Assembly: GCF_000215935.2 (NCBI RefSeq)
Contig: NZ_AFNU02000002.1
Coordinates: forward strand, 1 to 64,000
Length of the DNA: 64,000 nucleotides
Source: Haloplasma contractile SSD-17B
GTDB lineage: Bacteria > Bacillota_I > Bacilli_A > Haloplasmatales > Haloplasmataceae
Direction of reading: 5' to 3'
The position numbers and the translations under genes are program-made. Positions within the stretch are counted from its first letter, which is position 1. Each line of letters begins with the position of its first letter. The notes beneath the pieces are model-generated. The model ran no database searches. It was given only the letters and a program-made list of their open reading frames with translations, and was not told the origin of the DNA. Below, piece by piece: positions 1 through 64,000 of this stretch.

Positions 1-30
1 TTTTGATATATGAATGTTTTTTTGATTCAG

Positions 31-185
31 TGTTAGTATTCTCATTTATTATATACACCATTGTATTTGATTTGTGGCAAACATTAGTCGGATTTTGATG
101 GTGTTGTTTTTCTAATAGAGTGATCTTGATCTGTTTTTTTAATTCCCTGTTAGTATTCTCATTTATTATATACACCTTTGTATTT
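31..185. repeat. Pair of 38-bp direct repeats
   Basis: Bases 31-68 and 148-185 match at 37 of 38 positions and share the core TGTTAGTATTCTCATTTATT. The single difference is A/T at the base after ACACC. The copies start 117 bp apart in non-coding DNA beyond the 3' end of the lipoprotein gene. I cannot tell whether they continue as a larger array to the left, because the window begins here. No transposase or CRISPR-like regular spacing is visible. Confidence 0.8.
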
Positions 186-245
186 TTATTTTCTAGTAAG
201 ATTGCAAATAATTATGTAAATCGTTCAAAAGATATAGATAGGATT

Positions 246-275
246 AAAAAAACCTCCACCGAATGGCAGAGGTTT
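246..275 (-). terminator. Intrinsic terminator of the YdcC-like lipoprotein gene
   Basis: On the minus strand the stem AAACCTC/GAGGTTT (269-275 with 250-256) is followed by a run of seven T residues. It lies 18 bases beyond the stop codon of the lipoprotein gene. Confidence 0.75.
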
Positions 276-292
276 AGTGCTTAGTTATTATT

Positions 293-1303
293 TTATTTAC
301 CTGCTGGAATTGTGAACTGATTTGATACGTCGATTAATTCTTGCACGGTTAGTTCTTCAGAATCAATACGGAATTCAATTCCATTGTGAATCCACTTTAA
401 TGAACTATCGTTAATGATTTCAGCAACACCGTTACCTGTGATGATAATGTCACCGTATACGTAGTCAGTAGTCATTGTTTCTTCTGTGTTTAAGTACTCT
501 TGGTATACGAAGTAGTTTTGGTCACCTTGGAATCCCATAACATAACGCTTAGTGTTTGTTAAGTCAACTGTAGCTTCTACATGTTGTTCTACACCTTCAG
601 CTAAGTAAGTAGGATATACAAAGTCACGTTCTGCTAATGTAGGTATGACATAAGTTGTGTTTGACTGAGCAGTTTGCATACTATAATCAATTTCGAATTC
701 ATTTTCATTAAGTGATGGTTTTACGTTAAAGTCATTGAATAATACATGGATCTTCGTATTTTCTTCTGAATCTTTAACTGTAACTTCCATTGGTAATAAC
801 GTTTTTCCGTTAATTATGATTTTTTGTGATGTTAAATCACGAGTTTCTCGATAATTACACTCTGTATCAAATACGTAATTACCTTCTTCTTTAACATAGA
901 TTGGCTCGTCATCGTTCAAGATATCTTGAACTAATGATTGGTAAAGATAAGGTTGAGAACTATTTAGTGGCCAATCACTTTGGAATTTAAAGCTTTTATT
1001 CAAGGCTGGAGTTAAAACAAATACTCCATCGTCATTTTTTAATATCACCTGAACGTTATCATTGTCACGGTTTGTTAATGACACCTTATAGAAATTCGGC
1101 TCTTGATACTTTACATTTACATCGAATACATGTGTCTTTTCATTTTCTGTAATTTCCATTACTGCATTTGCTTCAAATTCCTCAATTTTTTCAACCTTTT
1201 CACCTAAGCCTTTAATCACATCAGCATCTTTGTCTCCACGACCGCAAGACGCTAACACCAAAGAAAGTGCGATAACAGATAATAAAATAATTATTTTTCT
1301 CAT
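293..1303 (-). CDS. YdcC/LolA-like lipoprotein
   Basis: This is a predicted membrane-anchored lipoprotein of 336 residues. The first 20 residues form a lipoprotein signal peptide with the lipobox LASC, so Cys20 would be lipidated by Lgt, which is also encoded in this window. The rest looks like an extended beta-rich fold of the LolA/LppX type (for example NDDGVFVLTPALNKSF and GKTLLPMEVTV). Neighbourhood supports a YdcC relationship: in Bacillus ydcC follows acpS, and here acpS lies just upstream on the same strand, with only a small plus-strand gene between. Family members such as YdcC and GerS belong to sporulation programmes, but a sporulation role here is inference. A terminator follows the gene. 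Confidence 0.75.
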   Translation of the reverse strand: MRKIIILLSVIALSLVLASCGRGDKDADVIKGLGEKVEKIEEFEANAVMEITENEKTHVFDVNVKYQEPNFYKVSLTNRDNDNVQVILKNDDGVFVLTPALNKSFKFQSDWPLNSSQPYLYQSLVQDILNDDEPIYVKEEGNYVFDTECNYRETRDLTSQKIIINGKTLLPMEVTVKDSEENTKIHVLFNDFNVKPSLNENEFEIDYSMQTAQSNTTYVIPTLAERDFVYPTYLAEGVEQHVEATVDLTNTKRYVMGFQGDQNYFVYQEYLNTEETMTTDYVYGDIIITGNGVAEIINDSSLKWIHNGIEFRIDSEELTVQELIDVSNQFTIPAGK

Positions 1304-1435
1304 ACAATCACCTCATAAATTTTATTTCATATTTCAATTAATACTATGAAAATTAATTATAAATTATTCAAATATGAATAAAAATTCTACTAAATCAGAT
1401 AATATTAATGAAATTTTTTATAGGAGGCGCATGGT

Positions 1436-1657
1436 ATGAGTATTACATTACTACAAAAAATAGCGCTAATCGTTACAATTATAGGTGCAATAAACTGGGG
1501 ATTGATTGGTTTATTTGGACCTGAAGCCGATGTAGTAGCATTACTATTCGGTGGAGATAATGGTCAAGAAGGTTTATTAGCGCGTACAATCTATACATTA
1601 GTAGGTATTACTGGTCTAATCAACATTGGATTACTGTTAGCACCTACTGAGGAATAA
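1436..1657 (+). CDS. DUF378 family small membrane protein
   Basis: This 73-residue protein has two predicted transmembrane helices (about residues 7-27 and 48-69) and the family hallmark INWGLIGLFGPE. It matches the DUF378 (YuzA-like) family, whose function is unknown. The start is supported by AGGAGG about 8 bases upstream. It is a lone plus-strand gene between the minus-strand acpS and YdcC-like genes, with its own terminator immediately downstream. It may be a later insertion into the acpS-ydcC neighbourhood, but there is no sign of mobile DNA. Confidence 0.85.
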   Translation: MSITLLQKIALIVTIIGAINWGLIGLFGPEADVVALLFGGDNGQEGLLARTIYTLVGITGLINIGLLLAPTEE

Positions 1658-1680
1658 TGCGTACAAGTTACACAAAAAGA

Positions 1681-1713
1681 AAACCTCAAGTCTTTATATG
1701 GCTTGAGGTTTTT
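1681..1713 (+). terminator. Terminator of the DUF378 gene
   Basis: A perfect 10-bp stem AAACCTCAAG/CTTGAGGTTT is followed by a T-run on the plus strand. It lies 24 bases after the stop codon. Confidence 0.85.
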
Positions 1714-1817
1714 AATTTGTTTAAAATCTATGTTTAGATCTTGTAACTTGCTTGTCATCGATTACGCCTTCTAATTAGATTCTTTTATTAATTACCATTT
1801 TGCCCTATTCAATTTCA

Positions 1818-2171
1818 TTAAATATTCTCTAATATAACATATGCAATTGCATTTTGTTTAGAATGACTAATTGAAATATGTGCAATAAATTCTTTAAAGT
1901 TATGGTTTATGTATGGTTTTCCCTTTTCATCATTTAGTATCTCTATATCTGTAAAGTTTAGATTTCCGATTCCTGTACCGATTGCTTTTGAAAAAGCTTC
2001 TTTGGCAGCAAAGCGGCCTGCTAAGTAGTGTAACTTTCGATCTTTTGAATTAAAGGCATCATATTTTTCAATCTCAGCACTTGTTAATATTCGCTTTTTA
2101 AATCGATCTAGATGTTTAACATCTCTAATACGATGGATTTCAACGATATCCGTCCCTATTCCAGCTATCAT
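1818..2171 (-). CDS. acpS: Holo-[acyl-carrier-protein] synthase
   Basis: AcpS transfers 4'-phosphopantetheine from CoA to the conserved Ser of acyl carrier protein; the acpP gene lies at 46833-47060. The protein shows the family signature GIGTDIVEI at the N-terminus with the Mg-binding Asp, then FAAKEAFSKAIGTGI and the C-terminal ISISHSK stretch. At 117 residues it has the usual trimeric AcpS length. I start it at the ATG at 2171 because AAGGTG is correctly spaced upstream of it; the GTG nine bases earlier would lie inside that ribosome-binding site. The YdcC-like gene downstream recalls the Bacillus acpS-ydcC order. Confidence 0.95.
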   Translation of the reverse strand: MIAGIGTDIVEIHRIRDVKHLDRFKKRILTSAEIEKYDAFNSKDRKLHYLAGRFAAKEAFSKAIGTGIGNLNFTDIEILNDEKGKPYINHNFKEFIAHISISHSKQNAIAYVILENI

Positions 2172-2611
2172 GGCTCTCACCTTACCTTTGTGAATTGATG
2201 TTCAATATTCGTTTACCACTGCGTTGTAGCACATGCTTGGATACAACTACTTGTTTAAGATTAAATTCCTTTGATCATAAATTTAAAGATTGTCTTTTTA
2301 TTTAAATAATAACGTTATGGTAAAAATTTCGTCTGTAGATTAGTATTAACTGAAAGGTACTGTATAATAATAATCGCGTTTTGTTTAATCACAGTAACTC
2401 TCTTACTATATTAAGTATCTGTTTGACGCTCAAAACGTTTCCACCCATAAGCCTAAAATAGTTTCACTCTCATATATACAAATACCAACTCAACACATAA
2501 ATGCTACTTATAGACTGTAGTAAATGCGGTCAAATAATTGTATTTTAAATCTATCCATTATATTTATATATTAGTTTAGAAATAGTCGTTAGGTCTAGGG
2601 TGGTGAATTGG
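2172..2611. other. Non-coding gap between divergent acpS and Xre genes
   Basis: This 440-bp AT-rich stretch separates acpS (minus) from the Xre regulator (plus) and must hold both promoters. A short inverted repeat GTTGTA/TACAAC lies near 2223-2247. I see no convincing promoter pair, RNA gene or open frame. Confidence 0.5.
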
Positions 2612-2836
2612 ATGGCAAAAGATAATATTAATGTCTTGTTTGGTAGAAAAGTAAGATTACTTCGAAATAAAATCAATATATCACAAGAGGAGCTTGCTCA
2701 TAGATCTGGTCTACATCGAACATATATTGGACAAGTTGAGCGTGCTGAAAAAAATATTTCAATAAAAAATATAGAGAAGATCGCAAGAACATTAGAAGTT
2801 CATATTGCAGAATTGTTTAATTTCAATGATTTATAA
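2612..2836 (+). CDS. Xre-family helix-turn-helix regulator
   Basis: This 74-residue protein consists almost only of a lambda-repressor-type HTH. LFGRKVRLLRNK forms helix 1, SQEELAHRSGLHRTYIGQVE is the helix-turn-helix, and NIEKIARTLEV the closing helices. Small single-domain Xre proteins act as repressors or as controller proteins of restriction-modification systems, but no methylase or endonuclease is adjacent. I prefer the ATG at 2612, which has GGTGGTGA just upstream. A GTG at 2600 is in frame, but its initiation region would overlap that site. A strong terminator follows, so it is monocistronic. Its target is unknown. Confidence 0.85.
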   Translation: MAKDNINVLFGRKVRLLRNKINISQEELAHRSGLHRTYIGQVERAEKNISIKNIEKIARTLEVHIAELFNFNDL

Positions 2837-2979
2837 AAACATAATACAGATCAGGTTAATCTTATTGATTAAACATTGACCACCATTTTTATGTGTGAAG
2901 ACACTGAACTATTTAAATCAGACCCTAAATTTAATTATTGCAACATATAACTAATACATATGAAACATAACCTTTTATA

Positions 2980-3045
2980 AATAACCTAATAATAATGGCA
3001 CAAATGCTTTTATGTTTGTACTATTAATTATTAGGTTATTTTTTT
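2980..3045 (+). terminator. Terminator of the Xre gene
   Basis: The 14-bp stem AATAACCTAATAAT/ATTATTAGGTTATT (2980-2993 with 3027-3040) is followed by seven T residues on the plus strand. Confidence 0.8.
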
Positions 3046-3114
3046 GATTATAGTTTGTTAGTCGATTTTTTCTACTCATCCATCATTTTGAGGTCGTCTA
3101 ATACTCTGAACTTT

Positions 3115-4071
3115 TTAAGCTTGTTCTTCGGGTTCACTTTCCCTAATCCGTTTTGCCATCTGTTTAATTTTTCGTAGACGGTGATTAATTCCCGATTTAC
3201 TGATTTGTTTATCGAGTTCCACTTTTGAAATGTCACTTAATTCTGATAGAGTCGAGTCGGGGTAGTTGATTCTAAGTTCTGCTATTTCTAGTAGTTTATC
3301 ACCTAAAATCTCTAACCCTAGTGTCTTTTCAATTAGTTTAATATCTTCAATTTGCGAAGTTGCTGCGCTCCATGATTTATTTAAGTTGGCCATCTCACAG
3401 TTTCGTATACGGTTTACTGAGTTATTCATGTCTCTATAAATACGAACATCTTCAAAATCAAATACGGCATGAGTGGCTTGAATCACGCGTAAGAAATCTG
3501 AAATTTTTTCAGATTCTTTTACATAGACGATATACCCCTTTTTACGTGTTAACGTCTTAGCATTCAAATCAACACCGTTCATGAGGTCTCGAATTCCATT
3601 GACTAGTTCTTCATCTAAACTGAAGATTTCTAGATGGTAAGATGAGGTGCTCGGATTATTGACAGATCCTCCCGCTAAGAATGCCCCGCGAAGATAGGCA
3701 CGCTTACAGCAATCACTCTCAATCAATTCAGCAGGGATTCCGAATTCAAATCCTCCTGAGTGCATAAGACCTAAGTCATCGATTATCATCTTGGCAAAAC
3801 GGCTAATTCTTACAATATAGACATTCCCTTTATTTAGCCTCATCCTTTTTCGAGTCAGTAAATCAACATGAATATCATATAATTGTTTCACTAATTTAAC
3901 AAATCGTCTTGCAATTGTCGCATTTTGTGTTTGAAATTCAATTCTTAGTCCTTGATTTGATAAGTTAATTATTCCATTCATTCTTATTAAAGCAGATAAT
4001 TCTGCCTTAGCACAGCATTCTGATACACTTAGAGAAACAAGTTCATTTTTAGTCTCAGATGCAAATGACAT
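3115..4071 (-). CDS. whiA: DNA-binding protein WhiA
   Basis: WhiA is a conserved Gram-positive protein with a LAGLIDADG-homing-endonuclease-like N-terminal fold and a C-terminal HTH. In Bacillus it affects division and chromosome segregation; in Streptomyces it drives sporulation septation. Family signatures visible here are the opening [25 protein letters not shown], the central [17 protein letters not shown], and the C-terminal [17 protein letters not shown] followed by [15 protein letters not shown], which is the DNA-binding helix. The length of 318 residues is typical. AAAGGTGAT precedes the ATG. In most Bacillota whiA closes a tight rapZ-yvcK-whiA operon. Here yvcK lies 1.1 kb upstream, so whiA probably has its own promoter. 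Confidence 0.95.
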
Positions 4072-4149
4072 AGTATCACCTTTTTCTTTATTACTTACTT
4101 GCCCCTAATTATGAGGGTATTAAATTAATCATCGGCTACATCACATATA

Positions 4150-4186
4150 ATTATAATAAATTAAAGAAGGAAGTTGAACGGTTCAA
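4150..4186 (-). promoter_or_regulatory. Candidate whiA promoter with operator-like palindrome
   Basis: On the minus strand a TATAAT hexamer (plus 4150-4155) lies about 80 bases upstream of whiA. A weak -35 (TTCAAC, plus 4173-4178) is 17 bases further up. The perfect palindrome TTGAACGGTTCAA (4174-4186) overlaps that -35, as an operator would. Which regulator might bind is unknown. Confidence 0.4.
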
Positions 4187-5207
4187 ATTGGCTCTTTTTA
4201 AAACAAATGTTAATTTTAATAGTATATAACAGAACCATATACTTATTAGTTCTAAAAATAGTCAAATTATAAATTATAAATGGCAGTGTTTTATTTTCGA
4301 GATGTTTAGAATTCTAAATGAGTTAAAATTAATAAATGACGGGAGTTTATAGCGTCATTATATCAACACTGTTCTTTAACATAGCCTTTACATTTATTTA
4401 ATTGTAAACAGTTTGTCCCATCAAGCTATATGTCCTAGCAATGTATCACATTAGGTGTTTCTACATCCGCATTTAGCCTAATATTAAACACTGTGTTGTT
4501 ATTACCATTATACTTGATAACACCAACACTTATATAGGGGCTCTTATATCTGTTATTCTTTAAATTAACGCAACTATAAAATAAGTTACATTAAGGAGTG
4601 GCAATTAAAAGGAACACAGATAGACTACCCTAGCGGTAGCCTACATCCTTATTGTATTTACCCACACTTGTTAAAAAGAAGTTTAATCTTCATGTAGACC
4701 TAGATTGAATTTTATCATACCCGTTCTTGTTTGTCTATTTCTAAGACTAAGCAGTGTCACTACGATGACGTTACGGAATCCCATTCGTTAATCAACCAAT
4801 CGAGCATTCGTTGTATCCCTATTTATATACGCGTCATACAGGTGCAATTATTCGTCATGTAGGGTACAAAATAGCATTCTTACTAACTGTCTGTCTTTGT
4901 CTCAATACCAAACTACACACAATAATAAAAATAGTTAGGAGAACGTATTTTCCTTTACACATCCCTATCACCTAACTAGCAATGTAACTTAAACTTAATG
5001 TTAAACAAATACAATTTTATTCCCACTACAGAACAGTATGTGGTCTCTAGAAAAACTAAGTTAACAACTAGATTTGATGACTGCATACATAGTTTTTTAA
5101 ACCAACTGTACACGTGTTAATTGTTTTTACATGTGCAAGTTACGTAAAGCACTATAGGCTATAGCATACTCCTAAATCCATACCCATTTCTATCACAATT
5201 CGACGTG
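4187..5207. other. 1-kb non-coding gap between whiA and yvcK
   Basis: No frame here carries a plausible gene on either strand. Visible structure is limited to an imperfect inverted repeat GTGTTG...CAACAC (4493-4529) and a short hairpin CTACC/GGTAG near 4625-4640. There are no T-box, riboswitch or tRNA signatures. The stretch has the AT-rich, stop-dense look of decayed or never-coding DNA. Confidence 0.5.
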
Positions 5208-6185
5208 TTAATCGTTTTTCATTTTGTCTAGCAATAATGCAAATACATGGGTAGCTAATCGTCTGCTATCATGCCGAATGTATTCTTCATCATTTACTGA
5301 TAAAAGCTTTGCCGTATAAACTTCTATGCCCATTAAGGAGAGTGTCTTATAATCAACTGTTACAAATCGGCATCCACTTTTTAAATAACGAATTAGTATG
5401 TCGCCATCAACTTCGTAATCTTCATTGGCTAGCACAGTTTCCACTTGATTTTTTCCCAAATAGGATTCTAGTACCGTCAAATGGTCACTTACATCAAAAT
5501 CATCCGTTTCCCCGAGTTCGGTCATTACATTACTAATATAAATCTTAATTGCTTCCGATTTAATTAACGCTTCCTTCACCTCAGGAATGAGTATATTCGG
5601 GATGATACTGGTGTACAAACTACCAGGCCCTAAGACAATCATATCGGCATTTTCAATTGCTTTAATGACATGAGGCGTTGCCTTAACATCTTGATTTTTA
5701 AAATAAATCTGATCAATCTTCTTTCCAGCTGATGTTATATTTGATTCTCCATAAACAGTTGTACCATCTTCCATATCCGCACAAAGTTCTATTGGCTTAG
5801 TCGAAACCGGTAACACGGTCCCCTTTACATTTAACACTTGACTTAAGTACTCAATTGCCTTTATAGAATCACCTGTAATATCAGTCATCGCATATAACAA
5901 TAAATTACCAAGAGAATCATTTGATAAGTAACTGTCCTTGTTAAAGCGGTAGTCAAATAATTTCCCTAGTAAATCATCTGTTTCTGATAAAGAAATGAGT
6001 ACCTTTCTTATATCACCAGGAGGAATTGTATTTAAATTTTTGCGAATCCTTCCGCTACTCCCTCCATCATCTGCTACCGTGACAATGGCAGTTAAATTTA
6101 CAGGAAATCGTTTTAATCCTGTTAAAAGTGTTGATAAACCTGTTCCCCCACCGATGACAACTACATTTGGATCTCGATCATACAT
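5208..6185 (-). CDS. yvcK: YvcK/GlmR family gluconeogenesis factor
   Basis: YvcK (GlmR) binds UDP-sugars and, in Bacillus, is needed for growth on gluconeogenic carbon and for cell-wall precursor supply through GlmS. The fold is CofD-like. The N-terminal VVVIGGGTGLSTLLTGLK nucleotide-binding loop, TVADDGGSSGRIR, PPGDIRKVL, DSLGNLLLYA and VLGPGSLYTSIIPN are all diagnostic. The 325-residue length is normal. AAAGGGG lies 9 bases upstream of the ATG, and the gene starts only 3 bases after the rapZ stop, so the two are co-transcribed. The usual downstream partner whiA is displaced by a long gap. Confidence 0.95.
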   Translation of the reverse strand: MYDRDPNVVVIGGGTGLSTLLTGLKRFPVNLTAIVTVADDGGSSGRIRKNLNTIPPGDIRKVLISLSETDDLLGKLFDYRFNKDSYLSNDSLGNLLLYAMTDITGDSIKAIEYLSQVLNVKGTVLPVSTKPIELCADMEDGTTVYGESNITSAGKKIDQIYFKNQDVKATPHVIKAIENADMIVLGPGSLYTSIIPNILIPEVKEALIKSEAIKIYISNVMTELGETDDFDVSDHLTVLESYLGKNQVETVLANEDYEVDGDILIRYLKSGCRFVTVDYKTLSLMGIEVYTAKLLSVNDEEYIRHDSRRLATHVFALLLDKMKND

Positions 6186-6188
6186 GTA

Positions 6189-7067
6189 TTAATTCCCCTT
6201 TCGTTTCTCCAAGTCCCTATGAAAAATATTTGTAGAAAATGTGTCCTTAAAATAATTATAAAGATACTGTGAAATAGCTACAGAACGATGTTGCCCTCCT
6301 GAGCACCCAATACCTATAACAACTTGTGATTTCCCTATATTCTTGTACTGTGGGATCGCGAACTGTAATAAGTCTACCGTCTTTTCAATATAGGTTTTGG
6401 CCTCTTGCTTCTGTAGAACGTATTCAGACACCTCAGTATCAAGACCAGTTAGTGGCCTTAATTCATCTATGTAGAATGGATTTTTAATAAAGCGTACGTC
6501 AAAAATATAATCACAATCAGATGGTGTTCCATGTTTAAACCCAAATGACATAAAGTTTACTCTGAAATAGTCGTGATTACCAGGTTGAAAACATTTGATG
6601 ACTTCCTTTTTTAATTCATTTGCCTTCATGTAAGACGTGTCGATTATATAGTCTGAATATTGTTTTACTTCCTCAAGTAACGTTCGTTCCGCTTCGATTC
6701 CTTCAATTGTTGTTCCTTTTTTTGATAATGGATGGATTCTTCTCGTTTCATTAAATCGCTTTGTAAGAACTTCCGTACTCGCTTCTAAAAACAGAGTTTT
6801 TACATCAAATGGTGTTTTTTGTTTAAGTTCCTCAATTGCACCAAGAATTCCTTCAAAATCATTTGCGCGACTATCCATCACAATCGCATAACTATTTAGA
6901 TCCTCATTATTAAAGAAATAATCCGATAATACAAGGATTTGCCTAAATAAGTTAGGTGGCATATTATCAATGCAAAAATAACCCATATCTTCTAAACTAT
7001 TTAGTGCGACTGATTTCCCTGCCCCACTCATTCCCGTTAAAATTAAAAAGCGTTTTGTATTTTTCAT
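6189..7067 (-). CDS. rapZ: RNase adapter / nucleotide-binding protein RapZ (YvcJ)
   Basis: RapZ-family proteins hold an N-terminal P-loop kinase-like domain and a C-terminal domain that binds GlmZ-type RNA and RNase E in enterobacteria. In Bacillus YvcJ hydrolyses nucleotides and influences competence. Seen here are the Walker A GMSGAGKS near the start, the DSR motif, the RFNETRRIHPL block, and the C-terminal GCSGGQHRSVAISQYL phosphate-binding loop. I start at the ATG at 7067 because AAAGGTGAT lies just upstream; the ATG at 7082 would place this site inside the coding region. It forms an operon with yvcK (3-base gap). Confidence 0.93.
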   Translation of the reverse strand: MKNTKRFLILTGMSGAGKSVALNSLEDMGYFCIDNMPPNLFRQILVLSDYFFNNEDLNSYAIVMDSRANDFEGILGAIEELKQKTPFDVKTLFLEASTEVLTKRFNETRRIHPLSKKGTTIEGIEAERTLLEEVKQYSDYIIDTSYMKANELKKEVIKCFQPGNHDYFRVNFMSFGFKHGTPSDCDYIFDVRFIKNPFYIDELRPLTGLDTEVSEYVLQKQEAKTYIEKTVDLLQFAIPQYKNIGKSQVVIGIGCSGGQHRSVAISQYLYNYFKDTFSTNIFHRDLEKRKGN

Positions 7068-7464
7068 CATATCACCTTTCATTATTATACTCTGCTGTAT
7101 TTTTTAAATTTATGAATAATTTCTAATCTAGACTGTTATTCAGTCTAGGAGATTGAATTTCATTCAACAGCCTTTACTATAAGTGTATTTTTAACTCATT
7201 TATTAGTATGCGTATATGTTTTATTTATTAGAAAAATAAGTTCTGTCAATCCTTATAAGTTCCACCTGTCTTTAATTAGAACTAACTACTCTTTTTGTGG
7301 CATTTTAAAAATAAGTTTTTATTCATATACCATGAAAAGTAACAAGTCAGTTCGAAATGCTCCGTATAAATTAACATTGGGTTTCACTTATTGTAGTTAT
7401 TATTTCTCAATTTTTAATCCGTTAATCGTTTTTTATTATACCACATCTACAGAATTATTTAATG
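7068..7464. other. Non-coding gap upstream of rapZ
   Basis: About 400 bp of AT-rich DNA separate the rapZ start from the trxB terminator. It presumably contains the rapZ-yvcK promoter, but no good -35/-10 pair or RNA element is obvious to me. Confidence 0.4.
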
Positions 7465-7511
7465 ATAAAATAAAAAATAGTAGATGCCCTTATTTTAAGG
7501 GACCTACTATT
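7465..7511 (-). terminator. Terminator of the ppaX-trxB unit
   Basis: On the minus strand the stem AATAGTAG/CTACTATT encloses an inner CCCTTA/TAAGGG stem and is followed by a T-rich tract. It lies about 10 bases beyond the trxB stop. Confidence 0.85.
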
Positions 7512-7519
7512 ATAGTATT

Positions 7520-8470
7520 TTATTCTGACTGTTTTTCTAATCTTTCAATGTATTTTATTGCAGTTTGGGCTGCTATCGCACCGTCATTTGTAGCAGTGAT
7601 CACTTGTCGAAGTTCCTTTTCTGTATTATCTCCTGCACCATATATTCCTTTAACCTTTGTTTCCATGTTATGATTTACTTCAATATAACCTCTTTCGTCT
7701 GTAATCCCTAAATCCTTAACCATTTCCGTTACAGGATCTTGACCTACGTATATGAACGTTCCTGCACATTCTACATCTGATAATTCATCCGTTTTAACGT
7801 TTTTAACTGTAAGACTACTTAGTTTTCCATCCGTTTGATTAAATGAATCGATGACATGGTCCCAAAGAATTTCAATTTTCTCATTGTTTTTAGCTCGTTC
7901 TGATGCAACCTTATCAGCTCTAAATTCATCACGACGGTGAATAATTGTTACTTTACTTGCAAGTCCAGCTAAGTATAATGCTTCTTCAACCGCTGAGTTT
8001 CCTCCACCGATCACGGCAACTTCCTTTCCTTTGTAGAAGGCACCGTCACAGATTGCACACCATGAGATTCCTCGACCAGCTAATTCTTCTTCACCTTTCA
8101 CACCTAGTTTACGGTTCACTGTACCAGTAGCAACAATTACAGCATGCGCTTTGAATTCACCTGTTGCTGTCTTTACGATTTTGATGTCCCCTTGATCTTC
8201 AATCCCAGTTACATCTCCATACGCGTATTCAGCACCTAATGCTTGTGTATGTTCAAACATCTTCATTGATAATTCAGGTCCACCAATTTTAGTGTATCCG
8301 GTATAGTTTTCTATTTCATAGGTATTCACCATTTGACCACCTGGTGCACCTTTCTCTAGCATCAATACTTTCATTTCTGCACGTGAAGCATAGATTGCAG
8401 CAGTCATTCCTGCAGGACCTGCTCCGATTGTAATTACGTCATATACTTTGTTTTCTTTTTTATTTTCCAT
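7520..8470 (-). CDS. trxB: Thioredoxin-disulfide reductase
   Basis: TrxB uses NADPH and FAD to reduce thioredoxin in the cytoplasm. The FAD-binding GAGPAG is at residues 16-21, the redox-active pair Cys138-Ala-Ile-Cys141 sits in the canonical context ISWCAICDGAF, the NADPH-binding GGGNSAVEE follows at about 155, and the C-terminal FAD motif GIYGAGD is present. The 316-residue length matches bacterial low-Mr TrxB. The start overlaps the ppaX stop by 11 bases, which suggests translational coupling. In Bacillus the trxB, rapZ, yvcK, whiA and hprK-lgt genes cluster in the same way. Confidence 0.96.
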   Translation of the reverse strand: MENKKENKVYDVITIGAGPAGMTAAIYASRAEMKVLMLEKGAPGGQMVNTYEIENYTGYTKIGGPELSMKMFEHTQALGAEYAYGDVTGIEDQGDIKIVKTATGEFKAHAVIVATGTVNRKLGVKGEEELAGRGISWCAICDGAFYKGKEVAVIGGGNSAVEEALYLAGLASKVTIIHRRDEFRADKVASERAKNNEKIEILWDHVIDSFNQTDGKLSSLTVKNVKTDELSDVECAGTFIYVGQDPVTEMVKDLGITDERGYIEVNHNMETKVKGIYGAGDNTEKELRQVITATNDGAIAAQTAIKYIERLEKQSE

Positions 8471-9131
8471 GTGTGTTCACCTCATCAATAATTTTTAATA
8501 AATCGTTCATATCCTTAAGTATAAATTCAGGATGATAATTTTTCAAGTAATCTGCACCTCTTAAAGCCCAAGAGACTCCACAGGTTATGACTCCAGCATT
8601 TTTACCACCAAGCATATCATGTTTATTATCTCCAACGAAAATAGTTTCTTCCTTCTTACGTCCCAATCTATTTAAAGCTAATTCGATTGGTTCCTTATGA
8701 GGTTTAGGATTCGTAACATCATCGGCTCCTATAATAATTTCAAAATAGTCATAAATCTTACAGTGTTTCAACCCGTGATGTACCATGTCGTTTGCTTTTG
8801 ATGATACAATCCCTAATGTTATTCCCTTTTGTTTTAAACGTTCTAGACCTTCTAAAACACCTGGATACACTTCTACCATGTCATCATGGTATTTTTTATT
8901 GTGCGTACGATAGAATGTAATCATGTCATCCTTTTTCTCTTTTAATAATTTCGTAAAGGTTTGTTCGAGCGTTGGTCCTATAAAATCCATAAGATCTTCA
9001 TCAGTGAAGGTTTGTTCTTTTAAAAACTCCTCAACAGTTGCCCTAAACGAGCTAATAATAAGTGGATTTGTATTGATTAGTGTTCCATCTAAATCAAATA
9101 ATACGGTTGTAATATTTTTATTTTCATTCAT
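8460..9131 (-). CDS. ppaX: HAD-family pyrophosphatase PpaX
   Basis: This haloacid-dehalogenase phosphatase is placed as PpaX, which hydrolyses the pyrophosphate released when HprK/P dephosphorylates P-Ser-HPr; hprK lies two genes upstream. Motif I is VLFDLDGTLINTNP, motif II GIVSSK, and motifs III/IV KPHKEP and FVGDNKHDM. I start at the ATG at 9131, with AAGGAG seven bases upstream. The longer frame adds 26 residues with no homology-like character. The product is 223 residues. A generic phosphoglycolate phosphatase is the alternative, but the hprK-lgt context favours PpaX. Confidence 0.85.
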   Translation of the reverse strand: MNENKNITTVLFDLDGTLINTNPLIISSFRATVEEFLKEQTFTDEDLMDFIGPTLEQTFTKLLKEKKDDMITFYRTHNKKYHDDMVEVYPGVLEGLERLKQKGITLGIVSSKANDMVHHGLKHCKIYDYFEIIIGADDVTNPKPHKEPIELALNRLGRKKEETIFVGDNKHDMLGGKNAGVITCGVSWALRGADYLKNYHPEFILKDMNDLLKIIDEVNTHGK

Positions 9132-9436
9132 TAGTATACTCCTTCGTCTCTGTACTATAACTATATATATGGTTTGACTGATTTTTAAAATTAAGCATTC
9201 AGTGTTCAATTTTAAACGTCTAGCTTTTTATTTATCCTATCCAAAATATAGTATGCTATGAGAAATCAAACTAATTAGGATTAAAATCATTAGTTGAAAG
9301 TTGAATAGGATGTTTTATAGTTTTATAATTGTAAGATTGATTCTAAACACTATCCTATTTTAACTACTAAAAGACCCTATTAGCGAATCATTGGCTAAAG
9401 CATTCACCAACAGAATTCACTATAGAGTCTGTATGT
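9132..9436. other. Non-coding gap between lgt and ppaX
   Basis: About 305 bp without a gene. It contains scattered AATAGGAT and ATCCTATT matches that could pair, but no clear terminator. It should hold the ppaX-trxB promoter. Confidence 0.4.
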
Positions 9437-10396
9437 TTAGTGACTATGTTTTTCTAATTCTTCATAATACGTTACAGGTATTATTTTTTTATAATGTCTT
9501 ATAGCTAGGGCTACAGTACTAACTACCACTAAAACAATACTAATCAGTTGTGCCGTTCTTAATCCAGTATCTCCAATATATAAACTATCCGTACGCATTC
9601 CTTCTATAAAGAAACGGCCAATTGAATACCAGATTAGATAAATGAAAATCATGTCTCCTATATAAAGTAGTTTCGTTCTACGTAAAATTAATAGTATAGT
9701 AAATCCTGTTAAATTCCAAAGCGATTCATATAGGAATGTAGGATGGTAATACTGCGCATAGAACCCTTCCTTTATATACATTTGATTTGTAATGAACTCT
9801 GGTAAATGAAGCTTATCCGATAAGAATTCACGTTGTTGATCTAATGCCATTTGACGCTCAGAAGCTGTCATCTCTGTAAACTCCTGCATTTTACCATTAA
9901 TCTTGTATGAGATAGGACCACCGTGAGCTTCCTGATTCATAAAGTTTCCCCATCGACCTATAGCTTGAGCAACTAGAAAGCCTACTGCACCCATGTCACA
10001 TGTTTTCAAAAATTGATTGATTGAAATACCACGACTTTTGGCGAAGAAGTATCCCCAAATGAGTGCAGTGATAATAGCACCATGTATAGCTAGTCCACCT
10101 TCGAAGATTCTAAAAACCCCTAGCAGATTATTTTTATAGCGACTCCATTCGAAAATTACATAATATAGACGCGCTCCTGCTATTGATAGAGGAAGACCGA
10201 AAATCACAAGGTCTTCTAAGAAATCCTTAGGGACACCAATTCGTTTTCCTTCCCTAATAGCTAGAAATAGAGCAAGCATAGCTCCGGATAAGATTAATAC
10301 TGCGTACCAATAAATTTTTAAAGGTCCGATTTCTAAGAGTATATTTCTTAGTGGTTCAATACTCGAATGGTCAAAGTTAGAACTTAATGTAAACAT
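9437..10396 (-). CDS. lgt: Prolipoprotein diacylglyceryl transferase
   Basis: Lgt attaches diacylglycerol from phosphatidylglycerol to the lipobox Cys of prolipoproteins. It is a multi-pass membrane enzyme with about seven helices. Signatures are IYWYAVLILSG near the N-terminus, GARLYYVIFEW, GGLAIHGAI and the catalytic AIGRWGNFMNQEAHGGP, followed by HPTFLYESLWN and the C-terminal GRFFIEGMRTDSL. At about 319 residues it is somewhat long, with an insertion of about 40 residues after the HGGP motif. I prefer the ATG at 10396, preceded by AGGTGG; the in-frame GTG at 10405 overlaps that site. hprK ends 13 bases upstream, so the two form an operon. Confidence 0.95.
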   Translation of the reverse strand: MFTLSSNFDHSSIEPLRNILLEIGPLKIYWYAVLILSGAMLALFLAIREGKRIGVPKDFLEDLVIFGLPLSIAGARLYYVIFEWSRYKNNLLGVFRIFEGGLAIHGAIITALIWGYFFAKSRGISINQFLKTCDMGAVGFLVAQAIGRWGNFMNQEAHGGPISYKINGKMQEFTEMTASERQMALDQQREFLSDKLHLPEFITNQMYIKEGFYAQYYHPTFLYESLWNLTGFTILLILRRTKLLYIGDMIFIYLIWYSIGRFFIEGMRTDSLYIGDTGLRTAQLISIVLVVVSTVALAIRHYKKIIPVTYYEELEKHSH

Positions 10397-10409
10397 ATTT
10401 TCCACCTAC

Positions 10410-11378
10410 CTAGTTATTATTATTATTATTTTGTGCGTTTTCTAATATCAGTTGATCTAAATTATCAGTAAATTCTTTAGCTGCATTGTATCCCATATAA
10501 CGGAGTTTACGATTGATCGCAGCAACCTCTATTAAACTAGATACATTTCGTCCCGGTCTAACTGGGATTCTGATATGAGCAACTTCTGTATTTAAAATCT
10601 TTAATGTTAACTCTTCTACACCTAGTCTGTCATAATTATTACCTTTTCCTTCATCCTTCTCTAAATCAATGACTAAAGTAATTCGTTTTTTATGTCTAAA
10701 TGATCCAGCACCAAACATTTGAACCACATTAATAATACCAATCCCTCTAATTTCCATTACTTTTTCTAAAATTTTAGGAGGCTTACCTACAATCAAACCT
10801 GGTTCTTTTTCATATATTTCTACATTATCATCGGCAACTAACTTATGCCCTCTTTTAACAAGTTCTAAGGCAGTCTCACTTTTACCAATTCCGCTTCCAC
10901 CGCGAATTAGCGTTCCGACACCATGTACATCAATTAAAACACCATGAACAGATGTAAAATCAGCTAGCTTTTCCTGTAAGAAGTTCGTAACATCCCCCAT
11001 AAGCGGTGTTGTCTTTTTACTACTTCTTAAGACTGGAATTTTATATTTATTTGCATTTCTTATAAATACTTCTGGGATATCAAAATCATTAGAAAAAATA
11101 AATGCTGGTGTCTTTTCTCTAAATAGCATTTCAACACGGATATCTTGATCCTGTTCATTTAACCAGTAGAAAAAGGTAACTTCTTTACTACCGATAATCT
11201 GAATTCGGTCCTCTTCATAAAAATCGAATAATCCTGCTAGTTCGAGTCCAGGTCTTGATAACATTTTTTGATCAATTCTTCGATCTAATCCGGCCTCACC
11301 TGCTATAATGGTAAACTTAAGTTCTTCTACAAGTTCCCTTACCTTTAAAATTTGTGTTTGAGCTATAATATCAGTCAT
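10410..11378 (-). CDS. hprK: HPr kinase/phosphorylase
   Basis: HprK/P phosphorylates HPr on Ser46 when glycolytic flux is high, and P-Ser-HPr is the CcpA co-repressor. The catalytic C-terminal domain carries the Walker A GGSGIGKS (about residues 160-167) and the signature around MEIRGIGIINV, followed by the conserved PVRPGRNVSSLIEVAA helix. The C-terminus ends in six consecutive Asn encoded by (AAT)5-AAC, a triplet microsatellite that could vary in length. The ATG at 11378 is preceded by AGGAAG at 8 bases and overlaps the stop of the upstream membrane-protein gene by 8 bases. Lgt follows downstream. Confidence 0.96.
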   Translation of the reverse strand: MTDIIAQTQILKVRELVEELKFTIIAGEAGLDRRIDQKMLSRPGLELAGLFDFYEEDRIQIIGSKEVTFFYWLNEQDQDIRVEMLFREKTPAFIFSNDFDIPEVFIRNANKYKIPVLRSSKKTTPLMGDVTNFLQEKLADFTSVHGVLIDVHGVGTLIRGGSGIGKSETALELVKRGHKLVADDNVEIYEKEPGLIVGKPPKILEKVMEIRGIGIINVVQMFGAGSFRHKKRITLVIDLEKDEGKGNNYDRLGVEELTLKILNTEVAHIRIPVRPGRNVSSLIEVAAINRKLRYMGYNAAKEFTDNLDQLILENAQNNNNNN

Positions 11379-12042
11379 GATCTTCACTTCCTAAAAGTAA
11401 TTTTTGATTTAATGTGTTCGATACAGTTCTTAGAACAACATAGTCAACTAAACTGATTGCTAACAGTAAGATAGTAATAATAAAAAATAATTCATAGAAA
11501 CTATTAAATATAATTTGTATATTGTATGCCTTGTTTAAGTGAATACTAACATAATAAATTACAATTGAATATACCATAATTAATAGAAAACCACTTGTCT
11601 TAAAGAATAAACTCTTTTCAAGTTTCAGAACGAGCGGCCTAATCGTTTTGTCGACTAATGCTAATAGAACGCCTAATAATAAGATTGCGCCTTTAGGATT
11701 AAACGTTAGCTGCCCGGTTGTTACCGAATAAATAGCAAGTATACCACTGTAAACAAGGATACAGAGTAGAATACTTTTTATGAAACTGATTTTCTTAAAG
11801 CTAGTTATAGGTATTAATGAATCTTTTAATAGTTCTTCTTTAAATGCCTCGTCATTCTTTAGCATGCTCAAAAATTCAGAATTAAGTGCATCATTTACTG
11901 CTCCTGCTATTTGATGTTCTAGTTCTTTCTCAGTATATTTTTTATCGTTATTTTCAATTAAATCATGTTCTTGTGATGATTCTGTGTCATTTTCAGATTC
12001 TTTACACACTTCATTTGTGTTTTGTTCCTCATCTCGATTCAT
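11371..12042 (-). CDS. YvlD-like four-helix membrane protein
   Basis: This 223-residue protein has an acidic, Glu/Asn-rich cytoplasmic N-terminus of about 90 residues and then four predicted helices. The segment LLALVDKTIRPLVLKLE resembles the family hallmark of phage-holin-family-4/YvlD proteins. In Bacillus yvlD lies immediately upstream of hprK-lgt, exactly the position seen here. The hydrophilic N-terminal extension is not typical of YvlD and may be lineage-specific. Its stop overlaps the hprK start (ATGACTGA), so translation is probably coupled. The function is unknown; identity rests mostly on context and topology. Confidence 0.6.
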   Translation of the reverse strand: MNRDEEQNTNEVCKESENDTESSQEHDLIENNDKKYTEKELEHQIAGAVNDALNSEFLSMLKNDEAFKEELLKDSLIPITSFKKISFIKSILLCILVYSGILAIYSVTTGQLTFNPKGAILLLGVLLALVDKTIRPLVLKLEKSLFFKTSGFLLIMVYSIVIYYVSIHLNKAYNIQIIFNSFYELFFIITILLLAISLVDYVVLRTVSNTLNQKLLLGSEDHD

Positions 12043-12313
12043 TTATACCCACCTACCCTTTTTTTGCTCCCCTAATAGTTTACCACAAATTCCTAATTGT
12101 GAATACCATTTAGCCGATGTTTAACCGCCACTTTTTATTTGTTTTGACTCATTTGATTGTGTTCATCGTTCAATCTTTATCATTTCTATCTTGAAGGTTT
12201 TGCTATTTAGCGTTTTGATTTTGCTTGTAGCAATTTATGATTATAGTCTAATTAATAATAACCCTATAAACACATGAATTCGAATTTAACTTATAGAGTT
12301 AATTTCATTTAAC

Positions 12314-12349
12314 TAAAAAATACATAATACTTAGTGCGTATTATGTATT
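12314..12349 (-). terminator. Terminator overlapping the VanZ-like stop codon
   Basis: The 12-bp stem AATACATAATAC/GTATTATGTATT (12319-12330 with 12338-12349) is followed on the minus strand by a T-run. The last VanZ codons and the stop lie inside the hairpin. The 260 bases beyond, up to the YvlD-like start, show nothing else recognisable. Confidence 0.8.
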
Positions 12350-13152
12350 CGTTTTAGTTTAAGAAAAAGTGTAATAAATAGAACTCCCATAAGTGCACCT
12401 ATTCCATTTAATATTAGATCATCAACATCATAAAAGCCTAAGTTTGTAATTGCCTGAATAAATTCTGCTAAATGAATGACTAAAATAGAGACAGTTATTC
12501 CCTCTAGTAAACTCTTTCTAAACCCTATATAGATTCCTAATGGCACAGCAACTAAAATGTTACCAAGTAGATTATACTGAACGAGTTCTAAATGGAGATA
12601 ATTTAGCCAAAGAATGATGTAGGTATCAAAGTTAAAGGAGTTAATTGTATTAGGGGGTGTCTGCTTACTCAATATAAGACTTATAATGTTAATCATAATC
12701 ACAATTAATATAGGTGCTACAATTGGATGAACTCCTAGTTTCCTAGGATTTTTAAACATAAAAAATAGAATACTAAAGATTGAAACAATTACTAGTATAC
12801 CTACGAACAGATAGTTGGCTATTGTTCCTGGCATGTATGAATACGATAAATCTTCAGGCAATTGTCTACCATATAATAGACCCATTAAGCCAATAAAATA
12901 GGTCAACATTAAATAATTAGCAATAAATTCTAATGAATATCTGTTTTGCTTTAGAATTAAATTAATTGAGTAATCCATTATAAAATATATGAATAACGCC
13001 ACTGATACTCGATTACATACGTGTGAGAAATAAGATATGACACGAAATGTCTTAAGCAATTCATCCACCACATATTGATTAATTATAATTGACATCAGTG
13101 TTGCAATCACTACGAGTACTAGCACATACGTAATTTTTTTAATTAATTTCAT
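12331..13152 (-). CDS. VanZ-like membrane protein
   Basis: This 273-residue polytopic protein has about eight hydrophobic segments. The C-terminal third matches VanZ-like families: NLLGNILVAVPLGIYIGF, an intramembrane E..Q pair in HLAEFIQAIT, and the signature DVDDLILNGIGALMG. VanZ-like proteins confer low-level teicoplanin resistance in some enterococci, but most homologues have undefined envelope roles. The N-terminal half has no recognisable domain. GGGAGG precedes the ATG. The gene has its own terminator, so it is probably a separate unit from the downstream YvlD-hprK-lgt group. Confidence 0.75.
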   Translation of the reverse strand: MKLIKKITYVLVLVVIATLMSIIINQYVVDELLKTFRVISYFSHVCNRVSVALFIYFIMDYSINLILKQNRYSLEFIANYLMLTYFIGLMGLLYGRQLPEDLSYSYMPGTIANYLFVGILVIVSIFSILFFMFKNPRKLGVHPIVAPILIVIMINIISLILSKQTPPNTINSFNFDTYIILWLNYLHLELVQYNLLGNILVAVPLGIYIGFRKSLLEGITVSILVIHLAEFIQAITNLGFYDVDDLILNGIGALMGVLFITLFLKLKRIHNTH

Positions 13153-13519
13153 GGTGTAATCCTCCCTATCTTACTATTTACAGTATATCACTTTTTTAAT
13201 CAAAAAATGATAAAAAACAGATTAGGATTACTTTTTTATAATTGTATCCTTAATCACTTGGAATAGTTTGTTCTTGAATAAACGCTAAACTCCTAAATAC
13301 GAAAAAAGTCATTAATAATAGAATCTACAATTGTATAGGATTACTAATTGACGCTGTTAGCGAACTGTAATTTTATCTACAACTGTTCATATTATAATTT
13401 TATACATATAAGCACTTAGCACTTGAATTTATTGAGTGTTATAATAAATTAGTTTGTTGAGTTTAAACGATCGTAACAAGGTTCCTTAACTGAGTGTCAT
13501 ATTTTTATTATCTGTATTC
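13153..13519. other. Non-coding gap upstream of the VanZ-like gene
   Basis: About 370 bp of AT-rich sequence between the HD-fold gene and the VanZ-like start. I see no gene, RNA motif or clear hairpin terminator. Confidence 0.4.
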
Positions 13520-14083
13520 CTACTTATATAGACCCTCTTTTAAATCCTTAATGAACTCTTTTGCAAATAGTTGCTGTTCTTTAAAAATATGTTTTGCGTC
13601 CTCTAAATAACAAGTCCCTTTATTTAAAAGATTTGTTTCAATATAGCTTATTGTTTGTTCAAGCGTCTGCCCTCTAACCGACCCAGTAATTAATGATTTT
13701 ACGATTAGGAATGTTTTTCCTCCTTCAATCATATGAGCGTCATGAAGGATCTTCCCTTCTAATGTTTCTGCTGTTTCTTGTTTTTGTGACTCAAAAGCTA
13801 CTTTAATAATTAAACTTATCAAATCTTCAGATATCTCTTGTGAACATAACCATTCCTTAATTTTGTTTTTATTCTCATATATAAATCCATGAAAATAGGC
13901 ACCGTATAATAGAACAGTCTTGTTTACATCTACATCTACGTTTTCAACTAACTTTTGCACATATTTTAATACTCTTTCTATATGAGTTAGATCATGCATA
14001 ATATCCTTACTCTCATAGTAGGGGATAACAAATTCTAGAAGTGCCTGCAAATCTCTAGGTTCTACTATCGTACTAATTTCCAT
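13520..14083 (-). CDS. HD-fold phosphohydrolase-like protein with altered HD motif
   Basis: This 187-residue all-helical protein aligns by pattern with small HD-domain phosphohydrolases (YpgQ/YedJ type). The first metal-ligand motif is intact as MHDLTHIERV (His34). The defining HD dyad appears as AYFHG (His65-Gly66), with Asp replaced by Gly. A later HDAHMIEGG supplies the downstream Asp region. Loss of the metal-coordinating Asp suggests weak or no hydrolase activity, unless another residue substitutes. AGGAGG precedes the ATG. It stands alone between uvrA and the VanZ-like gene, and its substrate is unknown. Confidence 0.65.
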   Translation of the reverse strand: MEISTIVEPRDLQALLEFVIPYYESKDIMHDLTHIERVLKYVQKLVENVDVDVNKTVLLYGAYFHGFIYENKNKIKEWLCSQEISEDLISLIIKVAFESQKQETAETLEGKILHDAHMIEGGKTFLIVKSLITGSVRGQTLEQTISYIETNLLNKGTCYLEDAKHIFKEQQLFAKEFIKDLKEGLYK

Positions 14084-14312
14084 ATAGTATCATCCTCCTA
14101 TACTATCTTAACAGTACTACTCATTAATTCTAAAAAACTCTCTTTTAAATACAAATGATTATGTTCGTGATTTTGTCATTAAACATTAGATAAAATTTAA
14201 ACACATTTAATATGTTACAGTCTTAGATATTTAATATAATTGTATCACATAGTTTCAAATATTTGGATATAATTTTAGTTTCTAGTTAAAGGTTTTTTAT
14301 CCTACCAGAACT

Positions 14313-14361
14313 AAAAAAAGGATTACCTATGAATTTAAGCTACATAGGTAATCCTTTTTAT
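14313..14361 (-). terminator. Terminator of uvrA
   Basis: The stem AAAGGATTACCTATG/CATAGGTAATCCTTT is flanked by A-runs and T-runs, so it can act in both directions. It lies about 55 bases beyond the uvrA stop. The rest of the 14084-14312 stretch is AT-rich without recognised features and should hold the promoter of the HD-fold gene. Confidence 0.88.
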
Positions 14362-14414
14362 ATTTTAATAGTCTTCTTATATAAATGTGTTCACTTTGGA
14401 TTTATTATAATAGT

Positions 14415-17252
14415 TTACTTCCTTGCCTGGTCGCGTTCTAAAACCTTCTTAATGTAGTATCCTGTGTACGATTCTTTGACTTTTGCAATCTCTTCAGGTG
14501 TTCCTTTAGCGATTATTTGTCCACCGCCATCTCCACCTTCAGGTCCTAAGTCAATAATGTGGTCTGCTAATTTTATTACATCAAGATTGTGTTCGATGAT
14601 CACTACGGTTGCTCCTTGTGAAACAATGCTTTGAAGCACAATCATTAGGCGCCTGATGTCATCAATATGTAGTCCTGTAGTAGGTTCATCTAAAATATAA
14701 AGTGTCTGATCCGTAATTCGTTTATGGAGTTCAGAAGCTAATTTAACACGCTGTGCCTCTCCACCTGATAGGGTCGTTGCTGATTGTCCTAATTTAATAT
14801 AGCCAAGACCTACATCGAAAATCGTTTGAAGACGTCTTTTAATCTTCGGTATTTTTTCAAAGAACTCTAACGCATTTTCTACTGTCATACCTAGAACATC
14901 TGCTATTGTTTTGCCCTTATATTTTACTTCTAACGTTTCTCTATTATAGCGTTTCCCATGACACACTTCACAAGGAACATAGACATCCGGTAAGAAGTGC
15001 ATCTCTATTTTGTTTACTCCGTCACCGGAACACGCTTCACAACGTCCTCCCTTAACATTAAATGAGAACCGTCCTTTTTGGTACCCTCGAACTTTTGCCT
15101 CATTTGTCTGTGCAAATAAATCACGGATATGATCGAATACCCCCGTATAAGTTGCAGGGTTTGAACGTGGTGTTCTACCAATCGGCGACTGATCAATATC
15201 AATTACTTTCTCTATTTGTTCGATACCTTTAATTTCTTTGTGTTTTCCTGGTTTAGCTTTTGTACGATATAGTTTACTCTTTATACCTTTATACAGAATT
15301 TCATTTACTAATGTAGATTTACCTGATCCTGAAACGCCAGTTACAACATTTAGTTTTCCTAATGGGAATTTTGCATTTATATTTTTTAAGTTGTTTTCTT
15401 TAGCACCTCGAACCTCTAAATACTTTCCGTTACCATTTGAACGCTTTTCAGGAATAGGAATAAATCTTTTACCAGATAAATATTTTCCTGTTAGCGAGGT
15501 ATCATGTCTCTTAATTTCATCCGGCGTACCCTCTGCAATGACTTGTCCACCATGAATACCTGCTCCTGGTCCTATATCTATAATATGGTCAGAAGCCATC
15601 ATGGTATCTTCATCATGTTCTACAACAATTAATGTATTTCCTAGATCTCGCATTGATTTTAATGTGTTGATTAACTTATCATTATCACGTTGATGAAGAC
15701 CAATTGAAGGTTCGTCTAACACATATAAAACACCTGTTAAGCGTGACCCAATTTGAGTCGCTAGTCTAATCCGCTGCGCTTCTCCTCCTGATAGTGTTCC
15801 TGCCGTACGATCTAAGGTTAAATATCCTAAACCTACATTAACAAGGAAACTTAATCGTTCATCAATTTCTTTTATAATCATGTGGGCGATGTGCTTGTCC
15901 TTTTTTGATAAGTCTAATCCATTTATATACTCAAGCGCATGTGCTACCGATAATTCAGTATATTCACTAATGTTTTTTTCACCAACATAAACAGACAGGG
16001 ACTCTTTTGATAGTCTAGCTCCCTTACACGTACTACATGATTCATCTGCCATTAAATTTTCTAACCAGTCACGCATCATATTTGACGTTGTTTCATGATA
16101 ACGGCGTTCGTAGTTATTAATTACACCTTCATAATAAGCAACTTTCTCATGTTTCATTCCGCGTTCACTTTCAAATTTAAAGTAAATTGGCTCTTTAGAA
16201 CCATACAAAATAATAGCTAAGTCATTCTTTTTCATATCCTTAACAGGGACGGTGAGATCAATATCATAATGATCTGCCGTTGACTCAAGTTGTTTCCGGT
16301 AATAGGTTTCCGGCTTCTCTAATCCTCTAATCGCACCTTCTCTAATTGACTTGCTATCGTCCGGTATTAATAAGTCAATACTAATTTTCTTTTTAAACCC
16401 AAGTCCATTACACGTGTCACACGCTCCAAATGGTGAATTGAACGAGAACATTCTTGGTTCTAATTCTCCTACCGAGAAGTCACAGTGTGTACATGAAAAG
16501 TGTTCACTAAAGATGATATCTTCTTGTCCGATTACATCGACGATCACTTTTCCGTGCCCAAGTTTTAATGCAGTCTCAATTGAGTCATACAATCGTGACT
16601 GGGTACCCTTCTTTATAATAACACGGTCAACAATCACTTCTATTGAGTGTTTCTTATTTTTATTAAGGTCAAACTCTTCATCTAAGTCATACATTTCTCC
16701 ATCAACACGTACACGTACATAACCATCTTTCTTTAACTGTTCAAAAACTTTAGCATGTGTACCTTTTTTACCGGAGATAACCGGAGAAAGAATCTGCATC
16801 TTTGTACGCTCTTCAAATTCAAGTAAACGGTCAACCATTTGGTCAACAGTTTGTGACTGAATCTCTATTCCGTGTGTTGGGCAGACTGGCTTACCAACGC
16901 GGGCATATAACAGTCTTAAATAATCATAAATTTCCGTCACGGTACCTACAGTTGATCTCGGGTTACGGCTTGTCGTTTTTTGATCAATTGATATCGCTGG
17001 TGATAGTCCTTCAATTGCATCAACGTCAGGCTTATCCATATTCCCTAAGAACTGCCTTGCATATGCGGATAGACTCTCAACATAACGGCGTTGTCCTTCA
17101 GCATAGATGGTATCAAATGCTAAACTCGATTTCCCGCTTCCCGACAATCCTGTCATCACAACAAATTGACCACGAGGAATCTTAATATCTATATTTTTTA
17201 AATTGTTTTCTCTAGCACCTTTGACTGTAATAAATTCTTGCTCTCTTGCCAT
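14415..17252 (-). CDS. uvrA: Excinuclease ABC subunit UvrA
   Basis: UvrA is the damage-sensing ATPase of nucleotide excision repair and loads UvrB at lesions. It has two ABC ATPase modules: Walker [15 protein letters not shown] and signature [12 protein letters not shown] in the first, [13 protein letters not shown] and [12 protein letters not shown] in the second, each with Walker B VLDEP or ILDEP. Zinc-binding CxxC pairs occur in CSTCKGARL and CEACSGDGV...CEVCHG. I start at the ATG at 17252 (945 residues), preceded by GAAGGTGATT; the longer frame adds 42 residues without conserved character. uvrB, its usual operon partner, is not next to it. A LexA-like box lies upstream. Confidence 0.97.
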
Positions 17253-17313
17253 AATAATCACCTTCATTATATTAACTGTATTTCTAGTCATTTTATACAT
17301 AAAAACCTTTATC

Positions 17314-17342
17314 ATTATAACACATATTAAAAAATAATGATA
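17314..17342 (-). promoter_or_regulatory. Candidate uvrA promoter (extended -10)
   Basis: On the minus strand TGTTATAAT (plus 17314-17322) forms an extended -10. The -35 region 17 bases up is poor. The predicted 5' leader is about 55 bases. Confidence 0.5.
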
Positions 17343-17351
17343 GAAATATAC

Positions 17352-17365
17352 TGAACATACGTTTG
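17352..17365. promoter_or_regulatory. LexA/DinR-like box upstream of uvrA
   Basis: TGAACATACGTTTG matches the Bacillus DinR consensus CGAACRNRYGTTYC at 12 of 14 positions in either orientation. It sits just upstream of the candidate uvrA -35. uvrA is a classic SOS gene, so SOS control is plausible. Two mismatches at the outer positions keep confidence moderate. Confidence 0.5.
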
Positions 17366-17475
17366 TTTTTTTATCCATTTATAGTACTTTTTACCATATA
17401 TTCTTAGCGAAAAACAATCATTATCCCCTTTTTTTCGCTTTTTATAAATAATAACGCTTTCATTTTTCTAAGTTG

Positions 17476-17504
17476 TTGACTCCTTTCTAAAATGCTGTTA
17501 TAAT
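17476..17504 (+). promoter_or_regulatory. Consensus sigma-A promoter driving a plus-strand non-coding transcript
   Basis: TTGACT (17476-17481) and a perfect TATAAT (17499-17504) are separated by exactly 17 bases, the best promoter match I noticed in the window. No protein gene follows on this strand for more than 3 kb, so it most likely drives the repeat-bearing RNA downstream. Confidence 0.85.
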
Positions 17505-17510
17505 CTCTCT

Positions 17511-17723
17511 CGGTGTTGAAAAAAACACCCTTTTAAAAAGTCGTTTCTCATATATTTACCCCTTTCAAAATCTCATAATCAATCCCTTAACAAACTCATA
17601 TTTACCCCCCCCTATAACCCCTCATAATCAATCCCTCAACAAACTCATACTTATCCCTTAAACTTTTTTCATACAGTTATCTCCCCCCCAAGAAAACAGC
17701 CTTACTTTTTAAGGCTGTTTTTA
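17511..17723 (+). ncRNA. Candidate small RNA with six C-rich anti-RBS repeats
   Basis: This is a predicted transcript of about 210 nt, bounded by a consensus promoter (17476-17504) and an intrinsic terminator (17693-17722). Near the 5' end GGTGTT...AACACC can form a small hairpin. The body is poor in G, rich in A, U and C, and should be largely unstructured. It contains six units starting CTCATA (the last TTCATA), each followed by a CCC motif. Read as antisense, each unit matches a Shine-Dalgarno GGG run, a short spacer and AUGAG. Known Bacillota sRNAs such as RsaE use unpaired C-rich motifs to block ribosome-binding sites, so a multi-target translational regulator is a reasonable inference. 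I recognise no Rfam family. Confidence 0.6.
17547..17689 (+). repeat. Six tandem ~24-bp CTCATA-N-CCC units
   Basis: Units start at 17547, 17572, 17595, 17621, 17644 and 17668, spaced 25, 23, 26, 23 and 24 bases. Units 2 and 4 are nearly identical (CTCATAATCAATCCCT then T or C), giving a 49-bp higher-order period. Unit 3 contains eight C in a row and unit 6 seven, conspicuous in AT-rich DNA and possibly variable in length. Confidence 0.85.
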
Positions 17724-17724
17724 C
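17693..17724 (+). terminator. Intrinsic terminator of the candidate sRNA
   Basis: The stem AAAACAGCCTT/AAGGCTGTTTT (17693-17703 with 17711-17721) is followed by further T on the plus strand. Confidence 0.85.
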
Positions 17725-17745
17725 GTTTTATAGCAATAAATCACG

Positions 17746-17784
17746 AAAAAAACCTTATCCTAACTTATAGGATAAGGTTTTTTT
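17746..17784 (-). terminator. Bidirectional terminator after the DUF4397 gene pair
   Basis: The 15-bp stem AAAAAAACCTTATCC/GGATAAGGTTTTTTT works on both strands. On the minus strand it ends the DUF4397 operon; on the plus strand it is a backup terminator for the sRNA. Confidence 0.88.
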
Positions 17785-17864
17785 CTGTTTAGTTTCCATA
17801 ATTATTCGGATATTTATTACATTAATCTGCTTATTACTTATTTTCTATGTACTAGATAATAATC

Positions 17865-18221
17865 CTATACACCATCTTCTAAATAAAGTGCGCTTAATGC
17901 AGGATCCTCATTTAATAATCCTACTGCATATACCGTGTAGACTTTACCAGGTTCAAGTGTTACGTTTGGAACTGATAGTACAACTTGGTTAGTATTTCTA
18001 GCAGGTCTAACTTGCAATGTATATGTTGCTGGCCTTACCTCAATATACTCTGTCGTTTCTTCAAATGTTACATCACTAAATAAAGCAGGCCCATTTGGTA
18101 AAGTAATATCCACACTTGGAGCATTAGGTGATAAGTGAACAAATCTTACATACGCTCTATTTGTCTGAACCGCTTCTGGTTGCTCCATATTCATTGTATT
18201 TGGCTTCTTCTTCCGGATCAT
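17865..18221 (-). CDS. DUF4397 domain protein (short)
   Basis: This 118-residue protein has no signal peptide. After a short basic N-terminus (MIRKKKP), residues 23-115 form one DUF4397 domain, a predicted beta-sandwich: YVRFVHLSPNAPSVDI, then VRPATYTLQVRP, then VTLEPGKVYTVYAVG. DUF4397 modules occur in bacterial surface and spore-associated proteins, but the function is not established. It overlaps the upstream DUF4397 gene by 4 bases (ATGA) with AGAGGTGG at good spacing, so the two are translationally coupled. Both probably form one surface or coat complex. Confidence 0.8.
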   Translation of the reverse strand: MIRKKKPNTMNMEQPEAVQTNRAYVRFVHLSPNAPSVDITLPNGPALFSDVTFEETTEYIEVRPATYTLQVRPARNTNQVVLSVPNVTLEPGKVYTVYAVGLLNEDPALSALYLEDGV

Positions 18222-19540
18222 CGTCTACCACCTCTAAAACTTCTGTTTTGGTCCATATCCATCATCATATTTGGGTGCCCATTACCAGGCATCTTTCCAT
18301 AGCCATTCATATGCATTGGTCGTGGACATAGCGGCGCCTGTTTATACGGCCAAGGTTTTTTAGACTTAGGATTGTTGTTCAATCCACACATAGGACCATT
18401 ACATGATTGATTCATATATGGCATCATTTGGTTCTGGTATCCTTCTTGCATTCCCATTTGGTGCTGATTATTCATCATATCGTATGGCATCATTTGATCT
18501 GGGTACCCTTCATGCATTCCCATTTGATGTTGATTATTCATCATATCGTATGGCATCATTTGTGGTGCTTGTGTATCATACATGCCATTATATCCATTCA
18601 TCATATCTGTATCTGGTTCAAGTGGTGTCATCATTTCATGTCCATTATGGCTATACATCATGTCTTCTTTCATTTGTGGATACTGATTATGCATATCGTA
18701 TCCATGATCTATACAACACTTAGGAGACATGTTATATTCATGCATCATTTCAGGGTTTGGCTTTCCATAATGCATTGGCTTCATATATGATGGCTTCTTA
18801 TCATAATCGTCCATCATATCGTAATTGTGTTGCTTTTGTGGATATGGTTTATTCATGTCATATCCACCTTCCATGCCGTATGGCATTGATTTCATTTGTG
18901 GATGTTTATAAGGATACTGATTCATCTTACATGATTCGTATGGTCCATACTCTTTCATCATATGTTCTGGCATTTGTTCCTGATAATCCATAGGCAATGT
19001 TTTATACTCATTTTTCTTTGTATTTGACTTCATAGTACTTTGCTCATATTTTTTATCGTTATCTTGCTTCTCTTTATAGGGTAAGATATAATCCTTATCA
19101 TCATGTGCGCGATTCACACCATCAAACTCTGGTCCTACTGGTCCATAAGGTCCAATTGGCCCCACCCCTTGAGCTGGTTTCTGTGGACTTTGCCCCATAC
19201 CATATGGGAACGTGTAAAATTCAGATAAATCTAATCCATCAAAGTCTTCAATCGGAAATAGTTTTAGTTGTTCTAAATCATTAACCGCTGCTACTGTATA
19301 GATCGTTTGAGGTTCTACTCTTAATTTCTGATTGATTGCTGGTGTTTGTTTCTCGCCTGCAGGATAAACCTCAACATTGTAGTTACCTGGTGGTAACTGT
19401 AAATAATCTGTATATGCTTTATACTTTAACCCTCTAGCTACTGGTCTATTGTTCACATACACATCTACAGCAGGTGTTTTAACCGCTGCATGTAACAATC
19501 TTACAAATGACCGTCTTGGTCTAACTGTATCGTTATACAA
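18218..19540 (-). CDS. DUF4397 protein with long Met/Tyr/Pro/Gln-rich tail
   Basis: The N-terminal 100 residues form a DUF4397 domain (SFVRLLHAAVKTPAVDVYV, LQLPPGNYNVEVYP, PQTIYTVAAV). The remaining 340 or so residues are low complexity, extremely rich in Met, Tyr, Pro, Gln, His and Asn with very few hydrophobic residues. They include tandem copies of a 22-residue unit beginning MMPYDMMNNQHQMG. Such tails resemble spore-coat or exosporium proteins, and Met/His clusters could also bind copper; both ideas are inference. I start at the TTG at 19540 because GGAGG lies 8 bases upstream; the GTG at 19549 overlaps the Shine-Dalgarno itself. There is no signal peptide. Confidence 0.75.
   Translation of the reverse strand: MYNDTVRPRRSFVRLLHAAVKTPAVDVYVNNRPVARGLKYKAYTDYLQLPPGNYNVEVYPAGEKQTPAINQKLRVEPQTIYTVAAVNDLEQLKLFPIEDFDGLDLSEFYTFPYGMGQSPQKPAQGVGPIGPYGPVGPEFDGVNRAHDDKDYILPYKEKQDNDKKYEQSTMKSNTKKNEYKTLPMDYQEQMPEHMMKEYGPYESCKMNQYPYKHPQMKSMPYGMEGGYDMNKPYPQKQHNYDMMDDYDKKPSYMKPMHYGKPNPEMMHEYNMSPKCCIDHGYDMHNQYPQMKEDMMYSHNGHEMMTPLEPDTDMMNGYNGMYDTQAPQMMPYDMMNNQHQMGMHEGYPDQMMPYDMMNNQHQMGMQEGYQNQMMPYMNQSCNGPMCGLNNNPKSKKPWPYKQAPLCPRPMHMNGYGKMPGNGHPNMMMDMDQNRSFRGGRR
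18420..18562 (-). repeat. 66-bp tandem repeat inside the Met-rich gene
   Basis: Copies begin at 18420, 18486 and 18552 (the third partial) and encode 22-residue units. The two full copies differ at only a few positions, which implies recent duplication and possible copy-number variation. Confidence 0.85.
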
Positions 19541-19642
19541 TTTCTTCACCTCCGCGAATATCTACTTTATTATATGTGTAGATCCCCATAATGTTTGTAG
19601 GCGTATTTGCCAATTCTAAGTAAGTAATGAAATTCTTACATT

Positions 19643-19676
19643 AAAAAGTGCACAAATCCATATAAGACTTGTGCAC
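19643..19676 (-). terminator. Terminator of the M19 dipeptidase gene
   Basis: The stem GTGCACAA/TTGTGCAC (19648-19655 with 19669-19676) is followed by five T on the minus strand. Confidence 0.75.
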
Positions 19677-19766
19677 AAAAGCTAATCATTTAATTTATTT
19701 ATTATTTATATTGAGCATTTAGTGAGGAGATTATAACGTTATAGGTATTGGGTAATCTATATTTGA

Positions 19767-20702
19767 TTACAGCGTCTCTTTTATAACGCGCATGATATTT
19801 TTATACGTTATCTGATCGATTTCATCATCCGTAAATTCTTTACTCATTAAGTCAAGTAAATAGGGAACATGCGCCGCATCCTGTAGTTTTAATTCAGGTG
19901 TTTTACATCCGTCAAAGTCTGAACCAATACTGCAAACCTCAATTCCACCCTTATCTACAATATGCTTCATTTGCTGTACTACATCTTCTGCTCTAGCTAA
20001 ATCATGATTACCTAAGAATCCTGCAACATAGTTAATACCTGTTACTCCACCTGTGTTCCCTAATTGCTTAATCATATCGTCCGTTAGATTACGTGGGTGC
20101 TCATGAAGCGAGCGTGAATTCGAATGTGTTGCAACAAACGGTTTTTTACTTACCTTTAATACATCATAGAACCCTGCATCTGATAAATGGGATACATCTA
20201 CTATAATGCCTAAATCATTCATTGCCTCAACTGTCTCGATTCCAAATGGTTTTAACCCTTTGTGTTGATGCTCATACTTATAATTTGGATATCCAATTTC
20301 ATTCTCATAATTCCATGTTAGGGTAATAAAGCGAATACCACGATTATAAAAGTGTTTTAATTTTTCAAGACTTCCCTCTATTGCAGCACCTTCCTCAATT
20401 GAAAGCATTGCGGTCAGCTTATTATCTTTGATATTATCCATTAGATCATCATAATTGCCTGCAAAACGGACATCATCGCTTCCCTCAACATCTAAATAGA
20501 ATTGATCGATCATTTTATTACACAGTTCATAAGGACTGTTTGTGGTTCCCGTATCTACAAAGCACGCAAATACTTGAGCTAGATAATGACCCCTTTTCAT
20601 ATTCTCAAAACTTACATGAAAATCATTTGATATTAAGCTTTCGGTTTGATTACTTTCTAAACAACGTAGTAACGTATCACAATGCATGTCAAATACTTTC
20701 AT
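19767..20702 (-). CDS. Membrane-dipeptidase family (M19) peptidase
   Basis: This is a zinc-dependent dipeptidase of the renal-dipeptidase amidohydrolase family. The first metal ligands are in FDMHCDT (HxD), followed by the bridging Glu region SIEEGAAIEG, DVSHLSDAGF, THSNSRSLHEHPRNLTD and the C-terminal GSDFDG. The 311-residue length is typical for bacterial cytoplasmic members, and no signal peptide is present. AGGAGG precedes the ATG. It stands alone with its own terminator. Its probable role is turnover of dipeptides, possibly with D-residues. Confidence 0.92.
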   Translation of the reverse strand: MKVFDMHCDTLLRCLESNQTESLISNDFHVSFENMKRGHYLAQVFACFVDTGTTNSPYELCNKMIDQFYLDVEGSDDVRFAGNYDDLMDNIKDNKLTAMLSIEEGAAIEGSLEKLKHFYNRGIRFITLTWNYENEIGYPNYKYEHQHKGLKPFGIETVEAMNDLGIIVDVSHLSDAGFYDVLKVSKKPFVATHSNSRSLHEHPRNLTDDMIKQLGNTGGVTGINYVAGFLGNHDLARAEDVVQQMKHIVDKGGIEVCSIGSDFDGCKTPELKLQDAAHVPYLLDLMSKEFTDDEIDQITYKNIMRVIKETL

Positions 20703-20837
20703 ACAGTCATCCTCCTTTTTTAGATTAATTGTCCATCTTGTTTAGATGTGATATTAAATCCTATATCACAGAAACATGAGCACTAAATGGTAACCCATGA
20801 ATTCTATAAATAGAATGCTTCTATTCATTCAAACATG

Positions 20838-20846
20838 TGGTATAAT
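20838..20846 (+). promoter_or_regulatory. Extended -10 promoter of the bPH2 gene
   Basis: TGGTATAAT (20838-20846) is an extended -10 element about 34 bases upstream of the ATG at 20880. The -35 is not recognisable, which extended promoters tolerate. Confidence 0.6.
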
Positions 20847-20879
20847 ACTATTATAACTTAAAACTTGGAGTGTTTAAAC

Positions 20880-21341
20880 ATGAATACAGACTTAATTAAA
20901 TTATTAGACAATGAGCATATTGAACATAGAGCTAACTATACAAGAAAAACAATCTTACTCAACTTATTTTTAATATATACTGTGTTTGCCCTTTATAAAA
21001 GTTATGGGGAAACGATCTATTCGTTTTTATTAATGATTCTATTCTATGTAGTTCTAGTAAAATTAGTGCTCGATATTCGAAAAATCTTTTTTGACCGTAT
21101 CTATATCACCAATAAACGAATCATAATTCAAAAAGGAGTACTATTTAAACGGATTATGATAATTCACTTATCTAAAGTACTTTATGTGTCTCATAAACGC
21201 GGCCTTTTAGACAAGTATTTTAAAACTGGAAAGGTAAAAATTACAACTACTGATCAGATGACGTTTAAATTTAAAGGTCTTAAACATTGGGATCATGTTG
21301 TAAATTTAACTTATACGTATGGTAGTAAAGATAAAAAATAA
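20880..21341 (+). CDS. Bacterial PH-domain (bPH2) membrane protein
   Basis: The 153-residue protein has two predicted transmembrane helices (about residues 22-40 and 44-65) followed by a bPH2 domain. Its typical pattern is ITNKRIIIQKGVLFKRIMII, then SKVLYVSHKRGLLDKYFKTG, then KITTT. bPH2 domains occur in YdbS/YdbT-like envelope proteins of unclear function. I start at the ATG at 20880, with TTGGAG nine bases upstream. It is a lone plus-strand gene with a good promoter. Confidence 0.8.
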   Translation: MNTDLIKLLDNEHIEHRANYTRKTILLNLFLIYTVFALYKSYGETIYSFLLMILFYVVLVKLVLDIRKIFFDRIYITNKRIIIQKGVLFKRIMIIHLSKVLYVSHKRGLLDKYFKTGKVKITTTDQMTFKFKGLKHWDHVVNLTYTYGSKDKK

Positions 21342-21381
21342 TGGTGCGATTTTATAATTTTAATGATTCTGTTGGTTAACC

Positions 21382-21600
21382 GTGTGTTATTTAATCTATA
21401 TAATAGCACACCTTTCCTTTACCCCGTTCATTAGAAGATTTTATTCAAAGAGCATAAGTGTTAATGCTGTACTTATGAATTATAAAGTAAAGTCGACTCT
21501 ATATATGAGCCATGGACATTTATGGTAGCATGTAACAATAGGGTTCACAAACATAGTGATATTATTAATTGACAATGACCAACTATATTGGTCATTTTTT
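21382..21600 (+). terminator. Two terminator-like hairpins downstream of the bPH2 gene
   Basis: An imperfect stem GTGTGTTATT/AATAGCACAC lies at about 21382-21412, followed by a T-rich tract. A clearer terminator, AATGACCAA/TTGGTCATT plus six T, lies at 21574-21600. The stretch between them shows no gene. I cannot tell which one ends the bPH2 transcript. Confidence 0.6.
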
Positions 21601-21651
21601 ATTTACTCTCTTATATGTAATTTAAATATAGAATAAAGGATTATACAACAG

Positions 21652-21692
21652 AAAAGGGACAGTTTAATTTAATTTCAGTGGCTGTCCCTTTT
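21652..21692 (-). terminator. Terminator of the ABC-exporter operon
   Basis: The stem AAAAGGGACAG/CTGTCCCTTTT lies about 30 bases beyond the permease stop and carries T-rich flanks in both directions. Confidence 0.88.
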
Positions 21693-21721
21693 TCATATAG
21701 CGTTCTATTATAAATCTCAGA

Positions 21722-22669
21722 CTAAGATATATCCATGCGTTTTACTAGGAGTGTAGATAAAAGGATGTTTGCAGCACTAACTGTTACCCAGAAACTAATA
21801 ATTATGGCCGGATGAATATACTTTGAAATTCCAAAGTTACCATGTAAAAATCCTAAGTCTTCATCAATGCCTCCATACCCATTTGTGAAAGGACTAGCAT
21901 TTCCTACTTCAAAAATACCGAGGAATTGAGAAATAATGACTTGTGTCTCGGGTGTAAACTTAATAGTCGTAAACGTATCAATAATTGTGTAATATACGAC
22001 ACCGAATTGATAGTTTAAATCGATTAAGTATAGTTTCAGACCATCATAATAGCCCATTTGCATTAAAGGAACTTTAAATAATGGGAAAACAGCGAATGTA
22101 ACCATGATTAATACGACTAGTAAGATGATGGTGCGTACTCGTTTTTTTAGCACTAACGAAAACATTAATGAGATTGATGTCATTACAATGTTCATAAAGA
22201 TAATGTAAACAATTAAACTCAACTGCAAACTGAGTAATATACTGATAATTGCAGAATCTAAACTTAACATGAATACCATCATAGTTAAATTAATAAACAT
22301 GGATGTTAATCCTAGTAGTAATGAGACGACAAATGATGCTAACCATTTTTCTAGTAAGATTCGATAACGGCTAATCGGCTTTGAGACTAGTACTACTAAT
22401 GTACCCTCTTCTATTTCTTCTTGGATTAACGATGCACCTCTATTTGCCATGGATATCAAGAAAGGAATTCCAATGACCCACATAAATGTAAACATAAAGA
22501 ATATAGAGAGGTATCTGTCAATTAGTAAATTAACGTTTGTACTTGTCCCGTCAATTGCTTCCCTCATTGCAAATACAGCAAGTAATGACCCTAATGCAAT
22601 AAATATTAAATAGATCAATGTTCGCTTTAACTTTAACATCATTTTAAATGTTTGTGTAAAAATAACCAT
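21722..22669 (-). CDS. ABC-2 type transporter permease
   Basis: This 315-residue protein has about six hydrophobic helices, opening with MVIFTQTFKMMLKLKRTLIY, the cytoplasmic elbow helix of ABC-2 permeases. It then has a periplasm-facing loop between helices 1 and 2 and the conserved IQEEIEEGTLVVLVSKPISRYRILLEKW segment that contacts the ATPase. The start codon overlaps the ATPase stop by one base (TAATG), so the genes are coupled. Substrate is unknown; ABC-2 exporters of this type move drugs, lipids or peptides. The co-encoded FG-GAP-like surface protein upstream suggests a dedicated surface-assembly role. Confidence 0.88.
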   Translation of the reverse strand: MVIFTQTFKMMLKLKRTLIYLIFIALGSLLAVFAMREAIDGTSTNVNLLIDRYLSIFFMFTFMWVIGIPFLISMANRGASLIQEEIEEGTLVVLVSKPISRYRILLEKWLASFVVSLLLGLTSMFINLTMMVFMLSLDSAIISILLSLQLSLIVYIIFMNIVMTSISLMFSLVLKKRVRTIILLVVLIMVTFAVFPLFKVPLMQMGYYDGLKLYLIDLNYQFGVVYYTIIDTFTTIKFTPETQVIISQFLGIFEVGNASPFTNGYGGIDEDLGFLHGNFGISKYIHPAIIISFWVTVSAANILLSTLLVKRMDIS

Positions 22670-23649
22670 TACTCCGTCACCTCACTTACTTCATTTATTT
22701 CTTCATTATTGATTGATTCCTGTTGATCACCTTTTTTAAACACTGATTTATAAATATTATCAAGTGTTATTTTCTCTTCATTAAACATCAGTAACATAAG
22801 GTTTAAATCAAGTAGTATGTGGCTAATTTGCTGTTTTAATCGGTCAGGTTCCTTAGTAAATACCTTTACCACATTATCAGTTCGTACAACTCGATCGATC
22901 CAATTTAATAAATCTAGTTGTTTACTCAGTTTTTTATTATCCGATGTGCTTATATCGAATACACCTTGATTAAAACGATTTTTTATTTCTTCAATTTTAC
23001 CATTAAGAACAATTTGACCTTGATTAATTAATGTCACTTCATCCACAATCAGCTCTAGTTCTGTTAATATATGAGAACTAATCAACACGGTCAGATTCTT
23101 TTCTTTTACAAACTGTCTTAGTATCTCTATTATAAACATGCGTGATTCAGGATCAAGGTTTGCTGTTGGTTCATCTAATATTAATATTTCAGGGTCATTG
23201 ATTAGGGCTTGTGCCAACGTAATCTTCTTTTTCATCCCTGATGAAAACTTTATAGGTTTTTTATAAGCAAAAGGTGTCATTTCAAATAAATCTAATAATT
23301 CAAAAGCTTTTGTTATTGCATTCTCCTCTGTTAACCCAGCGAGTTTTCCATTATAGACGAGGTATTCGATTGCAGTCATTTGTGGATAAAACTCAGACTT
23401 TTCTGGTGCATATCCAATTTTCTGTCTTGATTCAATACTTCCCATTGAATGTCCTGCTATGGATCCAGTTCCAGAAGTTTTTTGATAAGCACCTATCAAC
23501 ATTTTTATAGTTGTCGTTTTCCCAGCTCCATTAGGTCCTACAAACCCATGAATCGAACCTTGTGTGACTTTCATATTAATATTATTGACTGCTATAAACT
23601 TTCCGAATTGCTTCGTTAATCCATCTGTCTTTATGATTGTATTACTCAC
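22669..23649 (-). CDS. ABC transporter ATP-binding protein
   Basis: This is the cytoplasmic ATPase of the adjacent ABC-2 permease. Walker A is GPNGAGKTT (about residues 38-46), the Q-loop region is IGYAPEKSEFYPQMT, the signature is the modified FSSGMKKKI, and Walker B is ILILDEPTANLDP, followed by the switch His in LISSHIL. A C-terminal domain of about 110 residues follows, as in NatA/CcmA-like exporters. I start at the GTG at 23649, preceded by AAGGAAG at 8 bases. It overlaps the stop of the upstream surface-protein gene (GTGAGTAA), so all three genes are translationally coupled. Confidence 0.92.
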   Translation of the reverse strand: MSNTIIKTDGLTKQFGKFIAVNNINMKVTQGSIHGFVGPNGAGKTTTIKMLIGAYQKTSGTGSIAGHSMGSIESRQKIGYAPEKSEFYPQMTAIEYLVYNGKLAGLTEENAITKAFELLDLFEMTPFAYKKPIKFSSGMKKKITLAQALINDPEILILDEPTANLDPESRMFIIEILRQFVKEKNLTVLISSHILTELELIVDEVTLINQGQIVLNGKIEEIKNRFNQGVFDISTSDNKKLSKQLDLLNWIDRVVRTDNVVKVFTKEPDRLKQQISHILLDLNLMLLMFNEEKITLDNIYKSVFKKGDQQESINNEEINEVSEVTE

Positions 23650-26600
23650 TAAGATCACTTCCTTCAAATTTTAATAAGGGATTTTTATAAGTGGTTCGTT
23701 TTCTCGGCAAAACTATTAATGCCGCTAATAAACAAACAGTCACTAAAGGAAGTATGATTAAATACGTATAATTCTTTGTTACTGTAACATCGATACTATA
23801 AAAGTATTCTTTTCCCATATTATCTCGTTGACTTACCTTTATGGTATAGTCTCCCTCTAATAGGTCTAGTGTATAGGAGTTGTTCGTTGTTTTTCCAACG
23901 ATTTGATCATTGATATAAATATAGACTTCCCCATCTACTTTATTTAAAAACTCTAATTCCACTTGTTTATTAATCGTTGATTCATTTTTTAAACCTTTTA
24001 TTCTTAATGGATTCTCAAAGTTTATACTCACTGAATCAAATGTAGTTGTTTTGAAAATTGGAAGGTCTCTATCCTGTATTAAATCAAGTAGCAATTGGTC
24101 TTTTAACACCATTTCTAATTTTGAGTGTGTAAGATTATAAAAATAAGTGTCTCTTCCCTTATATACACCGTATAAGTATTGTTCATTATTATATTCGACG
24201 TAATTAACAAAATGCTCAGGACTAAATCCTTGATAGGTATCAAAATTAGGTTCTTCATCTGCTGGCATTATAAAGGTTTCATGATTTATTAATTCTAACT
24301 TGTTAGTTAGTCCGAGTTCATAAAATTCAAACTTGTTGTGTCCCTGTGTATTAATGTAATAATTCTTTTGTGCAATGACGATCTCAGGTTTTCCATTCTG
24401 ATTCGTATCCGGTATACTGATAATTGGTCTAAACGGTGTGTCTGTATAGGAATGGATTATATTCATTTGTTTTTCAAGCAAGATGCTATCGGTTTTAATA
24501 TCTGTTACTGTAATCGTTATTTTACCTTGACTGTCATCTCTTATAACGGATACTAACTCCCTGTATTGATCGTTGTTTACATCATCAATGAAATACATTG
24601 TATTGTAATCATTACGTCTCACATCATTTTTTATTGATTTTATATCTTGATATAAGAGTTGACCTGTTTCTGAGTCAATAATATAAATGGATAGACCTTC
24701 TTTAAGAAGCGTATTCATTTTATAGTCGGACGTTACGATGTCATTAATGATTAACTCATCTTTTCCGTCACCGTTAATATCTATATATGAAGAGTTAAAA
24801 TAAGATGAAACATTAATTTGATTTTCTAAGTTAAGTAACTGTAAATTAGGCTTAATCTTACATAGGTTTTGGTCTTTATAAGTAGCCACGCTTTTTAATC
24901 CCGAACCATCATGCACTAAATACTCAATACACCCATCACCATTTGAATCTCCACCTCGTAATAATAGATTGGATGAAGAAATTACACCATCGTGTATATA
25001 ATGTGGGTGTTCTATCGTGAGGGGATCTAGTTGCAAATCTTCAGTTTGGATAAGTAATTCATAGTCACTTGTGTAAAAGTCAACCAATTGATTACCCTCT
25101 TTAGTCAAATCATAGAATAAAAAATCGCCATTTGATAATGTTACCACAAGATCATCCATACCATCCGAAGTGACATCATGACTTATTTTAAATGTGCGAA
25201 TGTAGCTTTCTAAATAGGAATGAACGAGGTTTTCATATTCCTGGTCTGTCTCCTGTACAATCGTCTTTTCAGCAGGAATTATAATTTCTTGACGATCAAT
25301 CATTACGTCCCCTGTTTTGCCATCTAACACTTCATAGGTAAATGATGTTCCTATATTTTTATCTGTTTTCGGGTTTGTGATCATTTCTTTATTATACAAT
25401 AAAACGACTTCTTTAAAGCCATCTTGATTTATATCGATCATGTACTCATATTTCATTGCTTTCTTGTCCATAGTCTCGTATACCCAAAGAGGCTCGCTAT
25501 CCACGTTGTTAACCACTGAAAATCGCGTATATGAATCGATTCTATTCCAGTTACTGCTATCTACTTTTAGCGTATAATCGGATTCTATTGTTAGTTCTGT
25601 ATTCATCACGATTGTTTGTTTGTTTTGTATATCGAATGTTCCATCTTCATTGAATTCTAGTATGATTAAGTCTTCATTAATTAGGAATGCAAAAGAACCA
25701 TTTGTGAGGTTGATCATTTTAATCATGCTATTTTGCATATTCGTCTCGATGAATCGATGAAAGTCGGTGAAATCAATTCGTTCATCATGAAATAATCCCT
25801 CTTTAAACGACCAAAACCCATAGTAATCTCTTACGCCATTTGCTCCCGTTTGCTCACTTGATATATAGTTGAATAGGACACGTTCGTTATTATAAATTAG
25901 ATTTTTACTTAAACGGTGGTCACTCACAGAAGTCTCGCGACTCCATTTCTCACTAAACATTCCATCAGTATTTCCCTTAGTACCAAGTAGTTTAAGGCTT
26001 GGTGCCTCTATATGATCAAACTGGTGAGTCATCATATTAAACTTGTATAGTAAGTCAGCTTTTCCATCACCATCATAATCGTCTACAAGTTCAATGTCTC
26101 TAAATCGAAACATTGGATATTTCCTTCCTTTTCCTAGCCAATTACCATGGGATTTAATAAAGTTGTTTGATAGTTTATAATCATCATAAGTATTTAAAAT
26201 AGAACCAGACGTTAAATCGATCGTATAGACCTTCCCATTCTCACTCACAGAATACACACTATTACTATTTGCCTCATACGCAAATCTCATGATACTTGTA
26301 TCGTATGTTCTAAGATTGTCTCTTTCATCTGTAACATATACCGGTTCTGATATAGTTTTACTCCAATTCACAGTTCTAGACTCAGATATTGACACTACAT
26401 CACCACCCTGTACGGCAATAAGATAGTTCGTTTTCCTCCCAGAACCTTTAACTTTTATTACATCCCATATATTATCATCTGCTTTATACTCAAAACTTGA
26501 TTTTCCTGTTGATAAGTCAATTATAAATAACTTATAGCCTGCTGCAAGCACAAGCGTTTGGTCGTTAATAATATAGTCCTCTATTCTAACGCGTTCCTTG

Positions 26601-27034
26601 TAATAGCCTAAATTGCTTTCATAAGCATTCATTTGTGGAATAAAGGTCCAGAGTGTCGAATTATCTTTTGAATCATAAAGAACAACTTCCTTATTTCTGA
26701 TCATTAAGTAGTCATCAAATCCATTCTCATTTGTATCGCCTACTGTATATACGGCTTTTACAACTTTAGACTCTGTAAATGATGGGATCCCGAAATCTAC
26801 CTCTAAATTTTGGGTAAAGTAAACCCCTTTATCCGTACCTACTACCAGATAATTTTGATCATTTAATTGAATTTCTTTAAATAGGCCAGTAAAATGATTC
26901 CCTTTTAAGTTGTCTAACCTCGGTGTATAGGTCTCTGTTTTATTTGCAATCACTTTAGCATCCCTTGTTACGAGTGTAAAAAAAGCAAGTGACGTTATTA
27001 TTACGATTAAAAAAAGCGTTAATTTCTTAACCAT
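23642..27034 (-). CDS. Large exported FG-GAP/VCBS-like repeat protein with C-terminal anchor
   Basis: This 1130-residue protein has an N-terminal hydrophobic signal (about residues 4-22) and a C-terminal transmembrane helix (about 1090-1110) followed by a basic tail, so the bulk is outside the cell. It contains at least eight calcium-binding-type motifs spread along the chain: DTNENGFDD, DDYDGDGKAD, DINQDGFKE, DVTSDGMDD, DSNGDGCIE, DINGDGKDE, DVNNDQYRE and DTNQNGKPE. This pattern is typical of integrin-alpha-like FG-GAP/VCBS beta-propellers. A small Ig-like beta domain appears just before the anchor (VDGEVYIYINDQIVG). GGGAGG precedes the ATG. It heads an operon with the ABC-2 exporter; adhesion or sensing is an inference. 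Confidence 0.75.
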   Translation of the reverse strand: MVKKLTLFLIVIITSLAFFTLVTRDAKVIANKTETYTPRLDNLKGNHFTGLFKEIQLNDQNYLVVGTDKGVYFTQNLEVDFGIPSFTESKVVKAVYTVGDTNENGFDDYLMIRNKEVVLYDSKDNSTLWTFIPQMNAYESNLGYYKERVRIEDYIINDQTLVLAAGYKLFIIDLSTGKSSFEYKADDNIWDVIKVKGSGRKTNYLIAVQGGDVVSISESRTVNWSKTISEPVYVTDERDNLRTYDTSIMRFAYEANSNSVYSVSENGKVYTIDLTSGSILNTYDDYKLSNNFIKSHGNWLGKGRKYPMFRFRDIELVDDYDGDGKADLLYKFNMMTHQFDHIEAPSLKLLGTKGNTDGMFSEKWSRETSVSDHRLSKNLIYNNERVLFNYISSEQTGANGVRDYYGFWSFKEGLFHDERIDFTDFHRFIETNMQNSMIKMINLTNGSFAFLINEDLIILEFNEDGTFDIQNKQTIVMNTELTIESDYTLKVDSSNWNRIDSYTRFSVVNNVDSEPLWVYETMDKKAMKYEYMIDINQDGFKEVVLLYNKEMITNPKTDKNIGTSFTYEVLDGKTGDVMIDRQEIIIPAEKTIVQETDQEYENLVHSYLESYIRTFKISHDVTSDGMDDLVVTLSNGDFLFYDLTKEGNQLVDFYTSDYELLIQTEDLQLDPLTIEHPHYIHDGVISSSNLLLRGGDSNGDGCIEYLVHDGSGLKSVATYKDQNLCKIKPNLQLLNLENQINVSSYFNSSYIDINGDGKDELIINDIVTSDYKMNTLLKEGLSIYIIDSETGQLLYQDIKSIKNDVRRNDYNTMYFIDDVNNDQYRELVSVIRDDSQGKITITVTDIKTDSILLEKQMNIIHSYTDTPFRPIISIPDTNQNGKPEIVIAQKNYYINTQGHNKFEFYELGLTNKLELINHETFIMPADEEPNFDTYQGFSPEHFVNYVEYNNEQYLYGVYKGRDTYFYNLTHSKLEMVLKDQLLLDLIQDRDLPIFKTTTFDSVSINFENPLRIKGLKNESTINKQVELEFLNKVDGEVYIYINDQIVGKTTNNSYTLDLLEGDYTIKVSQRDNMGKEYFYSIDVTVTKNYTYLIILPLVTVCLLAALIVLPRKRTTYKNPLLKFEGSDLSE

Positions 27035-27191
27035 GTTTTATTCCTCCCTTTTATAGGTAATATCCCTAATCTGTATTGTGGTGCCGGTCATTTACCATCC
27101 TATTATAAATTAAATCATGGCATTCGTGAGTCAAACTTTGTCGAAAAAGAAAGAATTTTAACAATTATCTAAAGACTATTACAAAATAAAC

Positions 27192-27220
27192 GGACTTGAT
27201 TAGTGTCACTAATCAAGTCC
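27192..27220 (-). terminator. Terminator of ligA
   Basis: The 14-bp stem GGACTTGATTAGTG/CACTAATCAAGTCC with a one-base loop is followed by a T-rich tract on the minus strand. Confidence 0.85.
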
Positions 27221-27234
27221 CTTACTTTTAACGA

Positions 27235-29253
<2,019 letters not shown>

Positions 29254-29441
29254 CTAGCATTTTAGTTATTTAATTAACGATCAAAACGCGTATTGTACGA
29301 GTCTCTAAACATCTAATTGTTATAAACACTTGTTCTTTAGTATAACAGTTTACTGCATTTTTAGCAGGTCGATCGTCTTGTTTTTCATTCTATATTATAA
29401 CAAACTTTTACTCTGAATGTTATTATTTCCCTTTTTTTCAT

Positions 29442-29475
29442 AAAAAAACACGTTGCATTCATTACAACGTGTTTT
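29442..29475 (-). terminator. Terminator of the two-helix membrane-protein gene
   Basis: The stem AAAACACGTTG/CAACGTGTTTT is followed by a T-run on the minus strand, about 45 bases beyond the stop at 29521. Confidence 0.88.
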
Positions 29476-29520
29476 AATAAATTCGTTTTTCTCTAAGATG
29501 AGGCCGTTAAATCTTATCGT

Positions 29521-29970
29521 TTAATCATTCATATAACCTTTACTAGAATATTCACTAAGGTACTGATCAACTAAAATATCAAAACTTTTACTTGAATAGT
29601 GTTTAAAAGCAAATCTTATTGCTTTTTTTAATCTTAAATCAAATTTTAACTCTTTTAATCGATCTATAATTCGTTTAAACGAGTAAGTGAATACTAATGT
29701 TAATACTGCTATTAAAATGATAAAACTATTTGACATAAGGTGGCTGTACATTGATATTAGCATAAGACTTAGTACAAAACTCATACTGATCATTATTAAT
29801 TTCCAAATACGTTTCATGATCGTCATTATGGTTGGTTCAAATACTTCACGGTATGCCCCTGACTCAACGAATTTTTTATTACGTTCTTTTACACTTAGTA
29901 CGCTATGGATCAGTGTTATCACATTAAAGTCGCCATTTATAAGTTCTTTCATTTTTTTGTCTATATTCAT
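29521..29970 (-). CDS. Hypothetical two-helix membrane protein
   Basis: I do not recognise this 149-residue protein. It has a soluble N-terminus of about 50 residues, two predicted helices (about 54-74 and 80-98), and a basic C-terminal part (KRIIDRLKELKFDLRLKKAIRFAFKHY cut into two amphipathic stretches). Shine-Dalgarno AGGAG lies upstream, although spaced rather far from the ATG. It is monocistronic with a strong terminator, between ligA and the Card1-like nuclease gene. Confidence 0.6.
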   Translation of the reverse strand: MNIDKKMKELINGDFNVITLIHSVLSVKERNKKFVESGAYREVFEPTIMTIMKRIWKLIMISMSFVLSLMLISMYSHLMSNSFIILIAVLTLVFTYSFKRIIDRLKELKFDLRLKKAIRFAFKHYSSKSFDILVDQYLSEYSSKGYMND

Positions 29971-30289
29971 TGTTGTTCGTCCCCTTCTCCTACATGTATG
30001 TTCTATTTATTGGTTTAGTTGTTATTTTATAAGGATTACGTATGTTAAAACAGTTAGTTTTTTGATTAATAATTACTTGTTTACTTTTTTATGTTGAATG
30101 AAAAATGATTAGTAAGTTTTTGTATTTGTAAATCCTTGTCCCTTTGGTTCTAGTGACTTTCCTATATTTAATTAATTGATCACACAACAGGTTTTTCGTA
30201 CTAACTATTTTAATTATTATTAACTTAGGTTTCATCTTTTGTAGACATCAGTCATAACTGTGAATAATAACCGGTATTACTTGATCTAA
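29971..30289. other. Non-coding gap
   Basis: About 320 bp of AT-rich sequence beyond the nuclease stop. I see no terminator hairpin, RNA motif or gene. Confidence 0.4.
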
Positions 30290-31024
30290 TTAATTGTTTA
30301 AAAGTAATTGTTTAAGTCGATTCTTAAATGAATCATAATCTCCATCATAATGAATGAATGTTACATTATAGTTATTTGCCTTCTCATACATTAATTCATC
30401 ATACTTGGTTGTAATAAATATTTTTTCAACTCCTTCTCGACTAATCTTTTTTGAAAATTTCTTTAGTCGATTATAATCCTCCTCATTATAGTTTAGTGTA
30501 TCTTTGCACTCGATCAGAAAATATTTTTGGTTACATTTTCCTAACACATCAAACTCCTTAATATTATGAATTCTTCTTCTTCCTAACCGTATTATGTTCC
30601 CTTGGCTTACTAGTACATGTTCTGTAAAGTGTTTGATTGTATAATAAGTAAGTAATTCTAACCACGATCCAGTTTTTTTGAAAAATTCTATTTCATTTTC
30701 TGAATTAAATTTAAGATAATAGATGCCATCTATATAGCTAACACTTTCTAGAATATCACTCCGTTTGACATAGTCTAGGGTGTGTATAATTGTTAGATTA
30801 ATTGTTTCTGGTAGGTAGTTGGTAAATATCATGCATAATCGTCCTTCGTAAGATACTGCAAATGAGTTCTTAAGTACGTTCTCCACAAAATTTTTCCATA
30901 CTAGGGGGTAAGTAATAATAAAGTTCATCATTGTGTCGAGGAATGTTTCGGATACGTGATCACTGACACAACTTTTTATCTGGTTCCCCTTTAGTTCTAA
31001 ATCATTCGCAAGGCTTATATCCAT
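30290..31024 (-). CDS. Card1/DUF1887-like PD-(D/E)XK nuclease without CARF domain
   Basis: The C-terminal half has the PD-(D/E)XK core IKEFDVLG...KYFLIECKD, with Asp159, Glu172 and Lys174 as likely catalytic residues. It is preceded by FFKKTGSWLELLTYYTIK, which strongly recalls the GxWLE entry motif of the DUF1887/Card1 (Can2) family. Those nucleases carry an N-terminal CARF sensor for cyclic oligoadenylate in type III CRISPR immunity. Here the 110-residue N-terminus is not a recognisable CARF and no CRISPR array or cas gene is near. I start at the ATG at 31024 downstream of AGGAGGTGAT (11-base spacing); the in-frame GTG at 31036 overlaps that site. Confidence 0.65.
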   Translation of the reverse strand: MDISLANDLELKGNQIKSCVSDHVSETFLDTMMNFIITYPLVWKNFVENVLKNSFAVSYEGRLCMIFTNYLPETINLTIIHTLDYVKRSDILESVSYIDGIYYLKFNSENEIEFFKKTGSWLELLTYYTIKHFTEHVLVSQGNIIRLGRRRIHNIKEFDVLGKCNQKYFLIECKDTLNYNEEDYNRLKKFSKKISREGVEKIFITTKYDELMYEKANNYNVTFIHYDGDYDSFKNRLKQLLLNN

Positions 31025-31352
31025 AACAGGTATCACCTCCTAGATCATATATACATACTATCAATCCTCCTTATATTTTGTCGCTTGGACCCGATTATAA
31101 TATACTATTGCTGTCAATGTCTGTCGAAAAAATAGGAAACTTATAATATTTTCCGTTAATTTTATACAACTTGTTGTATGAACGTACATGTCCTAACTCA
31201 AATTATCCAACATTTACATACTAGATTTAGTTTTTTATGCGATGACTCATTCTTCTGCAGTAGTTCCTGAAACTATATTTTTCACTACTAGTATATGAAC
31301 TCAATTTCTGATATATTTTTGACATATTGGTCGTGATAATTTGTACAACACG
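31025..31352. other. Non-coding gap upstream of the nuclease gene
   Basis: About 330 bp of AT-rich DNA that should contain the nuclease promoter. No recognisable element was found. Confidence 0.4.
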
Positions 31353-31388
31353 AAAAAAAATAGCCACTGCTAGGGATAACAGTGACTA
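31353..31388 (-). terminator. Terminator of the GH13 gene
   Basis: The stem TAGTCACTG/CAGTGGCTA (minus strand, one mismatch) is followed by eight T. It lies about 150 bases beyond the GH13 stop; nothing else is recognisable between 31389 and 31541. Confidence 0.85.
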
Positions 31389-31541
31389 AATTTTTTTATA
31401 ATTTTCTTATATTAATTTTTATAAGTAAGTCTCGACTTCTGCAATCAATTAAACATTATAGACGATCAGTCTTTATATAGTAGTATCTTTCATTCGTATA
31501 ATAAGTGTATAAGTAATAAAATATAGTTTATCGTCTAAATT

Positions 31542-32840
31542 TTACTTTGTTACATCAAAGATTAATGGCTCTTTTCCTAATAGAATCTTACCATCATTCA
31601 CATAAACAGTATCGTCTGATATTATGTCTTTATATTCTCCATCACTGAACTCTACTGGTAATTCAATCGTTTTTAAACCAACGTTAAAAATTCCATATCG
31701 AATCATGTGACTATTTTCATAACTAAGAACAATTAGGTCGTTATAATCCACTGTATGGATTTCATAGTTTCCTTCGGCCATAATACGATCTTTTTTCATT
31801 CCAGCTAATGCCTTAATTAAATCTGCAATACCGTCCTCATTATAACGTGACCAGTCTACCTTGTCTTCATCAAAAAGGCTCGGCAGATTCGGATCTAATG
31901 CTTCCTGACCTGCATAAATCATGGTTGCACCTTTTTGAAAGAATAAGAACGATGTCCAAATTTTCAACTGATGGATGTTATTTACTAGGTATGCAATACG
32001 TTTTTGGTCATGGTTTTCAAGGTTTCTAAGTTTAACATAGTTCTGTGGATAAATTGATTCTTGCATTCTAAGGCGTTCTAAATAGTCACTTAGTGGTGAT
32101 TTACCTTCTAAATAATGATGCATCTTTTCCATTACGTCATAATCGTATGTTATATCAAATGCCTCATACATTTCACTGTCAGAGTGAGCTATAAATCCAT
32201 GGCGATCAATTGCCTTTCGAAATCCGAAATCAAGTGTTTCTGCTAGCCATATGAAATCGCGGTTAATTTCAGCCACTTCATGACGTGCACGAATCCAGAA
32301 ATCAACAGGAACAAAGGATGCAACATCGCAACGATACCCATCGACACCCATATTTGCAAAATACTTTAAGATATCAATCATTTCATCCCATAATTCCTTG
32401 TTTCTATAGTCTAAGTCAGTTATATCCCACCAATCACCAACACGATTTGCTAGTTCACCGTTTCCATTACGATAAAACCACTCCGAATGTTCTTCTAATA
32501 ATCTTGAATCATGTGACGTATGATTATAAACAATGTCAAGCATGATTTTCATACCGCGTTTGTGTGTTTCTTCAATTAATTTTTTAAAATCCTCAAGTGT
32601 CCCATATTCAGGGTTTATTCCTCTGTAATCTTGAATCGAATACGGACATCCTAGTGATCCTTTTTTATTTTTCATGCCAATAGGATGAATCGGTAATAAG
32701 TATAAGATATCGGTCCCTAGGTCTTTTATTCGATCTAAATCATCAACTAACTCTAAGAATGTACCACTTTCATTATGGTTACGATTATAGACCTGATAGA
32801 TCATTAAATTGCGATAATCAATTGGAGTTTCCTTTGCCAT
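31542..32840 (-). CDS. GH13 alpha-amylase family glycosidase
   Basis: This cytoplasmic TIM-barrel enzyme acts on alpha-glucosidic bonds; no signal peptide is present. Conserved region I is DIVYNH (102-107), region II GYRCDVASF with nucleophile Asp172, region III IWLAETL with acid/base Glu201, and region IV ENHDQ with Asp278. The 432-residue length is short for the family, with a compact C-terminal beta domain. GGAGG precedes the ATG. A divergent LacI regulator gene and CG-centred operators lie upstream, so control by sugar and catabolite signals is likely. Exact specificity (amylase, neopullulanase-like or other) cannot be fixed from sequence. Confidence 0.88.
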   Translation of the reverse strand: MAKETPIDYRNLMIYQVYNRNHNESGTFLELVDDLDRIKDLGTDILYLLPIHPIGMKNKKGSLGCPYSIQDYRGINPEYGTLEDFKKLIEETHKRGMKIMLDIVYNHTSHDSRLLEEHSEWFYRNGNGELANRVGDWWDITDLDYRNKELWDEMIDILKYFANMGVDGYRCDVASFVPVDFWIRARHEVAEINRDFIWLAETLDFGFRKAIDRHGFIAHSDSEMYEAFDITYDYDVMEKMHHYLEGKSPLSDYLERLRMQESIYPQNYVKLRNLENHDQKRIAYLVNNIHQLKIWTSFLFFQKGATMIYAGQEALDPNLPSLFDEDKVDWSRYNEDGIADLIKALAGMKKDRIMAEGNYEIHTVDYNDLIVLSYENSHMIRYGIFNVGLKTIELPVEFSDGEYKDIISDDTVYVNDGKILLGKEPLIFDVTK

Positions 32841-32939
32841 ATTTTATTTCCTCCATTTTTATTTATTTTTTAGTCATTATCGATTATAATAGTATCATAT
32901 AGTAACATTATTTTCTTTTTTTGAATGCTTTATACTATA

Positions 32940-32987
32940 TGTAAACGATATCAATTTTATAATGTATGATTTTTTAAAACGTTTTCA
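32940..32987. promoter_or_regulatory. Divergent LacI/GH13 control region with two cre-like operators
   Basis: TGTAAACGATATCA (32940-32953) matches the cre consensus TGWAANCGNTNWCA at all 14 positions. TTAAAACGTTTTCA (32974-32987) is a second site, matching 13 of 14 in reverse. A TATAAT (32958-32963) lies between them, so the regulator's own promoter is bracketed. Binding by the adjacent LacI protein, CcpA or both would be expected. Confidence 0.7.
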
Positions 32988-33046
32988 AAACTAAAGTAGA
33001 CATTAAATCTTTAATGGATCACTACTATGAGAAAGGATTGACGTTA

Positions 33047-34015
33047 ATGGCGAATATAAAACAAGTTGCTAAAGAAGCAAATGTATCTGTTGCAACCGTA
33101 TCCCGCGTAATTAATAATAAAGGCTATGTTAATGAAGAAACACGAAAGTTAGTAGAAAAGGCGATCAAGGAGTTAAACTACGTTCCTAATGAATTTGCTC
33201 GTTCATTATATAAGAAGACATCTAAATCAATAGGAGTTATTGTTCCACATTTAAATAACCCTTTCTATTATGGCGTACTTGAAGGTATTGAGGACTTAGC
33301 ATTCGAAAAGGGTTATAAAGTCATGCTATGTAACTCAGCTGAAAATTCTGAACGGGAAGCTGAATACATCAAGCAATTTATGAAATACAATATTGACGGA
33401 TTAATTATTGGATCAAACACGGAAGAAATTAAAAAATATACAGATTTAAACATTCCTCTTATATCAATTGACCGAATCATTTCTCATGATGTTCCTTCTG
33501 TAACCTCTGACAACTTTGGTGGTGGTGCAATAGCAGCTAAGAAATTGGTGATTTCAGGGGCTAAGAATATCGTTCATTTTAGAGGTCCTAGTATTTTGAT
33601 AACCGTATTGGAGCGTTCAAATGGATTTAATTCTTATTTGAGGGAACATGGCGTAACATGTGATGAAGTTGATTTAGCATTCATTGATCCGGATCCAAGT
33701 CTAATAAGAGACTACTTAGAGACGCACCCTGATACAGATGGTATCTTCTGTGATAGTGACTATATCGCTGCACTTGTACTTAGGGAGCTCCAACTATTAG
33801 GTAAATCTGTTCCTAAGCAAGTTCAGATTATCGGATATGATAATACGAGTTATTCACAAATAGTAATTCCAAAGTTAACTACAATTTCTCAGCAGATGTT
33901 TGATATTGGGAAAGAAGCGATGGAAATGTTATCAATACTGATGAATAAGGAAACATTAGGTTCTAAACATCACATTATCCCTGTTAGGATTATTGAACGT
34001 GAAACGACGAATTAA
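33047..34015 (+). CDS. LacI-family transcriptional regulator
   Basis: This 322-residue repressor has the N-terminal LacI HTH and hinge helix (MANIKQVAKEANVSVATVSR, then LNYVPNEFARSLYKK) followed by a periplasmic-binding-protein-like sugar domain (SIGVIVPHLNNPFYYGVLEGIE, then VQIIGYDNT). I start at the ATG at 33047, preceded by AAAGG; the longer frame adds 11 residues without character. It is divergent from the GH13 gene, and two cre-like operators lie between them, one on each side of its own -10, so it probably autoregulates and controls GH13. A sugar ligand of the sucrose or maltose type is plausible but unproven. Confidence 0.92.
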   Translation: MANIKQVAKEANVSVATVSRVINNKGYVNEETRKLVEKAIKELNYVPNEFARSLYKKTSKSIGVIVPHLNNPFYYGVLEGIEDLAFEKGYKVMLCNSAENSEREAEYIKQFMKYNIDGLIIGSNTEEIKKYTDLNIPLISIDRIISHDVPSVTSDNFGGGAIAAKKLVISGAKNIVHFRGPSILITVLERSNGFNSYLREHGVTCDEVDLAFIDPDPSLIRDYLETHPDTDGIFCDSDYIAALVLRELQLLGKSVPKQVQIIGYDNTSYSQIVIPKLTTISQQMFDIGKEAMEMLSILMNKETLGSKHHIIPVRIIERETTN

Positions 34016-34253
34016 AAAGATTGTGTAGCTTCATTCTTTATTAAAAGTCTTCATAACAGAGTTCTTTACTGTGAACTATCATTTTAATAACTCAACTTTG
34101 CTAACTAAATTTTTTGTCAGCGGCCAAATCTTTGGTAATCATTTAACTTTAGTTAGGCTCTGTATTCGGACATTCTTTCTATAAGATGCATTTGTACGTT
34201 AACTTAATAAATCTCTATAATGCTCATTTAGATAACAACAGCAACGAGTTTTC
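34016..34253. other. Non-coding stretch after the LacI gene
   Basis: About 240 bp between the LacI stop and a strong terminator. I see no gene or recognisable RNA. Confidence 0.4.
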
Positions 34254-34298
34254 AAAAAAAAATCAGATTCGTGTATAAATTCGAATCTGGTTTTTTTA
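34254..34298. terminator. Bidirectional terminator between LacI and nitroreductase genes
   Basis: The stem AATCAGATTCG/CGAATCTGGTT has A-runs upstream and T-runs downstream, so it can end both convergent transcripts. Confidence 0.88.
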
Positions 34299-34368
34299 TT
34301 TATTCTTTAAAATTATAAGTTTTTGAACTATAGTTGAGTTATGTTCATAATTTAAAGAGTGTGTTTCT

Positions 34369-34875
34369 CTACCATTTTTCGTAGTGAACGAATGATTGAT
34401 CATAAAAATCATTTGGTTCCTTGCGTTCATCCGGATATCCCAGTGCTATAACTGAAAATGGAATAATTGTCTCCGGTAGATTGAACAGATCATTAATTAA
34501 TTTTATGCGTTCTTCACGTGGTGCTATACCAAGCCAAACACTACCTAACGATAATTCAGTAGCAGCTAAACAGATATTATGACTACTAATTGCAAGGTCC
34601 TGTAATATGTATCCCGTAATCGGCTCTTTTTCCATATCACCACAAACGATGATCGCTGTATCTGCAGTCTCAAGCGGACCTGCATACGGATGGTTTTCTT
34701 TTATTTTTCGCATTTTTTCCTTGTTATTTACAACAATGAACGTCCAAGGTTGACGATTTGCTGCACTTTGGGCATTCATACCTGCCTTGACCAGGTATTT
34801 AATTTGTTCATCATTTAGTTTCTGTTCTTTAAACTTTCTAATACTTCTTCGTCTAAATATAATACTATCTTTCAT
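34369..34875 (-). CDS. Nitroreductase-family flavoprotein
   Basis: This 168-residue FMN-dependent oxidoreductase opens with FRRRSIRKFKEQKL, the RRSIR phosphate-binding stretch of FMN. It then has GMNAQSAANRQPWTFIVV and the C-terminal IALGYPDE typical of nitroreductases. Members act on quinones, nitroaromatics or flavins; the physiological substrate is unknown. AAAGGGG lies upstream of the ATG. It is monocistronic and converges with the LacI gene. Confidence 0.92.
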   Translation of the reverse strand: MKDSIIFRRRSIRKFKEQKLNDEQIKYLVKAGMNAQSAANRQPWTFIVVNNKEKMRKIKENHPYAGPLETADTAIIVCGDMEKEPITGYILQDLAISSHNICLAATELSLGSVWLGIAPREERIKLINDLFNLPETIIPFSVIALGYPDERKEPNDFYDQSFVHYEKW

Positions 34876-35211
34876 TTCACCGTTTCCCCTTTTTTAAAAC
34901 ATTTATATATATATATATTATTATGCACAGATTAAACAGATTAACAACAATTTTAAAAAAACGTTAATTTGTTGAGATTATAACACTTCAGTTTCATAAT
35001 AACAAACCATATACTTAAAATTCTAGACTTATTGAATTGGTTTATTTTTATACTGGATACACGTTTCTTTAACAATTGATTTTAAATTGTATCTGTTAAA
35101 TAATATATTATTAATTCGATTTTCTAATTGTAGTCCTATATCTTAATTTTTACAACCAAAAAAGAAGAGAATATCTTAAGCACGTGATGACTTAGATCAT
35201 TCTTATTCATG
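34876..35211. other. Non-coding gap upstream of the nitroreductase gene
   Basis: About 335 bp of very AT-rich DNA with an (AT)n stretch near 34907-34919. It should hold the nitroreductase promoter. Nothing else is recognised. Confidence 0.4.
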
Positions 35212-35481
35212 CTATTTCCAATTTGATTCTATGATTCGATTTCGATAATATAATACGATATCAATAGAAACCATAATAGCGTTGGTAAAATACAGAATAA
35301 TGACATAGTCAAGGTTATCAATAAACTTATGCGTTACACCAGATATATATCCTATTAGGATCACATACAGAAATACTACACTTTTACCTTGCGTACTTTT
35401 ACTTTTTATACTTTTGTAAATGGATGTTGGCCAAGCTAAGCCAAAACAAATTAACATAATTGCTTCAAAAAGACTATTCAT
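35212..35481 (-). CDS. SemiSWEET/PQ-loop-like small membrane protein
   Basis: This 89-residue protein has three predicted helices, the size and topology of a SemiSWEET sugar-transporter protomer. The first helix and loop, CFGLAWPTSIYKSIKSKSTQGKS, follow the PQ-loop pattern in which the Pro kink is followed by a basic cytoplasmic loop and a conserved KS(T)xGKS. Bacterial SemiSWEETs dimerise to move sugars. Here the exact substrate, and whether it transports at all, is unknown. TAAGGAG precedes the ATG. It sits upstream of the nitroreductase gene and downstream of a LacI regulator. Confidence 0.7.
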   Translation of the reverse strand: MNSLFEAIMLICFGLAWPTSIYKSIKSKSTQGKSVVFLYVILIGYISGVTHKFIDNLDYVIILYFTNAIMVSIDIVLYYRNRIIESNWK

Positions 35482-35658
35482 TTTTTATTCTCCTTAATCC
35501 GCACAGTGTGCGCTTACATTAAACATGTTAGAAAAAACTAGTAAATACCATTCAGTCTATTAAGATTGCATGACATAACTAGTTTAATTAGGAATTGTAA
35601 ATACACCTTTGTTCAATCAGTTAACGTTAGTTTTAGGTTTCAAAACTAAATGCTATTC

Positions 35659-36618
35659 TTATGATGATTGTCTATAGATAATTTTTCCTTTTGGCTTATA
35701 AACATCTACATCAAAATTCTTAATAATCGCAACCAGCATCTTAGAAACATTCATCCCCCATTCTCTACGGTTTATTTCAATCGTTGTTAAGCTTGGTTGA
35801 TAATACTTCGCTAGCTCAATATTATCAAATCCAACTACTGCGACTTCTTCTGGTATTTTTACATGGTACTCTTTTAACGCATCCATTACCCCTATAGCGG
35901 TCTCATCATTTGCACAAAAAATTGCATCTGGAAGTGGCTTATTATTTTTAATCTTACATTTGATTATTTCATAACTTTTCTTCTTAGTAAAATCCCCTTT
36001 ATAATGCTGATGATGCATAATATTATGATTCTCTAATGTATTTTTAAAACTCTCATATCTCTTTTGATTGTCATACGACGTTTCTATTCCACTAAAAAAA
36101 CCAATTTCATGATAACCTTGCTCAATTAGATGCGTTGTTAGTTCCTGAACTAACTTTTCATTCTCAATTAGCGTTTCATAAACATACTCCTCTTTTAATG
36201 AGCGGTCAAGGATAATAACTGGTAATTTAGGTGAGGCAACCTGTTTAATTAATTCACTTCTAATCCCTGTATCATAAATAATGGCTCCATCTATTTGGCG
36301 CTCTTGTAATAAACGTTCTGCTGACTTCCCGCTACTAACAATGATATGGTATCCTTCTTCTAACAGTTGGTCATTTATTCCATCTAAAAACTCACTAAAC
36401 ACTGGCCCCCCAAATCCTTTGATAAAGACTCCAATTGTATTGGATTTTCTACGTTTTAAATTTCTAGCAGCTCCACTTGGATGATAATTTAATTCTTTAG
36501 CAACATTTATAATACGATCTTTTGTTTCCTTTTTTACTCTTGGATCATTATTGAGAGCATATGAAGCTGTTGAAATTGAAACATTAGCCTTTTTAGCAAC
36601 ATCTTTTATGGTCGCCAT
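35659..36618 (-). CDS. LacI-family transcriptional regulator
   Basis: A 319-residue LacI-type repressor with the HTH (MATIKDVAKKANVSISTASY), hinge (LNYHPSGAARNLKRR) and sugar-binding domain (TIGVFIKGFGGPVFSEFLDG, then AVVGFDNIELAKYYQPSLTT). I start at the ATG at 36618, with GAGGAAG spaced 8 bases upstream; the GTG at 36627 overlaps that site. A CG-centred operator-like palindrome lies about 70 bases upstream, which suggests autoregulation. Its target genes are not evident. The SemiSWEET-like and nitroreductase genes follow on the same strand but are separated by gaps. Confidence 0.92.
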   Translation of the reverse strand: MATIKDVAKKANVSISTASYALNNDPRVKKETKDRIINVAKELNYHPSGAARNLKRRKSNTIGVFIKGFGGPVFSEFLDGINDQLLEEGYHIIVSSGKSAERLLQERQIDGAIIYDTGIRSELIKQVASPKLPVIILDRSLKEEYVYETLIENEKLVQELTTHLIEQGYHEIGFFSGIETSYDNQKRYESFKNTLENHNIMHHQHYKGDFTKKKSYEIIKCKIKNNKPLPDAIFCANDETAIGVMDALKEYHVKIPEEVAVVGFDNIELAKYYQPSLTTIEINRREWGMNVSKMLVAIIKNFDVDVYKPKGKIIYRQSS

Positions 36619-36685
36619 TTTATCCACTTCCTCTTCTAATTGTTTGTAATTAAATCTATAAAAGCAAACAACTTCTTATTTTACA

Positions 36686-36699
36686 TCGAAACGTTTTTA
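36686..36699. promoter_or_regulatory. LacI-type operator-like site
   Basis: TCGAAACGTTTTTA carries the AAACGTTT core of LacI-family operators and lies upstream of the minus-strand LacI gene. It is a weaker cre match than the sites at 32940-32987. The surrounding 36619-37027 region is otherwise featureless AT-rich DNA. Confidence 0.45.
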
Positions 36700-37027
36700 T
36701 CCATTATATCACTTTTCGATACCTAACTCAATCGCAGAGAGATCATTATAACCATTTTATCAATAATATAGATAAGACCTGTGAGCTTTATTTAATTAGT
36801 AATATTGTACTGTTTTACAAATGGATTACAGTATAATGCTATTAACAGAGTTATATACTAGTAGTACCAATCTATATTTATGAAACCATTTTTACGTTTC
36901 ATTACTCTTTAAATGAACAACTAAATGTAGATGTTACTATAAATAAAATTCCCTTAAAGATAACCATTTTTAAATAGTTCACACATAAAATATTTATATC
37001 AAATTTATTCATTACTAAGGTAAAATA

Positions 37028-37036
37028 TGGTATAAT
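37028..37036 (+). promoter_or_regulatory. Extended -10 promoter of pepF
   Basis: TGGTATAAT lies about 37 bases upstream of the pepF start and has a weak -35 (TTCATT) 17 bases before it. Confidence 0.6.
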
Positions 37037-37072
37037 GGATAAAACAAACCAAAACTATAGGAGGGCTACTAT

Positions 37073-38842
37073 ATGGAACGAACTTGGGATTTAGACGCAC
37101 TTTATAAAGACTTCGAATCTGAAACATACCAGAATGATATTGAGCAGTTAAAAACATTAATCAACGACTATACAACATATGTCAATTCAAACACAGAAAA
37201 TTATGATAACTTTACTCTAAAGCTTAAAGAAATTATAAAAATGGATGAGAAACTGTCGCTAGTCGCAAGAAAGTTATTCGCATTTGCTTCATTAACACGT
37301 AGTACTGATACGTTTAATAAACAAGCTAATAAGTACATTGCTGTTCTTCAAAATATTCTATCAGACGCAACCTTACCGTCAACAATTGTCAACAAGTGGA
37401 TTGGTAATTATCCTAAACTAGATGAGGTCATTCATTCTGAAGAGTTTTCAGAGTTTACGTTTTATCTAAAATCAATAAAAGAGGATACAAACTATTTACT
37501 AAGCGATGATGTAGAAGTGCTAATTAGCAAATTAAGTCAATCTTCATCTACTGCATGGTCACAACTACAGTCTTCTTTAACATCTAAACTAGACGTAGAG
37601 ATCACACTAAATGGTGTTAAAAAACATATGACTCTACCTGAAGTAAGAGATTTAAGACAGGACCCTAGCCAGGAAGTCCGCAAAACTGCTTATGAGGCTG
37701 AGTTACAATCGTATGAAAAGATTAATGATGCAGTAGCAGCTTCACTAAGTTCGATTAAGGGTGAAGTATTAACTATTTCTAAGATGCGTGGATACAGTTC
37801 TCCGCTTTCTCAGACACTTCGAAAATCACGTATGCAAAAAGAGACGCTTGATGCTATGCTTGAAGCTATGAACGAGTACTTACCTTATTTCCATCAGTAT
37901 ATGAGACGAAAAGGAACGTTATTAAATCATGAGAATGGGATCCCATTCTATGATTTAAATGCTCCAATTGGTAAGATTAGTAAGAAGTTCTCAATTGAAG
38001 AAGCAGAGGAATTCATCATTAACAATTTCAAAACATTTAGTGATAAGCTTGCCAATTTAGCTAAAACAGCATTTGAACAAAATTGGATTGATGTATTCCC
38101 TCGCTCAGGTAAGGTAGGAGGCGCATTCTGTGCGAACATACCACCAATTAAACAGAGTCGAATCTTATCCAACTTTACAGGGAACATGCGCGGTGTTATT
38201 ACACTCGCACACGAACTAGGTCATGCCTATCATGGAGATTGTATATTTGATGAAAACATATTAAATACATCGTACCCAATGCCACTTGCTGAAACAGCTT
38301 CAACATTCTGTGAAACGATTGTAATGAATGCTGCTCTTGAAACGGCATCTGAAGATGATCAGTTAACGCTGATCGAAGGTGTAATCCAAGATTACAATGC
38401 GATCATCGTAGATATTTTAAGTCGTTATATATTTGAAACAGAAGTATTTGAACAACGTAAAGAGCGTCCTTTATCATCTCAGGACTTTAAAGATTTAATG
38501 ACAGATGCACAGAAAAAAGCCTATGGGGATGGCGTTAATCACGACTACTTACATCCATATGCTTGGTTAAATAAACCACACTATTATAGTGCAGGTCTTA
38601 ACTTCTATAACTTCCCATATGCATTTGGTTTACTATTTGCAAAAGGGTTATATGCTCAGTACTTAAAAGATAAAGAGAACTTTATTCCTAAATATGATAA
38701 ACTACTTTCTGCAACTGGTAAAATGACAGTTGAGGAAGTAGCAAAAATGGCAGACATTGATGTAACGTCCGTTGATTTCTGGCGTGATTCATTAGAGATT
38801 ATTAAAAAGGATATCGATACATTCTTAGAACTGACAAAGTAG
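37073..38842 (+). CDS. pepF: Oligoendopeptidase F (M3 family)
   Basis: PepF cleaves medium-length peptides in the cytoplasm. The zinc-binding motif HELGH is at residues 380-384 in TLAHELGHAYHGD, and the third ligand region is MPLAETASTFCETIV. The N-terminal oligopeptidase domain (MERTWDLDALYKDFES) and the C-terminal NKPHYYSAGLNFYNFPYAFG are typical. Length is 589 residues, normal for the family. AGGAGGG precedes the ATG, and an extended -10 promoter and a strong terminator bracket it, so it is monocistronic. Confidence 0.95.
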   Translation: MERTWDLDALYKDFESETYQNDIEQLKTLINDYTTYVNSNTENYDNFTLKLKEIIKMDEKLSLVARKLFAFASLTRSTDTFNKQANKYIAVLQNILSDATLPSTIVNKWIGNYPKLDEVIHSEEFSEFTFYLKSIKEDTNYLLSDDVEVLISKLSQSSSTAWSQLQSSLTSKLDVEITLNGVKKHMTLPEVRDLRQDPSQEVRKTAYEAELQSYEKINDAVAASLSSIKGEVLTISKMRGYSSPLSQTLRKSRMQKETLDAMLEAMNEYLPYFHQYMRRKGTLLNHENGIPFYDLNAPIGKISKKFSIEEAEEFIINNFKTFSDKLANLAKTAFEQNWIDVFPRSGKVGGAFCANIPPIKQSRILSNFTGNMRGVITLAHELGHAYHGDCIFDENILNTSYPMPLAETASTFCETIVMNAALETASEDDQLTLIEGVIQDYNAIIVDILSRYIFETEVFEQRKERPLSSQDFKDLMTDAQKKAYGDGVNHDYLHPYAWLNKPHYYSAGLNFYNFPYAFGLLFAKGLYAQYLKDKENFIPKYDKLLSATGKMTVEEVAKMADIDVTSVDFWRDSLEIIKKDIDTFLELTK

Positions 38843-38898
38843 CTTATTTAATATACACTTGTGTAGATGTTACATGAACTATTCGCATTTATTAATAT

Positions 38899-38935
38899 AA
38901 AAGCTAATTTCAATTTAATGAAATTAGCTTTTTTT
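38899..38935 (+). terminator. Terminator of pepF
   Basis: The 12-bp stem AAGCTAATTTCA/TGAAATTAGCTT is followed by seven T on the plus strand. Confidence 0.9.
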
Positions 38936-38955
38936 CGTAACGATCACTTAAATCG

Positions 38956-39807
38956 TTACTGTACAAAATCCTTTAAATAACTCTTCTTTAAATCGTCTAA
39001 TGCAACCTTATTTATATCGAGTTTGTCTGCCGTCACAAGACCAGCCTTTAACATATTTAAGGAGCCTGCATATTCAACAAGTCCGGAATTAAAATAGTCG
39101 TCGCTTAATCCAAATACATAGGTTAATACATCTTTATCATAGATTCCTTGATAAGTAGCACCATAAACGGATAATTCAAGCACTGATTTGGAGTCCTCTC
39201 CTCCCTGTCCATCTTTATATAAAATAGGAATTAATGATAAAGTCCAATCATGGAAGTTGATTATATCGACATTACGTTCAAATGAGTTAATCAACTCCAA
39301 AGCTATTTTTGACATAAATGCAAAACGTTCCGCATCATCATAAAAACCATATAACTTTTCCCTACCAAAATAATAATCATTTTCTATAAAATAATAAGAT
39401 ACTTCGTCTTTAGAATATTGATATACAGTTCCTTCCTGCTCACTGTCTCCAATCGTTACAACCAGTTTTTGTTTAACTGTAAGCTGTTCTTTAGATACCT
39501 TATATAATGGCAAGATTACAGATGTATTATTTTCCTTTACTTTATGTTGTGCTACTTTATTTCCTACTAATGCTCCTAACCCCGTATTTATAAAAGGAGT
39601 GCATTCCATTGATATAACTATAATATTTTTAGGATTTCGTTTCTTCTTTTTAGGTTTTGAATCAAATTGAGTATGATTTAATTCATTTATAATTCCTTCT
39701 GGGATTTTGGCCATATGGTTCTTAATAGAATACCCTGAAGCTTTAATATACTCTACTACATCTTTACTTTTTATATCACGTTGTTTTGCATACTCATATA
39801 CTCTCAT
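38956..39807 (-). CDS. IF2_N domain fused to starch-synthase-like half domain
   Basis: Residues 1-45 (MRVYEYAKQRDIKSKDVVEY onward) match the N-terminal domain found in translation initiation factor IF-2. After a Lys-rich linker, residues 60-270 follow the N-terminal Rossmann half of GT5 glycogen/starch synthase: IIVISMECTPFINTGLG, YYFIENDYYFGREKLYG, DDAERFAFMSKIALELI, INFHDWTLSLIPIL, GATYQGIYDKDVL and LNMLKAGLVTADKL. The protein stops there; the C-terminal ADP-glucose-binding half is absent and nothing downstream encodes it. The glycogen-synthase loop KTGGL reads NTGLG. Catalysis is therefore doubtful, and a glycan- or nucleotide-linked regulatory role is inference. Confidence 0.75.
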   Translation of the reverse strand: MRVYEYAKQRDIKSKDVVEYIKASGYSIKNHMAKIPEGIINELNHTQFDSKPKKKKRNPKNIIVISMECTPFINTGLGALVGNKVAQHKVKENNTSVILPLYKVSKEQLTVKQKLVVTIGDSEQEGTVYQYSKDEVSYYFIENDYYFGREKLYGFYDDAERFAFMSKIALELINSFERNVDIINFHDWTLSLIPILYKDGQGGEDSKSVLELSVYGATYQGIYDKDVLTYVFGLSDDYFNSGLVEYAGSLNMLKAGLVTADKLDINKVALDDLKKSYLKDFVQ

Positions 39808-39897
39808 TTAATCACTCCAACTAATATAGTATTTTTTATTATAACATATTCACGCACTTTTAATCAGACATTCCATTTATCTACTAAGATTATACAA

Positions 39898-39937
39898 TAA
39901 AAAACTAGTCACTAAACGAATAGTAACTAGTTTTTTT
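39898..39937 (-). terminator. Terminator of the bactofilin operon
   Basis: The stem AAAACTAGT/ACTAGTTTT has A/T runs on both sides and lies about 20 bases beyond the stop at 39957. Confidence 0.85.
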
Positions 39938-39956
39938 GATGTAAACATTTACATAT

Positions 39957-40658
39957 TTACATTTGTTCGATTTCTCCTACTGTACTCTTCTCTGAGACAT
40001 CACATGATTCTTGATAGATGATGTGATTGATTTTACAGTTAGGTCCAATTTTTATCGTTTTTCCCTGAACCGTGTTTGCTGTAACATTTTCTAACTCAAT
40101 CGTGTCGCCCTCAATATTATTTACCGTTATTTCTTCTTTACCGTGTTTCTTTAATATGCCTAATATTTTTTTGGGTTTGCGAATGATCAATTCGCTCCCC
40201 ACTAATTCATTGATTTTACATTCGTTTTCGGTTACGATTTCGATACGGTCTGCATTTAATTGTTCAGTACATTCAATTGCACCCTTGACTACAATTCTGT
40301 CAGACTCTAATCGCGTTGTATTAACAGCACCATAAATGATGATTTCTTTAGAGCGATAGGCCGATGCCTTGAATTCAGCTGCACCATAAATTTTAAAGTA
40401 GTCCACATGTACATCAGCCATAAACTCACTTGCTCCCTTAATCGACAACTGTCTTACTTTGACCAGATCCTTAAAATCACAAGCCCCCATAATGTTCATT
40501 TCATCTACTTCACATTTACCATTAATCTCTGTTGCCCCGTAAACAGTCATTTTATTTGCCTTTAAGTCCCCATTAATCTCCGCAGCACCAAATACACGAA
40601 TTTTATCATACTCTCCCCCGGTGATTGTAGCACCTGCAAAAACATTTAAATTATTCAT
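39957..40658 (-). CDS. Bactofilin-like polymer-forming protein (YhbE/YhbF type)
   Basis: This protein of about 233 residues is built of repeated short beta-strand turns such as IRVFGAAEINGDLKA, MTVYGATEINGKCEV and FKIYGAAEFKA, the right-handed beta-helix pattern of bactofilins. The C-terminal half (KINELVGSELIIRK, TIKIGPNCKINHIIY) closely parallels the second bactofilin-like gene at 41297. The organisation with a YhbD-type gene matches Bacillus yhbD-yhbE-yhbF, whose bactofilins (BacE/BacF) affect flagellar assembly. I prefer the ATG at 40658, 9 bases from AGGAG; an ATG at 40667 is also possible. Confidence 0.82.
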   Translation of the reverse strand: MNNLNVFAGATITGGEYDKIRVFGAAEINGDLKANKMTVYGATEINGKCEVDEMNIMGACDFKDLVKVRQLSIKGASEFMADVHVDYFKIYGAAEFKASAYRSKEIIIYGAVNTTRLESDRIVVKGAIECTEQLNADRIEIVTENECKINELVGSELIIRKPKKILGILKKHGKEEITVNNIEGDTIELENVTANTVQGKTIKIGPNCKINHIIYQESCDVSEKSTVGEIEQM

Positions 40659-40670
40659 ATCATTCATCTC

Positions 40671-41282
40671 CTATGTAAATAGAATTAGTTTTAAATTATC
40701 CACTAGTGTCGTGTAATCTAATCGTGTAACTAGATCTAGATTAAATGACAGTTCTGGCTCATTGGCTAATAACATACATCCAAATTCTTTTTTCTCTGTG
40801 AAAAAGTATATAGATCCCTTAAACTCAAGAAGTTCATCTTTTTTACTCGTTAGAAAGTTATGTAACTGTTTTACAGTCTCTTCATTGTCTATTATAGAAT
40901 ATACATTATCAATCACTTTCAGAATAACAATATCTATGAATTTTAGGTCGTTGTTTTCAGTTATTAATTCGTTCAGCAAAATGTCATGTATAAATAAATC
41001 ATGTTCACGGATTTGATTAATTTCAATCTCTTCATGCTTTTCATTGTTATTTATAATTTCTGCTATTTCTTCAAGTGACTTTTCATCCTTTAGTTCTAAA
41101 ATTTGATCAATACGATTTAGAATCTGTTCCTTAGGAAAATACGTTTCTTGTCCTGTAAAACTCGCCTTTTTTATAAACCAATCTTCAGGAATCAGACCTT
41201 TTCGTTTCCATCTATATAGTTGTCCGTAAGAGATTCCGGTTATTTGAAGTAATTCTTTTTTTGTAATCTCTACTAAAGCCAT
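40671..41282 (-). CDS. YhbD-like MerR-type HTH protein
   Basis: The 203-residue protein starts with a MerR-like HTH ([32 protein letters not shown]) as in Bacillus YhbD, followed by a helical, acidic C-terminal part. It lies between two bactofilin-like genes with gaps of about 12-14 bases, so all three form one operon. The HTH may regulate the operon or attach bactofilin polymers to DNA; neither is shown. GAGGTGG precedes the ATG. Confidence 0.82.
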
Positions 41283-41296
41283 ATGCTACCACCTCT

Positions 41297-41965
41297 TTAG
41301 ATTTTAACTGTATTCTTTACTTTTGATGTTTTGTCTACTTCTAAATGTTCACTGTACTCGACCGTGTTAATGATACAACTTGGGCCAATCTTAACTGTTT
41401 CACCACAGACTTTATCACATTTAACATTCTCAATATCTACATAATCCGCATCAATCATCTTTACTATTCCATGCTGTTTTAGACGACTTCCGATACGAAT
41501 TCTACTTGCTAGTTTAATTTCGATCTGACTTCCTACTAATTCTCTAATCTTAGACTTTCCACTTAGTGATAATAATAATTCATTACAATTCAGTATATTG
41601 ACTTTAATTTTACCACTAATCATACATTCCTCTGCTTCAATTTCATCACATTTAATATGTCCATGACTTTCTAGTCGATTCGTTTTAACTCTACCATTAG
41701 CTCGAGTGTATCCATTATTTTTCATGGTATTGACATTTTGTATATCTTCTTCCGCGAATAGAACCCCATTTGTTGTAAGATTTTCTGAATAGATAGAACC
41801 TCTATTTTTTAGAAATCCATTTACTGTAAGGGTTGATGTTCTTAAATCGCTTTTAGACTTCATATAGCCATTTACATTCAGTTCGTTTCTTTTGTCCATA
41901 CCCTTTTCTGACAAATCATTAGGATCAATGTCGTTACTCTCTTTAATAAGAAACTCTTTTTCCAT
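41297..41965 (-). CDS. Bactofilin-like polymer-forming protein, second copy
   Basis: This 222-residue protein has an N-terminal acidic stretch and then beta-helix-type repeats (LNVNGYMKSKSDLRTSTLTV, NLTTNGVLFAEEDI, RLESHGHIKCDEI). The C-terminal module KIRELVGSQIEIKLASRIRI ... TVKIGPSCIINTVEY parallels the paralogue at 39957. It is the first gene of the operon, with GAGGTGATT upstream of the ATG. The two paralogues probably co-polymerise, as BacE and BacF do. Confidence 0.8.
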   Translation of the reverse strand: MEKEFLIKESNDIDPNDLSEKGMDKRNELNVNGYMKSKSDLRTSTLTVNGFLKNRGSIYSENLTTNGVLFAEEDIQNVNTMKNNGYTRANGRVKTNRLESHGHIKCDEIEAEECMISGKIKVNILNCNELLLSLSGKSKIRELVGSQIEIKLASRIRIGSRLKQHGIVKMIDADYVDIENVKCDKVCGETVKIGPSCIINTVEYSEHLEVDKTSKVKNTVKI

Positions 41966-42154
41966 ATAATCACCTCTCTAAATTAATGTGTAACAATGTT
42001 TTGTTACAACTATCTTACCACCATATTTTGGTTTTGACAAGGTTTATGACTTAATTATCGAAAAAAATATTTAAAGAAGTAAAGAATATCTATAATGATC
42101 CTTTATAAATGAACGAATCAAGCACTATTAAGACTATCTATCGTGAACTATATA

Positions 42155-42189
42155 AAATAAAAAAACCTCGATATTAAATACCAAGGTTT
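42155..42189 (-). terminator. Terminator of the GalM-like gene
   Basis: An imperfect stem with AAACCT/AGGTTT ends is followed by a T-run on the minus strand, about 15 bases beyond the stop at 42204. Confidence 0.65.
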
Positions 42190-42203
42190 AGATTTTAAAC
42201 GCA

Positions 42204-42995
42204 TTACTTTGTAAAGAATTGTAGCTTTATTTGGTTCGAATGTGATCCTTTACCCTCATATTTTACTGTAGTTGACAGGTAAATAGTATGTCCTGGCTCC
42301 ATTGTAAGCCGTTTGTTAATGATTAGACCACTCAATAGCTTATTATAGCTTGATAGTTTATATTCGTGTGATGATGAATACAGCTTAACTCCTACCCCGT
42401 TTTGTTCATTATAAAGAGTTAGGTCATAAGCGTCTGATTCTGAATTGCTTATATAATGCTTTATTGAATGTCTTCTGAACAGTTCGGATACCGCAAAACC
42501 TTTCTGTTCATTCTCACCATCGTGATCGAAACATATTGTATGATTTCCGACCAGTTCTTTACAATTTCCTGATAAATTTAAGGGCAATACAGTCGTTATA
42601 GGAAAAGTATGCTGATCGTATTCTATTATTACTGTATCCTTTTTAATTGAATAGATAACAACTGAATCTTGAGATTCATTCATAAAAACTAGTCCATCTT
42701 GTATAAATTTACACTGATAGTATTCTGTAGATACGTCACAATCAAGATTTAATTTGGAATAGTCGAGTGAGTTAAAATTAAATACACAACCAAAATAATA
42801 CTCATTTTGCTTATAGAGTCTGTAATCTAAATAACGAAGCATTATATTCTCACGCTTATTTTCACGATTCTCTACGATCAACTTTGTAATGCTTGCACCT
42901 ATGTTTAATGCACTTATTTTTATAGGACCCTTACTAATCGTGTATTCATTGACTTTCTTTCCCTTATAATCATATATGTAACGTACCTCAATCAT
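42204..42995 (-). CDS. Divergent aldose-1-epimerase-like protein
   Basis: This 263-residue protein has the opening pattern of galactose mutarotases: SALNIGASITKLIVENRENK followed by NIMLRYLDYRLYKQNEYYFG. A beta-sandwich-like distribution of strands follows. The catalytic His pair and Glu of GalM are not identifiable; where GalM has an NxTNH-type segment I see only LPLNLSGNCKELVGNHT. It is therefore probably a non-catalytic or strongly diverged carbohydrate-binding relative. The Shine-Dalgarno is weak. It follows the M24 peptidase gene with a 24-base gap and may be co-transcribed. Other beta-sandwich families cannot be excluded. Confidence 0.5.
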   Translation of the reverse strand: MIEVRYIYDYKGKKVNEYTISKGPIKISALNIGASITKLIVENRENKRENIMLRYLDYRLYKQNEYYFGCVFNFNSLDYSKLNLDCDVSTEYYQCKFIQDGLVFMNESQDSVVIYSIKKDTVIIEYDQHTFPITTVLPLNLSGNCKELVGNHTICFDHDGENEQKGFAVSELFRRHSIKHYISNSESDAYDLTLYNEQNGVGVKLYSSSHEYKLSSYNKLLSGLIINKRLTMEPGHTIYLSTTVKYEGKGSHSNQIKLQFFTK

Positions 42996-43019
42996 ATTTA
43001 TTCAACTCTTATCTACATG

Positions 43020-44267
43020 CTACTTAGACATAAATGATTCAATGTCGTCAACTGTTTTAATAATATCTTTTGATAATACCTCATACCCATCTTCCGTAAC
43101 AAGTACATCTTCTTCGATACGGACTCCGATTCCCTCTTCTTCGATATATAGACCTGGTTCAATTGTCAATACCATACCCGCTTGAAGCGGACGTTGATTG
43201 AAGTCATATCGCCCCACATCATGTACATCAAGTCCCATATAGTGACCAATCCCATGATAATAATACTTCATGATATCTTTTTCTTCTTGAATAATTCCTA
43301 ATTTAATAGCTTCTTTGGCTAATAAATCCTTAGCTAATTGATGTAAATCTTTCCATAGAATACCCGGTTTAATAAACTTAATACATTCTTCCTGAACGCT
43401 AAGAACACTTTCGTATATTGCTTTCTGACGTGCTGTAAATTTACCATTTACAGGGATCGTACGTGAAATGTCTGCACAGTAATATGAATGTTCAGCACCT
43501 AAGTCAAATAAGATTAAATCGCCATCTTTTAACTCCTGATTATTTTCATTATAATGTAGAATCGTAGCATTCTTTCCGCCTGCTGCAATTGTTTCAAATG
43601 CTCGAGACTTTGATCCATGATATTTAATTGCAAAGTCAAAAAATGCTTCTAGTTGATTTTCTTTAAGACCTGGTTCCGAATTATTCATTAATGATTCGAT
43701 TCCTAGACGTGTAAGATCAATCGCTTTTCTAATTTCTTCAATCTCTTCAGGTTCCTTAATTGTTCGTAAATCATGAACAATATACGTCGCACTTCTAATT
43801 GCTAAGTGTGGATAATTCGTTTGAACCGTTTTTGAAAAGGCTAGAGCTTCTGATTGGTAACGATTTCCTCGATATTCAGTATCTAGATAGATTGTTTCCA
43901 TATTATTTAATTTTAATGTTCGTTCAAACATTTTTTCAAACTCATTAGTTGGCATGATTTTCTTGATTCCTGATATCGATTCTGCCGCCTCTTGTTTTAA
44001 GCGAATACCCGTCCATTTTTCCTCTAATTCACTGACTTGTTCAATGAACAGACGTTCTTCAATTCGGTTTTGATACTTGGTTATGATCAAAATCATATTT
44101 TCACGGTCTATCCCTGTTAAGTAATAAAAGTTACGATTAGGTGTGAATTCATAATTTTGATCAGCCGACCTGTTAGGAGCCTTTCCTGCGAAGAATACCG
44201 CAATTGATTTGTCTTCCATTTCTTGAGCAAATTTATTTCGATTTTTAACAAACAACTCTCTATTCAT
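43020..44267 (-). CDS. Xaa-Pro aminopeptidase-type M24 peptidase
   Basis: This is a two-metal pita-bread peptidase that removes residues next to proline. The N-terminal AMP_N domain (FFAGKAPNRSADQNYEFTPN, FYYLTGID) identifies an aminopeptidase P type. Metal ligands lie in FDLGAEHSYYCADISRT (two Asp), GIGHYMGLDVHD (His), LTIEPGLY (Glu) and GVRIEEDVLVT (Glu). The 415-residue length is typical. I start at the ATG at 44267, with GGAGG 7 bases upstream; the ATG at 44273 overlaps that site. Confidence 0.93.
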   Translation of the reverse strand: MNRELFVKNRNKFAQEMEDKSIAVFFAGKAPNRSADQNYEFTPNRNFYYLTGIDRENMILIITKYQNRIEERLFIEQVSELEEKWTGIRLKQEAAESISGIKKIMPTNEFEKMFERTLKLNNMETIYLDTEYRGNRYQSEALAFSKTVQTNYPHLAIRSATYIVHDLRTIKEPEEIEEIRKAIDLTRLGIESLMNNSEPGLKENQLEAFFDFAIKYHGSKSRAFETIAAGGKNATILHYNENNQELKDGDLILFDLGAEHSYYCADISRTIPVNGKFTARQKAIYESVLSVQEECIKFIKPGILWKDLHQLAKDLLAKEAIKLGIIQEEKDIMKYYYHGIGHYMGLDVHDVGRYDFNQRPLQAGMVLTIEPGLYIEEEGIGVRIEEDVLVTEDGYEVLSKDIIKTVDDIESFMSK

Positions 44268-44393
44268 TCTCATCCCTCCATTTTCCTATTCATTGTCATT
44301 ATACCACATAATGGCTATTTTACTATCATCTCAGAAATTTAGCTAAAAATTTTAGGATACTTAAAATAAGAAGTTACATCTGTTTTTGGTATC

Positions 44394-44426
44394 AAAAAAG
44401 GACGTAAATTGTTACATTACGTCCTT
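44394..44426 (-). terminator. Terminator of the phosphohexomutase gene
   Basis: The stem AAGGACGTAA/TTACGTCCTT is followed by six T on the minus strand. Confidence 0.88.
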
Positions 44427-44441
44427 AAATAAAAGATATAA

Positions 44442-46151
44442 TTAAATATTTTCGATTCGGTTTAAAACATAGTTCTTAATTAAATCGTTTTTCTCGTCAC
44501 TAGTTTTTAGTTTGTCACTAAGAACACCAACATAAATTTTAATCTTGGGTTCCGTCCCTGATGGTCTTAAGACAAACCATGATCCATCTTCTAGGAAGTA
44601 TTTCAACACATTAGATTGAGGTAGCGTTAACTTCGTTTTAATGTCACCTTCAATGCGTATACCTTCACTATAGTCTTCAACCGCAATAACCCTATGACCT
44701 AACACTTCTTTAGGAGGATTTGATCTGAAGTCTTCTAGGATTGTTTGGATCTTTTCTTGACCCGCTTTACCAACTAATTTAATGTTTGAAAGCGACTCAC
44801 GATAATATCCAAATTCTTCGTATAATTCAAATAAAACATCATAAAGTGTTTGTCCTTGTTGTTTATAGTACGTTGCTGCTTCAGCACACATTAGTATTGC
44901 CTGAATTGAATCCTTATCGCGAACAAAGTCAGCAATTAAATATCCATATGATTCTTCATAGCCGAATACGTACTCTTTTGATGTGTTTTCTATTTCAGCA
45001 GCTTTTTCACCAATGAATTTAAATCCTGTTAATGTAGATTCAACAGTCATACCATACTTGCGGGCAATCTTAGCTCCGAAGTCAGAGGTAACAATTGTAT
45101 TATAGACCATTCCTTCTTTAGGTAGGTCATTTTTCATTTCACGTTGCGACAAAATGTAGTGCATTAAAATTGCACCGGTTTGATTCCCTGTAAGTAGTAC
45201 ATAATCCCCATTTGGATTCTTTACAGCTAATCCAACTCGGTCTGCATCAGGGTCTGTAGCCATTAAGATATCAGCATCAACTTTATCTCCAAGTTTTATT
45301 GCAAGTTCAAACGCTTCACCATCTTCAGGGTTAGGAGATTTTACAGTACTAAAGTTAGGATCCATTACAGCTTGTTCCTCTACTACATACACGTTCTCAT
45401 ATCCACACTCTTTTAGTAGTCTACGTGTCGGAAGATTGGCTGTACCGTGTAACGGAGTAAATACCATCTTTATCCCTTGTTTATTTAGGTCCCTGTTTAT
45501 TTGAATTGTTTTTACTTGTTCAATATAGGCGTCATCTACTTCTTTTGAAATAATATTAATCAGACCAGCTTCCTTTAAGTCTTCCTCATCTTTAACGTTG
45601 ATGCTAAAGATGTTTTCGATAGAATTTACATGGTTGATCACTTGGTCGGCTAGTCTTGGAACTAACTGGCAACCTGTTTCATCATATATTTTATATCCAT
45701 TATATTGAGGTGGGTTATGTGATGCTGTTACCACAATCCCTGCCTTTGCATTTAAATGTCTAACAGCAAATGATAATTCTGGTGTCGGACGTAAAGAATC
45801 AAAGATATAAGCCTTAATTCCATTTGATGCCATCACTTTTGCACTCTCCATGGCAAATTCAGGTGAGTAATGTCTGCAGTCATAAGCAATTACTACTCCT
45901 TGCTCTTTTACACCTGGAACTGACTCTAAAAGATAACGAGCAAATCCCTCATTCGCTTTGCGAATGGTATAAATATTCATACGATTTGTTCCCGGTCCTA
46001 CCTCACCACGTAAACCACCCGTACCAAATGCTAAGTTCGTATAAAAAGCATCCTCTAATTGCTTTTCATCCATTACCTCTAATTTTGATTTTAAGTCTCT
46101 GTCTAAGTTTTCGTAATTCTTCCATTTTTTTACTTCTTCTTGCCAACTCAT
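44442..46151 (-). CDS. Alpha-phosphoglucomutase / phosphomannomutase (PgcA-like)
   Basis: This 569-residue alpha-D-phosphohexomutase interconverts hexose-1- and hexose-6-phosphates. It carries the phosphoserine loop TASHNPPQYNGYK, the Mg-binding ATDPDADRVG, the sugar loop FGYEESYGYL and the phosphate-binding RPSGTEPKIKIYV. The start at 46151 (MSWQEEVKKW) is supported by AGGAGG. The longer frame has a basic, unconserved leader and is rejected. It links carbohydrate use to cell-envelope precursors; manA is nearby. Confidence 0.94.
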   Translation of the reverse strand: MSWQEEVKKWKNYENLDRDLKSKLEVMDEKQLEDAFYTNLAFGTGGLRGEVGPGTNRMNIYTIRKANEGFARYLLESVPGVKEQGVVIAYDCRHYSPEFAMESAKVMASNGIKAYIFDSLRPTPELSFAVRHLNAKAGIVVTASHNPPQYNGYKIYDETGCQLVPRLADQVINHVNSIENIFSINVKDEEDLKEAGLINIISKEVDDAYIEQVKTIQINRDLNKQGIKMVFTPLHGTANLPTRRLLKECGYENVYVVEEQAVMDPNFSTVKSPNPEDGEAFELAIKLGDKVDADILMATDPDADRVGLAVKNPNGDYVLLTGNQTGAILMHYILSQREMKNDLPKEGMVYNTIVTSDFGAKIARKYGMTVESTLTGFKFIGEKAAEIENTSKEYVFGYEESYGYLIADFVRDKDSIQAILMCAEAATYYKQQGQTLYDVLFELYEEFGYYRESLSNIKLVGKAGQEKIQTILEDFRSNPPKEVLGHRVIAVEDYSEGIRIEGDIKTKLTLPQSNVLKYFLEDGSWFVLRPSGTEPKIKIYVGVLSDKLKTSDEKNDLIKNYVLNRIENI

Positions 46152-46254
46152 TTTGAAAAAACCTCCTATATACTCGTTTACATACCATCTAATGTATTGA
46201 ATCTGCCTATTCGATTGATATGTAAATCTATTTGTCTGTAAACTAGTTTCAAAT

Positions 46255-46707
46255 CTACACTTTAAATTGGTCAAAAAATTCGATTACATTTTGTAATGAA
46301 CCAATTAACAATTCATCTTCAGCTATTTTCGTATTCTTAAGTATTTTCTCAATCATTTTTTTATGAAAATCTTCATGAATCTCAAATGCATCCTGACCTT
46401 TTTCCGTTAAGTCAACTAAAACAACACGGCGATCCTTCTCGCTTCTCTGTCTGCTTACGTAGCCTTTTTGTACGAGACGATTAACTGATATTGTTAGCGT
46501 ACCTACTGTGATCATTAAACGCTTTGCTACTTCACTCATTGATTTATAATCGCTTTTGCCGATGGATTCTATTACGTGAATTTCTGTCATTGATAAATCT
46601 TTTAAATCATTATTTTTTAGGTTTCGTTCCTCTAATAGTAAAATGTGATTGAACAAATCCACTAAAAGTTCATTTAATACTTGTTTACTGTCTAATTCCT
46701 TATTCAT
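46255..46707 (-). CDS. MarR-family regulator, FabT-like
   Basis: This 150-residue winged-helix repressor (DLFNHILLLEERNLKNNDLK, MSEVAKRLMITVGTLTISVN, RSEKDRRVVLVDLTEKG) closely follows the pattern of FabT, the fatty-acid-synthesis repressor of streptococci and enterococci. There FabT uses acyl-ACP as co-repressor. acpP is the next gene upstream, in line with that role. The start at 46707 (MNKELDSK) has a G-rich GGTGGAG close to it. Upstream in-frame ATGs would add a basic tail. A terminator separates it from acpP, so it may have its own promoter. Confidence 0.75.
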   Translation of the reverse strand: MNKELDSKQVLNELLVDLFNHILLLEERNLKNNDLKDLSMTEIHVIESIGKSDYKSMSEVAKRLMITVGTLTISVNRLVQKGYVSRQRSEKDRRVVLVDLTEKGQDAFEIHEDFHKKMIEKILKNTKIAEDELLIGSLQNVIEFFDQFKV

Positions 46708-46787
46708 TACTCCACCACCATTCTTCTTATCAATATTATATTTTATCATAATTTGACGTTTTCTCATAGGATAATAAATATTTTTAA

Positions 46788-46814
46788 TAAAAAAGTGACC
46801 AAAAAGATGGTCAC
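46788..46814 (-). terminator. Terminator of acpP
   Basis: The stem GTGACCA/TGGTCAC is followed by a T-run on the minus strand, between acpP and the FabT-like gene. Confidence 0.8.
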
Positions 46815-46832
46815 CCTAAAATAGTCTATAAG

Positions 46833-47060
46833 TTACTTTGTTTGTTCGATATAGTCAACAATATTCTTAACTGTTTTAATTTTAACTACTTCATTATCAT
46901 CAATTTCAATGTCAAACTCTTCTTCGATTGCCATTATAATTTCAACTGCATCTAAAGAGTCGGCTCCTAAGTCTTCTTGTAACTTAGATTCTAATTTAAT
47001 ATCCTCTGCCTCAATGCTTAACTCTTCCGCTATAATTTGTTTAACCTTATCAAATACCAT
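46833..47060 (-). CDS. acpP: Acyl carrier protein
   Basis: This is the 75-residue carrier protein of fatty-acid synthesis. Ser35 in [11 protein letters not shown] is the 4'-phosphopantetheine attachment site for AcpS. The four-helix, acidic composition is typical. GGAGG precedes the ATG. No fab genes are next to it, but a FabT-like repressor gene follows. It has its own terminator. Confidence 0.97.
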
Positions 47061-47215
47061 CTTAATTCCTCCACATATAAATATTATTCCTTTTTTCTTC
47101 TTTTATTATAACCCTAAGTACTAAATAAGTAAATATATTCTTTTCAAATATATGGAAATTATATACTTACTATTAAAACTAAACACGTAAGAAATCGAGT
47201 ATCGTTATAGTTAAT

Positions 47216-48157
47216 TTAATTTTTTTCAATATACGAGACCATTAACTCTAAATCGCCATTTAAAATTAGTTCTTGAGTTTGAGCCGTAATAATGAAGTGA
47301 TTACCTTTTTCAATCTTTTCTTCATTAAGGTACCCTTTCCCATTAAGCACACTAACCAACATATAAGATTGATCAAAATCCAGTCTAAGTTTATCTTTTA
47401 TGTTCCACTTTTCTACAGTGAAATAATCACTATTAACGTATGTAATGATTTCACTATCTTCATATCTTTTAACCGTTTTTGTAGGCAACGTCTCTCTATG
47501 CGGTACAGTTGTGACATCCATGGCCTGCCTAATATGAAGTTCTCTAGTATTTCCATCAGGGTCACGTCTGTCATAATCGTATACACGATACGTCGTATCC
47601 GATGACTGTTGCGTTTCTAACACAAGTGTTCCTTCACATAGAGCATGAATTGTTCCAGTAGGGACATAAAAAAAGTCTCCTGGCTTAATCTCAATGCGTC
47701 GTAGAAATGAGTTCCATTCACCATTTTTAATCATGTGCTCTAACTCTTCTTTTGTGTGAGCATTGTGGCCAAATACCATCTCAGCATCTTCTTTGCAATC
47801 GATAATATACCAACATTCCGTTTTACCTAGTTCATTCTCATGCTTCATACCATATTCATCATCTGGATGGACCTGTACACTTAAATCTTTGTTTGCATCC
47901 AAAATTTTTGTTAACAAAGGGAATACGGGACTATCATCATGATTAAATAAATCTCGATTATCTTGCCAAACCTCAGATAAACGCTTCCCTTTTAACTCTC
48001 CATTTATGATTTCACAGTCACCATTAGGATGAGCAGATATAGCCCAACATTCCCCTGTTTGATTGCTTTGAAGATCATAATTAAATTTATCCCTCAATGC
48101 GGTTCCACCCCAAATCTTTTCCTGAAAGACCGGTTTTAAAAATAAAATTTCCTGCAT
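47216..48157 (-). CDS. manA: Mannose-6-phosphate isomerase, class I
   Basis: This zinc cupin enzyme interconverts mannose-6-phosphate and fructose-6-phosphate. The N-terminal KPVFQEKIWGGTALRD, KILDANKDLSVQVHPDDEYG with zinc-binding His, GKTECWYII and YVPTGTIHAL are diagnostic. The 313-residue length fits the short Bacillus-type ManA. GGAGGCG precedes the ATG. It is 11 bases downstream of the LacX-like epimerase gene and likely co-transcribed with it. Confidence 0.94.
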   Translation of the reverse strand: MQEILFLKPVFQEKIWGGTALRDKFNYDLQSNQTGECWAISAHPNGDCEIINGELKGKRLSEVWQDNRDLFNHDDSPVFPLLTKILDANKDLSVQVHPDDEYGMKHENELGKTECWYIIDCKEDAEMVFGHNAHTKEELEHMIKNGEWNSFLRRIEIKPGDFFYVPTGTIHALCEGTLVLETQQSSDTTYRVYDYDRRDPDGNTRELHIRQAMDVTTVPHRETLPTKTVKRYEDSEIITYVNSDYFTVEKWNIKDKLRLDFDQSYMLVSVLNGKGYLNEEKIEKGNHFIITAQTQELILNGDLELMVSYIEKN

Positions 48158-48168
48158 ATAAACGCCTC

Positions 48169-49041
48169 CTAACCAATTTTAATTGTATAATATGCGTCGA
48201 ATGTCTCACCTGATTTTAATTTATTAATATATGCTTTCTCTTTCAACTCTCTAGGTACAGTTACAGTATCTGCTAATCCATACCAAGGCTCTAAACAAAT
48301 AAAGGGTGTTTTTTCCTTATGGATTGGTGTCCAAATACCTAAGAGAGGGAACGAATCAAATATCATTTCTACATAATGATTTTGATTATTGCTTTGTAAC
48401 GTCACTCGATTTATACCTTCTAAAATAAGTGCATCTTGCTTAAATAAATCGTAGTTTAAATTTAGTCGACTTGTATTTAAAGCAACCTGTTTTGTTCCTT
48501 TTGTAACTAGACCTGTTGAAGGGTCTAATAGTTTTGTTTCTAATGTCACATCTTTCCCAAAATGTAAATGATAATCTTCAAGTCGATTACTAGCATCACC
48601 TACATTAAAAGCAGGGTGCGCACCAATTTGGAAATACATGATTTCATCGTCTTCATTCATTATTTTCCATTTAACTAACAATTCATTGTCATTTAGTCGA
48701 TACGTAATGATGAGTGAGAATAAAAATGGGTACTGTTTTAGGCTTTCTTCACTTGACCTCAGAATAAACGAAGCTTCATTTTCTTTATGTTCAATTACGT
48801 CAAATACATGATCTCTAGCAAATCCGTGTTGTGTCATCATATAACGAGTACCATTTACATAATAACTATTTTCTGCTAGTCTACCCACTATAGGAAATAG
48901 TACAGGACTTCGACGTTGCCAAAACTGAGAATCTCCCTGCCATAAATACTCACGCTGTTTAACTTTATGATACAGGCTCATTAGCTCTGCTCCGTTTTTA
49001 GAAATGTTAACACTAATCTTTTTATTTTCAAGTGTAATCAT
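48169..49041 (-). CDS. LacX-like aldose-1-epimerase family protein
   Basis: This 290-residue galactose-mutarotase-fold protein has an N-terminal SVNISKNGAELMSLYHK-type strand (as ISVNISKNGAELMS), WRRSPVLFPIVGRLAENSY-type text seen here as RRSPVLFPIVGRL, and IGAHPAFNV with the conserved His region. The pattern is that of LacX/YihR-like epimerases. The start at 49041 follows AAAGGAG at good spacing. It is adjacent to manA, which fits hexose metabolism. The exact substrate is unknown. Confidence 0.85.
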   Translation of the reverse strand: MITLENKKISVNISKNGAELMSLYHKVKQREYLWQGDSQFWQRRSPVLFPIVGRLAENSYYVNGTRYMMTQHGFARDHVFDVIEHKENEASFILRSSEESLKQYPFLFSLIITYRLNDNELLVKWKIMNEDDEIMYFQIGAHPAFNVGDASNRLEDYHLHFGKDVTLETKLLDPSTGLVTKGTKQVALNTSRLNLNYDLFKQDALILEGINRVTLQSNNQNHYVEMIFDSFPLLGIWTPIHKEKTPFICLEPWYGLADTVTVPRELKEKAYINKLKSGETFDAYYTIKIG

Positions 49042-49250
49042 TGGGAAACTTCTCCTTTTAAAGTTGTGCTCTGTTAGCAATCTGTGCTGAATATAAAATC
49101 TGTCTTGTTTGTTCTTATAGTATTTTAAGCTATAAATTGCTGTGTTTTATTGAGTTTGATTATAAAATAAATAAAATTGACTCAATGAAATATCAGAAAA
49201 TATAGTGGGTAACTGGATTCACTAACAGAGCATTTACATTAATTGAACAC

Positions 49251-49760
49251 TTATTCTTCTAAGAAGTCAGCACCTTTTTGTACTTCAGTTAGAGACAAAC
49301 TTGGATAGTCCTGTTGTCTTAATGCTTCATAGACTAATATTGCAACGCAATTTGAAAGGTTTAACGATCGTATATGTTCATTCATCGGTAGTCTATAACA
49401 CGTGTCTAGATGATTAGATAAAATCTCCTTCGGAATACCACTAGACTCTGAACCAAAGATCAGGTAATAGTCCTCATCTGTATTTGTATAGTCATGATCT
49501 GAGTGCGGTTTTTTACCATACCGAGTCAGAAAAATAAATTGACCTTTATTTCTTCCTATAAAGTCATCCCAGTTTTCATAGAGAGTGTACTCTGCATGTT
49601 CCATATAATTCGCAGAAGACCGTTTAATGTATTTTTCATCTAATGAAAATCCTAGTGGTTTGATTAAATGAACCTTCACATTAGTTGCGGCACAAGTTCT
49701 TAGAATGTTTCCTGTATTTGGTGGTATTTCTGGTTGGTATAAAACAACGTTTAACGCCAT
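49251..49760 (-). CDS. trmL: tRNA (cytidine/uridine-34 2'-O-)-methyltransferase
   Basis: TrmL (CspR) is a SPOUT knot methyltransferase that modifies the wobble base of tRNA-Leu isoacceptors. Seen are LYQPEIPPNTGNILRTCAAT, PLGFSLDEKYIKRS, LIFGSESSGIP and MNEHIRSLNLSNCVAI, all diagnostic. The 169-residue length is typical. A tRNA-Leu(CAA), a likely substrate, lies at 59599-59685. The queG gene ends 3 bases upstream of the trmL start, so the two tRNA-modification genes form an operon. Confidence 0.95.
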   Translation of the reverse strand: MALNVVLYQPEIPPNTGNILRTCAATNVKVHLIKPLGFSLDEKYIKRSSANYMEHAEYTLYENWDDFIGRNKGQFIFLTRYGKKPHSDHDYTNTDEDYYLIFGSESSGIPKEILSNHLDTCYRLPMNEHIRSLNLSNCVAILVYEALRQQDYPSLSLTEVQKGADFLEE

Positions 49761-49762
49761 GG

Positions 49763-50791
49763 TTATTGCTCCTTTCGTTTATTTAAAATTTGTTTTACTG
49801 TATGTTTAAACCATTCCGGCTCTTTTTCTAAATCCATCTCACGCGCTAACTGTATTACTGCCTCATGATTATTATTAGCAGCTATTAGAATAGCATTACG
49901 TAAAAGTACTTTTTTTCCACGCCATGAGCCAGATAAATCACCGTATTTGGATTTAAACTGTCTGTTTGATAAATTAAACAATTCATCTGGGTTTACCTTT
50001 TCATTCCCCGTAGGTGTGAACAGTTCATGGATGTCTGTTTTTTCAATTTTTTTGTTATGAGGACATACGATTTGGCAAATATCACACCCATAGATATATT
50101 TTTGAAATTTTTTAATAAATGGCTCATCAATTTCTTCTTTAGCCTGGGTTAAGTAAGACATGCACTTTTTTGCATCTAGACGTTTATCACCGGTAAGCGC
50201 ATCTGTCGGACAGGCATTTACACATAAATTACAATCTTTACATAAATCAACCAGTTCATCCTGATTTGTATAAGATTCCTCTTCTAAAGGTAAGTCAGTA
50301 ATCAGTAATCCTAGATAAAAATAAGTGCCATACTCATCATTAATAATTGAGGCATTCTTTCCATAGTGTCCAATCCCCGATTTGTATGCAAGAAACCGTT
50401 CATCTAGATCATGGTTATCCGATAGAATAACTGAATTATGATTAAATGTATCTTTTATATACTTAGATACTTTTTGTAACAACTCTTTAACTACGTGATG
50501 ATAGTCCCTTCCCCAAGAACTTCGCGAGAATACATAGCGTTCTTTTTTTAATGAATCATCATCATAGTAATACGGAACGGCTAACACCAAGATTGTTTTT
50601 GCATTTTCCATGTAGCGAAACGGGTTAATTCGATCCTCTACTGCTACTTTAATCATATTACTATCAAAATTTTGTTCAATGTTTCTTGTTAAGATTTCCT
50701 CTAGTTCGTGTAAAATATCACACTGAACAAAGCCAACTTTGTAATTTCCTAAGGATTCTATAAAATTTGCTAGATTTTTGCGTTTATCCAT
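49763..50791 (-). CDS. queG: Epoxyqueuosine reductase
   Basis: QueG carries out the last step of queuosine synthesis on tRNA with cobalamin and iron-sulfur clusters. Two ferredoxin-type Cys clusters are clear: CKDCNLCVNACPTDALTG and CDICQIVCPHNKK. The N-terminal catalytic domain (RYVFSRSSWGRDYHH) is intact. The start at 50791 is preceded by AAAGG at 8 bases. The gap to trmL is 3 bases. Length, about 342 residues, is typical for the short form without the C-terminal HEAT repeats. Confidence 0.94.
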   Translation of the reverse strand: MDKRKNLANFIESLGNYKVGFVQCDILHELEEILTRNIEQNFDSNMIKVAVEDRINPFRYMENAKTILVLAVPYYYDDDSLKKERYVFSRSSWGRDYHHVVKELLQKVSKYIKDTFNHNSVILSDNHDLDERFLAYKSGIGHYGKNASIINDEYGTYFYLGLLITDLPLEEESYTNQDELVDLCKDCNLCVNACPTDALTGDKRLDAKKCMSYLTQAKEEIDEPFIKKFQKYIYGCDICQIVCPHNKKIEKTDIHELFTPTGNEKVNPDELFNLSNRQFKSKYGDLSGSWRGKKVLLRNAILIAANNNHEAVIQLAREMDLEKEPEWFKHTVKQILNKRKEQ

Positions 50792-50835
50792 AATTTTCAC
50801 CTTTTCTATTTTACCACCAATTATTCAATTATAAA

Positions 50836-50862
50836 AGAAAAAAACAGTCATTTAGACCGTTT
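50836..50862 (-). terminator. Terminator of the YerC-like gene
   Basis: The stem AAACGGTC/GACTGTTT (one mismatch, minus strand) is followed by seven T-rich bases. Confidence 0.65.
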
Positions 50863-50927
50863 CCTCAATGTTTCTATATCGAGTACACCTATATATAACG
50901 ATTAACGTAAATAAGCTCCTCGAGTGA

Positions 50928-51218
50928 TTAGTACTTAATCTTTATATCAAATTCATTAAATACTTTTTTATATCCTTGACCATTTTTTAAACATTTACTT
51001 ACACGTGTAATCGTTGTTGAACTAATTCCTGTTAACTCTTCTATTTTTGAGAAGGTAAGGCCATCTCTTAACATCTGTGCAATTTTAAAGCGTTGAAATA
51101 TTGCATCTAACTCTTTCGTAGTACATACATCTTCAAGAATACTTAATACATCTTCTTTATTATTTGCTTTACTGAATATGTCACAAATGTAATCAACTTG
51201 TTCATTCATGTCTGGCAT
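50928..51218 (-). CDS. YerC/YecD-family TrpR-like DNA-binding protein
   Basis: The 96-residue all-helical protein has the TrpR-like HTH: LEDVCTTKELDAIFQRFKIA, LRDGLTFSKIEELTGISSTT, ITRVSKCL. YerC-family proteins are small putative regulators in Bacilli. The ATG at 51218 is favoured because GGGGG lies 7 bases upstream; the ATG at 51224 is too close to it. A non-coding stretch of nearly 600 bp lies upstream. Confidence 0.85.
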   Translation of the reverse strand: MPDMNEQVDYICDIFSKANNKEDVLSILEDVCTTKELDAIFQRFKIAQMLRDGLTFSKIEELTGISSTTITRVSKCLKNGQGYKKVFNEFDIKIKY

Positions 51219-51800
51219 AATCATACCCCCGATTAGTTTTATATTTATTATCTGTATATATAAAAATGCGTTTATTATTATACTATGTAATCTTTAAAAG
51301 TAAAAGGAATATTTCTTATTTTATGAACAATTTAGTGAATTAACCGGTTACGTTCATAAAATTATAAAATAACTGATTTAGCTGAAGATCCTTTCACCTA
51401 ATGTCTAACTACAAATGTTATTTAAGCTTCGACTATCTGATACACTCAACACATATTAGTTAAATTAACTCCATGTGTGTGTTTCTTTAGGTGCTATAGT
51501 AAACAGGTATCTAAAGCTTGACTATAGTTTCTAGTTAGAACCTTATTATGAATTACTCCCTAAGGTTCCTTTATTTAGTGATAAGATAAGCAAGCTATAG
51601 GTTCATAACTACAATAAACATACTTCATTCTAAGCTTAATTCCTAACCGATTTTATATAGGTTTAAGTAACCTAAGTTGCAATAAGAGATCAGCTATTAA
51701 GGAGCTACTTCCTTTCCTTACTATTATTCTTACTTTTCAGTTTATCAAGTTCATATAATCCTGTCAATTTATTTCAATAGAACTCAGGAAACGAGAGTAT
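51219..51800. other. Non-coding gap upstream of the YerC-like gene
   Basis: About 580 bp with no plausible gene. A hairpin GAACCTTA/TAAGGTTC (51538-51545 with 51561-51568) and two similar words, AAGCTTCGACTAT at 51424 and AAGCTTGACTAT at 51514, are the only structure I see. No T-box or riboswitch consensus was found. Confidence 0.45.
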
Positions 51801-51848
51801 AAAAAAGTACTGCTAAACTCTACTAAGTAGATCTAGCAGTACTTTTTT
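51801..51848 (-). terminator. Terminator of the M29 aminopeptidase gene
   Basis: The perfect 15-bp stem AAAAAAGTACTGCTA/TAGCAGTACTTTTTT ends two bases before the stop codon at 51850 and carries T-runs on both strands. Confidence 0.9.
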
Positions 51849-51849
51849 A

Positions 51850-52965
51850 TTAGACTAAGTGTTCAGGGTTAAGACATTCTAATTCCTCTATCACGAAACG
51901 CCCATCCTTACGGATTAAAATATCATCAAAATAAATTTCACCGCCACCATATTCAGGACGTTGTATACAAACTAAATCCCAATGAATTGATGATATATTT
52001 CCATTATCAGCTTCTCCTTCATAACATTTCCCAGGAGTAAAGTGGAAACTACCATCTATTTTTTCATCAAATAAAATATCTCCCATTGGGTCTTTTATTA
52101 AAGGATTTAATCCAATAGCGAACTCACCAACATAGCGAGCACCCTCATCAGTATCAAATATCTCGTTTAATTGATCAATATCGTTATCAGCTGTTGCCTC
52201 AATTATTTTTCCATTTTCAAAGGTTAATTTCACATTATTAAATACAGTTCCACGGAATGGGCTTGGAGCATTATATTGAATTGTACCGTTAACAGAATCT
52301 TTAACTGGTGCAGTAAACACTTCACCATCCGGTATGTTACACTCACCTGCACATGGGATTGCAGGAATTCCTTTTATACTGAAGGTAAGGTCCGTTCCAT
52401 TTCCTTTAATATGCACCTTATTCGTTTGTTCCATACGCTTTTTAAGTACTTGCATTGCACTAGCCATTTTGGCATAGTCAACTGATGAAATATCAAAGAC
52501 AAAATCTTCAAACTGTTCAGTACTCATTTTGGCCTTTTGTGCCATTGATGCTGTTGGATAATTTAACAGTACCCATTGTTTATTTCCTACAACTTCATCT
52601 GAGACAGGTTGCATCATTTTGGCTGACATCATCTTAATATCTGATGATACATCTGATAATTCATAATCATTATCGCCTGCAAAGACACTAATGACTGCAT
52701 CAATATCACGTAATTGGTTTAACTTCCAACTCACAATACGATCAAGTCGATCTTCTTTGGTTTCAAGCGTTAATTCTCGTGTAAGTTCATCATCTCTTAA
52801 CTCGAGGTGTGGATGAGCACCTAATTCGTGTGTTTGTTTGACAAGCTCCTTAAGAAGAGGTTTTGATGCCACATGACCCTGAATTAAAACGTGTTGACCT
52901 TTTTTAACATTATTCGAGTACTCTAATAAATTCTTAGCAATTTTCTTTATCCTAGGATCCCTCAT
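51850..52965 (-). CDS. M29-family aminopeptidase (AmpS/PepS-like)
   Basis: This is a metal-dependent aminopeptidase of the thermophilic-aminopeptidase family. The opening RDPRIKKIAKNLLEYS and GQHVLIQGHVASKPLLKEL are typical. Metal ligands lie in GECNIPDGEVFTAPVKDS, GEFAIGLNP, SFHFTPG and SIHWDLV. The 371-residue length is close to family norm. It starts 3 bases after the NtdP stop, so the two form one operon. No signal peptide is present. Confidence 0.92.
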   Translation of the reverse strand: MRDPRIKKIAKNLLEYSNNVKKGQHVLIQGHVASKPLLKELVKQTHELGAHPHLELRDDELTRELTLETKEDRLDRIVSWKLNQLRDIDAVISVFAGDNDYELSDVSSDIKMMSAKMMQPVSDEVVGNKQWVLLNYPTASMAQKAKMSTEQFEDFVFDISSVDYAKMASAMQVLKKRMEQTNKVHIKGNGTDLTFSIKGIPAIPCAGECNIPDGEVFTAPVKDSVNGTIQYNAPSPFRGTVFNNVKLTFENGKIIEATADNDIDQLNEIFDTDEGARYVGEFAIGLNPLIKDPMGDILFDEKIDGSFHFTPGKCYEGEADNGNISSIHWDLVCIQRPEYGGGEIYFDDILIRKDGRFVIEELECLNPEHLV

Positions 52966-52968
52966 ATC

Positions 52969-53517
52969 CTATATCCCTCCAATTATATTATTAATATACA
53001 CTCGATACCAGTGTTCCGTTATTCCTGGTCTAAATGGTCCTTCACGATTATTAATCATATTTAATAAAAATTGCAATTCTTGATCAATAACTGCTTGAAT
53101 TTTGGGCGGATATTGCATCCTTTTACGATGCTTATCGTATTCATCTCGATCAAGTATTTTAAAGTTAAAGTCAGGGAACACTTTAACATCCAGATCATAA
53201 TCAATATACTTTATTGTCCCCTCCTCAAATAAGTAAGGAGAACTCAGATTACAATAATAATGAACACCATCTTTTCTTAACATGCCAATTACATTAAACC
53301 AATGATTCTTATAAAAGTAGCATACTGCTGGTTCTCTTGTATACCAATTTCGACCATCTGATTCAGTGACTTTGGTTTTGTTATTAGCTCCTATAATGAG
53401 GTCATTACTATTTTCTATTACGACTGTTTGTTGCCATGCACGATGTATATTTCCATCATGTTTATAACTGTGTATTTGTACGACTTCACCGGAGTTCAGA
53501 TTATTCACCTCTATCAC
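52969..53517 (-). CDS. Nucleoside tri/diphosphate phosphatase (DUF402, YgaC-like)
   Basis: The 182-residue DUF402 protein matches Ntdp/YgaC by pattern: IQIHSYKHDGNIHRAW-type text (VVQIHSYKHDG), VTESDGRNWYTREPAV, YYCNLSSPY and IKYIDYDLDVKVFPD. Family members hydrolyse nucleoside tri- and diphosphates with divalent metals. The start is a GTG, with no canonical Shine-Dalgarno, but it aligns with homologue starts. It forms an operon with the M29 aminopeptidase. Confidence 0.88.
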   Translation of the reverse strand: MIEVNNLNSGEVVQIHSYKHDGNIHRAWQQTVVIENSNDLIIGANNKTKVTESDGRNWYTREPAVCYFYKNHWFNVIGMLRKDGVHYYCNLSSPYLFEEGTIKYIDYDLDVKVFPDFNFKILDRDEYDKHRKRMQYPPKIQAVIDQELQFLLNMINNREGPFRPGITEHWYRVYINNIIGGI

Positions 53518-53632
53518 TTCTTTCTTTTGCTTATTTTTACCTATTTATGACAATATTATATAATTTTTTCGTAAAAATTTAAATAGTAAATCGATTTTAA
53601 GTATAAAAACATTAGCAAAAGTGCATAAGTTT

Positions 53633-53947
53633 TTATTTTTTTAATGAAGTAATCCTATTGTATAAGAAGGTAATAGAGTTAAATGCATAAAAGGTATCAA
53701 ATAATTCCCCATTTTTAAATAGCATAAAACAAGGAACACTACTAATATCATGTTCCTTTATAAGTAATTGATTCAAATTAACGTTAATCTTGTTAAAGGT
53801 TATATCACTCATATTCACGCTTAGTACCTCTAACATTTTTTTTGCTACCTCACATGTACCACACATATTTGCATAGCCAAGCATGACGACATATTGATTA
53901 TTTCTGATCGACTGTATAAATTCATCATAAGAAACATCGTTAATCAT
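53633..53947 (-). CDS. Thioredoxin-like protein
   Basis: A 104-residue thioredoxin-fold protein with active-site CGTC (ANMCGTCEVAK) in place of the usual CGPC, and the cis-Pro strand DISSVPCFMLFKNG. Its start overlaps the stop of the ArsC-like gene by 8 bases (ATGATTAA), so translation is probably coupled. Reduction by TrxB is plausible. The altered dipeptide between the cysteines suggests a specialised redox role. Confidence 0.85.
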   Translation of the reverse strand: MINDVSYDEFIQSIRNNQYVVMLGYANMCGTCEVAKKMLEVLSVNMSDITFNKINVNLNQLLIKEHDISSVPCFMLFKNGELFDTFYAFNSITFLYNRITSLKK

Positions 53948-54299
53948 TTAAAAATAGTGCTCCGTATTCATCCTCTTTGAATCCAACTAATACGCGATCA
54001 TCATGAACTAGGATCGGTCGTTTCATCATCATACCACTTGAGGCAAGCACTTCATAAGCTTCATTGTCAGTTAAGTTTGAAACTTTATCTTTCATGTTTT
54101 GTTCACGATATAATTTACCGCTAGTATTAAAAAGCTTTTTGATTGGTTTCTCGCTTTTTCTGTGTAGTTCTTCTACATCTTCTGCGTGAAATGGATCTTG
54201 TGTAATATCATGGTATGAATATTCTACATTATGTTCTTTCAACCATTTTTCTGCTTTCTTACAGGTAGTACATCTAGGATGACAATACATTTTTATCAT
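53940..54299 (-). CDS. ArsC/Spx-family redox protein
   Basis: This 119-residue protein has the N-terminal MYCHPRCTTCKKAEKWLKEH with a CxxC redox pair, the ITQDPFHAEDVEEL helix, and the C-terminal MMMKRPILVHDDRVLVGF of ArsC/Spx relatives (YffB/MgsR type). Spx regulators bind RNA polymerase; arsenate reductases act on arsenate. No ars genes are near and the Spx Gly52-type surface cannot be judged by eye, so I leave the function open. It overlaps the thioredoxin-like gene. Confidence 0.85.
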   Translation of the reverse strand: MIKMYCHPRCTTCKKAEKWLKEHNVEYSYHDITQDPFHAEDVEELHRKSEKPIKKLFNTSGKLYREQNMKDKVSNLTDNEAYEVLASSGMMMKRPILVHDDRVLVGFKEDEYGALFLND

Positions 54300-54415
54300 T
54301 TTTATAATTCACCTCTTTATTAGTATCAGTATTATTATATCAAATATCAAGTATAAAAATAATTTATATGCAAAAAATATTTTTGTCAAATCTTTTATAA
54401 TTAGGAGGAATTTTG

Positions 54416-54646
54416 ATGACTCAACAAATTATGAATCAACCACCTGATGTAATATCAGTTAAAGACTGTGATTATATTACTGATATGCTTAGTTGGAATT
54501 TAAACGCTGCTAAAACGGCAAACCATTTTGCAATGGAATCTCAAGACCCTGAAATCAAACAGGAACTTGAGAGAGTAGCAAAAATGCATAGCAATCATTA
54601 TAATCGATTACTAACCTTTTTACAAAATTATACGAATCAACAATAG
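54416..54646 (+). CDS. CotF-like spore-coat-type small protein
   Basis: This 76-residue helical protein (DCDYITDMLSWNLNAAKTAN, ELERVAKMHSNHYNRLLTFL) matches the ferritin-like helical hairpin pattern of CotF/YhcQ-type spore-coat proteins. AGGAGG lies 9 bases upstream of the ATG at 54416. It forms an operon with a second coat-like gene 16 bases downstream. Expression under a sporulation sigma factor would be expected by analogy, but I see no clear promoter. Confidence 0.7.
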   Translation: MTQQIMNQPPDVISVKDCDYITDMLSWNLNAAKTANHFAMESQDPEIKQELERVAKMHSNHYNRLLTFLQNYTNQQ

Positions 54647-54662
54647 AAAGGAGTAACACTCA

Positions 54663-54977
54663 ATGGCAGGACAAAAAATTCAAAACCCAAAAACACAAGT
54701 TCCAGAAACACCACAAGCAAATGATCATGATCGTATTAATTTAGCTCTAACAATCTGTAAGAATTATAGTAATAATTATTCAATCGCTTTAAATGAAAGT
54801 TCTAATGATGTCTATTTTGAGGAACTCTATAAAATCTACGAAGAAACACAACGCTCTGCTAGGAGCTTATATAACCTTATGTTCAGAAAAGGTTGGTATT
54901 CAATCAAACCAGAAAAAGGCCAAAACATTAGTCAATCTGTACAACAATTTACAGGATATCAGAAACAATTACCTTAA
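54663..54977 (+). CDS. CotF-like spore-coat-type protein
   Basis: A 104-residue protein with a disordered Gln/Pro/Asn-rich N-terminus followed by helices (DRINLALTICKNYSNNYSIA, YFEELYKIYEETQRSARSLY, LMFRKGWYSIKPEKGQ). This is the CotF C-domain pattern in which YNLMF-KGWY recurs. AAAGGAG precedes the ATG. It is paired with the coat-like gene upstream and ended by a strong terminator. Confidence 0.75.
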   Translation: MAGQKIQNPKTQVPETPQANDHDRINLALTICKNYSNNYSIALNESSNDVYFEELYKIYEETQRSARSLYNLMFRKGWYSIKPEKGQNISQSVQQFTGYQKQLP

Positions 54978-54983
54978 ACTATT

Positions 54984-55025
54984 AAAAAAAGTGAGGATTA
55001 GTTTAAACTAATCCTCACTTTTTTA
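54984..55025. terminator. Bidirectional terminator between coat and TtcA-like genes
   Basis: A perfect 16-bp inverted repeat (AAGTGAGGATTAGTTT and its complement, 54989-55020) has A-runs and T-runs outside it. It serves both convergent units. Confidence 0.92.
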
Positions 55026-55038
55026 TATGACTACAAAT

Positions 55039-55791
55039 TTAATTTTTATTCTTTTCATCCTCATCGCTTCCTGTACGCTCCCAAAGCGATACTCGCTCAG
55101 GATGAATTAACATGTTTTTAAAATTTTTCTTAGCAGTAGGAAATTTTCTATATACGTCTTCTAGCCAATGCTTAACTTCTTCGCGTTTAGTATGCTTGTC
55201 CATAGGGCATGTGCTTGTTACCACTGGTATGTCGCCATTCTTAACAGCATTTATAAGTTGATGCTCTTTCACATATATAAGAGGTCTAATAAACATCACG
55301 TCCGTCTGATCAAGGTACATCTTTGGTTGAAACGTTGATAAAAAACCGTTAAAAATTGCATTCATCATAAGGGTTTCTATTCCATCATCTAAATGGTGGC
55401 CCATTGTAACTTTATTACAACCTAGTTTTTTTGCCTCATCAATTAATAGAGCCTTTTTGAACTTCGAACATAATGAACACGGAATATTTCCTTTATGATC
55501 CGCTTTACTCTTTAAGACTTCATAAACCTCTGTATCAACAGTTTTATATTCTATTCCATGAAGGTTGCAAAAATCTTTAACTGGATTATAATCCATGTTA
55601 GGAAAGCCTAACTTCAAAGTAATTCCTATTATTTCATAGTTGACATTCGTCATATTTTTGTATAATTTGAGTGCATATAGCATGGCCATACTATCTTTAC
55701 CACCGCTTACACCAACCGCAATTTTATCACCTTCTTCAATCAAATTAAAATCACGGTCAGCTTTACTGATCATTCCTAGTACTTTACGCAT
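55039..55791 (-). CDS. TtcA-family tRNA thiolation protein
   Basis: This PP-loop ATPase of 250 residues has the SGGKDSMAMLYAL motif, the CxxC pair in CSLCSKFKKALL that binds an iron-sulfur cluster in TtcA relatives, and GHHLDDGIETLMMN. It probably activates a tRNA cytidine for 2-thiolation or a related tRNA sulfur modification. The start at 55791 is preceded by TAGGAG. It is monocistronic. Confidence 0.88.
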   Translation of the reverse strand: MRKVLGMISKADRDFNLIEEGDKIAVGVSGGKDSMAMLYALKLYKNMTNVNYEIIGITLKLGFPNMDYNPVKDFCNLHGIEYKTVDTEVYEVLKSKADHKGNIPCSLCSKFKKALLIDEAKKLGCNKVTMGHHLDDGIETLMMNAIFNGFLSTFQPKMYLDQTDVMFIRPLIYVKEHQLINAVKNGDIPVVTSTCPMDKHTKREEVKHWLEDVYRKFPTAKKNFKNMLIHPERVSLWERTGSDEDEKNKN

Positions 55792-55845
55792 AATTAAATC
55801 TCCTAACACAAAGAACACTATATTTTTTTAGCTTTTTAGATATAG

Positions 55846-55880
55846 AAATAGCATGTAATTCTTAATTACATGCTATTTTT
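55846..55880 (-). terminator. Hairpin ending the infC-rpmI-rplT operon
   Basis: The perfect stem AAATAGCATGTAATT/AATTACATGCTATTT lies just beyond the rplT stop. Its T-tract on the minus strand is short, so it may act better for plus-strand transcription. Confidence 0.65.
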
Positions 55881-55892
55881 ATATTTATAAAC

Positions 55893-56537
55893 TTATTTTT
55901 GTAATTCTTCAAAAATAATGTCGATAATTTCTGCTTTACGAGCATTTGAAGGAATTGAAATATCCTCTGACTTCGCTAAATCTTTTAACTTAGCTACTGT
56001 TAACTTTTTAAGGTCAGTCTTTGTTGAAGGTAATTCGTTATCTGAATTCTTCTTCTCTGGCTTAACTTCCTTCTTAGGTTCTGCTTTTGTTTCTTCAACC
56101 TTAGTTTCTTCAACTTTTTTAGCAGGTTTTTTGGCTGCCTTTTTAGGTTGTGCTACTTCTTCTTTAGTGTATTTTTCAGGGTTAGCCATTGCGTCTTTAG
56201 CTAATTCAACTAATTTATTGAATGCAGCAAGATCATGAATTGCTAAGTCTGCTAACATTTTACGGTTTACTTCGATCCCTGCTAATTTTAATCCATACAT
56301 AAACTTACTGTAAGATAAGTTTTGCATACGGCACCCTGCATTGATACGAGTAATCCATAATTTACGGAAATCACGTTTACGTTGCTTACGGTCACGGTAA
56401 GCATAAGCTAGTGATTTCATCACCTGTTCATGAGCTGTTTTATATAATGTATGTTTTGAGCCAAAATATCCTTTAGCTAATTTTAATATCTTTTTACGAC
56501 GTTTTCTGGCTACGTTTCCACCTTTTACACGTGGCAT
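55893..56537 (-). CDS. rplT: Ribosomal protein L20 with C-terminal SAP/Rho-N-like extension
   Basis: The first 117 residues are a complete L20 ([49 protein letters not shown]). L20 normally stops near residue 118. Here a Lys/Glu-rich linker ([20 protein letters not shown] and on, about 125-170) leads to a second small domain, [20 protein letters not shown] ... [14 protein letters not shown]. This has the LKxLTVxxLKxLAK pattern of SAP/Rho_N nucleic-acid-binding modules. The frame is clean, so it is a true fusion. The ATG at 56537 is 8 bases from GGAGG. It ends the infC-rpmI-rplT operon. Confidence 0.93.
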
Positions 56538-56576
56538 TGTCATTACCTCCTTAGATTATACAATAATGTTGTATTG

Positions 56577-56777
56577 TTATTTAATATTCGCTACTTGTTG
56601 TTTGATTCGTTTGTAGTCTCCACTTGAAACTAGAGCAGCTTTTCTTAAGTGACGTTTTTGCTTTGTTGTTTTATTATGAGATAAATGTGACGTAAATGCA
56701 CGACCACGTTTTAATTTACCTTTTCCTGTACGCTTAAAACGTTTTGCTGAACCTTTATGAGTTTTCATCTTAGGCAT
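56577..56777 (-). CDS. rpmI: Ribosomal protein L35
   Basis: A 66-residue basic large-subunit protein with the hallmark [20 protein letters not shown]. The ATG at 56777 gives the canonical MPKMKTH start; an ATG two codons upstream is also near AAGGAG. It lies between infC and rplT in the conserved operon. Confidence 0.96.
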
Positions 56778-56807
56778 GTTCATTCAACTCCTTCTACATT
56801 TATGAAA

Positions 56808-57350
56808 TTAGTTTTGCTTGATTGGTGCTACAACAACAAACATTTGCTTTCCTTCCATTTTCGGTCTGTTTTCAGCTTCTCCATGCTCTTTCAAACCGTC
56901 AACGAACTTATTAATTACTTCTTCGCCTTGATCTTTATATGCAATCATTCGACCTCTAAATCGAACAACTACACGTACTTTATCACCTTTTGTAAGAAAC
57001 TTAGTTGCGTTACGTAATTTTGTATTAAAATCATGTTCTTCTATTTTAGGTGTCATGCGAATTTCTTTAACTTGAACTTGTTTTTGATTTTTCTTCGCTT
57101 CTCTAGCACGGCGTTGTTGCTCATATCTGTATTTTCCATAGTTCATAATACGGCATACAGGTGGTTTTGCGTTAGGAGCAACACACACTAAATCCAACTG
57201 TTTTTCACGAGCTGTTGTCTGTGCGTCTTTAGTTGGTATAATACCAAGTTGTTCTCCATCTTCACCGATCAAACGAATTTCTCTTACGCGAATCGCTTCA
57301 TTAACTAAAGCGTCATCTTTCTTTTGATTATTAAATTTTTTACTAATAAT
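56808..57350 (-). CDS. infC: Translation initiation factor IF-3
   Basis: IF-3 binds the 30S subunit and checks start-codon choice. RVREIRLIGEDGEQLGI, LVCVAPNAKPPVCRIMNYGK, KEIRMTPKIEEHDFNTKLRN and KGDKVRVVVRFRGRMI are diagnostic. No ATG fits. The frame opens with GGAGGTGCTG followed by ATT ATT AGT AAA, which gives M-I-S-K when read from the first ATT, as in Bacillus IF-3, whose gene starts with AUU. I therefore start at 57350. The rare AUU start makes infC translation sensitive to IF-3 itself. An L20-type leader lies upstream. Confidence 0.92.
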   Translation of the reverse strand: MISKKFNNQKKDDALVNEAIRVREIRLIGEDGEQLGIIPTKDAQTTAREKQLDLVCVAPNAKPPVCRIMNYGKYRYEQQRRAREAKKNQKQVQVKEIRMTPKIEEHDFNTKLRNATKFLTKGDKVRVVVRFRGRMIAYKDQGEEVINKFVDGLKEHGEAENRPKMEGKQMFVVVAPIKQN

Positions 57351-57367
57351 CAGCACCTCCAAATTTT

Positions 57368-57648
57368 ATAAACAAAAAAAGCGAGCACAGACTGCCCACC
57401 ACATACACATCAATTAATAATTATGTGTTATAGTCATACATCAGAATAACTATAAACCAAAATTATAAATATAGTGTGACATCAACCTATCGATTAAATT
57501 CACCGATCAGGTGAGAAGCGGGTCTTCTGCTTTCCACGTTTTTTTATTTCAACACTACTATTATATGTGCTAAATAATAAAATGTCAACCAAAATCGTGA
57601 GATTTCTAGTAAAGTTAATAATTATTTACCTCATTAATGAATGTCGCA
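57368..57648 (-). promoter_or_regulatory. L20/infC leader with attenuator
   Basis: Between the infC promoter and gene, the minus-strand leader contains a conserved-looking hairpin around AAAGCAGAAGACCCGCTTCT (plus about 57514-57535) and ends in GGGCA/TGCTC followed by seven T (57370-57395). This layout matches the Bacillota L20 leader, in which L20 binding favours termination. I assign it from position and shape, not from an alignment. Confidence 0.7.
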
Positions 57649-57654
57649 AATACC

Positions 57655-57682
57655 ATTATACCCTAAAGTTAACATTTTGCAA
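57655..57682 (-). promoter_or_regulatory. Promoter of infC-rpmI-rplT
   Basis: On the minus strand TTGCAA and TATAAT are separated by 16 bases (plus 57677-57682 and 57655-57660). It gives a leader of about 300 nt. Confidence 0.7.
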
Positions 57683-57898
57683 GGTTTTTTTACATTTAAT
57701 TCATTACTATTGCTAAACACACATTTATAAGTAGACTACTCTATATAATCAAGAATACAGTTTAAAGACTATCACATGTTTTTTTCAACAAGTTTGGATT
57801 CACCAAAACGAAAATCATTAATACTATTAGTATGATTTTATAAAGATGCAATATAATAATATTAAACATAAAAATTCAGTTTTTTATTAAATTAATAG

Positions 57899-57927
57899 TT
57901 GATATTTTTATATATATACAGTATTAT
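57899..57927 (+). promoter_or_regulatory. Promoter of tRNA-Arg
   Basis: TTGATA and TATTAT with 17-base spacing lie about 35 bases upstream of the tRNA. The preceding 57683-57898 stretch is AT-rich without other features. Confidence 0.6.
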
Positions 57928-57961
57928 ATTATATGTGTGAAACACAACTGAATTTAAAAAT

Positions 57962-58038
57962 GCGTCTGTAGTTCAACTGGATAGAGCATCTGACTTCGGA
58001 TCAGAGGGTTGTGGGTTCGAATCCTACCAGGCGTGCCA
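57962..58038 (+). tRNA. tRNA-Arg (anticodon TCG)
   Basis: A complete cloverleaf of 77 nt. Acceptor GCGTCTG pairs with CAGGCGT (two wobbles), the anticodon stem is TCTGA/TCAGA with loop CTTCGGA, so the anticodon is TCG, and the T-arm is GTGGGTTCGAATCCTAC with a short stem. CCA is encoded at 58036-58038. A terminator follows. Confidence 0.92.
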
Positions 58039-58042
58039 TTTT

Positions 58043-58072
58043 AAAACACTGTTTAGAATGCAGTGTTTTTTT
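58043..58072 (+). terminator. Terminator of tRNA-Arg
   Basis: The stem AAAACACTG/CAGTGTTTT is followed by more T on the plus strand. Confidence 0.85.
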
Positions 58073-58088
58073 AATACTTTGAGTCAAG

Positions 58089-58135
58089 CAAAAAAAGGAC
58101 AGGTGATCAATTATAGGATCATCTGCTCTTTTTTT
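58089..58135 (-). terminator. Terminator of the DUF421 gene pair
   Basis: An imperfect stem around GACAGGTGATC/GATCATCTGCTC has A/T runs on both sides and lies beyond the stop at 58150. Confidence 0.75.
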
Positions 58136-58149
58136 GAATTTATTAATTT

Positions 58150-58443
58150 CTATTTATATTTACTTCTTAGATGCTCAATTAGTGCATTATCTTCCTCATG
58201 ATTACGTTCCTTTTTCCTAACCGTAATGTTTAACTCCCCATTGCTTTGAATTTGACCATAAGACACATCTTTAATATTATCAATATTCTTTTTTCTTAAC
58301 TCTCCATAGATCCAATCTGTATCAAGTCCATACTCCTCCATGTTATCATTTAATATTCTTCCATCCACAATTAACTCATTTGGATTTGGATTATAATAGG
58401 CCATTTTACGTTTTCTTCTTTTCAAATTGATCAGTCCTTTCAT
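58150..58443 (-). CDS. DUF421 C-terminal-domain-only protein
   Basis: This protein of about 97 residues repeats the C-terminal cytoplasmic domain of the adjacent DUF421/YetF-type protein. Compare ELIVDGRILNDNMEEYGLDT, DWIYGELRKKNIDNI, VSYGQIQSNGELNIT with EIVVDGKVVKRNLKEWGLSL, KWLYAELKKQNIESL, IFYAEIQTDGTLYID. It lacks the membrane part. It starts right after the stop of its neighbour; the exact start (ATG 58443, or a later ATG at MAYYNPN) is uncertain because no strong Shine-Dalgarno is seen. It probably arose by partial duplication. Confidence 0.7.
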   Translation of the reverse strand: MKGLINLKRRKRKMAYYNPNPNELIVDGRILNDNMEEYGLDTDWIYGELRKKNIDNIKDVSYGQIQSNGELNITVRKKERNHEEDNALIEHLRSKYK

Positions 58444-58444
58444 C

Positions 58445-59146
58445 TTAGTTTTTTTCTTTTTTGTGATCAATATACAATGTCCCATCCGTTTGAATCTCAG
58501 CATAGAAGATATCTGATAATGATTCAATATTTTGTTTTTTTAATTCTGCATACAACCATTTAAGACTAAGCCCCCACTCTTTTAAATTTCGCTTTACTAC
58601 CTTTCCATCGACGACAATTTCACCGGGTAGACATTTCGGTTTAGGAGAATGTAATTTTATATCTTTTCTTGCAATATTGTGAAGTTCCTCTTTATGATAG
58701 ACCGTCAATTCACCATTTGACTCGAGTACTGCAAACTCAACATTACGTATAGAGAAGACGCCCTCTTCTCTTAGTAACATTGTTAGACTGTCCAAACTTA
58801 TTCGATTATGCTTCATCGCTTTTTTTATTATGTTACCGTTTTTAATAAGGATGACTGGGTCACCACTTACTAATAATCTTAGTCTCGGAAATTTTATGAC
58901 TAACAAATCTAGAAGTAATGTTAACACTGTCCATGTTACTAAATTTGTTATTTGCGCTATAAAATCACCAGTTTTGCTAATTGCTATATTAGATGCAATC
59001 GATCCTATTGTAATTCCAGCTATATAATTAAATAATGTCAACTGTCCCATTTGTTTTTTACCTAATAATCTAGTGGCAAGTAATAATACTATAAAAGCAA
59101 TTATAGCCTTAATTAATACCGATAGAACGTCCGTTTCAATGTTCAT
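58445..59146 (-). CDS. DUF421 (YetF/YrbG-like) membrane protein
   Basis: The 233-residue protein has three N-terminal transmembrane helices (about residues 8-95, including LLATRLLGKKQMGQLTLFNY and IAGITIGSIASNIA). A cytoplasmic DUF421 domain follows, with the paired C-terminal half LPGEIVVDGKVVKRNLKEWG. YetF-type proteins include spore-germination-associated members such as YetF and YrbG, but the function is unknown. I start at the ATG at 59146, 9 bases from GAGG; the in-frame TTG at 59161 is less likely. Confidence 0.88.
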   Translation of the reverse strand: MNIETDVLSVLIKAIIAFIVLLLATRLLGKKQMGQLTLFNYIAGITIGSIASNIAISKTGDFIAQITNLVTWTVLTLLLDLLVIKFPRLRLLVSGDPVILIKNGNIIKKAMKHNRISLDSLTMLLREEGVFSIRNVEFAVLESNGELTVYHKEELHNIARKDIKLHSPKPKCLPGEIVVDGKVVKRNLKEWGLSLKWLYAELKKQNIESLSDIFYAEIQTDGTLYIDHKKEKN

Positions 59147-59554
59147 ATCATCATTCCTCAATAAGTCACGTCACATTTATATTCATTATTCTTTACAGGA
59201 CTGATTATGTATATTCCTAAACCCATAATAATTCTTGAACTTATGCTCTCTAGTTAGCTCTATCTATATTTTAGTGTAAGAGAAGTGTTTCTTTTACTAT
59301 TACAAAAAGTGTAAATTTGCTTTAAATCGTTATAATAGCTAGTTGAATACATCAATCTGGTTAAATAAGCTATAAAAACTAGCAGAAGTTGATAAAGACA
59401 GTTATTTATGATGATATTAATTGTGGTTTCGTTTAGTTTTAACACAGTTAAGTAATGTATACAAAATTCCTGCTATAACATAGTCGTAGTAACAAGTTTC
59501 GTTCTTTTAACAATAAAAACAATCTATCAATTATAATTTAAATCAAAAATGGTA
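59147..59554. other. Non-coding gap between DUF421 and tRNA-Leu
   Basis: About 400 bp of AT-rich DNA holding the divergent DUF421 promoter. A 61-codon minus frame at 59260-59445 lacks a ribosome-binding site and conserved content, and I do not call it. Confidence 0.45.
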
Positions 59555-59583
59555 TTTACAAAGTAATCCATTAGCGTTATAAT
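59555..59583 (+). promoter_or_regulatory. Promoter of tRNA-Leu
   Basis: TTTACA and a perfect TATAAT are separated by 17 bases. The predicted start of transcription is about 10 bases before the mature tRNA 5' end. Confidence 0.8.
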
Positions 59584-59598
59584 ATTATAAGCAAATAT

Positions 59599-59685
59599 GC
59601 CAGCGTGGCGGAATTGGTAGACGCAGTGGACTCAAAATCCACCGGTGTAAAAGCCGTATGGGTTCGACTCCCATCGTTGGTACCA
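59599..59685 (+). tRNA. tRNA-Leu (anticodon CAA)
   Basis: A class II tRNA of 87 nt with a long variable arm. Acceptor GCCAGCG pairs with CGTTGGT, the anticodon stem is GTGGA/TCCAC with loop CTCAAAA (anticodon CAA), and the T-arm contains GGGTTCGACTCCC. CCA is encoded. This species is a likely substrate of TrmL, encoded in the same window. Confidence 0.93.
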
Positions 59686-59692
59686 TATATAA

Positions 59693-59733
59693 AAAAGATT
59701 TGTAAACACATTAGTGCTTACAAATCTTTTTTT
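59693..59733 (+). terminator. Terminator of tRNA-Leu
   Basis: The stem AAGATTTGTAA/TTACAAATCTT is followed by T residues; the A-run on the other side allows use by minus-strand transcripts as well. Confidence 0.88.
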
Positions 59734-59799
59734 GTATTCTATTGTATTTTTTTGTTTGTTAAACCATGAGGTGTATAACTAATTTAACTATGTTGACGA

Positions 59800-60654
59800 T
59801 TAGACTTCTAATCCAAATACTAGTTTAATGATTACACCAAAAACAAATGAAATGGTTGCAACTCCTAAACTGATGAACGTCATTTCAATAAAACGTTTCT
59901 TGAAATTATAGTCTTTCGCTACTGAGATATAGTAGTTAAAAACGATAATAATAAATACTGCTGTGATTAGTGATACAGCAAGACAGGTATACTTTACACT
60001 AAATATTATAAATGGGGTTACCAGTAGTAAAACAGTTGAAATATAAGCTATTCCTGTATAAATTGAAGCTTTAAGTGCATTTTCTCCTTCTTCTTGTTTT
60101 GTTGACAAGTATTCAGATGCAGCCATTGAGAACGATGCTGAGACTCCTGTAATTAACCCTATTATGGCAATTATGTTTGTATCCTTAAATGCGAATGTAT
60201 AACCCGCAAGGGCACCTGTTAGTTCAACAAGTGCATCGTTTAATCCTAGTACAACGGATCCGGCATAGTTAAGTCGCTCTTCATTTAACTTGTTTATTAG
60301 TTCGATACCTTCTAATTCTTCATCAAAAATTTGTTCAATAAAAGGATGATCACTACATAATGGTTCATATTTTTTTTGAGCTTTTTCCTCATCCTTTTCT
60401 AATAACTTTAGTCCAAAAGTAAGACCGAATAAAACACAGATCCAATAATAAAGAAATACCTTTATCTTATTAGGTATTACATCAATTTGTGTTTTTGCCC
60501 TAAGTTCTTCATAATGCCTTGCCTCAGCCTCACAGATTTGGTTTAAGATTTTTCTATTCGTTTCATACTTGTTTCGTTTTGCTAATTTTCTATAAATATA
60601 ATGATCGGTTATCTCTTTTTTTTGTAATCTTATAAGTTCTTTATTGTCCTTCAT
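59800..60654 (-). CDS. Ferritin-like/VIT family transporter, copy A
   Basis: The N-terminal 75 residues form a rubrerythrin-like helical hairpin with Glu and His ligands (RLQKKEITDHYIYRKLAK, EAEARHYEELRA). The C-terminal part is a VIT1/CCC1-type membrane domain of about five helices with the signature GSVVLGLNDALVELTGALAG and ISVAKDYNFKKRF. Proteins of this design (MbfA-like) export iron or manganese. I start at the ATG at 60654, 8 bases after GGGAG. It is a close paralogue of the upstream gene at 60888, but a terminator lies between them. Metal and direction are not established here. Confidence 0.85.
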   Translation of the reverse strand: MKDNKELIRLQKKEITDHYIYRKLAKRNKYETNRKILNQICEAEARHYEELRAKTQIDVIPNKIKVFLYYWICVLFGLTFGLKLLEKDEEKAQKKYEPLCSDHPFIEQIFDEELEGIELINKLNEERLNYAGSVVLGLNDALVELTGALAGYTFAFKDTNIIAIIGLITGVSASFSMAASEYLSTKQEEGENALKASIYTGIAYISTVLLLVTPFIIFSVKYTCLAVSLITAVFIIIVFNYYISVAKDYNFKKRFIEMTFISLGVATISFVFGVIIKLVFGLEV

Positions 60655-60825
60655 AATCCCCACTCCCTAGATTATATATATTAGACTTCACTAACATTGG
60701 TTAAACTTTCGCATAAAAATGGTAATATTTTTTTCTGAAAAGATAACGATTATCAGTTAATATACATATACTATTAGTTACAGTTTTTTTATGTTAATTG
60801 AAATCAAATAGGTCTCCATTAAAAT

Positions 60826-60872
60826 AAAAAAATCTCATTTAATCAAATAAATATTTATCTGATTAAATGAGA
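60826..60872 (-). terminator. Terminator of VIT copy B
   Basis: The 13-bp stem TCTCATTTAATCA/TGATTAAATGAGA is followed by a T-run on the minus strand and separates the two VIT genes. Confidence 0.85.
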
Positions 60873-60887
60873 ATGATGGAATTTTTA

Positions 60888-61760
60888 TTAAGCTACTGGA
60901 ATGTCTATAAAATGATTAACAGCGAATCCAAATGCAAATGAAATAACTGCTACTCCTAAACTGATTGCTGTCATCTCTAAGAATCGCCTTGTAAAATTAT
61001 AGTCTTTAGCTACTGAGATGTAATAATTAAATATCATAATAATGAAAACGGCAATACCTAATGAAACACCTAAACTTGCATACGCGTTTTCGAGCAATAA
61101 GAATGGTAAAATTAAAAAGATTACTGTTGTGATGTAGGCTAAGCCAGTGTATATAGAAGCCTTAATTGCATTATCACCATCTTCTTGTTTTGTAGATAAG
61201 TATTCTGATGCAGCCATTGAGAACGATGCAGAAACACCTGTAATTAATCCAATAATTGCAATTAAAGATGTATTATTAAACGCAAATGTAAACCCTGCTA
61301 GTGCCCCAGTCAACTCAACTAATGCATCATTTAGTCCAAGCACTACAGACCCCATATACGTTAGCCGCTCCTCATTAAGCATGTTTAGTAATTCCTTTTC
61401 ATGGCGGTCTTCATCTGCAAATATTTCTTTAAAAAAAGAATAATCTTCACTCAGATGGTCATAGGATGCCTGCGCCTTTTCTTCATCCTTTTCTAAAAGT
61501 TTTAGCCCAAATGTAAATCCAAATATCACACTAATCCAGTAATAAAAAAATACTTTAAAACGTTTTGGTTTTACTACTCGATTCGTTTCCTGTTCAATTC
61601 TTCTATAGTGCTCAATTTCGTCGTCTGAAATCCGTTGTAGCAAAGACGCATTCGGGTCATTCTTCTTTTTTAGTCGCTTAGCCAACTTACCATATATAAA
61701 ATGGGCTGTAATTTCATTTTTTTGTTCAACCATCAATAATTTTAAATCTAATTTATTCAT
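60888..61760 (-). CDS. Ferritin-like/VIT family transporter, copy B
   Basis: This 290-residue protein has the same layout as copy A: N-terminal ferritin-like helices (MVEQKNEITAHFIYGKLAKR, DDEIEHYRRIEQET) and a VIT membrane domain (GSVVLGLNDALVELTGALAG, SFSMAASEYLSTKQ, ISVAKDYNFTRRF). The two copies are very similar in the membrane half and diverge more in the N-terminal half and in the loop before the first VIT helix. AGGAGG precedes the ATG. Different sensing with the same transport mechanism is possible. Confidence 0.87.
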   Translation of the reverse strand: MNKLDLKLLMVEQKNEITAHFIYGKLAKRLKKKNDPNASLLQRISDDEIEHYRRIEQETNRVVKPKRFKVFFYYWISVIFGFTFGLKLLEKDEEKAQASYDHLSEDYSFFKEIFADEDRHEKELLNMLNEERLTYMGSVVLGLNDALVELTGALAGFTFAFNNTSLIAIIGLITGVSASFSMAASEYLSTKQEDGDNAIKASIYTGLAYITTVIFLILPFLLLENAYASLGVSLGIAVFIIMIFNYYISVAKDYNFTRRFLEMTAISLGVAVISFAFGFAVNHFIDIPVA

Positions 61761-61945
61761 ACTTTCACTCCTCCTCGTATAATATATATATCTTATTAAT
61801 TATATATTACCATATTATTGATCGTTTTAATATTTATACACATATAATTAGGCAATGAGCGAACTTTGTTTTTAATTATGTTTATTATTTACATCAGTCA
61901 TCACGCTTAATCTAATCTTTGAGCCTCTACATAAATTTTCAATAA

Positions 61946-61977
61946 TAAAAAACGTAAACCACATTTAAGGTTTACGT
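61946..61977 (-). terminator. Terminator of pyrR
   Basis: The stem ACGTAAACC/GGTTTACGT is followed by a T-run on the minus strand. Confidence 0.88.
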
Positions 61978-61990
61978 CAATCTCACCATT

Positions 61991-62521
61991 TTATTTTTTA
62001 CTAATTAAAACACCATCTGTTCCATCTTTTTCTAATAACTTTACAATTACTTGTTCCTGTTTAGATGTCGGTATATTTTTTCCAACGTAGTCAGGTCGAA
62101 TCGGAAGTTCACGGTGACCACGGTCGATTAACGTTGCGAGTTGAATTTCATTTGCACGACCATAGTCCATTATTGCATCTAATGCAGCTCGTACGGTTCT
62201 CCCTGTATAAAGAACATCATCAATTAGGACAACCTTCTTACCCTCTACACTAAACTCTATTTTAGATGTACTATTTAAGGACTCATCCTTCTCAATATCA
62301 TCACGATAATTAGTAATATCAAGTTCTCCTACCGATACTTCAACATCTTCTATGGTTTTTATATTTTTTGCAATTCGATTTGCAATATAAACACCTTTTG
62401 ATTTTATACCGATAATGACTAAGTCTTTTGTCCCTTTGTTGCGTTCTAGTATTTCATGAGAAATTCGTTTTAATGAACGCCCCATCGTCTCTGCATCAAT
62501 TATTTCTTTTGTAAATGCCAT
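61991..62521 (-). CDS. pyrR: PyrR bifunctional regulator / uracil phosphoribosyltransferase
   Basis: PyrR binds pyrimidine-operon leader RNA when UMP is high and has uracil phosphoribosyltransferase activity. The PRPP-binding loop VVLIDDVLYTGRTVRAALDA, the N-terminal RISHEILERNKG and the C-terminal LIDRGHRELPIRPDYVGKNI are diagnostic. The 176-residue length is typical. It is 12 bases downstream of the LtaS-like gene and has a terminator, so it is not joined to pyrimidine genes here. GAGGTGAC precedes the ATG. Confidence 0.95.
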   Translation of the reverse strand: MAFTKEIIDAETMGRSLKRISHEILERNKGTKDLVIIGIKSKGVYIANRIAKNIKTIEDVEVSVGELDITNYRDDIEKDESLNSTSKIEFSVEGKKVVLIDDVLYTGRTVRAALDAIMDYGRANEIQLATLIDRGHRELPIRPDYVGKNIPTSKQEQVIVKLLEKDGTDGVLISKK

Positions 62522-62533
62522 ACTACGTCACCT

Positions 62534-64000
62534 CTAAATCTTTACTTTATCTTTCAAGTCATAATAGTACTCAATGATATCGTACTTATTAATAATGTTT
62601 GAAATATCAATTACGTTACTCGCTTCTTTCTTTCTCTTTTCAATATATTCCTCTGTAATAACCGATTCGTCAATTTCATCATTCGTAATATAATAGTCAT
62701 CTCTAAAGTCATCATAATATATGTTACCATCTGTCCAATCACCATTATTGAAGACAACCAGATTATCATTCACGTTAAACATATCATTACCCAGTGAAAA
62801 TAGGTTATGGATTCCTAACATATTCTGTATGGTAGGTGCTGCATCAACCATTCCCATTGGCGAGTCAATTGTTCTAGGTGCTTTTATATCTTTACTCCAT
62901 ATAATAAACGGTACTTTTTGTCGTGCCTTATATTCAATACGGTCCATTTCATGACCAATGAGCACTTCCATATCATCGATTGGTAAATTCGCAGGATGAT
63001 CTCCATATAAGACTACAATTGTTTCATCTAACATACGGCTTTCTTCAAGTTTTAACAGAAATTGACCGAATGCCCAATCCGCATAGTGAGCGGATTTTAA
63101 ATAATTACATGTTATTGATGTCGACTCAAGTTCTCCACATGTAAGCTCAGGTTCTGGCATACCCTCTTCATCATATGTCGTGTATTTATCCACATCCGCA
63201 AATGGAGTATGATTTGTTAAGGTAATAAGTGTCGCATAGTAAGGCTCGTTAGATGCTTTTAAATACTCAATAGACTGCATATAGAATTTATAATCATTAA
63301 TACCAAATCCAACAAGGTCCTCTGGTTCAGCATGATAAAAATCACGATCTAATAAAATATCATACCCAAGAGATGGGTGCATGATATCACGATTCCAGAA
63401 TGAGCCATTGTTTCCATGCATAGACATCGTGAAATAACCTTCTTCTTTCAAGAGTTTTGGTGTTGTCACATAGTTATTATTAAAGTGAGTTAAAAAAATT
63501 GTTCCATTATTAACAGGTAATAGTGAAGTATTAAATGTAAATTCAGTATCTGATGACGTACCAACACTTTCTTGTGAGTACATGTTGCTGAAATAATAAC
63601 CTTCACTTGCAAACTGATTTAAATACGGTGTGATTTCTTGATCATCAATTGTTCTATTAACCAAGAATTGTTCCACACTCTCTGCATGAATGACAATCAC
63701 ATTTTTACCTTTAAACTTATTAGTCATTCCATTTGTTGTGTGTTCTTTATTTTGATTTCTTACAAATTGAATAAAGCGCTCATAGTCAGTTTCAGAGACA
63801 TCTTGTGTTCTTAACATCCCAACTGATTTAAACAGATCTGACATGTGATACGTATAAATGCCGTAGTTTTCTACAACATAAGGACGATTCCATAATTTAT
63901 ATAATCGTGAAACTTGTTTTCCACTTAACGTACAAAGACCAATAATGAGCATGGATAGGCCTGTTCTTAAGAAGGCTGTTCTTATCTTTTTAAGAGTTGT
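62534..64000 (-). CDS. LtaS-type sulfatase-fold membrane protein (partial, runs off the right edge)
   Basis: This is a lipoteichoic-acid-synthase-family protein. The extracellular phosphatase/transferase domain has the metal-ligand HAESVEQFL, the catalytic-Thr region VGTSSDTEFTFNTSLLPV, TMSMHGNNGSFWNRD, TLTNHTPF and YGDHPANLP. The frame stays open to the window end, with hydrophobic residues preceding the domain, so the 5' part with the transmembrane helices lies outside. A methionine at 63952 is probably not the true start. LtaS makes glycerol-phosphate polymers from phosphatidylglycerol. Related phosphoglycerol transferases are an alternative. It is followed by pyrR. Confidence 0.88.
   Translation of the reverse strand, partial: TTLKKIRTAFLRTGLSMLIIGLCTLSGKQVSRLYKLWNRPYVVENYGIYTYHMSDLFKSVGMLRTQDVSETDYERFIQFVRNQNKEHTTNGMTNKFKGKNVIVIHAESVEQFLVNRTIDDQEITPYLNQFASEGYYFSNMYSQESVGTSSDTEFTFNTSLLPVNNGTIFLTHFNNNYVTTPKLLKEEGYFTMSMHGNNGSFWNRDIMHPSLGYDILLDRDFYHAEPEDLVGFGINDYKFYMQSIEYLKASNEPYYATLITLTNHTPFADVDKYTTYDEEGMPEPELTCGELESTSITCNYLKSAHYADWAFGQFLLKLEESRMLDETIVVLYGDHPANLPIDDMEVLIGHEMDRIEYKARQKVPFIIWSKDIKAPRTIDSPMGMVDAAPTIQNMLGIHNLFSLGNDMFNVNDNLVVFNNGDWTDGNIYYDDFRDDYYITNDEIDESVITEEYIEKRKKEASNVIDISNIINKYDIIEYYYDLKDKVKI

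Follow-up and report, generated by a model that had tools for sequence, protein, structure and literature searches.

A predicted small RNA gene of Haloplasmataceae with tandem C-rich modules in register with translation start sites

We analysed the feature at 17476-17727 of a 64,000-nucleotide stretch of the Haloplasma contractile SSD-17B genome (hereafter the window) and confirm that it is real and goes beyond chance, because it is conserved in eight of the eight genomes of the order that were analysed. In the reading that we favour, and hold to be moderately probable, the locus is the gene of a trans-acting, catabolite-controlled, multivalent C-rich small RNA (sRNA) of Haloplasmataceae that would block translation initiation. 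Sequence and conservation together strongly suggest that transcription starts near 17511 and stops at the terminator at 17692-17722, and in the resulting RNA a long unpaired strand bearing two to six modules would link two hairpins. Every such module appears, on statistical grounds, to be complementary to a start site, with CAU facing AUG and a C-run facing the G-run of the Shine-Dalgarno (SD) sequence at their natural spacing. By such pairing, with a single module engaged at each site, the RNA would most likely keep the 30S subunit off several mRNAs, and one molecule could thereby hold a number of messages or multiple sites in an operon. Through a predicted CcpA site (cre) upstream of the −35 element, the RNA may act as a post-transcriptional arm of catabolite control.

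The RNA gene and its conservation

The features of the locus and its surroundings are as follows.

10410-11387, minus strand: hprK, encoding HPr(Ser) kinase, a CcpA-pathway enzyme, and lying downstream of uvrA
14415-17252, minus strand: uvrA, divergent neighbour in every relative with sufficient contig
17449-17462, no strand assigned: cre-like box (CcpA site) TAATAACGCTTTCA, matching the minus strand at 13/14 positions, with its centre at about −55.5 relative to the inferred start
17476-17504, plus strand: sigma-A type promoter, TTGACT-17-TATAAT with a TG extension before the −10, 11/12 consensus matches
17511-17722, plus strand: small RNA of about 212 nt, free of ATG
17512-17529, plus strand: 5' hairpin GGTGTT-GAAAAA-AACACC at the transcript start
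17540-17546, plus strand: GTCGTTT, invariant, immediately 5' of unit 1
17547-17562, plus strand: anti-start unit 1, CTCATATATTTACCCC
17572-17586, plus strand: anti-start unit 2, CTCATAATCAATCCC
17595-17612, plus strand: anti-start unit 3, CTCATATTTACCCCCCCC, with a poly-C of 8 (17605-17612) that is 10 in the redundant contig C21
17621-17635, plus strand: anti-start unit 4, CTCATAATCAATCCC
17644-17657, plus strand: anti-start unit 5, CTCATACTTATCCC, the best-conserved unit, present in all eight genomes
17664-17689, plus strand: degenerate unit 6, TTTTTTCATACAGTTATCTCCCCCCC, with a poly-C of 7 (17683-17689); accounts for the majority of the longest start-region helices
17692-17722, plus strand: intrinsic terminator of the small RNA, stem retained with altered pairs in relatives
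17745-17785, both directions: second, two-way terminator, common to the small RNA and the convergent DUF4397 gene

An earlier note on this DNA had claimed a plus-strand TTGACT-17-TATAAT promoter, no protein gene downstream, and an intrinsic terminator at 17693-17722. All three hold: the promoter is present with its 11/12 matches and TG, the transcript region contains no ORF of at least 50 amino acids and the next gene (17865-18221, minus strand) is convergent, and the terminator stem was found with its first base at 17692. Having its own promoter, no ORF, a Rho-independent terminator, and conservation as a unit, the locus has the attributes of an intrinsically terminated sRNA gene. The body of the RNA, 162 nt rich in C, U, and A, is predicted to be wholly unpaired between the two hairpins, and the fold as a whole scores z = −5.2 against shuffles. 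The 5' hairpin at 17512-17529, the unpaired body, and the cre-like site at 17449-17462 were absent from the earlier note.

A DNA search of 40 relatives recovered the gene in the window's genome (G000) and in all seven others of Haloplasmataceae (G001-G007), and it was absent from all 32 relatives of the same class outside the family. A sequence model of the 3' part likewise placed it in 8/8 genomes of the order and gave no convincing match when run on 387 other genomes of the class, in which two matches were marginal at E about 7e-4. The full-length model found one locus per genome, with two in tandem in G005 and a duplicate contig in G000. An exact pattern search of viral contigs returned no relatives of the small RNA, and plasmids returned only a 30-nt chance match.

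Aligned, 9/9 copies retain TTGAC, the 17-nt spacer, and the −10 (TAnnnT). Both the hairpin at the transcript start and the terminator are also kept, as are GTCGTTT and the last unit together with the sequence on its 3' side (CTCATACTTATCCCTTAAACTC...TTTATCTCCCC). The middle of the RNA differs among relatives by whole units, the unit number ranging from 2 to 6 and CUCAU occurring twice in G004 and G006 and five times in G000, G002, and G007. The search of related genomes that the earlier note had proposed bears out its plus-strand small RNA gene: every genome of the order keeps the promoter, the 5' hairpin, and the terminator, and what varies is the number of units. Inspected by eye, the start stem GGTGTT/AACACC becomes GGTGCT/AGCACC in the second G005 copy, a U-A to C-G change on both sides, and the terminator stem pairs with changed bases as CAGCC/GGCTG, CAGCG/CGCTG, CAGCT/AGCTG, and CAGT/ACTG. 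In some relatives the predicted 5' hairpin extends into unit 1. The tandem G005 copies (L002:536-738 and 961-1119, in G005:C170) each have their own cre box and terminator, the second being shorter and more diverged.

On the far side of the two-way terminator, at 17865-19549 of the window, lie two adjacent minus-strand DUF4397 genes, the larger of which has a Met/Tyr/His-rich tail with 66-bp tandem repeats at 18417-18562. A DUF4397 gene is also found near the small RNA in most relatives.

Tandem units, poly-C runs, and start-site register

Five of the six CTCATA...CCC units described in the earlier note are exact (starts 17547, 17572, 17595, 17621, and 17644), and the sixth, at 17668, reads TTCATA, nine bases, and then CCC, and is therefore classed as degenerate. 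Tandem Repeats Finder reports the array at 17565-17649 with a period of 23 and a score of 66. The poly-C runs of 7 and 8 are likewise present as described, and the selection that had been read into them is unsupported at the level of exact length, because the lengths differ from one relative to another and also between the two contigs of one assembly that duplicate the locus. The poly-C comparison that the earlier note had suggested, made on the relatives and on the redundant contig, gave a longest C-run of 5-7 in relatives where that unit exists and a pre-terminator run of 4-6. Contig C21 (16000-23642) of G000 repeats window positions 10114-17753 over 7,643 bp at 99.96% identity to C2, and the runs are 8 and 7 on C2 versus 10 and 8 on C21; local differences between the contigs fall at the poly-C runs. 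This variation fits slippage or sequencing error, and the difference between C2 and C21 may be a sequencing or assembly error. We rejected C21 as a second gene copy, it being the same locus assembled twice.

The reverse complement of each unit, as the earlier note had seen, has the layout of an SD, a spacer, and AUG, and we find it in register with the genome's own SD-AUG spacing. Start sites were taken from 921 ORF starts called by a simple script in 1.06 Mb sampled from the window's genome, some of which will be wrong because start choice used SD strength. Scored in register against the start-site profile with the AUG columns omitted, the six unit complements reach 38 bits versus −0.1 ± 7.6 for shuffled flanks, a score that 0/2000 shuffles attain and that has its maximum at offset 0. 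When the flanks are rotated with every C-run left intact, P is 0.0005 for the window, 0.003 for G002, 0.02-0.03 for G001, G003, and the first G005 copy, and a weak 0.07-0.10 for G006 and G004, and the second G005 copy has no register signal. Because some units of one RNA partly duplicate others, these values err on the optimistic side. Across 23 distinct units the mean rank in this rotation test is 4.5 of 18, versus 9.5 expected.

Pairing energies in register point the same way. Duplexes with CAU on the start codon at −20 kcal/mol or lower were obtained for 57 of the 921 starts versus 19 ± 10 for shuffled units, their mean being stronger than in 30/30 shuffled controls, and in G006 (about 0.5 Mb of its genome) the in-register duplexes of its own RNA beat 19/20 such controls. 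Unconstrained pairing with start regions is on average equal to that of dinucleotide-shuffled RNA, both in energy and in ungapped helices, and the longest ungapped helices are in slight excess (at the highest threshold, 6 vs 1.3 ± 1.3), an excess due largely to unit 6. Unpaired C-rich motifs complementary to SD regions, as found here, are characteristic of C-rich anti-SD sRNAs.

The proposal of the earlier note that one RNA could silence several mRNAs is upheld in part: the start-site layout is in register, but no near-exact or conserved target emerges and free pairing matches that of shuffles. Unit 5 has no near-exact targets above control in the window's genome (54 matches with at most three mismatches versus 64 in the control), and its matches in the eight genomes are scattered, none of them conserved. 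One gene start in G006, that of a lipoprotein (GAGGGATAAGTATGAG), is complementary to unit 5 at 15/16 positions and in register, and is not common to the relatives. The 5' motif ATGAGAAACGAC occurs just once outside the RNA gene in the eight genomes. The lysine fermentation operon (G000:C3:22792-36617; L081, L135) has unusually complementary start sites in this genome only; it ranks first of 24 operons by raw pairing energy and fifth after shuffled-unit correction, and we dropped it as a target, its orthologues in G001, G003, G004, and G006 gaining about as much as the average gene. Because the unit-5 matches are scattered and the lysine operon is not outstanding in four relatives, we claim only a mode of pairing, and no particular target.

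Other putative C-rich RNAs occur in the same genome. The minus strand of G000:C15:33012-34196 (L017:3012-4197) carries six in succession, most of them spaced by about 190 nt. Their 5' hairpins all differ, and each has a short C/U-rich strand and ends in one common, unusual tail, GTCCTGAACAYGACTTAAAACTGTTC-T7. This tail forms a weak hairpin, its sequence being conserved more than its fold, and it recurs only once elsewhere in the eight family genomes (G003:C12:44355). The copy ending at L017:3767 is 89% identical over 35 nt to units 2-3 of the window RNA. The cluster has no Rfam match at gathering.

Predicted catabolite control and rival readings

A predicted cre box with 12-13/14 matches to TGWAARCGYTWNCW stands 26-27 bp upstream of the −35 in 9/9 copies, and a second one lies 20-21 bp further upstream in seven, the window and the second G005 copy lacking it. 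The fixed spacing and functional distance from the promoter are what a member of the CcpA regulon would be predicted to have. The second G005 copy does not adjoin uvrA, yet it retains the proximal cre, which therefore belongs to the RNA promoter. A cre upstream of the −35 is in a generally activating position in Bacillus subtilis, with exceptions (PMC3463425). The predicted position just upstream of the −35 suggests production of the RNA in the presence of preferred carbon, and going by this site the RNA is probably switched by a sugar-sensing regulator. The window's genome has an hprK that scores over its family cut-off. It also encodes a CcpA-like protein of the LacI type for which ccpA is much the best-matching family, at 342 bits, below the NCBIfam cut-off of 442. 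In the window, hprK and lgt lie beyond uvrA on the minus strand, hprK about 6 kb from the small RNA, and the order RNA, uvrA, hprK holds in 6/6 testable genomes (the window's, G001, G002, G003, G004, and G006).

A broader version of the reading that we favour sees a catabolite-activated multivalent anti-initiation RNA whose modules fit the generic start layout (SD + AUG + AG), a general brake on catabolic translation that would clamp either many messages at once or several start sites on a single polycistronic mRNA, with its repeat number tuned between species; we regard this version as rather unlikely. The same near-identical tandem motifs, numbering 2 to 6 between species and fully unpaired between two hairpins, together with the lack of a clear mRNA target, would also suit an RNA that titrates a protein in the manner of CsrB/RsmY, the CUCAUA-CCC motifs binding a single-strand RNA-binding protein (cold-shock, KH, or Hfq-like) and the unit number setting the capacity. 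This too seems unlikely, for the spacing from CAU to CCC fits the genome's SD-AUG layout, which a protein site has no need of. We give a lower chance still to one or a few dedicated mRNAs reached by ordinary seed pairing, with the multi-site register a by-product of repeat duplication. Unit 5 and its 3' flank are indeed far more conserved than the rest, G006 has just two CUCAU units, and its lipoprotein start is the kind of match expected; however, that match is absent from relatives, and the register holds across several distinct units.

It is very improbable that the RNA mainly pairs with another, G-rich small RNA as a sponge or sponged partner. Its C-rich body would allow this, and CcpA-linked RNA sponges exist, such as RosA, which pairs with RoxS and FsrA in B. 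subtilis (PMC8216469). However, no G-rich partner was found, and the sole 35-nt genomic match, in G000:C15, reads as another C-rich RNA on the opposite strand; we rejected it as a G-rich sponge, that strand reading as the C-rich cluster described above. Read on the minus strand, each unit becomes an SD, a spacer, and an ATG with a short ORF (MKKV, MSLLRD, MRGYRGG, MSLLRD, MRF), and uvrA lies downstream, as if tandem SDs and mini-ORFs formed, for instance, a translated leader. We consider a functional minus strand the least probable of these readings: peptides and frames are not conserved in relatives, G003 and G005 lose ATGs by C to U changes that preserve G-U pairing, promoter, 5' hairpin, and terminator are plus-oriented in 9/9 copies, the two-way terminator lies upstream on the minus strand, and the second G005 copy is not next to uvrA.

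Comparison with known RNAs

Anti-SD sRNAs are already known in Bacillota. None of the Rfam 15 covariance models, including those of RsaE, LhrC, csRNA, and FsrA, reaches its gathering score, and the RsaE, LhrC, and FsrA models give no match to the small RNA at all. Weak matches to the trpB motif and PyrR, below gathering, were rejected as covering only the two terminators. The csRNA model (RF02379) aligns weakly at 17641-17721 (19.5 bits vs a gathering score of 57, E = 3.5), and the streptococcal csRNAs resemble our RNA in having a C-rich linker ahead of the terminator.

The LhrC family of Listeria (LhrC1-5, Rli22, and Rli33-1) is alike in joining a stem-loop, a single strand, and a terminator, with several UCCC motifs, which bind the SD regions of different mRNAs so that one RNA can hold several messages (PMC8079631). 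The LhrC RNAs are 105-121 nt long and multicopy with some motifs in loops, whereas the Haloplasma RNA is 212 nt long, occupies one locus, and has 2-6 modules of CAU plus a C-run in a single unpaired strand; LhrC, moreover, responds to cell-envelope stress via LisRK. RsaE/RoxS of Staphylococcus and Bacillus likewise direct C-rich regions against SDs and are tied to central carbon metabolism and CcpA (PMC8216469). They differ in length, structure, and promoter control (Rex for RoxS), and have no Rfam match here. FsrA, as a C-rich anti-SD RNA, is among the closest in its way of working. RsaI (RsaOG) of S. aureus, an sRNA under CcpA control and repressed by it, shares a C-rich binding region, whereas the cre position in Haloplasma suggests activation, and the sequences do not match. 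Spot 42 of E. coli is a carbon-regulated sRNA with several unpaired target-binding regions; the likeness is a functional analogy only, since Spot 42 works with CRP and Hfq, is unrelated in sequence, and has distinct binding regions rather than repeats.

Setting the Haloplasma RNA apart from these are a tandem module that includes the start codon within one open strand, a unit number that varies between species, and a cre in a predicted activating-type position. If true, a tandem full start-site complement that is conserved across an order and tied to CcpA control would represent a new design and would show sRNA targeting broadened by unit duplication. For the little-studied Haloplasmataceae this would mean a candidate regulatory RNA and, with it, a branch of catabolite control acting after transcription; if confirmed, it would be a new way of lowering protein production when food is good.
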